Positions 1 through 64,000 of a stretch of 64,000 nt of DNA are shown here, in pieces. Where the stretch lies: NCBI RefSeq assembly GCF_000264995.1, contig NW_006767443.1, positions 646,330-710,329 of the forward strand. The letters are read 5' to 3'. The notes beneath the pieces are model-generated. The model ran no database searches and had not been told where the DNA came from. It saw only the letters and a program-made list of their open reading frames with translations. A program made the position numbers and the translations under genes. Numbering within the stretch: position 1 is the stretch's first letter; every line of letters begins with the position of its first letter. The DNA is from Punctularia strigosozonata HHB-11173 SS5 (Eukaryota; Basidiomycota; Agaricomycetes; Corticiales; Punctulariaceae).

Positions 1-404
1 CGCGCTTTCTCGATGCATCAGGTCAATTGGATCCTTCGGTGCTGGACCCGACTGAGTTCTTCTTTGGCTTTGGTCGGTGAGTACGCTGGATTTTCAGACG
101 CACCTGCGGAGTCCTAATGCACACATCATAGCCGAATCTGCCCCGGGCGTTATCTCGCTCAAGATTCGATGTGGATCATGATGTCCTCGATCCTGGCAGT
201 GTTCAAGATATCCAGGCGGAAGGAAGACATTGGGGTGAACCTGGAGCGGTACACTACCGGTATCATCATGTAAGCTCATAATACTACGCCGGTGAAGGCC
301 CCCACTCAACTTTTCTCAGATCTCCGGAGCCTTTCGAGTGTATCATTGAACCGCGGTCACCCCAAGCGGAGCAGCTAATACTGGCACAGGTGGAAGCATT
401 GTAA
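1..404 (+). CDS. Cytochrome P450, 3' end only (P450-1)
   Basis: This is the carboxyl end of a haem-thiolate monooxygenase; the rest lies left of the window. Three exons fit: 1-76, 132-269 and 320-404, joined by introns 77-131 and 270-319. They read through the haem-binding loop FGFGR-RICPGR, where the cysteine is the iron ligand, and continue AQDSMWIMMSSILAVFKIS to the stop TAA at 402-404. The first intron splits the FGFGR/RICPG motif, exactly as in the two other P450s of this window. The short last exon ends in the family-typical SPEPFECIIEPRS tail. Sequence and intron positions place it with the fungal O-methylsterigmatocystin-oxidoreductase-like (CYP64-like) microsomal P450s; substrate unknown. 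It is convergent with the SDR at 985-2,031, the same arrangement as the SDR/P450 pair at 13.2-16.9 kb. The visible part is intact. Confidence 0.93.
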
Positions 405-984
405 CGGTACATATGAGAGGGACAAGCTTCAATCCAGGAGACACATTCTGTAGCTGGTTGGTTCCAACTCGTGACCATACATTGCCCACCGAATTGATGC
501 GCCCATACGACAAAGGGGCACTAATGTCATGCCATGTTTGGTATTGTGTCGAGCGCACCACACGCTAACCCATGGCCAGATAGTATCTCCCGACATTCTG
601 CAATATCACTCTATCGTCATCCAATGCGAATTCTCTTGTGTTTTCGTCGATGAAATATGCTGACGCGCGTTGCGCGACGCTCAGATGCTCACAGATGGGC
701 CATCGCTACACCTTACGCTCCTGCTCGCATCGAAGTGCCTTTTCAGCACCCTGGCCTGACCTCACACGACCAATCGATGACTCCCATGGCTCTGCAGATG
801 CCTCACGCGAATATACCGAAGGCCTACACGAATATATTCTGACCGGAGACACGCTAACAATCTATGATCATACATTAGTCACCAAATCAGCGAGTGAATA
901 TATATGAGGGGGGTGGGGTGTATTAGTACTGTGACAGTGTTAACACTAGCTATCTCCAAGTCATACCATGGGTTACTCCATGAT
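405..984. other. Convergent intergenic spacer
   Basis: This spacer lies between the stop codons of P450-1 and SDR-1. No open frame in it shows a recognisable motif, and it presumably holds both 3' untranslated regions. The equivalent spacer of the mirrored pair (14,285-14,584) is about half as long. Confidence 0.6.
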
Positions 985-2031
985 CTACCACTCCAGACGG
1001 TTTCCGTCGTGATTCATGAACTGGCCCCCGGCACTCTCGCGTGTGGCCCCGTCTATCAAAGTAACAATCTGGCCTGCGACCACCTCCGGTGGGACGAACT
1101 CGGCCTGCGCGAGCACGTCGTCCTTGGCGCATGCAGCGACAGCTGAGGTATATAATCAGCGCTCCTGGTTGGCGATCACAACGTAACACAAAACACGCAC
1201 TCATGCCGGTATCCACCGCACCGGGGTTCAGCGGGAACACGACTAGCGTGCAATGCGTCAACACGTGAACGGCAGCAGTGCTACAGTGAGCAAGAACGCA
1301 CCGAGACCGTCGCTCTCGTGCTCATAGTGCAACTTGCGCGCCATCCAGTTCAGGGCGGCCTTGCTGGCGCTGTACGCAAAGAGTTTCAGTCCAAGCGGTG
1401 GGGCGAGCGTTATACTGCCTCCATATGAGGAGACGGGGATGAATTTGGGCGACTTGGTGTTCGCGACGAGAAGCGGATAGGTCGCCTGGAAAAGCACTAA
1501 CGTGCCGATCAGATTGACCTATGGACCAAATTTAGCGGTGAGGACGGAGAACCAGTGTCGGCGATCCGTACGAACCTCCATGTGCTCCCTGACAGCTTCC
1601 GGAGACTCGTCCAACACCCTATTGACCGACGATAAGACACCTGTTGGCGTACTTCAGGCCATCAACTCGCAACAACATCGGAACGGCACCTACCAGCGTT
1701 GGCAACCACTACGTCCAACCTACCCGCCAGCCGCTTGATCTCCTCCACCGCTGCGTCGTTACCCTGCCGATCTCCAGAGACCAGCTTCACGACGTGCAGC
1801 TTCCCGGGATATTTGTCCGCCAGGGCGTGCAGATCCTTGGCAGCGGACGGGTTGCGCGCGCCGGCAAAGACGACGGTGTCCGGTTTCGCTGCGATTTCTG
1901 TCACGATTCCTAAACCTAGGTGAGCAGTATCTGTGTTAGGAAGGGGATCAAATGGACGCGGGACGGCTTCACGCACCGATTCCGCGATTCGCGCCCGAGA
2001 CGAGCCAAACAGTTGGATGGTTACTAACCAT
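985..2031 (-). CDS. Short-chain dehydrogenase/reductase, copy 1 (SDR-1)
   Basis: This is an NAD(P)-dependent oxidoreductase of the classical SDR fold. Six exons on the minus strand (1977-2031, 1694-1915, 1576-1640, 1302-1518, 1201-1242, 985-1142) give 252 residues with no internal stop. The amino end carries the Rossmann motif VSGANRGIG, split by intron 1. VVVANAG follows at about residues 87-93, and the catalytic YSASKAALNWMARKL (Tyr-x3-Lys) lies in exon 4. After the active site comes FPLNPGAVDTGM. The start ATG at 2029-2031 opens MVSNHPTVWLVSGANRG, matching copy 2, and a TATA-like site lies about 60 bases upstream. The protein resembles fungal norsolorinic-acid-ketoreductase-like SDRs, but the substrate is not inferable. 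A middle tract is nearly identical to SDR-2, introns included, while both ends have diverged. Confidence 0.93.
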
Positions 2032-2088
2032 GGCCGCAGATGCTGGTCAGCGATAGGGAGTTATCCAGTGGTGATCCGACTAGGGTTC

Positions 2089-2120
2089 TTATATTCGTGC
2101 CGAGGCTGATGTGGGGCTCC
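2089..2120 (-). promoter_or_regulatory. SDR-1 promoter: conserved box plus TATA-like site
   Basis: On the minus strand the box GGAGCCCCACAT (2,109-2,120) is followed about ten bases later by ACGAATATAA (2,089-2,098), roughly 60 bases before the SDR-1 start. The same two words in the same order lie upstream of SDR-2 (13,123-13,160), although the surrounding DNA has diverged. That makes them likely functional sites. The TATA role is inferred; the box is not a motif I can assign to a known factor. Confidence 0.55.
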
Positions 2121-4658
2121 GAAGATCCTGGGAGGACTTGATCCGCGGCATCCTTGATCGTCCGAGGCGTCTGTGCTACGCATGATACGGGTCCCGTCCG
2201 TCCATTATGAATGCCTCCCTCGCGTTGGCAAATCCTACCATCATGCACGACATATCAGACTTGTTAGTAGCTATCAAAGATGTAGATTGTACGCCGACGC
2301 ACCAGTCGGACTGCATCTCGAGCTGCGACGTGTATACAGCAGTGTGAGTTACAGTTCTGCGTTGGCCTCAATCCTGACTTCTTCGGGGATATGATGTCAG
2401 AAGGTCGCGCATTGCCAGGCCGCGCACTTGCGTGGCTCGTCGGCTCCAGCAACCCGAGACGTAGGTCGGGAACCAGTGGACAAACTTGTAGTTAACGTTC
2501 AACCGGGCGAATATCGTGTACAGCCACCACAACTTGCTCGATCGTCTTGTAAACGTGAGTAAGGGGGCGCCAAGCGCCGCGTCCGACTCCCCCATGAAAA
2601 GGATCCCGGGCAGGAGACAACGCCGGTCCACAGTGGAAAGGCACTGGCTGATGTACTCAAAACCGACAGGCTCCTGCGCTGTGTGCACACCACATCTTCT
2701 TTTGACCACCCACAACTTCGGTAACTACTAACTACTACCGTATTGTACATTTTTCTTCGGATTAGATCTGGGCAGAATTGAGCATCTCACATACTCCCAA
2801 GGCACATCGTGCGCTGGTGCATCACCTTCCGCTCTTGAGGATGGTCTCTTAATTGTGATGCACCACAGATGATCCCATATCACTGATGAAAACTGTACTA
2901 GAGATATGAAGAAATGTATTAGTGCTCTCTAGAGATTATCTGATCGGGACTGGAAGCGAGTCAGGCACATCTTGTGGTGAAACATGGTCTCTGCAAAAGT
3001 GAACAATTTCTTCAAAATCAGCGACTCCTTTGATTCACTGGAAAACTCGGATCTAGGATATTAAAGCATGAATCTACCACCAAGTATTATATCAAGGCTT
3101 TCAGGTTTGTCCTTCATACGGGATTAATGTTTGTATCAAGGAGTGCGGCGGCACCAAGCAGTGCCTGTACACTGTACCCCAATAGGCAAGTGTCATGGTG
3201 CTTCGACGTATAGCCACTGGCGAAACCTTGAGAGACTATGATTACGTAAATAGTCATGTTTCTCCCACGATCAGTGGCAAAGGACCATGGGAAACTGCCG
3301 CGGCTAAGGCCGTTTCATCCCTGAACTGATCTCCATATTTATGTAAGCAGTCCCACACCTACAGCTGTCACGCTCCCACGCCAGAGTCAAAATCACGCTC
3401 TATCACGCCTTCATCACGCTTTGGCTGAGGGTCACGGATTTGTCACTGTGACCGAAGTGGTCGGAAAAAGAACCAACTCCTTCCCTTCGGGGGAGTCGGA
3501 ATTGTTTTACACTCAATCAGGCCTAGTCATGTAAGCACCCACTGATGCCAGGTCTTCTCAACCCACTTAGCTTGCATACCTAGGCTATGACTGAGCAATC
3601 GCATCTACCTCCGGATGGAACTCATAGACACTGCACGTTGCTGGCGGCTTACAATGTCTATGCGCATGAATCCATGAAGATTGGTCGGGCACTCGACATT
3701 GTCGACCGTCCCAATTCCGATCCCATAACCATTTTGAGACCCCTTGCTACGATTTAACTGGGCATCTTGTAACCTGGATGACCTCTCCGTGGCTTCTTCT
3801 GACTCAGGGAGCTGCGATACCGACTCCATGACTTAGTGACCAACCCCACTCCCTTGAGCTTGGAACCTGAAGGTTGAACTTGCTCTACTTCTTCCCTCGT
3901 GCGCTATAACGACCTGGGCCTGCAATGACAATCATGCCCTGTCTTGTCTATCCTTAGGTGGTCCGCGCGGCTCAACTCGACGTCGCGGACTGCGAACGGA
4001 CTGATTGAACCCACCCCGAACGACTTCGCTAGTACACAGTCTTTGGATGATCGGAGTCTCGCCGTCTATAACGAAAGAGTGGTGTCGGCGAGATACGACC
4101 CTGAACTTCACGCCAGCCAATGAAGATCCGAAGCCAACCCATCGGCACTCCTTTACACACGCACAAACCTTCGTCCGAAATAGAACTGTACCCCGAAATG
4201 TCATCTACGCTGCGGCGCACTTGACCGCCGCCATGTTCTGCACCCGCTGGCCCTCTTTTCCTTCCAAGCTTGGGTCAACGTACTGTGGAATGCTAAATCC
4301 GTCTCAAAGTCGAGAAACTGGCATTCGAATATTGGTCCTTCATCCAGACGAAAGACCGTGGGCACTCGTGTCAGGGCTATGGGAGACGAAGGCTTAGACT
4401 TTATGAGACCGCGAAATCATGATCACGGAGCTTTCAGTACCCCGAACATTGAGCCCAATCACATTCATCGGGGTGCCTCTCCTCTCATGCTATCTCGATC
4501 ATTTGCTTCCGTTGACGGACAGAAGCAAGGCTGCCACACACATGACGGCTCAGCGAATAGCACTGCTTCAGAGCCAATACAAATCCCGCGGCATCTAAGA
4601 CTTTGATAAGAGGCATCCATCCAGAGCGAACTGTTGGCTAACCGCTTGAGCTTCAACG
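2121..4658. other. Long intergenic region, no recognised gene
   Basis: No frame here shows a recognisable protein. The longest candidates are a 115-residue minus frame (2,368-2,715) and a 130-residue plus frame (4,005-4,397), neither with motifs or convincing splice continuity. From about 2,760 to 3,200 the DNA is AT-richer and poor in CpG compared with both sides, as expected for an old methylated repeat. Around 3,360-3,460 there are several spaced CACGC words whose meaning is unclear. The promoter of the P450 at 4,659 must lie in the right part. Confidence 0.5.
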
Positions 4659-7028
4659 ATGATTACTGCTCTGGATACCGCTGCCGGGGCGTTGGCCCTC
4701 TTTCTCGGTTACGGGATCTACAAACGGAGGAAACAGTCCTGCCCTTTCCCCCCAGGCCCGAAAGGACTTCCGATCCTTGGAAACTCCCTGCAGATCCCCG
4801 CGAAATATCCTTGGAAGAAATATATGGAGTGGAGCAAACAGTTTGGTCAGTCCTGTCGAATCGTGATATCACATCTGTTGATGGGTTAACACAGATAGTG
4901 ATATCATCCACCTTACCGCACCCGGAAACCACATCGTCGTCCTTAACTCTTTGGAGGCAGCTATCGACCTGTTCGGTGCGCCCGTTATTCTGCACGCGCG
5001 ATGCTGGCACCCATTGGCCATGTTTTTGCGTTCTTCGCAGGGAAGAAATCGACGGTGTACTCCGATAGGCCATATCTTCCTATGGTCTGCGATCTGTAGG
5101 TGCTAGCTAAAACGAACCGCACTGGGAGGCCACTGACCTCGCACAACAGGGTCGGGCTTTCTCGATGGAATCTGGGTTTGATGCCGTACGGAAGCGATTG
5201 GAGAAACGCGCGGAAAATGTTCAATCAGTATCTCGGCCTGCAAGAGTCTAGACTACAACGCCCGAAGATGGTCGAGTATACACACAAGCTGTTACGCAGG
5301 TTGCTATCGGAACCAGATCGATTTCTTGAACATGTTCGCACGTAAGCTTTCGAGCACGGAATTTACTTCATCCGTTTGATCGCCTTCCAGAGGTCCGGGA
5401 GAGTTCATCCTAGACGTGGCGTATGGAATCAAGGTCGCGGAACCGAAGAACGATTCGTGGCTTGAGCTCGCAGAAGCGGCCAACGAGGCAGCCCGAACCG
5501 CATCCGCTCCGGGCCATTTCCTGGTGGACCTCCTTCCCTTTTGTGAGTCGCCAGGCTCCACGGTCTTCTCTCTCGGGTGAGACTGAGCATATCTGCAGTA
5601 AAATGGGTTCCTGTCTGGTTTCCAGGCGCCGGGTTCCAGCGCATCGCCAGGGAGCTGAGGCAGCTTAACGAAGACATGTACTCTCTTCCCTTTGAGGTGG
5701 GCTTTGACTTTTCACGTGGTGCTACATACTGAACACGGACGCGCAGGATGTGAAACGCAGAATCGTACGTGTTCGACTCTCTGATAGTTACTATCACAGA
5801 ACTACCCTCATCGTCGCGCCAAGACACTTGAAGGGTCCGCACCGGAGTCCATAACGCAAGCCATGCTTGCCGGCCTCGATGTGACAAACATCCCCGATTA
5901 TGAAGATTACTTGATGAAGGTACAATTTCTCGACATCTCATGCCATGGTGCTCGGCTCAACATGGGCAGTGTGTGACGGGAGTGATGTACTCAGGTACGC
6001 AATATCTGTGTTCATAAGTGTATAGCCAAAAGTTCATCGATCACTGCAGCTGCATCCGATACCGTAAGCTATTAGAAGTCCCAAGCTTAACGAAAGCTAA
6101 TTGCCGTCTACTGACACGCACTGATAGACAGTCTCCTGTCAGTGAACGCAGTTCTGTGACGGTCCATCTCGACGGCTGAAAGCTACATTCCGAACAGCGA
6201 TGAAAACATTTTTCCTTGCGATGACCTTGTTCCCCGAAGCTTAGGAACGCGCACAGGAAGAAATCGATTCTGTCGTACACGGGGAACGAGTGCCGGGAAT
6301 AGAGGATATGCTATCACTGCCATACACTACGGCGTTGGTGAAAGAGGTGATGCGGTGGTATCCGCCTACACCACAGTAAATCGTCGACTCAGCCAATCAT
6401 CGCACCCTTTCATACTCACGAATCATATCTATGGCCTAGGGCGGTCGTTAGGCGCAACACGGAGGACGATATCCATCGTGGCTACATTATCCCGAAAGGA
6501 AGCATCATAATCCCTAACGTTTGGTAAATTGTCTAGTATCTTGCCCAATGCTTTCACTCAATCGTGCAGGGCGATGTCTCGAGACTGCAAGGCGTACCCC
6601 GGTGATCCTGGTGTCTTCAGGCCTTCGCGCTTCCTCGATGCATCTGGTCAAATGGATTCTTCAGTCCTCGACCCAGCAGAATTCATCTTCGGTTTCGGAA
6701 GGTAAACGCAGCGTTTTCCATCCTACCAACATACCGACGTTCACCGCGTTGCTCCAAGGCGAATCTGCCCCGGGCGATACTTGGCTTATGATTCTATGTG
6801 GACCATGATGGCGTCGATACTAGCCACGTTCAAGATATCGAAATGCAAGGGAGAAGAACCCCTGGAGCTGTACACAACCGGTCACATCATGTAAGTGCAC
6901 GGCCAAGCATCAGCAGACTCGAAGTCTGATTTCCATCGAGATCGCCGGAGCCTTTCAAATGCCTGATTCAGCCCCGATCGCGTCAACATGAACAATTGAT
7001 CCTGTCGCAGTCCGCCTCGTTCAAATAG
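4659..7028 (+). pseudogene. Cytochrome P450 with one in-frame stop (P450-2)
   Basis: Sixteen exons summing to 514 codons rebuild a complete microsomal P450. They encode an amino-terminal membrane anchor (MITALDTAAGALALFLGYG), a proline hinge PFPPGPKGLPILGN, an I-helix AASDTT around residue 305, a KEVMRW helix (the ExxR position reads E-V-M-R), the PERF-equivalent FRPSRFLD, and the haem loop FGFGRRICPGR with the cysteine near residue 443. Splice signals are good throughout. One codon breaks it: TAG at 6,242-6,244 (codon 325), where the intact paralogue at 14,585-16,938 has glutamine. A C-to-T change of CAG would explain it. No alternative splice that removes the stop is visible. The gene is therefore probably a young pseudogene, or a null allele of an otherwise active gene. 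Exons 10 and 11 are only 14 and 10 bases long and are conserved in the paralogue. Confidence 0.85.
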
Positions 7029-7355
7029 CTGAGCAAGCGCGATGACACATGCGCGCTCGATTGAAACTGGACTAGGGTGATGCCATACCGTCGGTCTCGA
7101 AGAATGTATGATGTAGTCATGCGCGATGCTGTTTGATGCCCTCTTGCTACCAAGGCTCACTTTGCCGGCCTGCAAGTGGAATCCCAGCCCGTGTCGCGTT
7201 GTGGCATTCCAACGCCGAAAGCGATATCACGCTGCTCTAGTCTTCGCCTGGCGCGCATTGGATACACGACCGATGAGGAGCCAAAGATGGCTGCGAATGG
7301 ATGCTTATATCATAACAAATGATAGTCATACAGCATGGCGTAAGATAGCGATACT
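7029..7355. other. Convergent spacer between P450-2 and eL30 gene
   Basis: This is the 3' side of both neighbours, with no supported gene. It presumably contains both 3' untranslated regions and polyadenylation signals. Confidence 0.6.
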
Positions 7356-7960
7356 TCATGCCTGAGCCTCAGTGACGCTGAGCAAGTCAGAGTCACCCTG
7401 GTCGCTGATGGTCATGACGCTGTAGTCGAAGTATGTCAGCAAGGGTCATCGAATGCCGAGTAGATCACGACATACCCAACGCGGAAGAGCTTGCCGGCAG
7501 CAGTGCCGAGCGCGACGTTGGTGCCCGCGAAGTGGTGCACGGTCGTTTTGGAGAGCATGGCGTAGTACTCAAGCTCGGACTTGCGCAGGGGCGGGCAGTT
7601 GCCAGCGATGAGGACAAGCTTGGCTAGTGGTTCGAACGACCGAAACCGAGTCCGATCCATAGACAGCAGCCGAGCAAGTTATAGGATCAAGTCAAGCAGC
7701 AGCAAGCGACAAAGATCCACAGAAGGAGCGGTCATGAAATTAAGCACAAAGGATACGTCAGCTCAGAGGACCTTCTCGGCATCACGCTCCAGTCCCCGGG
7801 AGGATAAGCCAGGGAAACGGTGCTCACCCTTGCCGTTGCGCATCTGCTTGAGCGCCGACTTGTACCCGAGGGTGTACTTGCCGGACTTGACGACGAGCGC
7901 GAGACGCGCAGCGATGGACTCGGTCGACTTGGCGGCCTTGGACTTCTTGGTGGGGGCCAT
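7356..7960 (-). CDS. RPL30: 60S ribosomal protein eL30
   Basis: This is a structural component of the large cytosolic ribosomal subunit. Three exons (7828-7960, 7476-7623, 7356-7419) encode 114 residues, the family's usual length. The protein starts [20 protein letters not shown]. It continues [19 protein letters not shown] (residues about 26-44), [21 protein letters not shown], and [32 protein letters not shown], all hallmarks of the L30e fold that binds kink-turn RNA. The first intron (7624-7827, 204 bases) is much longer than the window's average, as is common in ribosomal protein genes. The gene is divergent from the Thp3-like gene, with 402 bases between starts. A longer upstream ATG in frame is less likely because the family start is at 7,960. 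Confidence 0.97.
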
Positions 7961-8362
7961 CGCGGTCGTCGGGTGGATGTCTTGAGGGAATGGGCGGAGG
8001 GAGTTGGTCGTTCGGAGAGATTCCGCGTGGAATGGGCTGTATAGTAGGTTCTCACGATCAGATTGGACGCTTACCGGACCTCCAGTGCCCGGGGGTCCAG
8101 TATGCGCTTTGACTCCGGAGCCTGCCTTCGGAGTCCCACGATTGATCGGCACGCGCAACTGGGCCATCCACGTTCTGCTGACGCTTGATTCGCTCGACCG
8201 CCTCTTGCGCTGTGCGGTGACCACTACTGGACCGCAATCTCATCTCTTAGACTGAACAGTTCTTTTGCGTTGCTTTCTTTCACATCTGAGCCACTGCTTG
8301 ATTCATAACCTACGTACTACCCTTCTTCGTACTCGAACGACGCCTGACACACCAACCTCGCG
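7961..8362. promoter_or_regulatory. Divergent promoter region, eL30 / Thp3-like
   Basis: These 402 bases separate the start codons of two divergently transcribed housekeeping genes and must contain both promoters. No clear TATA box was found on either side. It is assigned by position only. Confidence 0.5.
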
Positions 8363-10172
8363 ATGTCCTCGGATACTTGGCCGCCTCAGTTGAAGTATGT
8401 GGATCATCCGACAGGATGAATAGTGACCCGAATTGTGATATACCACCCGCAGAGAATGGGTCGCGAAATGCTTGGGCCAGATGACGGACGGCAACAGGGC
8501 TGAAGCTCAGGCTGAACTAAGACAGGTAATCGCTGACGCTTTCACCGCCAAGACCCTCTGGACGACGGACTGGGCAGGCGTACAACTGAAGAGGTGGCTC
8601 CTGTGTTTCTTTTTTTTGTTCCCGTGACTACGCTAATCGTCTTAATCCAGCTTGCAACCGAAATCGCCGCCCGGACTCAACGGGTTGAAGCGCAAATCGT
8701 GAGTCGTTCAGTGTGGCTGCCTTCCACGCTTCTCGTACCAACTCACCTGAAAGGTTGTTTCTCCCTAGTGCGGAAATACCACTACAGACCAAGAAAGCCA
8801 AGAAGGCACAGAAGAATCTGCCGGTAGTACCAGATTTCAACGATCAAGCCGCGCTCAGTCGCCGAGCCCAGCGGTTCCGACGTGAGCACGAACTCGAACG
8901 GAAGAAGAATCATCACGGTCATCTTTTTCATAACGCCGATGCCTCTCGCTCATTTTCTCCATCTTCCTTTGCTGCGGATGATCCTGAGGCCTCTTCGAAT
9001 ACCATGGACTGGGATCGCTTTGCGATCGTTGGAACATCGAAGGAAATATTTAAGGATTATTTACGTCTAACATCAGTACGTCTTCCGTTCCCACCGATGC
9101 CGACATGCTCATCGTGCTCTCCAGGAACCGAAACCAGAGCAGATCCGTCCTTTCCCCGTCCTACAACAGACCCTGGCGGCTCTCAAACAGCGATGGAAAG
9201 AACAAGCATCCGGTCAAACGAGCTATAATTGGATATGTAGCCAGTTCAAGAGCTTACGGCAAGATTTGACTGTAGGGTGTCCTTTTGCGTACGCTTAGGG
9301 TGGTTCCTCGCTGACGCATGCTCTCAAATCTAGGTTCAACGCATCAAGAATGACTTCACCGTACAAGTTTATGAAATACACGCGCGAATGGCTTTAGAAA
9401 TCGTGCGTTCGCGATGTTGTACTGATACGCTGCTCATGCCCTCCTTTTTCTTTTCCTGTGCATATGCGTACTTCTGCATGTTCCCGTCGGCGATCCATGA
9501 GAACAGGGTGACATGGTTGAATACAACGCTTGTCAGGCGATGCTCCGCGGGCTCTACGAGCTCGGCATCCCTGGCAAAGTGGAGGAGTTCACCGCGTACC
9601 GGATTTTAATGCTGCTCCACGGTCAAAACCGCAGCGGTGTGTTGTACTTGTTCATGATATGACCTCCACTGACTCGGGCAAATGTCCAGAATTAACATTG
9701 TACGTAGGTCAACTAACGCCTCAGCAGAAATCACATCCAGCCGTGAAGCATGCACTGGACGTGCAGCGCGCTCTTGCGACTGGCAACTACCACGCCTTTT
9801 TTGCCCTTTATCTCAATGCTCCGAACATGGGCGGATACATTATGGACCATTTCGTAGAACGCGAACGCGTCAAGGCGTTGATGGTCGTTACTAAAGCGTA
9901 GGTCGCTGCTACTTCGTCCTGGAGATGCGCTGTCCTGACCGTCCGCGTCTGGTAGATATCGGACGGTTCCTTTAACCTTCGTTCACCGGGAGCTGGCGTT
10001 TGACGACCTGCCATCCACGCGTGACTTCCTCTCTGAACTCAAGGCAGCGACATTCACCAACCCGAACGCAGCAGATAAGGATAAGGTCATCGAGTGCAAG
10101 CCGGCCGTTGCACCTCTGCAACAAGCCTTCGAAGAGAAGTACCGCAAGGTTCAGCTCAAAGGCCGAATATGA
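8363..10172 (+). CDS. THP3: SAC3/GANP-domain protein of the Thp3/LENG8 type
   Basis: Nine exons (8363-8394, 8453-8593, 8651-8698, 8769-9075, 9125-9271, 9334-9402, 9507-9636, 9690-9897, 9956-10172) give 432 residues without a stop. The amino part has the LENG8-type motif KEWVAKCLGQMTDGNRAEAQ followed by DAFTAKTLWTTDWAGVQL. A basic, low-complexity linker leads into the SAC3/GANP domain from about residue 170, with EPKPEQIRPFPVLQQTLAAL, DMVEYNACQAMLRGLYELGI, EFTAYRILMLLHGQ and the ending AYRTVPLTFVHRELAFDD. In yeast the family member Thp3 works with Csn12 in transcription elongation and mRNA maturation in the nucleus; that role is inferred by homology. The length fits Thp3 (about 470) rather than the longer animal LENG8. 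Donor sites include some weak ones, but every exon keeps frame. Confidence 0.93.
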
Positions 10173-10617
10173 TCTTCTTTCTCGACCTCAAGCTTTGACC
10201 CTGTCGTAACTCAAGACACCATCCGTTCGTTGTTCTACGCCTCGTTATCGCTTTCGTTTCCTCTCTTGTTATGGGATCCCTGGAGGAGTCGGGATTGTTC
10301 AGCTTCGCTACCTCGCCGCTCTTCCCGCAACATTGACGTCGATCAAGATGGGGGGCCGATGGGACGCGAGGAGCTGCGCAATGTGTCTGCACACGCATCG
10401 GTTAGTGCTACTCTAGGCGCGTCAATGTACATAGCAGTCGTTTCCGCAAGTCTTTCACTGGTAATATATGATTGCTCGCTCTGCTGCATGGAAGCCCAGC
10501 TGGTCGTGTGAATGGCCTTGCATTCACGATAGCTTATCGCATCGGCAGACCTGTGGTACGAAAGCAATCCATTAAGCAGGTTTACTACATATACTTGCGC
10601 GCCAGCGACGCCTTCTA
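10173..10617. other. Convergent spacer, Thp3-like / mL44
   Basis: This is the 3' side of both genes. No supported coding sequence or RNA gene is visible. Confidence 0.6.
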
Positions 10618-12077
10618 CTACGCTTCATCGACGTATCCTCCCTGCCCCCTCCTCTTCTCCCCGTTTCCTAGGACGATCGAGCTCCGGCCCGCGCTCGCGT
10701 ACACCGTCTCCTGCTCGCCGAGCTCCGGCGGCGTGTACGCCGCGTCGGCCTCGAGCGCCGGGGGGAACGCAAGCAGGTCGACGTTCGCGGACGGGAGCGT
10801 CAGCTGGTGCGGGGGCGTGCGGGTAAGATAAAGCCGGAGAAGCGCGTCCTCGGCCGCGCGGAACTCGGCCATCTTGAGCGAGGAGCCGAAGCCCTCGCCG
10901 AGCTTGTCCGCGCCGGAGTAGACGCCGACGACGAAGACGGGCGATATGCTCAGTCGTCCGGTCTCTTTCAGCAGCCTGATGCGGAGCGCGAGGGTCAATC
11001 AGCGATCGAGTAGTGCCCGACAGGTTGGGAGAGGACGCTCACCGTGATACCGGTCGTTCTCGCCCAAACTTCTTCACGGTCTCGACGAGCGCCTTCTTCG
11101 GGTCCCGGAACTTGATCATGCTCCGGAGATCGACGTCGCGGCTGAGGAAGAACGCGTGCGCGAATTTGCGGGCGGTCGCGAGATCGCGATGAGTGAATAC
11201 CAGGCCGACCAGCGCGCGGGGCACCGTGGCGAGCGCATCCGCGTGTAACAAAGCGGGTGTTAACGGCGTAGCCGCCTAGAGTCGATTGCAGGGTCGTCAG
11301 AAAACCCCATCGTAGATAACGAAGAAAAAGAGGGGGAGGGCGTACCGTCCGATGCCACCTCAACAATGGCGTCACGCCCATCTCCCGCGCCAACATCGAA
11401 GACGTTGTCGTGCCCACGTACGCGCTCACGGCCGCCTTCATCACGCGCGTCGGAAGGTGTGGATACGCCGAATGAACGTACTCCGCCGCGAACATCCCGA
11501 GCAGCGCGTTTCCCAGTGCGGCCAAATCCCCGTTCGTCGCGGGTTCCGGGAGCTTGAGCTTTTTCAGCGGGGCGACGGCCGAGGGGTGGGTGCACGCCTG
11601 CAGGACCGCCGCGAGGCCCTTCGGAGCAGAATCGATGGTACCCTCGACCGTCGTCGTCGTCGTCGTCGTAGACGTCTGCGGCTCTGCGAGGAAGCCAAGG
11701 CCTATACGGTGTGCGAACGCGGCCAACGCAGACTCGGGGGGAGGCTGCAGGCTGGCCCATTCGTCCACGTCGAAGAAGCCGCCGACCGTGCCCTGTTTTG
11801 GCGCGCGGCCGAGGGCTCGCCGCGGCGGGAACTCAGGCAGCGTCGAGGGGTGTATCGTCACCGGGTGAGGTCTTGGTAATGTCGCATGGGTCTCCGAGGG
11901 ATGGTGGGGAACGGGTCGGGCGGCAAAGGTCGAGGACAGGCGTCTGGGTATTGGTGCGGTGGCAGCCGCTTGGCGCGCCGTCGCGGTGGAGGTGGACGCT
12001 GGCGGGGACGACGAGGACGATGACCTCGACGCGAGGCGGGTCGCCGCCGACGCTAGCCTTTTGTGCGTGCAGCTCAT
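10618..12077 (-). CDS. MRPL3: Mitochondrial ribosomal protein mL44
   Basis: This is a large-subunit protein of the mitochondrial ribosome, with an inactive RNase-III-like fold plus a double-stranded-RNA-binding domain. Three exons (11346-12077, 11043-11275, 10618-10975) encode 440 residues. The first 60 residues are rich in Ser, Ala and Arg and look like a mitochondrial targeting peptide. The RNase-III-like part includes [39 protein letters not shown] and [20 protein letters not shown] (about residues 150-250). The RNA-binding part follows with [18 protein letters not shown] and [21 protein letters not shown] run of seven threonines (a GTC/GAC-type repeat near 11,650) interrupts the RNase-III-like region. 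The name follows yeast usage (Mrpl3). The ends are well supported: start ATG at 12,077 and stop TAG at 10,618-10,620. Confidence 0.95.
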
Positions 12078-13122
12078 TCAGGAGGAGCAGAGAGTCGGCG
12101 AGCTGGCCCGGCACGCGACGCCGTTGCGAGTGCGGCGCTCAGGGCGCGACTTCAAGAATTTTGTGACGGCCGGCATTTGCCGACTTTACTCTGACCCTAT
12201 CGCTCCTTCCTCCGCGGGCTCAGACGATTTGTATCCATCATCCTTACGCGCTTACAGTGTGAGGTTATATGTGCAGGACGGGGTAAAATCACGGTGACCC
12301 TCAACACTACCATCGTGTACTCCACATGAAGCTACACAAGTATCCGCCCTTTGAGGAAGCACCAGGCCGAGAATTAAACGCTCATAGCGAAGTGCTCGCG
12401 ATTCAATTACGCATCGGAAGGGATCTGGAATGCTTATAACATAAGCTGCAGGTTCGTACAATTTCAGCGACAAGCGGAGTCACATCAAAAAGCCGTAATG
12501 TTCGAGAGGAATGACGATGTCTTCCGCGCGCCCTGCTGTTTTGAATGCGGCGAGGACGTTGATTCAAATCGCCTCGAAAGCCGTATCGCGGCCCGACTCG
12601 CATATACAGAACTTCGTCGATGTGCAGGAGATACTATCGAACACCACTACTTACTGGTCAGCCATGTACCCACTGAATGCGGAGTTTTCTTAACCCACCG
12701 TGCAACTATCTTCCGGGAGTCTGTACTGACGGACATGTACAGTACCCACTGATGTGGAGACCCACGTCCACCGCATACACAGGATGCGACTCGCGGCCTC
12801 GAAAGTCCGGTGCGCGACGGTCTCAAACAATTCGGGAAGACATGTCAAACTCCGTGGAGGCTAACAATAGGGCGACCATAGCTTCATGTCGCAACTCGAG
12901 TCGCAAGCGAACGGTACGCGTAACGTCATATTGCATACTACCTATACGATTTCGAAACCAGCTAACACAGACGGTTCATGGGTAGTAAGTACATGGCGGT
13001 GGCGTTTGCTAGCCCGAGGAGCATGTCTTGGCGAACGGATAGGATTCTATGACGCGAACACACTCGCGTAGGAGGGCACCGAAGCTGCCTCTTGGGTCAA
13101 ATAGTCGGTCAAATCGTCCGGA
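12078..13122. other. Intergenic region upstream of mL44 and SDR-2
   Basis: These 1.05 kb contain the mL44 promoter on the left and unassigned DNA on the right. Short frames are present, but none shows splice continuity or a motif. Confidence 0.5.
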
Positions 13123-13160
13123 GGAGCCCCACATTCGCTCACTGGCAACCACGAATATAA
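13123..13160 (+). promoter_or_regulatory. SDR-2 promoter: conserved box plus TATA-like site
   Basis: GGAGCCCCACAT (13,123-13,134) precedes ACGAATATAA (13,151-13,160), about 75 bases before the SDR-2 start. Both words recur, in order, upstream of SDR-1. Their survival in otherwise diverged upstream DNA suggests a core promoter and a shared factor site. Confidence 0.55.
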
Positions 13161-13233
13161 ATGCTCTGAAGTCTGAAGCCAGTTCGCTACCACAAGATAC
13201 AACCCCCTCTGCGTCCCAGTACTTCCTGCAAGC

Positions 13234-14284
13234 ATGGATAGCACCACTCCAACTGTGTGGCTCGTCTCCGGTGCGAATCGAGGAATTGGTGCGTCAAGCC
13301 CTCTCGTCTTCCCTTTGTTACGCTTCCTGACCCCGGTGTCGCCGTGTCCAGGTTTGGGAATCGTCACAGTGCTTGCGGCGAAACCGGACACCGTCGTCTT
13401 TGTCGGCGCGCGCAACCCGTCCGCTGCCAAGGATCTGCACGCCCTGGCGGACAAATATCCCGGGAAGCTGCACGTCGTGAAGCTGGTCTCTGGAGATCGG
13501 CAGGGTAACGACGCAGCGGTGGAGGAAATCAAGCGGCTGGCGGGCAGGTTGGACGTAGTGGTTGCCAACGCTGGTAGGTGCCATCCCGATGTTGTTGCGA
13601 GTTGATGGCCTGAAGTACGCCAACAGGTGTCTTATCGTCGGTCAATAGGGTGTTGGACGAGTCTCCGGAAGCTGTCAGGGAGCACATGGAGGTTCGTACG
13701 GATCGCCGAAACTGGTTCTCTCCGTCCTCACCGCTAGATATGGTCCATAGGTCAATTTGATCGGCACGCTGGTGCTGTTCCAGGCAACCTATCCGCTGCT
13801 CCTTGCGAGCACCAAGTCACCTAAATTTATCCCCATCACCTCGTTTGGCGGAAGCATAGCTCTTTCCCCGCCGGTTCCTATGAAGCTCTTCTCCTACTGC
13901 GCGAGCAAGGCCGCCCTGAACTGGATGGCGCGCAAGTTGCACTCCGAGCACGAGAGAGACGGCCTCGGTGCGATTTTGCTCACCATAACGCTGCTGCCAT
14001 TCCAACGTTGACGCATTGCGCACTAGTTGTGTTCCCGCTCAACCCCGGTGCGGTGGATACCGAGATGTGTACGTATCTTATGTCAGGCTTTACTCATAAC
14101 ATAGAGTGCTTATTGTGTGTGTTTGCCAGCTGTCACGGCGCGCCAGGGCGAAACGCTAGCTCACGTTGAGTTCGTCCCAGCAGAAGTCGTCGCTGGCCAA
14201 ATCGTCAATACGATCGAAGAGGCCACGCGCGAGAGCGCCGGAGGCCAGTTCCTGGACTACGACGGAAAGCGTTTGGAGTGGTAG
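13234..14284 (+). CDS. Short-chain dehydrogenase/reductase, copy 2 (SDR-2)
   Basis: Six exons (13234-13288, 13352-13573, 13627-13691, 13751-13967, 14027-14068, 14130-14284) encode 251 residues with the same intron positions as SDR-1. The Rossmann motif VSGANRGIG, the VVVANAG strand and the catalytic YCASKAALNWMARKL are intact, so the protein should be an active NAD(P)-dependent reductase. Exon 2 to exon 3, intron included, is almost identical to SDR-1. Exon 1 (MDSTTPTVWLVSG) and the last exon (RQGETLAHVEFVPAEVVAG) differ clearly. It is convergent with the P450 at 14,585, giving the mirror image of P450-1/SDR-1. A joint function of the SDR and P450 in modifying a secondary metabolite is plausible but only inferred from adjacency. 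Confidence 0.94.
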
Positions 14285-14584
14285 ATTATGGAAGACGAGC
14301 TCATGGCACGGTCCAGAAATTATTGGCTAGACAGAATACTGCGATTGTTGTTATGGTAGTCCCAACCCCTCTTTCAATCGTATCTGCTCATCAATTCGGT
14401 GGGTAATTACATGTCGGAAATTATTGTATTTGAATGCCTTGGATGCGTGTCTTTTGGAGCACGTATTCCTTCCATGACACAGCACTAGGAGCATGTTCCG
14501 CTGAGGACGAGCTGGTCGTGCTCATGGTATCGTCGTCGAATGGCAAGTATACAGTCGGATGTAACCATGTCTAGGCTCGTGTTT
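14285..14584. other. Convergent spacer, SDR-2 / P450-3
   Basis: These 300 bases lie between two stop codons. No gene is seen, and the spacer presumably holds both 3' untranslated regions. Confidence 0.55.
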
Positions 14585-16938
14585 CTAGCGTGCCTCTACC
14601 AATGAGGCAAGAATCAACTGTTTGTACTGAGTCGACCGCGGCTTAATCACGCATTTGAACGGTTCCGGTACCCTTTGTTACATCAGCCCGAAAGCATGCT
14701 CCGAATAAGCAAAATTGACTCACACAATGAAGGCGCTAGTATATCGTTCAAGAGATACACCGACATCTTCCTTGCGTCGAGATATCTTGAAGGTAGCGAG
14801 TATTGATGCCATCATGATCCAAATCGAATCAGAAGCCATATGCCGCCCGGCACAGATACGACTTGCTCGGTACATCAGGTTAAGGCCACTGGTGTGTACA
14901 GCAATGCACTCACCGGCCGAAGCCGAATGCATAATCAGGATCTCGTACGGAAGGATCGAGCTGCCCGGATGCGCCAAGGAATCGCGCAGGATTGAAAGAA
15001 TCCGGATCGTCAGGATAATCCTTTGTGTCCCGAGACATTGCCCTGCGTATATTCTTGTAAAGATCTCTCGCGCGTGGGATAGGTACCTACCAAACGTTTG
15101 GCAATACCATGCTACCCTTGGGGATCAAGTAGTCGCCGTAGACGTCGTCTTGTGTAGTCCTACGCGCGACGCCTCTGCGATGCGGAGAACATCATCGTTC
15201 ATCCATTATACAGTGCATTTTAGAGAGATATCAAGACTTACAATGGAAGGACGGGATGCCATCGTTGGACCTCTTTTACCAATGCCATTGTATACGGGAG
15301 GGAGAGCATGTCATGGAAGTCCGGTAATCTTTCGCCTTGTAGCACGGAGTCGAGTTCCTTGTGCGCAAGCTCCTGCGCGTCAGGATATATGACCATGGCC
15401 AAGAAGAATGTCTTCAAAACTGCGATTATGGAGCCTCAGCGATCACGTCACAAGAAGGCCGCAGTAGTGACTGACCTGTGACTGTCTATTCGGGGGCACA
15501 TAAGTTACCGACAATCACGATTTTAGTCCACGTACCGTATCCGATCCGCCTGAGGGAATGCTCAATATGAAGATATATATGGTTAGAGCGCCTCGAACTT
15601 ACCTGAGAACATAGCACCAGTCACGCACTGCATGAGTTAACATTGTTGGTACATATGGTTATGAAGCGCGTACTGTCCCTCACCTTCATCAAGTACTCGT
15701 CGTATTCTGGAACGTCTGTAACATCCACGTTGGAGAGCATCGTTTGAGCAACCGAAGATGTTGCCGATCCCTCCAGCATCTACATAGGACAGTGTTTCAG
15801 ACCCATGTCATGGAGATGAGAGCGGATCATTGCTGACCTTACGCTTCACGGCCTGCAAAGTACTCAGTTCATCACGAGTGCGGCGTATGGCAACCGACGA
15901 CTCACCTCGTACGGTAGCGTGTACATATCTGTATTGAGCTGTCTCCACTCCATAGCGAGACGCTTGAATCCAGCGCCAGGAACCCAGGCAGGAACCCATT
16001 TCACTGCAGTTTGTTATCAATGTTCAGTCAGGAAGCTCAACGACGCGGGTCCGTACGAAAGGGAAGCAGGTCAACCAAGAACCGCCCTGGCGTTGCTGCG
16101 GCAATAGCGGAATCGTTCCCCTCTTCCGCAAGTCGGAGCCAAGGATCGTCCGCGCCCGTGACTTTGATGCCGTATGCCACCTCCAGGATCATTTCTCCAG
16201 GCACTCTGGAGTCGGCCATGGTCAAACCCAGGAAGTGGAGTATTAGTACTGGAGAGTGCTTACGTCCGCACATGGTCCAAGAACTTCTCTGGTTGGGACA
16301 ACAACTTGTTAAGTAGGTTATTTGTGTGACGAATAGTCGTTGGGCGCAACATTTTCGCCTCTTGAGGACCGAGGTATCGGTGGAACATTCTCCGTATATT
16401 TCTCCAATGATCTCCGTATGACATAAAGCCGATGTTCCAATTTGCGAGGCCCACCCTGGATGCACGATCAGATGCTTGATATCCGAGGCGTATGATCGCT
16501 TACAGCTCGCACAACATAGGGAGATACGGCCTATCAGAGTATACAGTCGATCGCTTATCTGCGAAAATCCCCGTGAGGTTATCGTATGACACGAAGAAGA
16601 GATGTTTACCGAATAGATCAACAGCTACGTCAATGGAGTTCACCACAATGATTCGAGCTCCTGGGGCGGTGAGATGTATGATGTCACTGCCTATGCTGCC
16701 CGTCAGCAACGCATCTTTTCGGCAATCCATCAACTCGAGCAGGCGTACCGTATTGTTTGCCCCACTCCATGAATGTCAGCCAAGGGTTGATCGCTGGTAT
16801 ATGTAGCGCGTTGCCTAAGAGCGGAAATCCACGTGGGCCTGGCGGCATTGAGGATCCGTGATGGCGTCGCCAGTAGAGCGTGTAGCTTAGATATGCTACG
16901 GAGGCAGCGGCCACTGCAGAAAGGGCAGAGAACGACAT
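14585..16938 (-). CDS. Cytochrome P450, apparently intact (P450-3)
   Basis: This is a microsomal haem monooxygenase of about 510 residues, in the same sixteen-exon layout as P450-2. The start at 16,938 opens a hydrophobic anchor (MSFSALSAVAAASVAYLSY) followed by a basic patch WRRHH and the proline hinge MPPGPRGFPLLGN. Recognisable landmarks are the I-helix GGSDTT (split over a 14-base exon at 15,536-15,549 and a 10-base exon at 15,476-15,485), KEVQRW (E-x-x-R), FNPARFLG, and FGFGR-RICAGR with the haem cysteine. The haem motif has alanine where the other two copies have proline. The last exon ends VPEPFKCVIKPRS and stops at 14,585-14,587. The carboxyl exon uses an AAG acceptor. Like P450-1 and -2 it is CYP64-like; the substrate is unknown. 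No disabling change was seen in the reconstructed frame. Confidence 0.92.
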
Positions 16939-18069
16939 GGCTTTCGCGAAAAGCGCTCAAGACTAGGGTCGACAGAGCCGTGCGGGGGTAGGGTAATAAC
17001 ATGCAGTCGGCACTCAAGCTGGGTTTTATACAGCACGCGGCGTTCGACGCCTACTATGCCTGCCTGCGCAATATGGGCAAGCGCTGTGATGTTAGGCTGA
17101 GTCGCCTGAAACTCAAACGCTGTGTCCTACTGACGCATTAGCACGACGGTCAGAACCGGGGTTGATGGACGAACGGGTTTCCGCTATCGGTGCATAGGAC
17201 TTTCGCCCGTCGTGGGGGCACATTCCGATCTCACCGGCGTGAAGGCCCGCATGGCTGTACGGCCGGAAGATGTGAAAAAAAGGGCCGGGGGAAACAGATG
17301 GGGGCACCTGGAGCCTTGTCAATAGTTGCAAAACCAAAACTGCTTGAAGTCATCATTTCGAGAGTTGTTACGCGATGCAAGTACGTCCTTTCCTTCAGTC
17401 GGCGGTTCTTCTTAGACGTACCTTGATCGATGTAGGCTCCATCTCGACGACGCAGGAAGTGTTCAGTCGTGCTCTCTTATCAATTGTGCCTGGCATACGG
17501 CCTTCTTGCCCGATCCTACGGAGAATACCGTCGTCCGATGCAAGGTTAAACTCTCGTCCGTCCTGGCGGTCCGGGTTTTTCGGGCAGCCATCCCCCTGCA
17601 TGCTGCTCTAAGACATCCAGAGTAAAAGAGAGTTTCATCGATCCGGTTGTGCCAGGCTTGATTGGCTGAAATTTCATCCGTCCCCCGCCTTACTAGCCTC
17701 CCTGTGCGAGGATCGGAAGACCGGCGAACAGGGTGAATTTGTGATGACAACGTTCGCTGCGTTAGCGAGGCCCATAACTCGCGATGAGGGAAAGCAGACA
17801 AGCTCGTGTTGGAGAAGCTGCGTGGGCATGTTCTAGAGGGTGGCTCAGTATGCGTAAATGTAGAAAGTAGGACGTGCGTACCATCTATCAACCACAACCG
17901 ATACATTCACTCCTGGCAGGGGGCATGAGCAAGAGGCGACAGTGAAGCAGTGCATAGCAAACATAGATAAACATAGCTCGGTAACATATTCCACACCAGG
18001 CGGCACATAGCTGAGCATCCGAACGTCCATCTCCTTCGGTATTCCACACAGATCATAGTACCAGATCAC
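16939..18069. other. Intergenic region left of the Rgd2-like gene
   Basis: The left part is the P450-3 promoter side and the right part is the 3' side of the RhoGAP gene. No frame is recognisable. Confidence 0.5.
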
Positions 18070-21000
18070 CTATTTCCCCACTAACTCATCCTCGGCGTCG
18101 CTCGCAACCGTTCTCCTCGAGAACGCGCCGGTGCGGCTAAGCCTCTTCACAGCGGTATCGCCCTTCTGGTTCGGCGGCGGGCTCCTCGAGAGCCTCTTCG
18201 CGCTCTGTGGCGTGGCCGGTGCGGGTGGGCTCCCCGGACCGCTCATCGACTGTCGGTTGAGGTTAGCGACGATGTTGCTGACGCCCGGTCCTCTCGGGCC
18301 CCTTGCTCCACGCGGGCCACGTAAGCGAGAGGAGTCAGTCGAGGTGTGGCGCGAAAGCGATGCACCGTCCACGGGGTTCGGGCTGACCGGCGTGCTCGTA
18401 CGCGGCGACGGACTGCGCGACTTGGCTGCCGCCGCTATCCCAGCGGAGGTAGGCGTGGATGGTTTTGTTGGCGACGTGGCCGGAGGTGAGGCAGGCGTAG
18501 CATCCACCACGGCCGCGGAGGGTTCACTCTCAGGCAGTATCTCGGGCGGCGGCTCCTTGAAGTTCGGACGCGGAGGAAGGTCGTCATCCTCAGGCGGAGG
18601 CTCCTTGAAATGGGGTCTCGGGGGTGGGGCATCGCGATCCAAGGGGGCGAGAGCAGGGGCAGGCGATGGTGCAGGTGCAGCAGCAGGCGCAGGGGCCCCG
18701 GCCACAGGCCTAACGGTTGCTTCCGCCATCTCCGTTGGGGCCGGAATAGCAGGATCCGCAGGGGTGTTGACAACCTCGGGAATGACAGGCGGTCGGACCG
18801 GCTCCGGTGCAACCACAGGCGGAAGTTTCTTGCCCGTCTCTACGGCGGCAAGCTGCTCGCGCACGTCGCTGCCGACGGACAACCGGCTCCGGTGCATGCG
18901 CATGTCGATCGGAGCAGTACGCTTCCGAATAGGCACCTTGCGCTCGGATTCGCGCTTCTTCTTGGTGATAGTGGGCGGCAGGAGTTGGTCGTAGTACTTG
19001 AGTAGATCCATGAAGAATTCTGACCAAAAGTTAGCCAAGCCAGGGATATGGGGTGACAGTACGTACGTGTCGGGTGCCGGTCCTGAATCGAAATTGAAGT
19101 CTCTTGGCGAGGTCGGCAGATCGCTGCGGCGTCTAGTCAGACATCTGATCTCACATCGCGTGAGGCATACGTACTCCTGCCCAGTGTCAACGCGAGCTTC
19201 GTGATGTAGACCTCGTTTGACTCTTCCGCAGTAGTGGAATCAATCAAGCTATGGGAATAAGATGAGAATCATGAACAACGACGCAAAGACACGAATCAGA
19301 CTGACCTCTTCAAATGGCTGAGGATAGCATCGAGCACGTAAAGGTGCACTTTCGGTAACCTCATTAAGGCGTTATGCAAGTTCTCGAGCTTCTTCTCCGT
19401 CGATTCGCCCTCTGCCTTTGCGGATCCCACAGGCGGGTATATCTTCCTAATCTCGTCCCAGCCCTCGTATAGCGCCAGAGGTGGGTCGAGCTCGAGAGCC
19501 CAGAGCTTGATGGCACTCGCCAGCACCGGTGGGTCGTATTTTGCCAACACGCCCGCTGGGATAGGCTGGTCAATCGGAACGCCGTTCAGGCTCTCGCGCA
19601 AATGGTGCACGGCGGCCAGAGGCACTTCGTAGATCCAAGTCTTGCGCTTCTCTGCAATGTCGCGCATCAGCACAAGTGCTCAAAGAAATGGTATCCAAGG
19701 CCGCACTCACCGGCATCGTTGGGTGCATTTGCATAGCCCTCGCTCACGGCCTTCAGCAGCGCGCTCAACACCGGCGGCACGAGCTCCTTCTTCTCCTCCC
19801 CGTTCATGATCGCGCTCCATCCGCCCTCCGCCCACTTGCGTAGGTCGATGCCGAACACCACGTCCGCCTCGTCATGCACCACGCTCTCGTATACCTGCGG
19901 CGTCGGCCGGAACGGACCCGTTCTGTAGCGCTCGATCAGCGCCGTCAAGTCCGACTCGGGCTGGTAGCTCGCGATCAGCGTCGCGCTCGTCTCGAGCGAG
20001 CCCTCGATCCCCTTCGGCAGGTTCGCGAGCGTGCCCTGGTACTGCAGCAACACTGTCTTGACCGCACGGAGGCGGTCGGTCTCCCAGCGTTGCAAGCGCT
20101 TGAGCGTCTCCTCAATGCGCTCCTCAAGCCCGAGCCGCTGTCGGTCGAGCTTGCGCACGGCGACGCGGTACTGCCGATCGGCAGCCTCGGCGTCGTGGCG
20201 TAGGCGGACGTAGGGGGGCTCCTGAGTTCCATTCGTGTTGGCCTGCATGGCCCGGCTGACGAGGTTAACAAACGTGCCAGAGCGCTTGACGAAGGAGTCC
20301 GCAATAGGGGCGAGGGTGTTCTTCGTGGGCGAGGCGAGGTTGTCTGGCTTGTGTGCGCGGGTCTTGTCGAGCTCGAAGGCCTGCAAGGAGCGGAAGTAAG
20401 CGCATGAAACGCACATATAAGAAGGACACACACCTTGGGCCGGAACTGGTAGAACGCGTCGTCCGCATTCTCGAACATGTTTCCAAACTCGCCGACGCGC
20501 CTCAGCAGACCCTCGCGCTCCGCAAGATCCTTCGCCGCGTCCTCCGCACGATCCAAGCTTCCACCAAAGGCCTCCACGTTCTCGTTCAACCATGTGACGA
20601 ACTCCTCGCCCGAGAAGCAGTCCTTGTATTCGCCGATGAGCGGGAAGCGCACAGGGCGCAGCGGGAGCTCGGCGGCGGCGCGCGTGAGAAGCGCAGAGAT
20701 GGCTGCGGGCGGGAGGGAGATGCCCGCCACAAGGATGGGCGACGGAGGCAGGGGCGGCATGGGCGAGCCCGGCGGCGGTGGGCGAATGCTCAGCTTCTGC
20801 GGCGGAAGCGGAGGCGACAACGGCGGCGGCGAGCCTGTCTCCTCCGGTGCCGGGGGTATTTCGTGCTCCTCGTTGGTCGCTTTGCCTTTCCCCTTGTCGA
20901 CCTTCGAAAGGAGCGGCTTCTTGTCGTCGTCGGAAGCCTTCATCTCTGGCGTCATCTCGAGCTTGTCGATCTCCTTATCCTTGGCGCTGTCACCGTCTTC

Positions 21001-22014
21001 GCGCGCAGCGAGGTTGGCGGCGGTCTTGCGCTGGATGTCTTTCAGTCGGTTGGCGATACGCTCGGAGACGCTCGGCGTGCGGTTCGGCGGCGCCCGAGGG
21101 GTACGGTTCGGCGCGCCGGTCGCGCTCAATCGGGGAGAGGTAGTGTAATTATCGGTAGCACCGTTCGCACCAGGCGCAAAGCGCGCACTGGATGGTTTGG
21201 TCAGTTTGAGATGGACGTATAAGAGCATATACGCACTCGTCTTCGGCCTCGTCCGCTTTGCGAGTCTTGTTCAAATACTGGTGCTTCAGCTTTGCAACCT
21301 TGACATTACTGGTCAGGCCAAGGGGACGGGTGATTTCGTGACGCGGTCTTACCTCGCTTTGAGCGTGCTCATAGGACCGCAGGTGTCCCTCTAGCATATC
21401 CTCACGACTCTCATCCACGCGATCCTATAGCGCCAGAGGTTCTGATCAGAATACACGACTTAGAGTGTGATGGGGCGAAACCGACCTGGAATCCACGGGC
21501 CCACACCTCGAACGGTTCCGCCACCAGCGACTGCAGCTCCTTCGCAATGGCGTTATGAACTTCACCCTGTCTGGCGCTTTCTGCCTGGAGGCCCTGAAAC
21601 GCCATAAAGAGCGAAGCGCCATCATCAGCGCCGAAACCTGACACATGGCTATTAGTTCTGTACGTGTGTGTTAGGGACAATGTTACGAACCTTGAGGGCT
21701 GATGGCTGGGGTCTTAGTTAACGACGCAGCGATGCTTGCTTCGGCGGCTGCTCGAGCCTGACGCATACATTGATCAGTCTTCATAGTAAAAACGCATCCG
21801 AAGGGACGCGCTCACCCGTATGAACGTGACAATCTCAGCATTCTCCGCTATGCCCTGTCAACGCCGACCATCCGCAGTCAGCTCCGGACCCCGCCACGAG
21901 CGCGTATTTCATGCGTACCTGTTCTAACTTCCCGTACAACACTTCCAGACCCTTCCTGTAGTCCTGGCTCCAGAACGAGTTCGTAAACGACAGCGGTAGG
22001 CTCAAGACCGCCAT
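18070..22014 (-). CDS. RGD2: F-BAR / DEP / RhoGAP protein, Rgd2 type
   Basis: Twelve exons sum to 1,116 codons. The first six (22,014 to 21,237) and exon 8 form an F-BAR membrane-curving domain: MAVLSLPLSFTNSFWSQDY at the start, SLFMAFQGLQAES, KLKHQYLNKTRKADEAEDE, then LKRLQRWETDRLRAVKTVLL. A DEP domain (RFPLIGEYKDCFSGEEFVTW) is inserted between the two F-BAR halves, about residues 300-405. A RhoGAP domain follows at about 590-810, ending RHPTQFFMDLLKYYDQLLPP. The last 300 residues are proline-, serine- and alanine-rich with PPPRPHFKEPPPE-type repeats. Yeast Rgd2 has the same order and acts on Cdc42 and Rho5 at sites of polar growth; that role is inferred. At the RhoGAP arginine-finger position, where GIFRxSG is usual, the sequence reads KTWIYEV, so catalysis may be weak or absent. 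All splice junctions keep frame. Confidence 0.94.
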
Positions 22015-22919
22015 AGTCGGGCGTCAAGTTACGTTCTCGTGCGATGCGTTGGTGAAACAGCAGGCAAAGGTCTGTTCCCTGGTCGTGCGTGTGCTGGCAG
22101 GCAGTCCGTGTACGTTCCAATGCGGTCTCGGTAGACCGTAGTGCGGTGCAGGTGCAGTGTTGCAGGCCCTCTCGCTACGCGTCGGCTGCTTCGGTGAGGG
22201 TGAGGGTGGCGTGGGTGAATCTTACACGCTATAATCCTCGCTCAGCGTACGCTCGGTATCAGGACTTGCCATATGCTGCTATCTCATCACTAGATAACGC
22301 GATGAATGCCTCGCAGGAAGAACACTCCATGAGTCTAGCCGATGCACTATTGTCTGCGGCAGAAGCACGAAAGCGCTTGTCTACAGTATGAGAGTCTGTG
22401 TACAGGATCCGACCGTCACGGCCAGGAAGCCAAATCCATCGTAACACGATGAAGAGATATCATAACGGCGATTTATGAGATGCCCTCGACTGTGTGTCTC
22501 TGTTCTTCTCTGTTCAAACGCACTTAATCGATTTCCGATGTGTTGCACGGTAAGATGACGAGAGAATAGGCCATGAAATGAACAATGCAATGGTGTTTCG
22601 CCGTCATGTCGCGTAATAGATTGGCTATGGAGCCTACACGCACCGGCGGGCACGTATACACGTTGCAAACTGAGCGCTTAACCAAAAGCTGTCGTATGCT
22701 TCTCCCGCTTGTCCCATGATAACATCTGCTCTTGTCGTAGAGTTCCATGGACGGCCACTACAACAGCCTCTTTCGTTCAGTTCACGAACAACGTTTGATT
22801 TCCCGTGCACGCACGATGAAACCTGCAGGCAAGATGTCCTGCTCAAATACTGCAGTGCGCCTTTTCGAAGAGCCATCATATCTCCCTCCGCACTCCCTCA
22901 CTAACAGATCTCACTCGCG
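22015..22919. other. Divergent intergenic region, Rgd2-like / DUF6535
   Basis: These 0.9 kb lie between two divergent start codons and so hold both promoters. No further gene is supported. Confidence 0.5.
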
Positions 22920-24820
22920 ATGACTTCTCGGCGAGAGCGGTCCAACTCAACTAGGTCTATTCCCGGACCAGTGCGCAACATGAATCCGAAAGACGAGTCG
23001 ATTCCAACTCGTGTAATTATTTCAGCCTGAAGAATTCACGCACATACATGCATTGTTGACGAAACGCCTAGCTCATCAACGAAGATTCTGAACAGTTCGG
23101 GTGGAAAACATTCCGAGAAGATTTTATGTGGGAGGACCGCGTTGAGATGGAGAAAAGAAAGAACGAGCTCAACGACATGTTGATCTTCGTGAGTTTATTC
23201 TGTACGTCACCATGAACTCAGACTCAGACACTGCGAGGCTGGCCTGTTTTCCGCCGTAATCATCGACACGTATCGTAATGGGAAGCAAGATCCCAATGAT
23301 ATCATGATCTTTCTTTTGGCTCAGATATCGCAACAGCTGAACAGCTTCTCTATTGGTGCTCAATTCGCCGATTCTACAGTACATTCCGTGTTCACTGCCC
23401 AAGAAGATCCCAGAACCGCCTCGTGGATGTACTCTGGTATATCAGTCTCATGTTGAGCCTGCTCAGCGCACTTCTGGCCACTCTGGCCCAGCAATGGATT
23501 CACAAGTACCTGAGAGATCCCTTCACCAGTGCTGCGGACTCCGTCGTCTACCACCAAGCCAAACACTTGGGGCTCGTCAAATGGCGGTTTCATTGGCTTG
23601 TCTCCGCCGTCACAATGTTGATCCAGATATCCGTACTCCTTTTCCTCATTGGTTTACTCCTTGTGCGTTGGCACTTTGACGACGTTCTCGCGGCTGGCTT
23701 AGCCACATTCATTGGGATGGCCCTAGCCTTTGGTGCATTCATCACAATCTCGCCGATCTTCTCAAGCACATCTCCTTACACCTCTACTCCGACGGATGTC
23801 ATGCGAACATCCCTCCTGTTTTTCTTCGGCATCATTGAGGTCCTCAAGGATTTAACAGCAATTGTGGTTTCCCAAATCTTTCGATTACGCCGAGATGAAA
23901 TATCTCTCCTCCGTCGGAATTTCCGTTTTTACCTTCGCCATGCATATAGAGTATTCGAATGGGCCCATTCTGGCGCCCAACAACGTGATCGGCTAGTATG
24001 CCGGCAATACAGCCTTGCGGAGCTCAAGCCTTCGCGTGATTCGGTGTTCGCTTGGATTCATGACACAATCGCACAACACCGGGCCCGCGAATGCTACAAT
24101 GACCTCTGGAAAGAGGACGGGGAACAGCGGAGATATCGCCTTCATGTCGCTAAACAAGCCGCTAAGACATACAGTATCTCTGTTCGCATATTGCGAGTAT
24201 ACATCAGATGGGGCACCTTCCAACTCACTTCTGACCCCTTTCTGCACCATATCTTTGGAGAGGATAGCCCTGGTGATCTTCCTAAGATCCTCAATAACCT
24301 TGTCCACTCTCATGATGCGAAATATTACTGCGTCTGGCATGACTTCGACGCTACGGATATTCTGTGGACCATCGCATTTCTGCTATGCGACTGGGCTCGT
24401 AAAGATGACATATCCACGCTCACAGCACACCACGACGGCGTGTTGGGTATGTTGACCCACCGACTGGTTTATTCGTACGTCCGTCATGTTCCATCAGGAA
24501 AAAGCGGACTATCGAAAGAGTCGCTTATTGGGTACCGAAACCCTCTAAAGCCACTAAATGAGCACGTTTTAGTACGTTTTAGGAGGCTTTTAGCAAATCC
24601 GGTTTTTCCTGATGTCAATGATCGGGGGGAGACACGTTCAGCCTCAAACTATCGTACAACACATGTCCATGTGAACAGTACAACCACACGAAATTATCCT
24701 TCACGGTGCTTCGTTATTCTTCAAGGAAACTTCGACAGTGCTGACTTGCAGCCCGCTGGGCCCAGGCTGATCGGGAAGGAACTTGGCAGTAGCCTATGGA
24801 ACAGCCGTCATTCGACGTAA
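22920..24820 (+). CDS. DUF6535-domain membrane protein
   Basis: This family is common in mushroom-forming fungi and has no known function. A four-exon model (22920-23012, 23072-23188, 23238-23378, 23414-24820) gives 585 residues. Exon 2 and 3 show the domain start EQFGWKTFREDFMWEDRVEM, NELNDMLIF-AGLFSAVIID and FLLAQISQQLNSFSIGAQFA. Exon 4 has three membrane segments: DVLWYISLMLSLLSALLATL, VTMLIQISVLLFLIGLLLV and LATFIGMALAFGAFITI. A long cytosolic part follows. The third intron would be only 35 bases (23,379-23,413), unusually short, so a small indel that shifts the frame is the alternative. The last 40 residues run antisense into the 3' exons of the next gene, so the tail is probably not the ancestral carboxyl end. 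Confidence 0.75.
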
Positions 24821-25466
24821 GAAACGACACACCAACGTTTGATACCACTCACCTCAACAGCAAGCAGCTTATCACCAAAGAAGAAGCTGCAGTTGGCGCT
24901 CGAACCGATCTGAGCAGCGGTGTTGAACGCATCGAGCGTCAACGGCGTAAACGACGCGCACGCGCTGTGACCCAGGAACGCAAGCTGCAGAATGTATGGA
25001 CGTTAGCGCGTAAAGTTCATCTACAGAACATTGATAGTCTAACCTTGACCACGGAGCGGTCAAACCACTGCATCACGTAGACGGCGAGGACTGTGTCAGG
25101 CGTTTCGGCGAGGCGGTAGAGAAAGAGGGCCTTGACACCGTAGAACTGTACGGCTCCATCGTTTGCATAAGCCGTGTTCAGGAGCACGCTGCGCGTCGTG
25201 ACAGCAGGGCCGGACTACGTCGAAGAAAACGCTTTCAGCATCATGGTAGCGAGAGGCAGTCAACGCGAGCTTACCCCTTGGATCTTGGCAGTGGGATCAC
25301 GGAGAGTTCCCAAGGTGATGATGTTGCTTTGGCTGTCGACAGGCGTCAGGCCGTAGCTTGACGAGTTGTTAAGCAGCACTTGGAAGACCTGAGGATAAAA
25401 TCTGATCAGTTCACGGCCAGCGGCGAGCATATTTGAAGCAGGACGAACTCCGTTGTTCGCAGGCAT
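24701..25466 (-). CDS. Unrecognised 175-residue protein, tandem copy A
   Basis: Five exons (25449-25466, 25275-25388, 25044-25214, 24853-24984, 24701-24793) give 175 residues with no stop. Landmarks shared with copy B are MPANNG, VFQVLLNNSSSYGLTPVDSQ, TRSVLLNTAY, ALFLYRLAETPDTVLAVYV, QWFDRSVVK, DAFNTAAQIGSSANCSFFFG, DKLLAVE and the ending LPDQPGPSGLQVSTVEVSLK. No signal peptide or membrane segment is evident. The alternation of short hydrophobic strands suggests a beta-rich soluble fold. I do not recognise the family. The first exon is 18 bases long and relies on a GTTCGT donor, used in both copies. The 3' end overlaps the DUF6535 frame on the other strand by 120 bases. Confidence 0.8.
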
Positions 25467-26693
25467 GGCGAGTCCGTTGTAAGCTGATGTGGAGTCAGCT
25501 TGACCTGCAGAACGGGGAAGGTACGACTGCCTTTATATGTTCTGGAGGAAACACGCGGCCTGCACGTAGATAGCTTTGGCGCCCGCCAAACAGGTATCAA
25601 CCTCGGTGCATGAATGTCAGCGACGATCGACCCAGAGAAAAGTTGACCAGAAGCTTACTAGGTTACTTTGCCCCAAGACACGATGCACAGTTATGGTCGT
25701 ATTGTGCCGAGCCGTGAGCACCGTAACCTTGGTCGAGGTGTCATACCACGGGTCGCACGAGCGCTGATAATGGAAGGACCCGAGAATGTGCAACCCCTTT
25801 CATGCACCCTGCTTTCACGGAAATACGATTTCACATTCGCCTTGTGATTGTCCGTTCATCAATGGACATGCCTACACCAGATGGATGGGAAACACGGAGG
25901 CAAGTGGCGGTCCATGCGCCCGTTAGAAGCCAAAACAAGAGACCAGAATAGTTGCCGTGCGCAGGGCACCTCGACTCAACCCTACAGGCCAAAGTCAATG
26001 TTCGAGTCGATATTATGTGCAATGTGAATATCCCCATCGGATCAAGTCCAGGGACAGATCAATGCGGGAGAACCAGCGGGCGTCATAATCTTCGAGTAGA
26101 GTTAGGCTTTGACGTCGAGCTGAATAGATGCCCCCTGAGAGAAGTGATGCACGACGGATGGAGATAGAGCAGCGCCGATGTGAGCTAGAGCGGCACGAGT
26201 CATGGCTTCAAGCGTCCATCCAGTCATGAGGTCAATGTCCAGCATAGGATGTATATCTGAATTAGCTGATACAAAGAGGCCCCGACGACTTCCCGGGGCT
26301 CCAGGGGTTCGCTGCCTCCGAAGCCGAGTACCGTTCCGCGGGTACGCCATTTGAGCTTGGTAGGGTATAGTATAGAGCAACAGATCCGGGTATCGTACGT
26401 GAAGCGGAGTCTAGAGTTGTGCTAACTGAAGGATGGCCCCGAGACAATCATCTGGCCGTGGATGACGAGCCGGACGAGCACGACGATGATGGTGGTCTAA
26501 GAAAGGCAGCGCGATGACGAGCAACATTGCGAGCTCCATACGTGTCTCACGTTTTCCCACGCCTGAATCTCATTCGTGGACCGTCGCTCGATTTGGTTCA
26601 TTCAAACGCCAGGGGCATGATAGGCCATACGAGAAACATATACACCGAGTGTGTACTACAGCACATGGATTACGGTCACAGAACACCGGTCCA
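25467..26693. other. Spacer between the tandem copies A and B
   Basis: The left part is the promoter of copy A, with a TTTATATG TATA-like site at 25,532-25,539 (plus-strand orientation) and a 29-base block at 25,585-25,613 repeated upstream of copy B. The rest has no recognisable gene. Confidence 0.5.
25585..25613 (-). promoter_or_regulatory. Conserved upstream block of copy A
   Basis: These 29 bases lie about 120 bases before the copy A start. They differ from the equivalent block of copy B (27,568-27,596) at only three or four positions, while neighbouring upstream DNA has drifted. The core reads GCCAAACAG and, after a few bases, ATCAAC on the plus strand. A transcription-factor or core-promoter role is inferred. 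Confidence 0.5.
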
Positions 26694-27447
26694 TCAAGGC
26701 GCCTCCTTGTTCTTCAAGGACACTTCGACGGTGATAATTTGTAATCCGCTGGGCCCCGGTTGGTCGGGAAGGAACTTGCCAGTGGCCTATACGGCACCGG
26801 TAAGTCAGCACGGGAAGCGATAACCCGGGCGCATGTTCGCTCACCTCAACAGCGAGCAGCTTGTCACCGAAGAAGAAGCTGCAACCTGCGCTGGCGCCGA
26901 TCTGGGCGGCGCTGTTGAACGCATCGAGCGTGTTAGGCGTGAACGCCTCACACGTGTCATGCGATAGGAATGCGATCTGGGGCACTGTCAGCTCGTGCGT
27001 GTGAATGATACGTTTGATGGCCTCTTACCTTGACCACGGAACGGTCGAACCACTGGGTGACATAAACGGCGAGGACGGTGTCCGGTACCTCCGCCAGGCG
27101 GTAGAGGAAGAGGGCGCGGATGCCGTAGAAGTAGACGGAAGCCGCGTCGCTCGAGTACGCGGTGTTGAGGAGGACGCTGCGCGCAGTGGTAGCAGGCCCA
27201 GCCTGTGGGGTTTTAACGCGTTCGGCGTTCCAGACCCACGAAGAGCTGATCACGGACTTACACCTTGGATTTGGGGTTCGCGGAGGGTACCCAGAGCGAT
27301 GATGTTGCTCTGGCCGTCGAGGGGAGTCAGGCCGTAGCTGGATGCGTTGTTTAGGAGCAGTTGGAAGACCTGAGAGTTCGAACAAGCCAATCAGACACCA
27401 CTGTCCATATCATGGACACCAATACGAACACCGTTGTTGGCAGGCAT
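26694..27447 (-). CDS. Unrecognised 174-residue protein, tandem copy B
   Basis: This is a paralogue of copy A with identical intron positions. Exons 27430-27447, 27262-27369, 27029-27202, 26845-26976 and 26694-26786 give 174 residues. Conserved stretches are VFQLLLNNASSYGLTPLDGQ, SVLLNTAYSSDAASVYFYGI, ALFLYRLAEVPDTVLAVYV, IAFLSHDTCEAFTPNTLDAF, GASAGCSFFFGDKLLAVE and GKFLPDQPGPSGLQIITVEV. Substitutions against copy A are mainly conservative and all introns differ in sequence, so both copies look functional and the duplication is not very recent. Several cysteines (DTCEAF, AGCSFF) are shared or near-shared. Function is unknown, and nothing here supports secretion or an enzymatic motif. Confidence 0.82.
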
Positions 27448-28687
27448 GATGAGTAAAGGCTGAGCTGGGTCGATTCAAGCTTGACCTGGAGGACACGGAA
27501 ATGCGAGTCGCGTTTATATCCTCGGGAAGAAGTATGGAGGCTCTAGACAGATGTTGCTTTGACGTCGGCCAAACAGATATCAACTTCGGGGCATGATGGT
27601 GAGCGACAGTCCGAAGCATGAACGCAACCCTACCGTGTCAGTTGCCCCATCCGTACTTCCGCTATGACCTCCTTCGGCGTAACAAGGTCCGTGAGCAGTC
27701 AATTCCACAACGGATGGCGTACCAGACGCGCCAGAGAGTTTCGCATCGGATTGTCGTGCGGATTCAGGTCCAAGCGGTCGATTATCTGTTGTGCCGACGA
27801 GAGGGGCTGGGGAAGCTGGACTCAGAGGTCAGTGTAATTTTCAAGCTCATTGTTTATCCCCAAGGAGAAGCGAAGCATGTCAAGGGTGGGTAGCTATCGG
27901 CATGATTCAATGCAGCCGGAGTCACAGGGGGCGGATACCAGATCTCGTTGTCGATATCAAGCCGATGATGCCTCATCCTACAGTATAAGAAGGACGGAGC
28001 TTGAGCGAAGCCGATATCATGAGTAAAGAATGGGTCAGCGAGGTTGATAGCCCATCTCCAGTGCATAGAACATATCAAAGATGGCTGCGTTGTTCTTTTA
28101 CGGCTTTCGTTAACCTCCGACCCTTCGAATTCAAGTCGTCGCCCACATTCAGCGCGCACGCATCTTGTTAACTACACGCGGAGTCAGTCAGAACCCAGGA
28201 CTGCTGCAGCGGCGTATGTCATTGCAACCGTGCTGCTCGATGGTGGAGACGAAGAAACAGCGCTTGTGGCTGGGAGGGTCATCACGTGCGCCAACGCGCG
28301 CCTTGATTTTCGCACGACTGGAATTCATTCACCGTTCCGCGTCCTCGTGGCTCCCGCACGGAACAGCTTCCGAGAGCGCATGTTGCGCAACCGCCCCGCA
28401 CAGGCCAGAACGTACTACAACCGACACCTACACTTACACGAGCTCGCTCGACGCTCATCACCTGTACCCTTGTACAACACAACAATCTCGCGTCTTTGAC
28501 AGTGGCTTGATTGTGCTTGGCTTCCCGGTCCTTTGCTTGCCGTCGTGACTCGTAATCGTCCTTATTACTCGGGACGGCTTAGAAGAGTCCTTTACAGAAT
28601 CTCCGCTTGAACATTCGCAACATCATTGGCATCTGCATTGAAATCTATTCACCCGAACCGAATCAGGACGCACGAGTGAGACAGAAG
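27448..28687. other. Divergent intergenic region, copy B / M50B-like gene
   Basis: It contains the copy B promoter (TATA-like GTTTATATC at 27,512-27,520; conserved block at 27,568-27,596) and, on the right, the promoter of the peptidase gene. No coding sequence was recognised in between. Confidence 0.5.
27568..27596 (-). promoter_or_regulatory. Con­served upstream block of copy B
   Basis: This is the partner of the block at 25,585-25,613, at nearly the same distance (about 120 bases) from the start codon. Its conservation between the two paralogues marks it as a likely regulatory site. Confidence 0.5.
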
Positions 28688-30020
28688 ATGACAACATTGG
28701 CGAGCGACCCTCGAATATCCGTCGCGCCCAAAGAAAAGCTTGGTTCGATCCAGCCTACACACGACCAGGTGCGTTCATCCACATGATTACGACGGGACCG
28801 TACGTTCTAACCCGAACGATTCGCTCCTGCTCTTCGTCATCGCAGGTGGTCGTGCTCTACGTTCTCGTCGTCTACACCGTCGTCATTTTCGCAATATGGA
28901 ATATCCCCGGCGCCCGCAGCCTCATCAATCCGCTCAAACTCCTCACTATAGGCTTCCATGAGATGTGTCATATCATCATGGTCAGTCAAAATCACCTGCC
29001 GTCCAACCACCTGCTCCCGAACTCGTGTTGATGCTATATCCGCCTTCAGGCGATATTTACGGGCGGCACAATCCTCCGGGTAACGATTGATCCCAACCTT
29101 GGCGGATGCACCCTCGTCGAGGGCGGCTATCCTCCCGTCATATTGGCCGCCGGTTATATTGGGTCGACCATATTCGGTGGCGTGCTCATGCTAGGCGGAT
29201 GGGACACGCTCGTGGCGAAGATCGAAAGTTTCGTGGTCGGCATTGGTTTGATAGTGCCCCTAGTACTGGTGAGGGACAAGATGTACGTCTTTCTACGCTC
29301 TTTAGTCGTCGCGTTGTGCTTAAGGAGGTTTCTGCAGGACTATCCTATTGACGTTTGTGTACGAGGGGTTATTGATCGGATTCTGGTTCATTGACCATGC
29401 GTATGCTCGCTATCTTGATCGTTCGTTGCTTTTCACTGACATCAGGCTGTAGATCCGCGTTGCGGTGGTACGTTCTCTTCGTAGGGGTCATGAAGTGAGT
29501 TTCCGCCATCGCTATCCGCGAAGAATGGTTCTGAATTAGTTCTTCAGCGTGTTCTACGTCATCTGTACGTGTCGGGATCGTTCAACTGCATTGAATTCGT
29601 CGAGTTCTGAACCAATTTTCCTTCCCAGGGGACATCGCGGACGACCGCTTCTTCCACAAAGCGAACGACTCGGACTGCGCGCAGTTCTCCATCCTGTTTC
29701 CCAAGATCAGTGCCCACGGTGCGTCCCCGGCTGCTCGCCTTCGGGTCATTCGCATCTGACGAGGAAGCTGTTCCTCCACTTAGCTTGGGCAGCCATATGG
29801 ATCCTCTTCGAGATCGGCGCCATGATCGGTTTCACGCTCGTCGGCATCGCCTGTTTCAAGGTACGCGCTTCGCACTTCGCTCCCACTTTTTATGTAGCTC
29901 AAAGGTCGTTCCCTTCTTTCGCAGCGTACGAACGATACGATGGCTCGAGAAGCGGCGCATTGGCTGCCCACGCGAGAGATACTGGAGAAAGTCGGGAACC
30001 TCACGGGCCTGTTCTCATGA
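28688..30020 (+). CDS. Peptidase M50B-like membrane protein
   Basis: Nine exons (28688-28768, 28846-28980, 29050-29282, 29338-29400, 29453-29494, 29548-29564, 29629-29718, 29784-29860, 29925-30020) give 277 residues. After a short soluble start come repeated membrane spans: VVVLYVLVVYTVVIFAIWNI, VILAAGYIGSTIFGGVLML, VVGIGLIVPLVLV, ILLTFVYEGLLIGFWF and AAIWILFEIGAMIGFTLVG. The zinc-peptidase motif HEMCH (HExxH) sits in GFHEMCHIIM, about residues 63-72, typical of the fungal M50B-like family. Such proteins are predicted intramembrane or ER metallopeptidases; no substrate is known. Exon 6 is only 17 bases. The second metal-ligand motif of M50 proteins was not located with certainty. Confidence 0.92.
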
Positions 30021-31703
30021 TCGCCCGTCACGAAGAATCGACAACACGACCCAAGTCACGAAACCGCTTTGCACACATGGCATTCCACCGAGCATCGCAA
30101 CACATCCGTATACACGCGTCGCGGCGACGGGCACGCTCTATATCTATACGCCCGCCGCGACCTCTCCATACGCATTTCGACGCACTCACGCAACGCATAC
30201 ATTCCTGTATACCCTACCCTGGACGTTACACTCGATACTTACTCACGCCTCCTGTACCTTCATAGATCGCGCTCCATGTGCTCCTGTTCTTCCGTGATGA
30301 TTAATGCTAGCGCTTCAGAATTGTCTGCTGCATCCGCCCCTAAGTACCGGTATTGTCTTCTTGCCTTCGGGTATGTGCAGGTTCACATGCCTCCGGTCTC
30401 TCTTCAGCTGCAGTAGTAGGTCAGCGTTGTGGGGGATCTGCCAGTGGTGAAGGCGCCATCAGGCATCGGTCATGATCATCCATCACGGCGCCAATCTTGC
30501 ATACATCACGGTCATTCGACCATCAGCAGTCGTCGCAACTACTGTGTCTGTCGATCCCACACTTCTTCCAACACCGTGACATACATCTCAGGCTATAGAC
30601 GGTATATGCGGGCATCGCGAGGAACTTCGGTATGTATGCGTACACTTATTGGTTGTGCGTGTTGCTCTGGGCTTGTGTGCCTTGTCTGACGGAAATGAAT
30701 CTCGAATCGGTAAGTTCATGTATGGACGATCTTGCCTCACAAGATCCTGCTGGCGCGGGGCGGCGACATCTCGCCTGCTCGGGATCACCGGTGTCCGTAG
30801 CACTGGTCGTCCACTCAATTTTTCTTTCTCACTACTGGACCGTGCCCTCCTTGGTTTCTCCCGCAGTTCACGCTGCTTAACTCCTGCTAAATGACAGGGG
30901 CCCAGTTCTGATTGGATTCGGTGCATCGCCCAGTGGTCGGCGAGGTCGGGCACGGTATATATATCAGATACGCCCTGTCCAGAACCGAGGCCCGAGATCG
31001 AGAGGGGGTTCGTGTGAGAGAGCCTGCATGCGGAGAAGGCTGAGGCGGGTGCTTCTGGTCGAAGCGGGGGGTGGTGATGAGTTTTGTTGTCGCCGTCGTT
31101 GTCGTCGCGGTCTCGTGTTACCCGTAGCTTCCTCTTGGCCGAACCCTACTTTGGCTCTTGTGCTCTCTCCTACCGACCTCCGTCGTTCGAGCGCTGCAGA
31201 AAACAAACATACACGTTCCGGATTTTTGATCGCTGAAGTACCGAGCTCGCTGGGAATTGGACGAAAGCTGTGATTCGCTGCTCAATTCAAAGGTCGGGAC
31301 ACTCCCATCATTTTGTGGGATTTCAGTGTTCACCGTGCCTATCAACTAGCCACTGATACTGAGCGTGCAGGCGAACATACGTGCGACCGGGGTAGATCAG
31401 CACGGCTTGTCTCTGCGTTTCTCCCAGGACGACAACAACACCGATCTCTTACTGCACCTCGCAGTGATAGCGGGCGCGCACCGTCGCACACCGTTGAAGG
31501 AATCTGCGTGCCACGTACGCCCACTCTCGCCACGTTCGCTAATATTACTCCCAGATTAACGAGCCCGCGAATTGCTTCCTTAGACTACTGCCATTGGCCC
31601 ATATACCCATATCCGCCACGACGTCGGCGAAAGCGGGGGCGCACTCGACACTACTTGAAGCTCCACCACTGTAAACCCCCACGGGGCGCACGTAGTCGGA
31701 TCC
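30021..31703. other. Intergenic region upstream of the Bem3-like gene
   Basis: These 1.7 kb contain the 3' side of the peptidase gene and the 5' region of the RhoGAP gene. A 240-codon plus frame (31,313-32,035) overlaps exon 1 of the RhoGAP gene in another frame and looks like a GC-driven shadow. No RNA gene was seen. Confidence 0.5.
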
Positions 31704-34700
31704 ATGGCAACGTCGACCGCGACCGCGAACGGGCGCTCCTCGTCGCAGGAGCGCGGCACCGGGCCAGGCTCCTCGTCGCACCTCCGCACCTCGCCCTCGC
31801 CATTGCGCACCATGACCTCCCCCTCCTCCAACTTCTCTCCCTCCTCCACCCCGCCTTCCTCCTCGTTCACGCCCTCGGCCTCCACGTCCTCCGCGGTCTC
31901 CTCCTCGACCACAACATCCGCGGCGCTCACCTCCGCCGTCACCGCCGAGGCGCTGCTCAGCCAGCACGCCGCCGCTGCGAACCCTCCCCTGGCCGCGCTA
32001 GACCAGGCCCTGTCGGAGCGCAACCTGCTCAGTAGCCAGAACCAGCAGCTTTGGAAGCTCGTCGAGAAACAGCGCAGCGGGTACAACCAGATCATGAAGG
32101 AGCTCGAGCGCGTGCGTGGCGAGCGGGACGGGTACAAGGGCCGGCTGGTCGCCCTCGGGGAGGGCGTCGAGAAGGACAAGGAGGGGAGGGACAAGAGGGA
32201 GAAAGACGCAAAGCCGCTCAAAGCGTCCGCGTCGACGCCGGGGATCAACGGCAGAGAGACGCCGACTGGGCGGGCACCGCTGGTGCGGCACCAATCTGAC
32301 GATCATGGTATGTCGCAACCCTCAATCTCGCGCGCATTGTATCCGCTTCTTATCCCCGATCTTCGTCGCCAGCACGCACGGAAAGCTCAGCGTCGTATGC
32401 CGGAGACCCAAGGCGATATATGGTCCGCGGCCAGTCAGATGAATATGGTCAGTACACTCTCTTCTCGTCCTTGTCCACTTTCTCCATGCTGATCGAGCAC
32501 CGCAGCGAGCCCCACCATCACCGCATCGCGTGCCATCGGCCAGCAGCAGCTCGCGCGCGAACGCCAAATGTCGCTCGACCTCCCGCGCCCTGCGCCTCAA
32601 ACCTCTGCGCCGGCATCAGCCCTCCGCGAGCGCGTATCGTCCGAAAGCTCGCGCCCGCTGCCGCAGCCCCTCAAATCCTTGCCGCCGTCCTCCTCCTCCT
32701 CCAACCCTACAATACCCCCGGCACTGCAGATGCAGATGCAAACCCGCATGTCGCCGCCGCCGCTCGTGATCCCCAACCGCGGCGAGTCACTCGGTGCGAT
32801 CCCGCACCTCAACGTGCCCGCCTCCACCTCCGCGCTCACGCCCATCCCGAACTCGGGGTCGAGCTCTGGCTCTGGTTCCGGCTCCGGTTTCGGCGGGAAT
32901 GACTACGGGAGCGGTTATGGCACGGCCCCCTCGAGCGCGCTCTCTCCCGCATCCACGCGCCCGCTCAACCTGACCCCGCGCTCGAACGGCCCCATGACGC
33001 CCGCCATGAATGCTACCACGCCGATGACAGCGACCTCGCTCTCGCAATTCCCGCTTCCACCCTCCTCGGGGTATGATCCCCGAGCCCAGCCGCAGCAGCC
33101 GCGCGCGCCTCCTACAGGACCCCCGCCTCCCGCCCCTCCCGCACTGCACGAACCGCCTTCTTCGTTCCCCGGTCCACCACCCCCTCTTAACAACTTCAAT
33201 GGCGGCCATGCTCAATCTCCTCCGCAGCAATATCAACCCCAAACGCTTCAACCACCTTCGCAGAGCTCGCTCGCACCGCCTGGCCAGGGGCTTGGCGCAG
33301 ACGCGCGCAGGTTGCACCGCGAGTCCCGCATCGAGCTTCCAGATGAAGCAAGTCGCTACATCGCGAACATGGTCGACAGTCCTGCGGGTAGCCCGGCAAC
33401 GGACGCGCACGAGTTCGCCTCGCAGCAGCAGCAGGTTCAGCAGCAGAGGCAAGGCGCAATGCCACCTCCCTCCCTTCCGCAACAGCAGCAGCAGGGCTTT
33501 TCGGGTGTGCCGAACGGCGCCCAGCCAAGCCTGAACATTACGTCTGCCCTCAACGTGCCCGTGCGCCCGTCGCAGCTCGCCCAAAGCCCGATCACGGGAT
33601 CAGGATCAGAATCAGGATCAGACGCGTACGAGGACGACGAGGACGACACCGCCGATCCCGTTGTGGGCGCATCATCAGCGAGATCTGCCCCCGCGCAGGC
33701 ACAGCCGGCTGCGGGTGCCAATTCCGGGAACAATCCCTTCCTGGATATGGACGACGATGATAACTCCACAGCCGAGTACGGCGTCTCCGCCCAGGCCTCC
33801 ACGAGCGAGCTGTACCAAAGCCACGACTCTTCCAGCGGGGACCTCTACCGCACTTCTGAGGACACAGAGAGCGCGTACGACGGCTCCACACTCGCGTCCG
33901 TGTCACAGGTGACGTCGCAAGAGACGGCTGTGAACCCTGCCTCCCAGCCTCCTTACCCAGCACCCCCTCACCACCCGCCTCACCTCCAACACCAGCACCT
34001 CCAACACATCCGGACCGCCTCAGGCTCGGGCGTCGACTTCCTCCCCGCCGACGAGCCGCCTACTCCCGGGTTACCAGAACAGATCCAGGTGCGCTCGCCG
34101 GCGCGCGGCCCGTCTGAACGCCCGCTGTCCTTCATGCCACCGCGCAAGCCCTCGGACCAGCCGATGTACCGCGCGCTGCCGCTCCTCCTGTCCGACCTTC
34201 CGCGCACGCGCATCTCGGTCCTCCAGAGCTCGATCCGGCCTAACGAGCGCGGGAAGGATGTGCTCAACTTCGTGATCGAGGTCGCGCCTGGTAGTGACAA
34301 GGAGCCGTGGAAGGTCGAGAAGTTGTACAGCGACGTGCTCGGGCTCGATCACCGCGTTAGGGCGGCGGTGGGTCGGAGCGTGTCGAAGAAGATCGCGACG
34401 TTGCCGGAGGGTAAGATGTGGAGGGATCATGCGCCGGCGAAGGCGGATTTGCGGAAGGTGCGTGTGGCGACCGCTTTTGCTTGGCTATATGCATGCTGAC
34501 GGCGTTTCCTTGTTTACCCTTCAGGCTGCGCTCGAATCCTATCTCACGTCCCTGATCAACCTTCCTATCAAGAACAAAGACGAAGTGATCGCGTTCTTCA
34601 CGTCCGATATTGTTCGACCATCCCTTCAACCTGTTGCGCAGGCCGGGTACAAACAGGGATATCTCACCAAGCGCGGGCGCAACTTCGGTGGATGGAAGTC

Positions 34701-37221
34701 GCGATATTTTGTAGTGCAGGGCCCGGTTCTGGAGTACTACGAAAGCGTGAGTTGGCATTCAATTTAGCGCACACCGCGACTCGAGCTCATTCTTTCTCAG
34801 AGGGGCGGCGGACACCTTGGCTCCATCTCCATCACGGGCGCCCAAATCGGCCGTCAGCAGCGGTCCGGGAATGAGAGGCGCGAAGCGGACGACGACAACG
34901 AGTACCGTCACGCCTTCCTCATCATTGAGGCGCGCAAGCTCCCCAACGGCCAGCACCCGCGGCATGTGCTCTGCGCCGAGAGCGACGAAGAGCGTGATAG
35001 CTGGGTGGAGGTGCTCGTGCGGTATGTGCACGGCTCGTACAACGAGGACACGGGGCCTCCTGCAGGCGCAGGACAACAGGCACAGGTCCCGGGGCCGATC
35101 AACGTGCAGGTGCAAGCGCCGCCCAGAGCGAGCTCGAGCTCGGCGCAGAGCCCCAGTGACGAGGCACAGGTTACGCCCATGGGGAAGAAGGGCACCCGCA
35201 CCGCGTCGAAGGACAACATCGTGTTCGGTGGAGCCGTCCCGATCGCGCAGCTCACGCCGGACGCGGGCAACGCGAAACTGATGCAGGCGGCGCCGTATCC
35301 CGCGGCGTTGACGATCCCGATCCAGCAGCAGTCGAAGGAGAACGCGATATCTCCTATCAACGGGCCGGGCACGTATTCGACGAGCCAGATGGCGAAGCGG
35401 ATCCTGGACGGCGCGAACGCCTCCACGCCCGACGTGCCTGTTTCTACCAGCCTGCCCGAGTCATCGCCGCTCAGCGAGGCGCCTGGTGAGCTTGTCAGTA
35501 TCCCGCGGGCCAACTCCGAGCTCGGCAACTACCCCGACCTCCTCGACCCGAACCGACCCCCGCCGTCGTCGGGGTCGCCGAACGATCACCGCGCGGGCCG
35601 CAAGTCCTACCATCCTGGTTTGCAAACTATCGCGGCGTCGCCGACGGTTCCTGTGCCGCCGGTTGCTGATCGGCCTGTGACACCGGAGAGCACGCCTGTG
35701 AAGGAGAGCAAGGGCAAGATCTCGGGCGCGTTCAGCGGGGCAAGGCTGCCTGGCGGGTTCAAGTTTGGGAGCAGCACGAAGGAAGTGCAGAGCTCGGATG
35801 CCATTTCCACGACGAGTTCGACTGACAGGAGGGAAAAGGCCAAATCAAGGTCGTTCTGGGGCTTTGGAAACAAGCCGCAAGGTGAGTGAGGTGCGATATG
35901 GCTGCAACGATTTGTGGGCTAATGGAACTTCAGGATCGGGCGCGGACAAGCCTATGCCTGTTAGCTACGGTGGTAGGCCGGTGTTTGGCGTGCCCATCGA
36001 GGACGCCCTCGACGTTGTGCAAATTGGTGGTCTGCCAGCTATCGCCTTCCGATGCATCCAGTACTTGGAAACAAAGAAGGCCGAGCAAGAAGAAGGCATC
36101 TATCGATTGAGTGGAAGCTCCGCCGTCATCAAGGCCCTGAAAGACCGGTTCAATGCTGGTGCGTCAATCGTGCCACGGATCAAAAGACCGATGTGACTGA
36201 CTACGCGCGCAGAGGGTGATGTGGACCTACTGGCGTCGGACGAATACTGGGATCCGCATGCCATAGCGGGTCTACTGAAGACGTACCTCCGTGAGCTGCC
36301 CACGAGCGTCCTCACTCGCGATTTACACCTCCGCTTCTTGGCTGTCATGGGTAAGACCGCCTTCCATGCAGCGTCAGCGACCACTGATATGGATGTGCGA
36401 CCCAGATCTCGTTGACCAGAAAGAGCGGGTCCATGAGCTCAAGCGACTCATCTCGAGATTGCCGATTGCCAATTACAGCCTTCTGCGTGCCTTGACGGCG
36501 CACTTAATCCTCATTGTACAGAATTCGTCGATCAACAAGATGACGATGCGCAATGTCGGTATTGTCTTCAGTCCGACGTTAGGCATTCCGGCTGGAGTGT
36601 TCAGTCTCATGCTCGGCGAGTTCAACCAAGTCTTCAACGTCTCCGGCGAAGCTGCGGAAGAAGAGGAATCCGAGCCGCCATCACCTGACTACGAGGAGGA
36701 CGACGTCGCACCGAGCGCCGCTGCGGAGCGTGCAGTGCTCAGTCGGCGCAATAGCCATCGATACTCAGATGCGGCTGCGGATCAACTGCTCGGCCTGTCC
36801 GGGAGGACCTTGGCTGGTGCGTGTCCGGGATTGCTTGCCTTTTCCGTTTCTCGCTGACGTCAGTTCCGCAGTCCCAGACGAGTCTGACGAGGAAAATGCT
36901 AGTATTCTCATACAAGAGGACAGCGGGTCGGAAACCGCTGAAAACGAGACCACCGAGTCTTCTACGTCGGCCGGCCGAATGCCAACGTACCAGGACCATC
37001 TCCGTCCATCTGACGACCCAGAGCAACCCTCTCGTTCGAAGGCGGCGGCTGCTAGTCGGGGGCTGAACATTACGACTGGCGCCGACAGGATTCGGCGTCA
37101 AAGTCGGATGATTGGTCTGCCCCACTCGCCCCGACCATTGCAACAAAATGCTCAGATCACTTCGCCGAACGCACCTCGCAGCCCCTCTGTGCCCTCCTCC
37201 CCCGTCGACACTCCAAAATAA
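31704..37221 (+). CDS. BEM3: PX-PH-RhoGAP protein, Bem3 type
   Basis: Nine exons (31704-32307, 32391-32447, 32506-34457, 34525-34746, 34801-35881, 35934-36158, 36213-36350, 36406-36816, 36872-37221) sum to 1,680 codons. Residues 1-100 are Ser/Thr/Pro-rich. A coiled coil (LDQALSERNLLSSQNQQLWK) follows, then a long Pro/Gln-rich disordered part. A PX phosphoinositide-binding domain lies at about 775-910 and a PH domain at about 911-1,035 (GYKQGYLTKRGRNFGGWKSR). After a Ser/Pro-rich linker comes a RhoGAP domain at about 1,325-1,506 with the arginine finger intact (EEGIYRLSGSSAVIKAL) and NMRNVGIVFSPTL-type helix (KMTMRNVGIVFSPTLGIP). Yeast Bem3 has the same order and switches off Cdc42 at growth sites; a hyphal-polarity role is inferred. 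CAG-type glutamine runs occur near 33,420-33,500. Confidence 0.95.
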
Positions 37222-37528
37222 TTGCATTTGACGTCTCATCCTTCGTGCCGCCTTGATGCCATCCGTCACATTGCAAACATGTCTTCTTTCGCTGGATCTC
37301 ATTCCGTTCAAGGACCGTAGTAAGATACCCTTTGCACAGTTGTATGTCGTACTCGCGCTGTATACTCTTCCGACTATTTGCAAAACGAGCCTGAGTCTCT
37401 GTGATAAGCGCCTGAAGCTGTGGGAAGCCAAACGCGCCAACGCACTCGCGTCGCGTCACAGCTCCTGCTCGGCGTCCTCGACGTCCTCAGGTCCGCGACC
37501 GTCACCGGCCACAGCGTTTTTTGTCGAC
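37222..37528. other. Spacer, Bem3-like / Shr3
   Basis: These 307 bases hold the 3' untranslated region of one gene and the promoter of the next, which runs in the same direction. Nothing else is seen. Confidence 0.55.
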
Positions 37529-38303
37529 ATGGGTTTCCGTCAAGCCGTCGTCCTGGCCTCCGTGTCATTCTTCCTCGGTTGGTGCTGAGGCCTTTACACA
37601 TCACTGCTCTGCGCGTGCTCAGCTGCTCAACTGCTCAGGCGTGCTCTTCATATGCTTCAACGTGGACTACCGAGTGTTGTACAACTACAGTGAAGCGGCG
37701 GCGGAGGACGGCTTTCAGTTCTACGCGACGTTCTTCAACTCCCCCCCTGCGATCAAGGTATGTTTGACCGCGCAAGCTTTGCCTGCCCATCTTTACCGAC
37801 TTCACAGGCGTTGCTACATGGCATGATGGGTGCGGGCCTTGTCGGTCTGTTGGCCAAGCTTTTCGTCTGGACAGAAAGCGCAATGTGGTTCGACGGCTCT
37901 TGTGTCGGTGCGTGGGCGGAACGAATGATCCCCATCGTACCTTCAATCCCACTCACGGGCTATTTCTAGTCGTGTACATGCTCGCCATCGTGGTTTACAT
38001 GACTGTCACGATCCCATCCATGCGAACCATTGTCGATCCCGTCGATGTTGATACGAGAGCAGACCGCATTGAAGCCCTGCGAATCCTCGCAGCGGGCAAC
38101 ACAATCATGATGGGTCTCCTCGGCGCCGTGATATGTCTACAGGTTCGTGACTGTGCGAGCACAAAGTTTGCCGACTGTCGTTGACTCTCGCATTGTAGGC
38201 AGGACAGGAGTATACCAACCGCTTGATGGCGAAGGAGCTCGCTGCCATAGAAAAGGAAGAACGCGACAAGAAAGCGGCCGAGGCGGAAAAGAAGGACCAA
38301 TGA
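37529..38303 (+). CDS. SHR3: Amino-acid permease packaging chaperone Shr3
   Basis: Five exons (37529-37577, 37639-37757, 37808-37907, 37970-38142, 38199-38303) encode 181 residues, a usual length for this ER membrane protein. Four hydrophobic segments are visible: MGFRQAVVLASVSFFLGVLF, ALLHGMMGAGLVGLLAKLFV, VVYMLAIVVYMTVTIPSM and ILAAGNTIMMGLLGAVICLQ. The charged cytosolic tail ELAAIEKEERDKKAAEAEKK follows. In yeast Shr3 keeps amino-acid permeases from aggregating in the ER and helps load them into COPII vesicles; the same role is inferred here. The first intron uses a GTTGGT donor and the last a GTTCGT donor. A transposon lies 93 bases beyond the stop and may sit in or just past the 3' untranslated region. 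Confidence 0.9.
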
Positions 38304-38396
38304 GCCGACGCAGCAGTAACGTCGGGGCCCATCGCGGTCCGCCGCGGCCCCGCCTCCAACAGGCCCGCAGCGTCTTTGTATTCGTGGAAGCACCTC

Positions 38397-38714
38397 AGGC
38401 TCCGACCCATCCACTCTCCAGCTATTTGCGCTCCAAACAGAGAGCGCCCGCAAGGCTGAATCCGAGTTTCTTGGTGGAGGAGGATGCCAAATTAGGCAAT
38501 TGAGAACATTAGGGGATGATCCAAAAGGGGGGAGTGGCGGTGCAAAAAGAATGATCCGAGGAATATCCGAATAGAGGGGAGCGCAACGCTGGAGAGCGGC
38601 TGGCACATAATGTAATTTGCAATTGATGCCGGAGCTCGGCTCTGACACATATTCTCCCAGGGTAACTGAAGACCCAGCTTGGGGTCAACAACCCCGCGCG
38701 GGTAGCACAGCCAC
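38397..38714. repeat. Left terminal inverted repeat, 318 bases
   Basis: This is the exact inverted counterpart of 39,152-39,469. The match stops abruptly after AGCACAGCCAC on the inner side. Confidence 0.92.
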
Positions 38715-38891
38715 GTCCCTAATCCGGCTCATACTGCTGCAATCCCCTAGTAATCCCTGATAGAGGGTACACGATCCTGTCATCTACATAATAATGTTAG
38801 TTATTAGGCTCTTAAAGACCTAACTTAAGCTGGAGAGGGCGCCCTTGATTTCGGTGGTCGGAAACAATTGCTATGCATTGTCGAAAAAAGT

Positions 38892-38971
38892 GTGCGTCTC
38901 TGGATTGAACCCCGGCCTTACGAAAAAGGAAAGTCGCGAAATGCGACACGTTACCACTTCGTCAGATGCGC
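38892..38971 (-). other. Decayed tRNA-like sequence inside the transposon core
   Basis: On the minus strand an internal B box GGTTCAATCC (38,902-38,911) and an A-box-like TGACGAAGTGG lie about 45-50 bases apart, as in RNA polymerase III genes. The ends GCGCATC and GACGCAC pair at five of seven acceptor positions, and a small hairpin resembles a variable arm. The T stem is only partly paired and no clean anticodon loop can be drawn. It is a tRNA relic or tRNA-derived SINE head rather than a working tRNA. Confidence 0.4.
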
Positions 38972-39151
38972 GCGTTGTCGGCGCGACTCCTTGTCATATA
39001 TGACTTGCTGCAACGGTGGTCCGCTAAGCTCATGAGTTCATTTCACCATTCAACAGCCCAAAGGGGTTGCAACAGTCCACGGAGTATGCCTTAGCACTCC
39101 TACACCTATCGACGAGAAAGGAATATGCTCGTTGTTGAGCGAATCCCACCT

Positions 39152-39469
39152 GTGGCTGTGCTACCCGCGCGGGGTTGTTGACCCCAAGCTGGGTCTTCAG
39201 TTACCCTGGGAGAATATGTGTCAGAGCCGAGCTCCGGCATCAATTGCAAATTACATTATGTGCCAGCCGCTCTCCAGCGTTGCGCTCCCCTCTATTCGGA
39301 TATTCCTCGGATCATTCTTTTTGCACCGCCACTCCCCCCTTTTGGATCATCCCCTAATGTTCTCAATTGCCTAATTTGGCATCCTCCTCCACCAAGAAAC
39401 TCGGATTCAGCCTTGCGGGCGCTCTCTGTTTGGAGCGCAAATAGCTGGAGAGTGGATGGGTCGGAGCCT
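39152..39469. repeat. Right terminal inverted repeat, 318 bases
   Basis: This is the inverted copy of 38,397-38,714, ending in TCGGAGCCT next to the right target-site duplication. Confidence 0.92.
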
Positions 39470-39480
39470 GGAAGCACCTC

Positions 39481-42300
39481 TTTATTCTCTATTGCAAGTA
39501 CTGAGACCGCAATACCGGTCACAGGAGTTCTATATGGTCGGCGGAGTGCCCGACTTGTTCCTATCCCGCAACCGACAAGCTCTCACCTTCGACCTCGATC
39601 AGGCCTTTCGTTTTCTGCTGGCGTCCGATGCCACGCCTGGCCTTGCGGTCGCTCATGGCCCCGTCCATCGCTGCCTCGATTGCTCTCGTACAAGGATTCT
39701 GCCGTGGTACAATGCCGAATCCGAGTTCTTGCGGCTGCTTATCCCTTGTTCCTGACGACCCCGACTCTTCCGAGCGCTGCTGAGGTAGTAATGGTCACCG
39801 AGGCAGCGTCGGTGAGCAGTACTTGGACTATACTTGCCGTCAGTAGTGTCACCATCGTCGAAGCGTGCGCGTGAGGGATGAGTCGACGTCGCTGTTCATT
39901 GGTAGTCTGAATGTTCTGATCACGTTCGTCGGTCGGCCTTTCCTCTCTTATCTCCATGTCGTACGTTCTGGCAGGTAAATTTCCTTGTTCCTTGCGCACG
40001 CGCGTACACAATTCAGGCCCAGTGCCCCCCTCGTGTGATCGTTTCTCAGTCGTCTCTCGAGAGCTCCGCCGCTCCTTCTCCCTTCGCGCGCAGTTTAAAC
40101 GGTATCGCCACGACGTGACGGTCACATCAAGCTCTTGCATCCCGCCGGCTGAATTTGATCGTTCGACGCTCTCGACTGGACGGTCAAGGCTATTCTGGAC
40201 AATCCCGTCGTGTAGTATCGTTCCGCGGACCGACACCCACTGCTCCGGGGGGGATTCGCTATATCAAGCAGTCAACGATCAACTCGAGTAGTTGCTGTTT
40301 GCAGCAATTCCTATCAGGAACTATTTGTCGTGTCAGAAGTCAGAGAAGCTGTGGGATATATCGTTTCATTTTTCCATGTGAACAAGCTCAACAGCCGGTC
40401 TGAAAGCCGGCCGCAGAACACCTCATTCTTGTCTTTTCTTCCTAGGGCGAGGCACGAGATCATGATTTCGCCCTGCATCGTGAGTAGTATTATTGATGCG
40501 AGTTGCTGGAACCCGCCACGTCCGCCCGCAAGGGCAGCGTTGGCGCCACAATGGTTCGGGCTTTCATCGGCGGTTCCACGAACGCAAACGCATGTATGAC
40601 GCATTGGCAGAGTTCAATGTGTCCAGCAGCTCAGATTGGAGTTGATAACATGGAAGGTCGTGCGTAACGCCTACGAGTTGCGGTACGATAACACTCGTCA
40701 TGAATTAGCGAGGGAGCAGAGATATGCCCCTGCAGAGTACCTTCGCACGCCGAACGGCAGGGACGCCATCTGTTGGCGCGAGAGCGCGTCACACAGCGAG
40801 CCCTTCGACGATCGTCTTTCTGCCTCCTTCCGTCCTTCGATGTCCCTTCCGCATCAAACACCGCGACAGCGCTCGCCCGGCCAAATCTTTCGAGAATTGA
40901 CCGGTTAGTAACCGTCGCACATGGTCGAACCTGATCATCCCGCGTTCGCAGAGACCGTCCACCCGCACAAGATATAGCGTCGCGAGCCTGTCCACTGCCG
41001 ACGGCGCCTTCTCCACGAGCTCAATATCTCTCGCCAACAGAAGAGCGTGCGGTCCAGGCTGATACGGTGTGACTATCAGCACGAAATACGAGAGAACATA
41101 CTATTGGCTAAATTGGGGTGGGTACGCAAGCGCCTTTCTTTGGCCACAGCGCGGGAAACGCTACGTTGCATCCCCTTAGATCCCCCTTCACAGAAACCGG
41201 CTGAAATAAGCAGTTGCCGGCAAAGGGACAGAGAACATACCAGAACATATGCGCTATCCAGCAACGCCGACTTGGTCACACAGCTGATGCAACGTGGCGG
41301 AAACCTTCGCGTCCTGCAGCTGCACATGGATGACGAGAGCGTTCCAGTGCGGTCACATCACGCACCGACGGCCGGAGTTCGCCAGACGATGTCGGACTAT
41401 CGCCACCAAATTGCCCACTCCTCTAGAAGTTATTGTTCGGCGTGTACTCGTGCACGTGTGCCGCGCACCGCCCGCATCTTGTCTCAGCCTGAAATATCAG
41501 GAGGGAACACTCGGAGTGCTATCCTTATATGCTTGAAGGTTGGTCAGGAAGGACCGCTCGAAGATAGAAGCCACGTTCGTCGTACGCAGATGAAACGGTG
41601 ATGCTTCATTCGTTATCGTGACATGCCGACACTGATGGTAGTGGTATTGTGTGCCGCAATGGCAAGTCCGGCTGTAAGACACATGTACGGTTGATCAGTC
41701 CATCACGAGACGCGAGAGCCACTCAACCCGATACAGCAGGTGGCGAGCGAACGACGAACAGCAACGTGGAGATATTGCAAGGTTTTAGCCTTTAGGCAAG
41801 AGCTATGACGTTCACGAGAGCTCAGAGACGAGAAGGCGTTAGCAAGGTATGGATGACCAAATCATAGCGTGCTCAGAAGCATTAGGCCTGCGATGTCATA
41901 GGGAAAACTCCGGGTCGAAACGCGGAGGTGTTCGATGGGATTGCCAAGCTACGAAGGACGCTCCATTGATCCAACCCGATAAGAGAGACGAGAGGTTGAT
42001 AGCAAATCAGGCTCAGTACCTTTCGCAGGCCGTGACCCTGCTCGCGGAAACTGGAGCTCAGCATTCGCATCATGCATGCAGATGTTCGATGAATTTCCAT
42101 GCCTCCCGCAGCGCGGTACAGGCTGTGCGCCGCCGACCGGGTCCTATACAGCGATCCACAATGCACTGTGAAGGTGCGGGATCGATTCACGATAAGCTGT
42201 CGTGGCAAGGGTCGGGCGCGGAAGGCGGGAAACAGGAAGTCGATGACGCTTGAACGTGGGCGCGCATCCTCCCGAGCGTCCGAGCCCGGAGAGTTATAGA
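39481..42300. other. Gene-free stretch right of the transposon
   Basis: Several frames of 80-185 codons exist on both strands (for example 41,047-41,601 plus and 41,882-42,397 minus), but none shows a conserved motif, repeats of a paralogue, or splice continuity. I see no gene here that I can support. Confidence 0.45.
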
Positions 42301-45300
42301 ACCGCATGACGCCACTGGCCATTACGCCGACGCTCGTCACCCCGAGGGAAGACGGGAAGTGGCGGATGCGCACGGGTGCTGCCGGTGCCAGGGACAAGGC
42401 GAAGGTAGCGCGAAGGTATCAGATAGCAAGATAGCAAGATACAGTGAACGTGCGGAGAAGGCTCGTCACCCCTGCAGGTCCTCTCCGTCTTCAAGAGAAA
42501 AGTAACCTTTTAGTGGCGGCATGCCTTGACATAGCGCGACGGCGATATCGCCTCGCATGCGCGGGATCCCGAGAGAAGGAGACGCGGCCCGAATGCATGG
42601 GGCTGAGAAGACTGGTCTTCGAACGATAACGAATCCGAGCAAAGCGACGAGTGCTGGACGCTGTTGTTGTTTTTGAGGGGACGTGAAGCGGAGATGATGC
42701 GCGACGTTCGTTGATGATGTGCACAAGTTTCGCCGGTCCAGCGCAGCGCGAGCGTCGTCAGCATCGACGTTTTGTACTCGCCCCGCTATGGGAGGAAGAA
42801 TGTCGAATGCAGCAATGACGTCGTCGTCCAGCGGTCTAGGCCCTTCGTCCGTACAGCGAGGATAGGCCGCGGGTCTCGAGTATGGGCAGCGCAGATAAGG
42901 GCAGGCCTCGAACGTGGCGGATCAGAGAAGGGCGGGAGAAGGCGGTGTGACACGACGTGGGCTGGGAGAGAGGGAGGACAACAATATGCACTGTAGATGA
43001 AGGGGCCAGGCTGGTTGCAGTGGTTCGTCAACAAACGCGCACACCGACCGTTCAGTGTGGGTAACGGATACTCACAACGATAGGCGGGCGGAATGTGATG
43101 GAACGACGGCGATCGACGAGCCCGAGGCCCGTCGCGGTGAGGTGACCGTGACGGTCCCTCGAGCCCCCCAGGGAGTGCCAGATCATTGCAGTCGTTCGCC
43201 CATCCGGATGAGAATGTCCGAGCCCGCGTTCATGTTACTGGTTCCGCGCCCTCTTTCGGGTGGCGAACGCTCGTAACCGTGGAGTAGCGTCACAGGACGG
43301 CAGCGAGGGTCGAGGCCGTCGCGCGTCCAAAACATGATATGCAATAACATCGCGTTCGTTTGGCAGTGCATATGTACAGCATCCCGTCCTGCGTTTCTGC
43401 TAATCTTGGGACGTCTATGAGAGTGCCGTCGTAGCTACACTGGAAAGCAGTTTGTTGGGTCAGAAAATGGGATTGCAGCTACTGTTTTTCGCTGGGGTCG
43501 AGAGGGCTCACCGACGGTCCGGAAGTGGTGTGCCTACGCGGCTCGGAAATGGTCGTTCGGCGCAAATGCCGGCATACGTCGACTGCGACCGCTTTGTTTC
43601 TCCCGAAATAGAACGAGGAGATCCATGCTCGACCGCCGCCATAGATTCGAAGATGCAGGAGTTCATAAACTGAGGCACCGAGGGACGGCGCAGAAGCTAC
43701 TTTCCAGCAATCGACGCCACGATCATCAGGAGAAGGGCCGCCGCAGACACCGATTGATCGGACGGTACGTACGTGGATGGTCGTTTGGGCGGGTAAGTCA
43801 GTGTCGGCATGAGTCCGATGTCAGCATGACTTCGATGCCGGCATGGGTTCGGTGGCGGTGGGTGGGTCTGGAAGGCGAGATGAGAGATGAGCTCTTAGCA
43901 GCTTCGTTGTCGCCGCCGCCACCGCGACATGCTCGCGAGGGCGCTCGGCATTTAGGGTTCCGCCGCGGGGGGAAGGAGTAGGGTGATCCGGCGCTCGGCG
44001 TGGATATGCCTATGCGGTGACGGTATTGGTCATGCGTGCGACGCTGGGTTCGGAGAGTACTAGTGCGTTACGGCAGCATCGTGGGCCCATTGGCCGACGA
44101 AAGCTTCATCGCGAGCTCGGGCGAGATCTCAGCGGTGGTGGTACGTGTTCATGCAGTGGCTCGCTGCGGCGCCAATGCCCGGGAGGATCGAGTATGCGAA
44201 TAGTGTTGCGCATGTTACATACTTGCGGGCGTTTTGGGCGGGTGGGGAGTCACAGACTTGAAGACGCGACGCTGAGGCATCAGGAGGTCCGGGTGGGGTG
44301 TGTCAAGCCGACGCGCATATAGGCAGGCCATTACCCGAATCGGGCTCCTGAGAAGGGAGACAACAAAGCCAGCTAGAAGTCGGAGGCGAGACGCGGAGGA
44401 AAGAGGACCGACAATTGGGGGGAGTTTCTGCGGGACATCGTCTGGAGACATGGCGGTGGCGACGTTACGACCTCTCTCGGCGGCCCTTCGCTTTCCGCCG
44501 CTTCGCCAGCGTATCCATATGCCTGGTTATGGCACACAGTGATGCACAGTACGATCAGCAATGCTACTGAACCAGGCCTAAACCGTAGGCTTGATAGGCG
44601 CATCGTGATGTTGTCTCGCCGTCGAGTTCGCAGCGGACGCAACATCTGTTGACAAGCGATCAAAAAGGAACTCGCGAAGGAAGAGCAGAAGAAGCCTGGA
44701 CACTACCTTTTCCCTGCGGAAGCAAAAAAATGTCGTCATAGCCCCAGAAGTTCGCATTCCTGTGCATTTTTCATGCGTTCGCTGGCTACGTACTCGCAGC
44801 GACCGGGCTCAGTTTTTGGGTGCTATGGCTGCTGGCACACACACACACGCCTTCGGCCTCTGCTCGGATCTCAGCTGTCTAACGATGCCCGTGCGGCTTC
44901 TTGCTGTGGTCGATTATTCCGCAGGTAGCCACCGCCACGATATCCAGCTCTATATGCGCTCGGATATGCAAATAAATGACCGGGATTGATGATGGGAGCT
45001 CGGGAGTAGGGTATGCGAGCGTCGCGTCTGCGCTTGACGCTCCGGCGACTCAAAAGCGTCCCGTAGGACGACCTGATGTACTAAGTATCGCAAATGATCA
45101 ATGTTCGGGGCCCCTGCAACGGTGATAATATCAGGGACGTCTCGCGGAATCGGACTGGGATCTATCTCTCTTACCCAGCGCGTTGAGTAATGGTTTACCT
45201 ACAAAGCGTGGTGACCTAGCCGGTACCGATCGCAAAGCTGGAAAAAGGGGTCCAACCCTCGATTGTAAGTTGCGCGCAGCAGCGCAGGTCGAGCGACGAT

Positions 45301-46756
45301 GATGCAACCACTTGGCGCCCCGGATTATGAGAGCCTGTGTGAACGCATCGAAGTCATCGTCCTTCCCCGATATCGATGATTTACAGGTAAACGGACATTT
45401 TGCTGCCGCAATCCGTGTAAGTAGTAGCCGGACGAAAGAGGGCGGACGCAAATGCGACGTCGTCCCCACGGATGTTAACGAGTTTGTCACGCAAAGTCGT
45501 GACGCCCCACCTTTGCACGTCCACGTCCCAAACCCATCGCCGCCTTAGAGAATTAGATCGCCTTGAGTTGCGCACGAACGGCGCGGAGAGTTCGTCGAAC
45601 TTCGCGCCCTCGATCATCGACTGAGATGCACGCACCGACAGAGATGCGCGTCCATGCGACCCTATATTGCCTTGTATGCGCTCTCACAGCCTCGATGAGC
45701 CGAGAGCGCGCGACAGCGGTGACGACACCACCGATGGTTCTCGACGAGATAGGTGTGTTCCGCAGGCTTCGAGTTCATGAGGGCGACGAGAAATGACGGT
45801 GATAGCTGCTAACAAACGCATCCCTTCCTCGCTACTACTTCAGTGGATGACGAAGCATACCGACGCCAAACCTGCACGATCACCCTGAAGCCACGAACGG
45901 CATACCCAGATCTCGCAAATGCCCAGCGCAAACGCCCCCCGACGGACGAAAGAGCGTTCGGTCGATGCTCCTTGCGATGACACGCCGTTCTGATGCGCAT
46001 CCGCCTCCATCACGGATATATCTCATCTATCTCGTCGCGACCCAGCCGACTCCCAAAACCGGTGCTGTACACCGGAAACGCCGAACGCGTCGGTGACCAA
46101 ACACGGACGGAGCCGACGCGATCGCGCCCGCGCCTTCGAACGAATCCGCGCCAAGGCGCCGAATGCTTCCGACGATCCCCTCTCCGCGAATCATCGAATT
46201 TTTTCAAATCTCGCTCGACCCCGCGCGCGGGCTCGGCCTCCCCATCATCTCACCTGAACGCGCGCCTGACCACACCGCTCGCCATCATCATATCTTGCAA
46301 ACAGACGAGTCGCAGGCATCAGCACAGACGAGACAAGCGGACTCGAAAAACACTTGGCAGGACCGGCCGGTAAATACGAAGGTCCTCTTTAAGGCCTGAG
46401 GGTCTGAACGACGGAGAATTCCGAGCCCTACGCACGATACGCTCGGATCACCCCTCGCGGACGTCTGCGCCGCGCTCTCCTCAACGTCCTTCTTTTCGCT
46501 TTCGCAATATCAGCCTCGCCCCCGCGCCGTCCACCTTATCTGGGCCCGTCACCGTCACCGGCCACCCAAGGAGACGCGCCGGATCCCCACCCCCCCCGCA
46601 CTTGCCCCCCGATAAGTGTAGAGCAGCTACGCCATGGTACATATGCATGTGCTGATCCAGGACCCGGAAAACAAAAAACACAAGGTTGACGTTCTTACTG
46701 CGTGCGCGTCTGGGCGTGGACGCCGTATAGAAGGGGGGGGAGGGGGCAAGGAACGG

Positions 46757-46767
46757 GCTATAAAAGA
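46757..46767 (+). promoter_or_regulatory. Isolated consensus TATA box
   Basis: GGCTATAAAAG is a textbook TATA box in a stretch with no gene, about 3 kb before the Ecl1-like start. It could start a long leader or non-coding transcript. The assignment rests on the word alone. Confidence 0.25.
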
Positions 46768-47990
46768 AACAAGAAGGGATGTACTCTACGCTCGCGCGCC
46801 TTCACGCGATGCAATTGCGCTCGCCCGTCCGACCCAATCTCGATTACTGTGTGACGCCGCCGTGCATGTCTCCTTCCCGTAACGTGAAGATTGCGGGTTA
46901 GCTCGATTCAATGGGGAGAAGGAGCCTCGAGCGGAGGCGGGGGGTACGCAGCACGACGCCGCCGCCGCCACCGCCGATCTCGTGGTGCTTTAGGAGAGAA
47001 AGAAGAAGAGAGACCATGTAGGCAAGTAAGCATCGTCTCGCCGGTGGAGCGTGGCGGTATACATTACGGGGGTGGACGTAGCACCGTCCCCCCCCCCCCT
47101 CCCGTGCGTTCGGCGACGGCGCAAATGCAAGCACCCCTCTGTTTGGCGTGGTCGAAGTACTCACATATTGTGCGCCACACCTGTAACGGGCAAAACGTTC
47201 CCTTCTGGGCTACGTAAAACGTGAATGGTATATGACCCGATGGCGGAATTAAGCGCAATTTGGCGCATCCCTGCGGGAACGAGTATATATATGCGTGCTC
47301 TGGATGTGGGCACACGAACACGGACCGGGCCTCATGGGTTTCTTCTGTCAATTGGAAAGTCGACGACGTGTACGGCTGTTCGTCGAGGTGTTACATTGGC
47401 CCTCTGGCGGCGCTCGATCTCTCCCGTCCAACCATCACACTTTTTTTTTTTCGTCTCGGAATCCACGTCCGGTGACAGCATCGAGTTATAGCGAGACAGG
47501 GAGAGAGAGAGGGGCGCGCGCAAACTCCCGAGCCCTCGGGGTCATCGTCATGCGACGCCAACCCGACCCGCCGGTGTTTATCTTACCTTCTGGAACCTCG
47601 GTCGCTAAAACAAACCGCCAAAAGAAAAAACAGAAACGGGACGACCCGGACACCGTGCGTCGATTGCGGGTTTATCAGGCAGTTTGGGGTTATAGTACCC
47701 GATCTCCTTTGTTTTTTTCCTACTGCGAGTCATCATACTGAGGGCGTCGGGGGCCTTCGTGATCGTATCGTATTTTGTGCGCAATATACCGAGGGAAGGG
47801 CGGGACTGCCCCCCCCTAATGCTTTAGCGTCGCTTGGCGCCCGAGTCGGACTATGGCGGGTGAGCTGACACATGATTCATATATTCATGACCCGGCTTGC
47901 TGGCGCAGCCTTAAGTTAGTGTGGACCCACCCAGACTCGCCGAGCTGTTATCCTGGATAATATGCGGTAATCGAGCTCTCCTACGAAGCC

Positions 47991-48083
47991 AAAAAAAAAA
48001 AAAAACAAGGGAGCGTCGTTGAACGCCCAGATCTGCGGAGGCGGAAAGGGCGCGCGACAGGACATGAGAGAGAGAGAGAGAGA
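47991..48083. repeat. Poly-A run and GA microsatellite
   Basis: A15 lies at 47,991-48,005 and an uninterrupted GA repeat at 48,066-48,083. Both are simple-sequence tracts in the gene desert. Confidence 0.85.
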
Positions 48084-49747
48084 CGTCCGCGCCCCTGACG
48101 GTGGCTCGCGCGGGCCCGCGAGAGGTGTTTTACGTCCGAGCTCGCGTAGCGTCGTTGAGTTGCCGGAGGGAACGAGAGGGGCGCGCGAGCCCTCCGGGCA
48201 ACAACACCTTCTCGCTCCACCATCGTCCGTTCATTTGATGACGACGGGCCTGATGAAAAAGGGCATGTCACGGAATATATGTATATCGCGATCGTAATTA
48301 TGGGCGCTGCACCGGTATTTTATTAATCACTGGTCACATTTACATACTTATATCGACCGTTTTTCGTTATCTCAGCTGGCTTTTTTTTTGCTTTATTGCC
48401 ACCGAGTCGCTGGCTTCGAATCGCGGGGGCCGCGCGCCGTCGTCATTTCGCGCGAGAACAAGGTACATAGAGGCGGGGCGGGCGACTACGAGGATGAGGG
48501 GGTACGTCGACGGCGCGCGGCTTGGTGACCCAGAGATAGCGACTGAGCCCGCTGCCGCTAGCTACAGCCCCCGTCCGCAGATCTATCTTCCTTCCTTCCT
48601 TTTTTTTCCTTCGCGGATTTGCGCCGCTGCGCCTTCACATCAACGTCCCGCGGGGTGCGTCTAACAATGGCAGGGGAGAGAGAGAGAAGAGCGCAGAAAA
48701 GATGGGGCTGCGTTCGCCCCCCCATTGTCCCGGTGAACCTTCATCCCAGCCCAGCTGGAACCGGACCTTCCGCGCAAACGGGAGAGTGAGAGGTTGCGCG
48801 CGGGGTCCCGGCCAAACGGCGGGGTTAACGGCGGGTCTCGCGTGACGGAGCCCCCCCGATCGTGACCTCTCTCTCTCTCCCTTGCGAGAAAAGCACCCGT
48901 GGGAACGCGGTCCAGGGCCCAGCTCGGCCAGACCACACGAAAAGCGCGTCCCCGTCCATGCCCGCCCCCATACATATGCATTACCCTCTGCTTCCTTCTC
49001 TCGATCTTTTTGGGCGTGTGCGCGGGGGGGCATTGGCAACGTTATGGATATGGCGTGTCGAGGCCCTGCCGTGGAAATGGGGGCCTGGCTGTCTTGTGTT
49101 TCCAGGAGGGCCAGTCCGCCGGGGCAGACCGCCACGGGGTCCAGTCCGCCGCACGCAGCCATCAGACGCCGCCATCGTCCAGAGGGGGGAGGCACAGGAA
49201 AAAACCCCCCCGTCACGCTCTCCCTCGGTCGAAAAACGCGCTCGGGAAAAACGCGAGGGGGAAACGTCTCAAATGCGGCAGGCTCTCAAGGTACGACGCA
49301 ACCCCAGAACCGAATGCGGTTTAGTGGCCTTAGCGCCGCACATATCTCCCAGATCTGGGAGACCGCAGCCGGGAGAGCGAGATCTGCGGGTCTGGGACGA
49401 GATCGCCACCCCTCTCTCTCTTCCCGCGCGGTATGTGACGCTCGTGGGCGTGACGCCTTCGCAGAAGACGAAGGAGGGAAGGGAAGGGAGCGTAGCGTGA
49501 TGGTGCTGATACTCTTCCGAATGCGACGAGTCGTCCTGGGTGTGGGTGTGCGTGCCTCCCCGTTCGCTGCCCCTCTCCTCGTACTTAAGCCCCGGTTCCG
49601 TTCCCAGCCCCTTTGCTACCCCACCTGCCGCGTGCCCTTCCCCTCCTGGAATCCAGCACACGGTCCCGCCCGCCACCACCACCGGCACCCCCGACGACGA
49701 TCCATACGACGACGACGATCGTCCCCGTCCTCCTCCCCGTCCCCGCC

Positions 49748-50843
49748 ATGAACTTCGCCGCGGACATCGACTGGTGCCTCTCCTGCAGCCGTCACACCGT
49801 ACGTCTCTCTCCTCCGCTCACCTCGTCCCTCGCCTCGTACTAATCCCCACCCCCCTTCACTTCAGGACGGCACATCGCCCTACTGCTCGGACGCATGCTA
49901 CATCGCCGAGAACCCGCACCCCCCGGCGTTCCTCAAACCCGCCGCCGCGCCCGACACCGACATCGACGACTTCGCCCTCGAAGACGACGACGACCGATCC
50001 GGCTCGTTCGCCATGCCCTCCACCTCGACGCACTGGCCGGGCACCAGCCCCACCGGCATCGCCGCCTGGGCCGCCCTAGTCCCCGCCGGCGCCCCGCCCT
50101 CCTCGCCCCCGCCCCCGTCCACCTCCACCTCCACGCCCTCCTCCACCTCGGCCTCCTCCTCGCGCAAACCCTCGCCCACGCGCTCCCCGCGCTCCCTCCG
50201 CCCCTCCGCGCTCAACTCCCCGCCGGCCGGCCGCCCCTCGATCTGCCTCTCCCGGCCGCAAGCCGCGCCGTGCGAGCCCACCCTCCCCATCGCCACCCCC
50301 GTCGAGCACCTCCACCACCACCTCCACCTCCACCGGCCCACGCGCGACTCGCTCGCCACCCTCGCCACGCTCACCACGCACGCCACGACCGCGACCGAGT
50401 CCGCCGTGCCCACCCCCGCGACGTCGCTCAAGGACCTCTCCGTCATCCCGACCACGACCACGACCACGACGGGGGGACCGGGAGGAACAGGAGGAGGGAA
50501 ACGCCAGCCGGCGTTCATCCGCGACCTCGCGCACCGCATGAAGACGTGGGGCGCCGGCATCGGCGCCGCCGCCCGCGCCTCGACGCCGCAGATCGCGGTG
50601 CTGGACGGCCTGGAGGCCGCGACGGACCACGAGAAGGCGCGCTACCTCGTCGCGGCGACGGCGACGACGGACGCTACGGACGACGATCATGATGACAATA
50701 ACAACGACGACGACAACGACGCTTACGACGTCGTCCGGTTTAGCGTCGTCAACCACCAGTGCACGCTCCCCCGCCGCGCGTCCCGGTGCGCGCTCGACGA
50801 CCACCCGGCGTTCAAGACCCGCGGGCGCAAACCGCGGCACTGA
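49748..50843 (+). CDS. Ecl1-like (life-span regulatory factor) protein
   Basis: Two exons (49748-49798, 49866-50843) encode 342 residues. The amino end MNFAADIDWCLSCSRHT-DGTSPYCSDACY carries the paired cysteine motif C-x2-C ... C-x3-C that defines the Ecl1 family; in fission yeast Ecl1 extends chronological life span and responds to nutrient and zinc status. The intron falls between the two cysteine pairs. The remainder is low-complexity: Ser/Pro/Thr runs, His-rich HLHHHLHLHRPTRDSLATLA, a polythreonine tract, then a more regular stretch KRQPAFIRDLAHRMKTWGAG. A second acidic Asp/Asn-rich tract follows before the end DHPAFKTRGRKPRH. A nuclear regulatory role is inferred from the family only. 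It is the only recognisable gene between 38.3 and 56.7 kb. Confidence 0.85.
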
Positions 50844-53000
50844 GTCTCCGCATCGTCCGCCCTGCGCTTCGCATGTTTTTTTTTTCTTTCCTACTACTTC
50901 AGGATTCCACGACATAGACGGGGAGACGACCGTCCATCGTATACGGTCCCCCCCACCCTCTTCCCCACTTTTCTTGTACTACCACCACCACCACCACCAT
51001 CCACGGCGTGCACCTCAAAAACCGCCCCCTCCCCTCTCTCTCCAACGCAATCTCTCTCTCTCTCTCTCTCTCGCCCTTTCAACTCGCCCTTTCAACTCGC
51101 ACGAACGTCCCAAAAATTCGCATCCCCGCCCAACCATCATCGCAACGGCCCCGTCCTCGGATTTTTACCCACCCACCCACCTCCCTCTCTCACACACGCA
51201 CACACACACACACAAAATACCACCACCTCACGAAATACCCTCTCTCTCGCTCTCTCTCTCTCCATCACACAAAAAATTGCCATATATATATACATACACA
51301 TATCTCGTCGCCCCTCCTCCAGAAAAAACACGCCCCTCAGCACGCACCGTCTTGTTTTATTTTTTCGTTCCCCCTTCTCGACTTCTCGTTCCTGTTCTCT
51401 CTGTCTCGAGCTTTTCTTTTTGCCATCTTCATCAATAGAACGGCCCCCCGTCGTGGGGGTCCCAGGATCTCGTGCCCGGATATTTTGTAACAACGCGCAC
51501 GCAACCACGCTCTCTCTCTTTTTTTTTCACGGCTCTCGTATCTCTCAGTGTTTGTTTTTCTTGTACGTTGTACTTAACATACCTCAGTATTATGCATCGA
51601 TATCGCCGTTTTTAAACGATTCTCGCGTTTGTCGCCATCCCTGCCACGTTTGGGACAGAGATGATGTTTACGAAACGGGAACGTTTAACGACGGACGACG
51701 GACGACCTTTGACGTGGAGATTCCAGCCAGCCAGTCGGAGGGGGCCTCAACACCGCCTCTATTCGTATTTGCAACTCTCGGTTCGCCCCCGAATCGGTGC
51801 GGAAGTTAGTTACAAAGTTAAGTATACATATACTCCGTCACACGGATGGGGGAAAGAGAAGCGTTAACGTATGTAACGCTGCCCTTATCGCCCAGCAGCC
51901 CCCCCCCCGCGCCATCCGAAGCCCAAACGCGGTTTTTTCCTTCACTTTGTCATGGGCGCCGGGGCACGCCTGTTCTTGCGCGTTCGCTCGCGTTCTATGT
52001 TTTTATATGCCACGTTGATGCCGTTAGCCTTACCATGTAACCCCTTTCCATCTCTCTCGCTCGCATCTGACCGAAGTCATTTCCCGTTAACGTTCCTCGG
52101 TCCGGAGAGCAGGGAGGTCTCACAGAAATATCTCGGGAGCCGCGCGCAGCTGCCTTAGAATCAATATCATATACCAATTGCGACGCCGAGATCGCAAAAG
52201 AGAGTGCGGTCACGATTTTGACTCTGAACTCCGCAGTGTTGAAGAGAGAGGGAGGAGGGAGGAGCCAGGCAGGATAGGATAGGGTTCAGGCTCAGCCAGC
52301 GATGGCAAGCTTGATCCGGAGTCAGGTCAGAGAAAAGAGAGAAGGAGGGAGAGAGCGCGCCTTGCCCAGTGCCCGGCACACGTAACGAGGGATTTACGAT
52401 TCGAGAATTTGGGTATTGCGGAGCCTCAAAAGGGAGATAGCGCGCGCCGTCCGCCCGCGCTGCGGGTAAGATTTGAGACTGTTGGGGGGGGACTCGGCAG
52501 ACCCGGCGGACGGTGGAGCATAGCGGGCCCGACGGGTCGTTGCGCTAAGCTAGGCTCGAGAGGCGGAGTTGGCGTTCCGCGATCGGCGCTCTCTCTGCAC
52601 GGGATGGGCATAGACGGATCGAGAGGGGGAAGGTCTGGACGAGCTCGGCGCCACGAGCAGATCATGCTGTTTCGAGCTAATGAACGAGGCTGGAGCCTCG
52701 CACCTCGACTCGGAGGAGACGTGCGCGTGATTGGGGGTTAGCACTGGCGTTGCTGGTGGTTGGCGCGGGGGCGTGGTTCGTGCTGTGGCGAGCGGCGTTA
52801 CAGTACGCCCAGTCCGGAGGGCCCAGACCCGGGTACTGGATCTAACGAGCGAAGAGCTGTCCGAATTGGCGGAGAATACCGAGGAAGGGATAGAGCGTGC
52901 CCGAGACCGGTTGGACACAGGAGAAGAAGCTCAATGAGACCGCGCGAGGCCGTCTTTGGGAAACGAGAGATCGACAGGCTCTAGCCCTCAGGGCACATCG
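50844..53000. other. Simple-repeat-rich 3' region of the Ecl1-like gene
   Basis: There is no supported gene. A string of microsatellites lies at 50,980-51,300, and GA/CT-rich purine-pyrimidine tracts continue to about 52,400. Part of this is probably the 3' untranslated region. Confidence 0.45.
50979..51302. repeat. Cluster of microsatellites and a 13-base tandem duplication
   Basis: In order: ACC repeats (50,979-51,000), CT repeats (51,051-51,072), the 13-base word CGCCCTTTCAACT twice in tandem (from 51,072), CA repeats (about 51,191-51,214), CT repeats (about 51,240-51,262) and an AT tract (51,282-51,291). Such loci are usually length-variable between strains. Confidence 0.85.
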
Positions 53001-56000
53001 AAGGCCGGATGTAACGCGAACGACCGCCGCGAACGGACGACGTATCCTCTCGTCCTTTCGAATCCCATACTGAGCGAGTCTGGATAAAAGGAGAAGAAGG
53101 CGTCAGTTTCAGTTTCGGGGGGGAGGGGAGATTTAGCATCCAAGGGGAACATTCCACATACGGCGCTACGACTCCTTGGATACGAACGATAGCATCCCTC
53201 GTGCTCGCCGACCCGGCGGTGGCTGGGCCTGCAACAGGGGCTCCCGTCGCAGTCGACCGCCTCTTTTCTGTCCGTCGATGCGCAGATCTAAACCCGTACG
53301 GCGGCGCGAACCTGAACAAGGTTTTCGCCCCCCCCCCGCCTTTCGTCCGCCCGCGGCGGTATTGCGAGGCGACTTTGGCTGCCCACGTCAAACCGCCATC
53401 GCCATCCCTATCCCGCGAGGGCGCACGGTTGTCCAGCTCGCTGCTGTGGCAGGTGTTCGCGCCGCCCGGCGGCTTCGGGGCTGGCACACCACAGTGCGAT
53501 CTGCGCTCTTCGTCCGCCTTCGAGAATACGACGACGCCGCCTTTTTTCTCGCGTGATGTGAGCTTCTGTGACGCGCGCTGGGCTCTTGCATCGCCATCCG
53601 GCAATGGTTGGTGGGGTGGGTTGGTAGGTGGTGCACGCGCCGCACACCACTCTGGCCCAGTGTCTTACGTCGACACCGAGAGACGGGTGGGAGCGTCCAG
53701 CAAATAACCTTCGAGGAGCGATTCTGGATACCGTGGGCTCGTATGGGTAGCCTAGCGCGCCGTGTGCGCCAGCGGTGTGGGAACGAAACGAGCAGGCGGC
53801 GGGGATACAGGACCGAAGGCGTTGATCATGGAAGTCAGGCGAGCGATGCGGGGAAAGGCAGCGCCGGGGTCGAAGTTGTCAGAGTTTCGACTTCTACAAG
53901 TTTTTTCGCCTTGAGTCGGCCAGCGCGCCAAGAGCTCTTGTTCGCGAGAGACATCCGGAGGCTGGGAGAGTATCGCTATCAGCCACAGATTTCGGTCCCA
54001 AGCAATGTCGAACGGGCTTGGCTCGCCTTGATCAGGCAGTCGCGCGCCTCGCCATCACCGACGTATACCAAGCGATCAGGCGAACAGAGTCAGCAGGGGC
54101 AGGGCGGGAACAAAGGCGCGAACGCGCGACGTCCAAGTAGCCGCGATAGGGAAGGCAATTATTCGCCGGTGTGTGTGGGCGCGACTTCCCAATAAAGATC
54201 ATGTGTCGCGAACAAACTACTGGTCCCGCCGTTTGCTTGCGTCGTGGATCGGCCAACGTCTCGACTACCTATCCACGATACGATATCTTAGTCAGCCCCC
54301 GCCCTCGATACCACTTGAACTGCATACACTGCGCAAGGCGCGGTGCTCGACGAGCGACGCGTCCCGCTGCCACCATCAAACTGCGCCCCGAGAAAAGACA
54401 GAAGGTGCAGATTCGAGTCACAGGCGACGCAGATCGCGCGAGAGGGAGGGGCCGTTCTTAGAGATCCGTCCCTAGATTAATTGAATGAAAAAAATCATGG
54501 TCGGGATCTCGGGACGACCGTATCTCAGCGACCGTCAGCGAGCGCACTATCCGATCCGCACGGGGGTGGGGAGGGAACCGAATATTCCCTCTTGTCACAG
54601 AAGGGAGCAATTAATTGCAAGCATATCGCGTCACGGCTTTGATCAAGGAATCAAGCCACTGACGCCCGACGTCGGACCCGGGACTTGAGAGGGGCCGGGG
54701 TCGTAGAGTGGGTGAAGTTGGAGATTGATATCGGACAGGGGGGCCGGGAGGAGGGCGCGCGATATCGTGGAGTATTAGGAGAAAGAGAAGAGAGGCGCTG
54801 AGGTGCGGGGCGCGGCATACGTTGGACGGTGCGCCGTGCGGGGAGGATGCTCATCGGGTCGTTCCGTATCCGTCACGCTACGTATTGGCGGTTATTCTGA
54901 CGGACGGGTCTGAGCGTGCCTAGGCGGGAGCATGATAGCCAGCCAGGCACGGCGCGTCAGAGAACAACAGAACATACCAAGGTCATACAAAGATACGCGT
55001 ATGCGTCAGCAAGATCTCGGTCTAATCGCGAGTAGTGACACGCTACCGGCTGGAGTTTAATGTGTGCGCGGCCCGTTGAGATCTGGGCGGAGTCCCATAG
55101 GGATTTGCGCCAAGGGCGCATCAATCTGAACAAAATATATCTCTGCGCCATACGGAGAATAGACAAGGACGACGCTTGAGCTTGTTGGGAAAGAGTAACA
55201 TGTCCGTGACAATCGACATGGGAGCAGATGGGGAGCCTACCCGGGGGTCACGAGGGCGGGACACTGCCCGAAAAGGCGAATCCGGCGGTCTGTTTGGTGG
55301 CCTCGTGCAATGATGACGGAACGGCCTCCGACGTCGTGACACGCGGCTCTCATACGCCTTCCCGAGCCCCAACGACCTCATGCTCATAAACTCAATTAAA
55401 CGCGCTCCGACTCCGAAACAAAAACCAACCCATGCATCGTCAGCTGCCCCGGGAACGAAGCTTGAGTTCCCCCTACATCATCACCGAGATGCAAATGACA
55501 AACGCAAATCGTCCACACCCGCTCTCTCTGAGAGAAAGGCAAGTGAAGGGGCTGCTTCCCTCTCAGCTCTTAACCCCCCCAGAAACTGAGGTAGTTCTGA
55601 GATCCCGGACGGACCTCCAACCTGATCTCAGAAGGGTCCGTTCGCGGGAGCCTTTCACAAGCCGCGCTATGTTTGCTCTGTTACCACTCTCCTTGAGGGT
55701 GGGTGGTGACAATTACGGCGTGGTTGTGTTGGAGACGGCTCCGAAGCTGCCCCGCTCCTAAAGCAAGCTCATAAGATGAAAATGCCGTCGTCGCTCCATC
55801 CACACGCGGTTCGTTACGAGCAAGCTACTCGGGACCAACGAGCGCAGACCCCACAGGGGGGCACAAAAAGGAAGGGGAGGGACGGTTGATTCGGCACGAT
55901 ACGACCACCGCAGCGGCATCGATGATTGCCGTCACGCTCAGAAGTTTGGGGGAACATTGGTGTATTCGTCGGTGGTGGAGATGATGGCGTGGCTGCTGCC

Positions 56001-56695
56001 AGCGGAGAACGCGATGCAACCCAGAACTCCGCTGAGCAATGCGGAATCAGCAGGTCGTACCCTCGGGCGTAAGACGCTCTTCACCCTGCGGGACTGTCTG
56101 CGTTCGGTCGATGATCGACCCGCAAGAGTTAACAATAGACCGATGAGAAGCTGCCGCGAATGTGATGTGGGTCCAATCATACCAGCGTTTGGATTTTGGG
56201 ACGTCCTCCATCGTTACGCAGAGGCGTTCGAAGCTGAACTTAGAGAGAGGGCAAGAATACACGCACACACGAGTAGGGTTTTCAATTGCCTGATCGACAC
56301 GTTACAGCGGGCGAAGCACAGATGTTGCACAGTACAGCGTGACAGGGGACATGGGAAGGTGTGGCGGCAGATAAGGGCGTCGCCCAGCACGCCTCGCAGG
56401 GATCTCGGGACACAGGATAGGCGCGCGAAATTTTTTGGTTCCGTCTGCGACCACTCCGCATGCTCGCCGCCGATCGTCGCATTTGGGGAAGGAGGGTCCA
56501 TCCGTTCGTAGAGAGAAGACCTTCGAAACGCTGCGCAACTGTCTTCTGGCTCGTCCGTCGCGTCGGGCGAAGCGCGCACACTGACGTCGTGTTCACTGCG
56601 GGGGCCGGAAGCTGCGAACGCGAGAGAGCAGGGACGCGAAGAGGTTCAGCATCGTCGATAGTCTTCGCCTGAGAACGAGGGTGAGCTGATATTGC
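53001..56695. other. Gene-free stretch left of SmB
   Basis: Frames of up to about 207 codons (52,981-53,604 minus, 53,608-54,195 plus, 55,957-56,511 plus) show no motif, no low-complexity signature of a known family and no spliced continuation. I cannot support a gene here. Confidence 0.4.
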
Positions 56696-57428
56696 TTACC
56701 CGGGAGGAGGCGCGCCAGGGAATCCTGGGGGCGGTTGGAAGCCCGGCGGGGGACCTTGGAACCCGGGAGGGGGACCGGGCATGCCAGGGGGGCCGAACGG
56801 CATAGGCGGGCGTCCCATCATCGGGGGCGCCACTATATGATTCAATTGCGTGAGCGGGGATGCGAACTAGGGGTTGGTGGTGGGAAACACGCACTGGGCG
56901 GCATCATGCCCATTCCGCGACCAGCTGGCGCACCACGACCGGGACCAACAGGCAACTGAAAACGTGAGCGAAGAAAAATATTGTCAGCTAATGAAGTTTC
57001 GCGCATACGTCGACGCAACGCGTCGTGGCCACACGAAAAATGAAAGAGTACCCACCACGTTCTTTTTGTCCTCATCCGTGACCGGCGGCGGGCCCTCGAC
57101 GCTCAAGCTAACGACCGTCTCGCCGCGGAGGATGACAAGGCCCAGGCTACGCTTCATCTCCTGCACCGGGCCCGCCTCCGTCTCGCCCGGCTTCTTCTTC
57201 GGGCGCACGCGCCTGAACTCCTCGCACTCGGCGAGGACAAGATTCATGTGCCGGTCGAACGCGAGCATCTGGCCCGTAAGCGCGCGTCCGTCGTTGATCG
57301 TCACTTTCAGCCGCCAGTTGATCAAGCTCAGCATTTTTCCGCCCTTCGCTTTGGGCGGCGGCTAGATGTGAAGAACGATCATGGTCAGATCTAACGAGAC
57401 GGTGTACGACGCGACGTGGGCGCACCAT
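56696..57428 (-). CDS. SMB1: Spliceosomal small nuclear ribonucleoprotein SmB
   Basis: This is a core Sm-ring protein of the U1, U2, U4 and U5 snRNPs. Four exons (57426-57428, 57056-57361, 56895-56955, 56696-56832) give 168 residues. Exon 1 is the ATG alone; intron 57,362-57,425 has a good donor and acceptor, and exon 2 continues PPPKAKGGKMLSLINWRLKV, the expected family start. The Sm1 motif (LKVTINDGRALTGQMLAFDR, NLVLAECEEF) and Sm2 motif (LVILRGETVVSLSVEGPPP) are clear. The tail is Gly/Arg- then Pro-rich with PPGMPGPPPGF and PPPGFQ repeats, as in SmB. It is divergent from the nitronate monooxygenase gene, with 286 bases between starts. A start inside exon 2 (the ATG of KMLSLIN) is the only alternative and would drop conserved residues. 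Confidence 0.93.
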
Positions 57429-57714
57429 GATGGGCTACGTTTCGGGCTGGAAAGTAGCAAAAGGCGGGGAGATGGTCAGAGACAAGCGAGCAACACGAGG
57501 CGCTCGCCGCCGTCGCGCCTTCGCGCCTCTTTCCTCACCCCCTGACTCGCGCCGCTCTCAGTGCAATTGCAATAATATCTACTACCTCTACTAGCACTAT
57601 CACATGTTCGACTCGTATTGTGTGGCACAGCGCAATGAGCGGGATCTTATGAGAGCTCCGGTTAAGCTCATATGACGGACTACCCGAGCTAACCCGACTT
57701 CCTTGTTCTGAACC
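57429..57714. promoter_or_regulatory. Divergent promoter region, SmB / nitronate monooxygenase
   Basis: These 286 bases separate two start codons in opposite directions and must hold both promoters. No distinct motif was picked out. Confidence 0.5.
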
Positions 57715-58997
57715 ATGGCCAAATTCAAATCCAGGATTACCAGGCTCTTGAGTACGTCGCTCCTCGTCAAGCACGCGGTAGCGAGACTCTGACGCATACA
57801 TGCAGAGATTTCGACGCCAGTGATATCGGCGCCGATGGCAGGCGGGACCTGTGCCCGACTCGCTGCGGCGGTCACCTCCGCGGGCGGCTTTGGTTTCATA
57901 CAAACTGGTGCGCATCAGCCCGTAACCACGTAGGCCCAGTCTCAGTCTCGTTACAGGGTACGACCCCGCCGAGAAATTCGAGAAAGAGCTCTTCACCGCT
58001 CGCGAGATCCTAGGCACTTCCCGAAACGAGCCCCTCCGCATCGGGGTGGGTTTCATAGGGTGGATTCTGGACGAACGCCCAGAACTAGGTCGAGACCTCA
58101 TCCCGCTCGCGCTCCAAAACCGCGTCTCCGCCCTGTGGTTCGCCTTCGGCGCGGACTTACGTCGCTGGATCCAACTCGCGCGCACGGCCGAGGCCGAGCT
58201 CGGATATGGGCAGCAGACGCCCATATTCGTTCAGCTTTCGTCGCCACAAGAAGCGGTCCAAGCTGTAGAACAGTGGGGTGCTGACGTGATAGTCGCCCAA
58301 GGTACGTGTCTGGGCTCGCAAACGGGAGAATACGCACTGACACCTTGGGGTAGGCATCGAAGCAGGCGGACACGGATCGGCCACGGCACCACCTCTTCTC
58401 AGCCTGATACCGTCCACGTTGGCAGCCCTGCGCTCCGCTGGACTGCAGGATGTGCCGGTACTGGCTACGGGCGGGCTGGCGCGTGGCAGCCAAGTGGCCG
58501 CTGTCCTTGCGCTCGGCGCTGACGGCGCAGTTCTCGGCACTCGCTTCCTACTCTCGCATCAATCTCTCTATACCGACGCGCAGAAGAAGGTGCTCCAGGA
58601 AGCGGACGCGACGTCGACGGTGCGCTCGATGGCGTTCGACTATTCGCGGTGGACCGTGGGCTGGCCTGCCGGGATAGATGGGAGAGGTGTCCGTAATCGT
58701 GCTGTGGAAGAGTTAGAAGATGGATCGAAGCCGGAAGAGCTGCGCGAGCGGTACGCAGAGGCGGTTAAGGAGGGGCGAACGGACAGGGCTGTTGTGTGGT
58801 CGGGTCAAGGGGTCGGGCTCGTGTCCGAAGTCGCTGATGCCTCGGTAAGTCCAGCCCGCCCATGTCCTTGCCTATCTACTCGTGCTACTCCAGGCACTCA
58901 CAACCAATCTCTGCTATAGGATATAGTACGCGAACTACACGAGGAAGCCGTGTTGCATCTTCGTGCATCGGCCGGCGATATCTTAGACGCACCCTAG
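57715..58997 (+). CDS. Nitronate monooxygenase (2-nitropropane dioxygenase family)
   Basis: This is an FMN-dependent TIM-barrel enzyme that oxidises alkyl nitronates such as propionate-3-nitronate. Five exons (57715-57751, 57806-57907, 57957-58301, 58354-58844, 58920-58997) give 350 residues, a normal family length. The barrel start PVISAPMAGGTCARLAAAVT is followed by AGGFGFIQTGY, GVGFIGWILDE, DVIVAQG-IEAGGHGSATAPP (FMN-phosphate and catalytic-histidine loop) and VLATGGLARGSQVAAVLALG. GADGAVLGTRFLLS completes the phosphate site. The end VWSGQGVGLVSEVADA-S-DIVRELHEEA matches the family. Fungal members detoxify nitronates; a cytosolic role is inferred as no targeting signal is seen. It is convergent with the SET gene. 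An earlier intron choice at the 5' end was rejected because it broke the PVISAPMAG strand. Confidence 0.94.
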
Positions 58998-59212
58998 ATT
59001 GCCACAATGAAATGATGATGATCATATTCAGACCGTGTTCGATCTCACAGAAGACATCCGTGACCGTTACGTGCTTCCGCATATTTCTTCGAGCTCCTTC
59101 CACGCACATTCGCAGCTCTCCAACATGGACAATTCCGTGAGTGTCTCGGTCATTGCCATGCGCGTTCGCTTCATATCCGCGGGAAGTGCCTACAGCAACG
59201 CCTGCTCAGCCC

Positions 59213-61359
59213 TTACCGCACCGCATGCTCGAATGGCGGACTTACATCAAGCCGCTCGTTCACTTCTTGGCTGGAGGAGCACGCCATCTGATGTCTCCTG
59301 TCCTCGCAGAGCCGTATCACCTGACGCGCAATCAAAGTCAAGAAGTGCAACAACGATTCGTCGCTGATCTCCGCTTCGATAGCGTGTTCGTATGAGGAGG
59401 CACCACCACCCAAGTTGATAGCCAGATCGTCCTCCGTGAGCCCTTGCTCTTCGCTAGCCCCTTGGCGCTCTTCCACAGCACATTCCAACTCTACCTGTTT
59501 CTGGGCGGCGCGTTGGAGCATCCCGATATAGTCCGAAGGTCGATTCTCGACTTCTTCCACCACCTTCCTCCGCCCTTCCTCGGAATCTCTCTCCTTCCTC
59601 AATTGAAGCAGCCCGACCGTGGCCGCATACACCCACAAGTGGTGCGATACCTTGCCGTCCGCGTTGAGTTGGAATATGGGTGTGTTCGCGCGCGGGACCT
59701 CATCGTTCCCAAGAAGTGTATTTCCGTCGGAGCCCGCGCTTTCTCGACCAACTGGAGCGACAAGGTTTGACGACTCCCACATTGTGCTGTCGGGCCACTG
59801 GGCAATCAAATACGAAAGCAGCCGCAGCTCCAAAGCATGCCGTGACTCGTCGATGACACCGCCGAAGCCCGCCGGCTCGTGCGTCGTTCGTGCGGTTCCG
59901 TTGTCCACCCTCGTCGGACTAGCGAGCCTCCGACGTTTCGGGGCTCGCTGTTGGTCTGAGCCATCCTCTGCGTCGGCTTGCGTCGAGAAGCTCGACTCAT
60001 CGCACTCGGGACTTTCGGGGTTTGGAGTTGCGCTCCCGATCCCGCGGCCGAAGATCCTGAACAAATGAGTGAGAAAATCACTTCTGCCGCCGTAATTGCC
60101 TCGCTGACATACCACGGCAGCTCGTTCGCGTACCATTGGATGCTGTCGTTTTCGTTGCTATCGAGCATGAACCCATACCGTGCCAGGAGCTCGGCATTGC
60201 TCAAATGCTCTCCGTATGTATTGAATACTTCTTCGCCAGCCTGCACGTGTGCATTGGTGACCATCTCATATGTGTCGCTGCCGCTTTGGCCGTTCAATGG
60301 CTGCCGCCAGCCGCGCTCAACGGTGCTGCCGTCTTCGTCATGGGGACATTCATCGAGGGAACCACATGTAGGGCAGACATGGTAGTCACTCTGTTGAGGT
60401 TTCAGCATGAGAACAAATGATGCTTGTCGGATGCACTACCTCAAGATGGATGTGATTGTCTTGAATGTGGTTGAACCTGGGGAGCATGTTGGAGTGAGTT
60501 GTAAGCTGAACAGAGTGTGATGGCAGAATGAACATACACATCTGCAATAGGGACCATGCAAAGGCCGTGGTATGCATCTGTGATGAATGCCCTTGACGAC
60601 ACTAGGGCAAAGGCCCTGCAAAAACCTGACAAGGTTGGTCCTGAGTTTGGCCACAGATGGTTGATTGTAGGAACCACAGTGCTTTGATAGAAGCGGTGGA
60701 CTGCATCCTGTACATTGTTTGCAGTCAGCTCATGCTCATGCTGGATGATGCTCAGAATTACACTGTAGCTTGCTACCTGATAATCATGGATTGCATGCCA
60801 GAGCTCAGTACCAGCTGCCCAGGACCATGCTGACTGGCTATCCATCTTCCAGTTTGGGTCCAAGAACAGATCCTGGTCTCCCAGGCTTTCAAAAGCTATG
60901 TCCAGCATATATCAGCATGGGTCAAGCTGTGAGCAGCAGCAGAGGCTCAACTACTCAAACCCCATAAGCTTGCAATCATTGGGGGCTCTATAGGGAGGGA
61001 TTGGATGTACCCATGCCACCGTGAATGTATGCCTTGCAGGATTTCACCATACAATGCAAGGGCAAGGAACAGCTGAGCAGATAAGCCATACAGTGTTTGT
61101 TGCCAATTGATGAACTGATGAAGACCACGGTGACAAGATCGCACTGATAGCACTGTTGTCCTCGGGATGTGAACCACTGCAGAAGCTTTAGGTGGAATAC
61201 TGAAATAATTTGCATGTACAAACCTGAGGATGACACAGGAATCTCTGCTGTAGCATGAACACACAAACCACCGTTGTCATGCACTATTTGCAGCCGCTTG
61301 TCGATTGTGATACCAGATGCATGACACCATTTGAGGAGAACCTGAAGTGTGTTGGACAT
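59213..61359 (-). CDS. SET-domain lysine methyltransferase, SETD6/Rkm4-like
   Basis: Six exons (61224-61359, 60961-61185, 60538-60895, 60440-60476, 60113-60390, 59213-60056) sum to 626 codons without a stop. The start MSNTLQVLLKWCHASG opens a SET domain that is split by a long insert, as in SETD6 and the ribosomal-protein methyltransferases. VHIPRTTVLSVRSCH and SRWHGYIQSLP come first. FCRAFALVSSRAFITDAYHG, PIADVFNHIQDNHIHLESDY, a CPTCGSLDECPHD cysteine cluster and EEVFNTYGEHLSNAELLARY follow. The carboxyl half (PKRRRLASP and a coiled region with LVGLLQLRKERDSEEG-like helices) is acidic and helical. The likely role is methylation of a lysine in a ribosomal or nuclear protein, by homology. The gene is chimeric in composition: exons 1-4 and the start of 5 are CpG-poor, the rest CpG-rich. 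Confidence 0.9.
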
Positions 61360-61563
61360 GAGGGACCATGGAGGGAAGAAACAGCCTTATAGTTGACCAG
61401 GTTTGCACCGAGTGGATACTTCAATGTTCCCACAGTCACGTGATGTGCTTTTTGGAGATCGTTCACATTGTCTCCAGGTTGACCAAGGTGACCACCACAC
61501 TTTTCTTGTTTGTACTCGTCTCCCCAGCCCCAACTCCAACCCTGATCCTAACCCTAAGGCCTC
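61360..61563. promoter_or_regulatory. Divergent promoter region, SET / C2H2
   Basis: Only 204 bases separate the two start codons, so the genes must share promoter elements. It holds a telomere-like CTAACCCTAA word (61,547-61,556), probably chance or a binding site for a telobox-type factor. Confidence 0.5.
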
Positions 61564-62671
61564 ATGCCCCCTGAACGAGTTCTGATTGAACTATCTGCAG
61601 TTCCTTCTATGGCTATGACAGCTTTGGTGGAGCTCAACTGTATCTGGATGGATTGTACTGCCATCCTCAATTGCTGGTATGCACTAAAGGAGGTTTGTTG
61701 GCTCCTACTCCAAGCCACCAAGAGAGCTTATCATACCATCTAGCACCTTATATTTCACTGTCAATGTGAAGGGCAGATACTTGATGTGTGTAGAAGTCAC
61801 CAGTGGTCCTTCAAATCTGACTGTTCTTCCAGGATACATGGAAATGTGGCATACAAGATTGTTCTGTCGATGATCTGGAGTCAGAGGAGGCACTTGTCAC
61901 TCATATCAAGGCAGTACACATGCCACAAATACCTCTTCCGTGTCCTGCCAAAGGTAAATCCATGAATTCGCTTTTTTATGATAATTCACTCATCCATCCA
62001 TCTACACAGGCTGTCAAAGGACTTATTTAAACAGTCCCATCCTCACTGCACATTTTGGCAGGGCCCACAGAGCATTACTTGAAACACCCGTCTCATCTTC
62101 CCACCTCTGGATGATTCTGCAACCACAGCACGATCTGATCCAGCTACCTAGCCTCGGAAAGCTCCCACCACCATTAGCCCCAGGGATCAGCTACAACATG
62201 CTACCGGTGTATCAAGGGACAAGGCCTTCACAGCATCTTCCTACCTCCCCCAGGAAGAGGTGGAAGAAGTTGGATCACCCAGATCCAGAAGATGATGGTC
62301 AAGACTCCGACTCTGACACTCCCGAGCTGAGCCGCTTACCAGTTCCCCACCCCCTTGGTTTATCCTTTTTTGTCCCAAGGGAGATCACTGTGGACACACA
62401 GCAGCACATGTCTGCTGCAGACATATCTCAACTGTTGTCAAGGCCCATACGTCCAACCCTGGAGCCCTCAGTCACCACAGACTCCAGCGGTGATCCAAGA
62501 TTGCCCGGTCATAGTGAATTCAAGCGAGAAGCTGAGGGTTATGAGCATGAGGGTCTCTTGATTGGGGATGGTCTATGGCCAGAAGAGAGGCAAGGAAGTG
62601 ATGCTCAGCATGACGAAGGAGACTATGATGAATTTGAGCTTGTATTGGAGGATGCCATGGACAGCAACTGA
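61564..62671 (+). CDS. C2H2 zinc-finger protein, three fingers
   Basis: Four exons (61564-61692, 61744-61785, 61833-61953, 62010-62671) sum to 318 codons without a stop. Three C2H2 fingers sit in the first 110 residues. Finger 1 is C-IWMD-C, twelve residues, H-LIF-H, and its two halves are joined by intron 1. Finger 2 is C-GIQD-C ... THIKAVH. Finger 3 is C-PAKG-C-QRTYLNSPILTA-H-FGRA-H, split by intron 3. The rest is disordered, with an acidic Asp/Ser patch (DPEDDGQDSDSD), proline-rich parts and a very acidic end DEGDYDEFELVLEDAMD, which could be an activation domain. A nuclear DNA-binding role is inferred. The fingers appear only when the small exons are spliced; the last exon alone shows no motif. 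It lies wholly in the CpG-poor block. Confidence 0.85.
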
Positions 62672-62871
62672 CCACAATACCCTAGTTTACACAATCGAAC
62701 ATAATCCTATCATTCACTTAAAGAGTCGTGCATCTCAGGCAAGCAGCTGGCATGCACTGTGTTCATGTTTCTGCAAAACCGAACATAAAATAGTCATCAT
62801 GGAAACAGATACATCATGCTGGTCTACATCTTGTTTGCTGGCATACAGTTCATTCATATGGTACAACGGAA

Positions 62872-64000
62872 TCAGTGGACGATCTCCACGGTGAGATCGC
62901 CTTGGTTGATGGAGTCACCTGCAGGAAAGTCAGCAATGATGCACCCGCAGACCTGGTAATGGTCTGATTTCTCACCTTCTTGTACAACGACGCGCTTGAC
63001 GTGGCCAGACACCGGCGCAGTAATGGCAGATTCCATCTAACGGCCCAGTCAGTACTCGCGCGAACATCAACTTGTAACGAACTGACCTTCATCGCGCTCA
63101 TGACGCACAGCGGGTCACCCTTCTTGATCTCCTGACCCTCCTTGACGCGCACCTCGACGACGACACCGGACATCGGGGCGCCAACTGAGCCGGGATCGGA
63201 TGTCGCCTTCTCGCGCGAGACGGTCTCGACGGCAGAGTTCTTGTCCTCTACGGAGACGGCGCGAACCTTCGAGCAGTCGTAAGTACATCGCCCTTGCCAC
63301 GACGACAAACGCTGACCTCGCCGTTTACTTCGAACCAGACGTCGCGCTGCGCCTTACCCTCGACCACAGGGCCGACGGCCATCAACCGGATGATCAACGT
63401 CTTGCCCTTCTCGATGGAGATATGCATCTCCTCGCCGATCTCAGGACGTCCGAGGAAGTAGCGGGTCGGGATCACGCTGGAGGACCTCTAGTCAGCGAAG
63501 TGTCGTTAACGCGCGGGCGTCGAGATATACCTGAGATCACCGTACTTCTGGACGAAGTTCTGATACTCTTCGAAGACCTATCGCGTCGGAGGTTCATTAA
63601 CGTTCGTCCGTGACTATACACGTGAAGTCGCTCACCTTTGGATACATGACATACGACGTCACATCACTGTCTGAAATGTGCTTGCCAAACTTGCTGCGCA
63701 GCTCCGCCTTGATCTTCTTGAAGTCGAGGGGCTCCATGGTCGCGCCGGGGCGCCCGTCGATCCTCGGCTTGTCCCTAATGATACGCGAACGGAGGGGCTC
63801 TGGGAATCCGCCGACGGGCTGCCCGAGGTAGCCCTGGAAGAACTCGACGACCGACGACGGGAAGTCGAGCGTCTCGGCACGGTCGATGACGTCCTGCTTC
63901 GACAGCTTGTTCGAAGTCATCCACTGAGCGAAGTCGCCGACGACCTTCGACGACGGCGTGACCTATGGGGGATGTGAGGACGGGATGTCAATGTACGGTG
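62872..64000 (-). CDS. PYC1: Pyruvate carboxylase, 3' part
   Basis: This is the carboxyl end of the biotin-dependent enzyme that makes oxaloacetate from pyruvate; the gene continues beyond the right edge. Six exons are visible (63636-63962, 63541-63587, 63317-63476, 63087-63266, 62976-63036, 62872-62918), with an intron from 63,963 to the edge. They encode the end of the carboxyltransferase domain (WMTSNKLSKQDVIDRAETLD, FFQGYLGQPVGGFPEPLRSR, SYVMYPKVFEEYQNFVQKYG, SVIPTRYFLGRPEIGEEMHI), then VGPVVEGKAQRDVWFEVNGE. The biotinyl domain follows with VGAPMSGVVVEVRVKEGQEI and the biotin-attachment motif CVMSAMKM. That motif is split by an intron right after its lysine. The protein ends EGDSINQGDLTVEIVH. 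One acceptor is GAAG. It is very well supported. Confidence 0.96.

Follow-up and report, generated by a model that had tools for sequence, protein, structure and literature searches.

A CpG-poor island over open genes in a basidiomycete genome, probably the scar of long-lasting CpG methylation

Introduction

In basidiomycetes, methylated transposons are depleted of CpG (PMC4352252; Ganoderma sinense, PMC4457147). A review adds that most basidiomycetes methylate CpG only where transposons are abundant, and that fungal gene-body methylation was largely lost, with exceptions, perhaps since it mutates coding DNA (PMC13297926). Here we ask what stripped most CpGs from a short segment of the Punctularia strigosozonata genome that contains a whole gene and roughly half of a second one. 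The window, meaning the whole 64,000-nucleotide stretch that we analysed, is C11:646330-710329 of an assembly of 33.57 Mb in 32 contigs.

Results

Depth and borders of the island

Between its best-fit borders, 60362-62867 (2.5 kb), the segment has a CpG observed/expected ratio (O/E) of 0.24; 579 overlapping windows of 2506 bp in 1-60361 gave 1.14 +/- 0.09 (sd), with a minimum of 0.86. A two-border maximum-likelihood fit put the share of C followed by G at 5.6% inside and 31.9% outside, and the scan statistic was 126.5 for the island, whereas 500 permutations of the CpG labels, which ignore local correlation, never exceeded 13.3. The initial annotation had described a fall to about 1.5 CpG per 100 bases with an excess of TG and CA over 60370-62870, flanked by steps. 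Our counts agree: CpG was at 1.40 per 100 bases (O/E 0.24), TG/CA O/E was 1.56, and the O/E scan had a step at both borders. These edges are steep though imperfect: the counts of CpG per 100 bases are 6 and 7 over 60201-60400 and 4 and 4 over 62801-63000, and further out they reach at least 9. In 1-kb steps, O/E stayed at 0.80-1.40 over 1-60000, fell to 0.56, 0.28 and 0.38 between 60001 and 63000, and was 1.36 in 63001-64000. No further 1-kb step of the window had an O/E below 0.8, nor did any 250-bp step in the next 9.7 kb beyond it.

The left border, best placed at 60362 (60333-60439 is the range within 3 log units), falls around the start of exon 5 of a predicted SET gene (Table 1). The annotated position within that exon holds for the best fit, 28 bases inside exon 5 (60390-60113), while the range takes in intron 4 as well. 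On the right, the best fit (62867) lies four bases past the stop codon of a pyruvate carboxylase (PYC) gene, 62874-62872, as had been noted; the added remark that this border matches no gene boundary does not stand, since a coding region ends at this point. An assembly chimera was set aside because the SET frame continues over the left border and further islands exist.

Table 1. Features of the island and its surroundings (positions in the window)
Feature	Position	Strand	Basis
CpG-poor island: O/E 0.24, C/(C+T) before G 0.12	60362-62867	.	Likelihood fit, dinucleotide counts
SET exon 6, C-terminal part, CpG-normal	59213-60056	-	Splice model, CpG counts
SET exon 5, holds the best-fit left border 60362	60113-60390	-	Splice model, border fit
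SET exon 4, in island; together with the end of exon 3 encodes ADVFNHIQDNHIHLE	60440-60476	-	Splice model
SET exon 3, in island; includes 36 nt in frame that may be intron or coding	60538-60895	-	Splice model
SET exon 2, in island	60961-61176	-	Splice model
SET exon 1, ATG at 61359, in island	61224-61359	-	Splice model; N-terminal part aligns weakly to SETD3
Degenerate telomere-like array, between SET and C2H2 starts	61522-61557	.	29/36 match to (CCCTAA)6
C2H2 5' part with candidate ATG 61564 and uncertain exon borders	61564-61832	+	Similar peptide in C21 paralogue by eye
C2H2 exon with first finger (CGIQDC..HIKAVH)	61833-61953	+	
C2H2 last exon: second finger, acidic tail, to stop codon	62010-62671	+	Paralogue on C21
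PYC stop codon, adjoins right border	62872-62874	-	
Pyruvate carboxylase 3' part (biotinyl, PYC_OADA domains), CpG-normal from about 63000	62875-63962	-	

Nature of the base change

Within the island, C/(C+T) was 0.122 where the next base is G, compared with 0.712 for A, 0.474 for C and 0.543 for T. In 51 control windows of 2.5 kb, the value before G was 0.566 +/- 0.069 (minimum 0.413), and these windows gave 0.642 +/- 0.037 before A, 0.483 +/- 0.035 before C and 0.549 +/- 0.038 before T; the higher value before A in the island is expected from the same change on the opposite strand. The sum of CpG, TG and CA per 100 bases is nearly conserved, at 20.9 in the island against 21.7 in 1-60361, which means that the lost CpGs reappear as TG and CA, and the like counts of TG (238) and CA (252) indicate that both strands were hit. 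All four contexts are reduced, without a TCG preference (fraction of C followed by G: ACG 0.059, CCG 0.074, GCG 0.026, TCG 0.070). The depletion spans SET introns (1 CpG in 222 bases, O/E 0.09), SET exons (O/E 0.22) and intergenic DNA. The O/E is 0.32 in 61360-61560 and 0.27 in 61993-62671, and the SET exons outside the island have an O/E of 1.18.

Loss was thus found only at C before G and was matched by a gain of TG and CA, the pattern of methylation-type CpG decay. Apart from this change the DNA of the island is composed like its surroundings, and the confinement to CpG together with the conserved sum indicates that ordinary local DNA underwent CpG transitions. Judged by base composition, these are most simply explained as deamination of 5-methylcytosine (5mC).

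Genes in the island

The SET gene was modelled on the minus strand with six exons from 61359 to 59213 (623 codons including the stop), their borders being set from a splice model by eye and script. Its frame is open, as the initial annotation had it, with a length of 622 aa in the present model instead of 625 aa. Stretches of the protein on either side of the border align weakly and in order to human SETD3 (residues 8-109 and 288-334). Against the PDB it matched 13 sequences of the SETD3/SETD6/Rubisco LSMT class; the best E was 6.5e-05 over the full length, and none of the aligned stretches passed 0.001 by itself. The Pfam SET model reached 15.9 bits, short of its cut-off of 22.4. These weak matches would fit a single predicted gene of the SETD3/SETD6/Rubisco-LSMT class better than two pieces of separate origin. 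The SET protein found no relative among the bacterial and archaeal sequences of genome_contigs.

The C2H2 gene lies on the plus strand. Of the 317-aa frame previously called intact, the last two exons form an open stretch of 260 aa with two fingers; the 5' exons are uncertain. Searched against the genome, the C2H2 protein found one place besides its own, on contig C21, in two pieces with 42% and 69% identity; it had no match in viral_contigs.

Two further islands

Targeted searches, rather than a genome scan, led to two more islands. A DNA_methylase family search of the genome returned three places, on contigs C5, C9 and C6, with CpG O/E values of 1.10, 0.25 and 0.93; two of the three carry DNMT1-RFD features. 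The best-fit island on C9 is C9:326284-330698 (4415 bases); G follows 4.7% of the C residues inside it, compared with 29.0% outside. Eighteen exons in it splice into 1049 open codons, and the resulting 1049-aa frame carries PPCQSFSG (with the catalytic PPCQ), ENV and RQIGNAVP, which we take to be C5-methylase motifs. BAH and methylase pieces score over their cut-offs and the RFD reaches 21.2 bits, just under 22; with RFD, BAH and C5-methylase domains and PPCQ, the predicted protein has the make-up of a DNMT1-RFD enzyme. The left border at 326284 (range 326124-326322) best fits within a coding exon of the RFD region, and the 5' part of the gene is near-normal (250-bp O/E 0.59-1.39 in L040 5001-6250). 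The change here is less purely CpG, since the sum of CpG, TG and CA is lower (18.7 against 21.9) and C before C and T is 1.7-1.8 sd under the control mean. The place on C6, where an RFD match (C6:554999) precedes the methylase match by 2.6 kb, was taken for a second DNMT1-RFD gene.

The third island covers the C2H2 paralogue on C21, at about 2916-4625 of L042 (1.7 kb; left range 2911-3177; positions allow for 370 masked bases). G follows 4.6% of its C residues, compared with 29.9% outside. Next to this island, unlike at the window locus, lies a dispersed repeat for which 46 matches were reported, including itself; it has an O/E of about 0.4-0.8 and is less depleted than the gene, mostly at 0.07-0.4.

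The three gene islands share an O/E of 0.20-0.24, and in all of them roughly 5% of C residues precede a G. For C/(C+T), the values before G are 0.122, 0.101 and 0.111, and those before A, C and T lie at most 2 sd from the control mean in each island. Their equal depth suggests a standing state and not decay of various ages.

These observations bear on the proposal, made in the initial annotation, of an introgressed or horizontally acquired segment, in which DNA from a CpG-poor donor would have recombined in, with breakpoints in or beside coding DNA. The fairly sharp borders in or beside coding DNA, at the window locus and on the left side of the C9 island, would suit it. However, the composition other than CpG equals the background, the SET parts on either side of the border align, if weakly, in order to one PDB family, and the C2H2 paralogue has an island of its own elsewhere, which a random tract would not predict. 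The background-like composition and the paralogue's island above all weaken this explanation, which we consider improbable.

Selection on the island genes

Pooled, the four island genes have no internal stop in 1781 codons; simulated decay without selection produced 9.9 +/- 3.9 stops and was stop-free in none of 1000 runs, a comparison that is partly circular because the exon models were picked to stay open. CpG per 100 codons in the same 1781 codons was 1.91, 0.45 and 1.46 at positions 1-2, 2-3 and 3-1, against 6.41, 10.89 and 13.21 in 16 CpG-normal long open frames (putative genes) used for comparison. Silent sites have therefore lost nearly all their CpG, and Arg codons have retained more. 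CpG survival was highest at codon positions 1-2 when the two window genes were taken together with DNMT1 (P = 7e-8). On their own, the window genes showed no significant effect (P = 0.20), and their 518 codons would by proportion be expected to hold only about 3 stops. The case for selection thus draws mainly on DNMT1. Arg was written AGR in 43 of 77 island codons and in 93 of 514 comparison codons, and it made up 4.3% of the island proteins when pooled but 7.8% of the frames used for comparison, so that amino-acid change was also accepted or the proteins simply differ.

Repeats and the extent of depletion in the genome

Eight arbitrarily chosen 10-kb stretches (66,961 unmasked bases) contained one CpG-poor stretch, at about 2251-3500 of L061 (250-bp O/E 0.24-0.86), which overlaps a transposase-like frame (DDE_Tnp_4). 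Gene-covering islands were found neither in this 67-kb sample nor at nine MutS/Rad51 places. The latter, six of the MutS and three of the Rad51 family, had locus O/E values of 1.00-1.19, and a meiosis-gene hypothesis was rejected. Among the 30 highest-scoring of 51 reverse-transcriptase matches, two loci had an O/E of 0.44 and 0.58, four were at 0.79-0.89 and 24 were at 0.95 or more, three of these being inflated by masked bases. The two loci below 0.6 indicate that CpG decay touches transposons as well, and the 24 CpG-normal loci of 30 argue against a general depletion of repeats. All three gene islands are lower in O/E than the mean of any element locus examined among these best 30 of 51.

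In a DNA search of the genome that skips simple repeats and very common words, the window island matched only itself, as did the 3717 of 4415 bases of the C9 island that were searched. Of the marks of a silenced transposon relic, we saw neither a repeat match nor, in the gene pieces scanned, a TE domain.

The initial annotation had also offered methylation spreading from a lost repeat, that is, from a transposon since gone from the locus, which would make the island a passive, functionless scar. Such an origin would agree with the repeat beside the C21 island and with the overlap of the only CpG-poor stretch of the 67-kb sample with a transposase-like frame. The window locus itself lends it no support, having no repeat in the island, which matches only itself, and no other CpG-poor stretch or low-O/E step beside it; moreover, the C21 repeat is less depleted than the gene, and the equal depth of the three islands suggests that the level is still held. 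We regard this origin as very unlikely.

We give equally little weight to an attack of the RIP or MIP kind, in which duplicated DNA is recognised in the sexual cycle and its CpGs are methylated or mutated. The C2H2 paralogue is likewise CpG-poor, and CpG-type mutation of repeats is reported in basidiomycetes (PMC4352252, PMC4457147). But the window island and the 3717 of 4415 bases searched of the DNMT1 island have no other match in the DNA searches, the paralogue is just 42-69% identical in protein and no near-identical second copy was found, the N-terminal 330 aa of the SET protein have no second place in the genome, the modelled frames are open, and the TCG preference is absent.

A telomere-like array between the gene starts

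The six-unit array lies in the gap that separates the start of the SET gene (61359) from the candidate start of the C2H2 gene (61564). The next best match to (CCCTAA)6 in the window was 21/36, and the best matches in 40 simulated 64-kb sequences of the same first-order composition were at most 24/36; a 12-base scan with two mismatches detects the array, yet not above chance alone. The telomere repeat of the genome is CCCTAA/TTAGGG, as seen from 92 exact, overlapping 24-mers, of which only the one at C24:2590 is more than about 200 bases away from a contig end. By analogy with fission yeast, the array may be a heterochromatin nucleator of the window island; it could equally be a promoter element that resembles telomere repeats, or have been left behind by break repair. 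The C9 and C21 islands had no such array, so that internal telomere units occur in one of three islands and the array cannot be their general cause.

Discussion

The island is probably the scar of long-lasting CpG methylation, in inherited nuclei, of a discrete domain with working genes. Of the three origins that the initial annotation listed, a gene-bearing segment kept methylated fits best, given the CpG-specific change, the nearly conserved sum and the two like islands. The mutating agent would be 5-methylcytosine kept by enzymes of the DNMT1/DNMT5 type, while purifying selection would have kept the proteins working as silent CpGs decayed. The borders would lie where adjoining transcription units remain unmethylated, and at the window locus the array between the gene starts may nucleate the domain, much as in fission yeast.

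Heterochromatin islands with internal telomere units were reportedly described in fission yeast by Zofall et al. in 2016; S. pombe is not known to have 5mC. According to PMC6576747, five such islands with 2-5 telomere units recruit an H3K9 methylase via shelterin. The window island is likewise small with few telomere-like units, here recognised from the DNA sequence; unlike in fission yeast, the other two islands of the present genome are without the array.

With the methylated transposons of basidiomycetes (PMC4352252, PMC4457147), our island shares the CpG-type C to T change and DNMT1-class methylases; it differs in holding open-frame genes, single-copy by DNA searches, and no repeats. The RIP-like mutation of CpG reported for Microbotryum, which PMC4352252 cites, has the CpG-type C to T change in common, whereas here there is no TCG preference and no duplicated target was found.

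Methylated host genes are described in the accessible parts of several papers: CYP and zinc-finger genes in G. sinense, with C2H2 genes named among them (PMC4457147), genic methylation in Pleurotus (PMC5974365), highly methylated genes in Laccaria and Coprinopsis (PMC8889193) and methylated alleles in Puccinia striiformis (PMC12129025). There, CG methylation was measured, mostly with low expression, while we infer it from sequence. The same parts of these four papers name neither a CpG-poor island with open genes nor a methylated methylase gene, and no title recognised in a literature search reported an open DNMT1 gene of a fungus lying in a CpG-poor island. Gene-body methylation, with a free promoter and an affected body, is unlike the window island, which covers a divergent promoter; the C9 DNMT1 gene, with its near-normal 5' part, does fit it.

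A further idea, which we hold tentatively and think rather unlikely, is that a small set of working regulatory genes is held in permanently inherited methylated islands, where methylation of the methylase gene would form a feedback switch and the heritable on/off state would be old enough to have rewritten the DNA. The proposed set would include one of the organism's own DNMT1-RFD methylase genes, the two-copy C2H2 protein gene and the SET methyltransferase gene.

What is unusual here is that open genes, a gene of DNMT1-RFD type included, are stripped of most CpGs. Such islands are detectable in any assembly by CpG O/E. Gene-bearing islands with most of their CpGs gone would show that some genes have long borne the cost of mutation with their frames still open, and one of these genes would be the methylase gene itself.

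Sequence features of the divergent promoter and of related loci

The divergent promoter between the SET gene and the C2H2 gene holds a degenerate telomere-like array that matches (CCCTAA)6 at 29 of 36 positions, while the runner-up site in the whole window reaches 21/36. To the left of the SET gene lies a CpG-normal frame of the nitronate monooxygenase type with a Pfam NMO match.

Elsewhere in the genome, a separate CpG-poor island covers the C2H2 paralogue. Next to this island lies a 0.4-kb repeat of the dispersed kind, for which 46 matches were reported, its own included; the paralogue is also adjoined by an inverted repeat with 266-nt arms, 86% complementary. A reverse-transcriptase locus on C12, whose frame is open, has a CpG observed/expected ratio of 0.44 along its entire length, in contrast to the majority of the other fetched elements (best 30 of 51 reverse-transcriptase matches).

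On C9, a 4.4-kb CpG-poor island contains most of an open DNMT1-RFD-type methylase gene, the 5' part of which is CpG near-normal. A third DNA-methylase place, on C5, is CpG-normal and carries the stretch TSCVDYSNLNN; it may be DNMT5-like.

Positions of the features in the window, on other contigs (C) and in loci fetched from them (L)
Feature	Window or contig	Fetched locus
Telomere-like array	window 61522-61557	
Monooxygenase-type frame	window 58341-58919	
Paralogue island	C21	L042 2916-4625
Inverted repeat arms	C21	L042 1497-1762, 2612-2877
Reverse-transcriptase locus	C12:786544-790284	L031
DNMT1-RFD-type gene island	C9:326284-330698	L040 6284 to L041 698
Third DNA-methylase place	C5:349232-349675	L002 1501-1944
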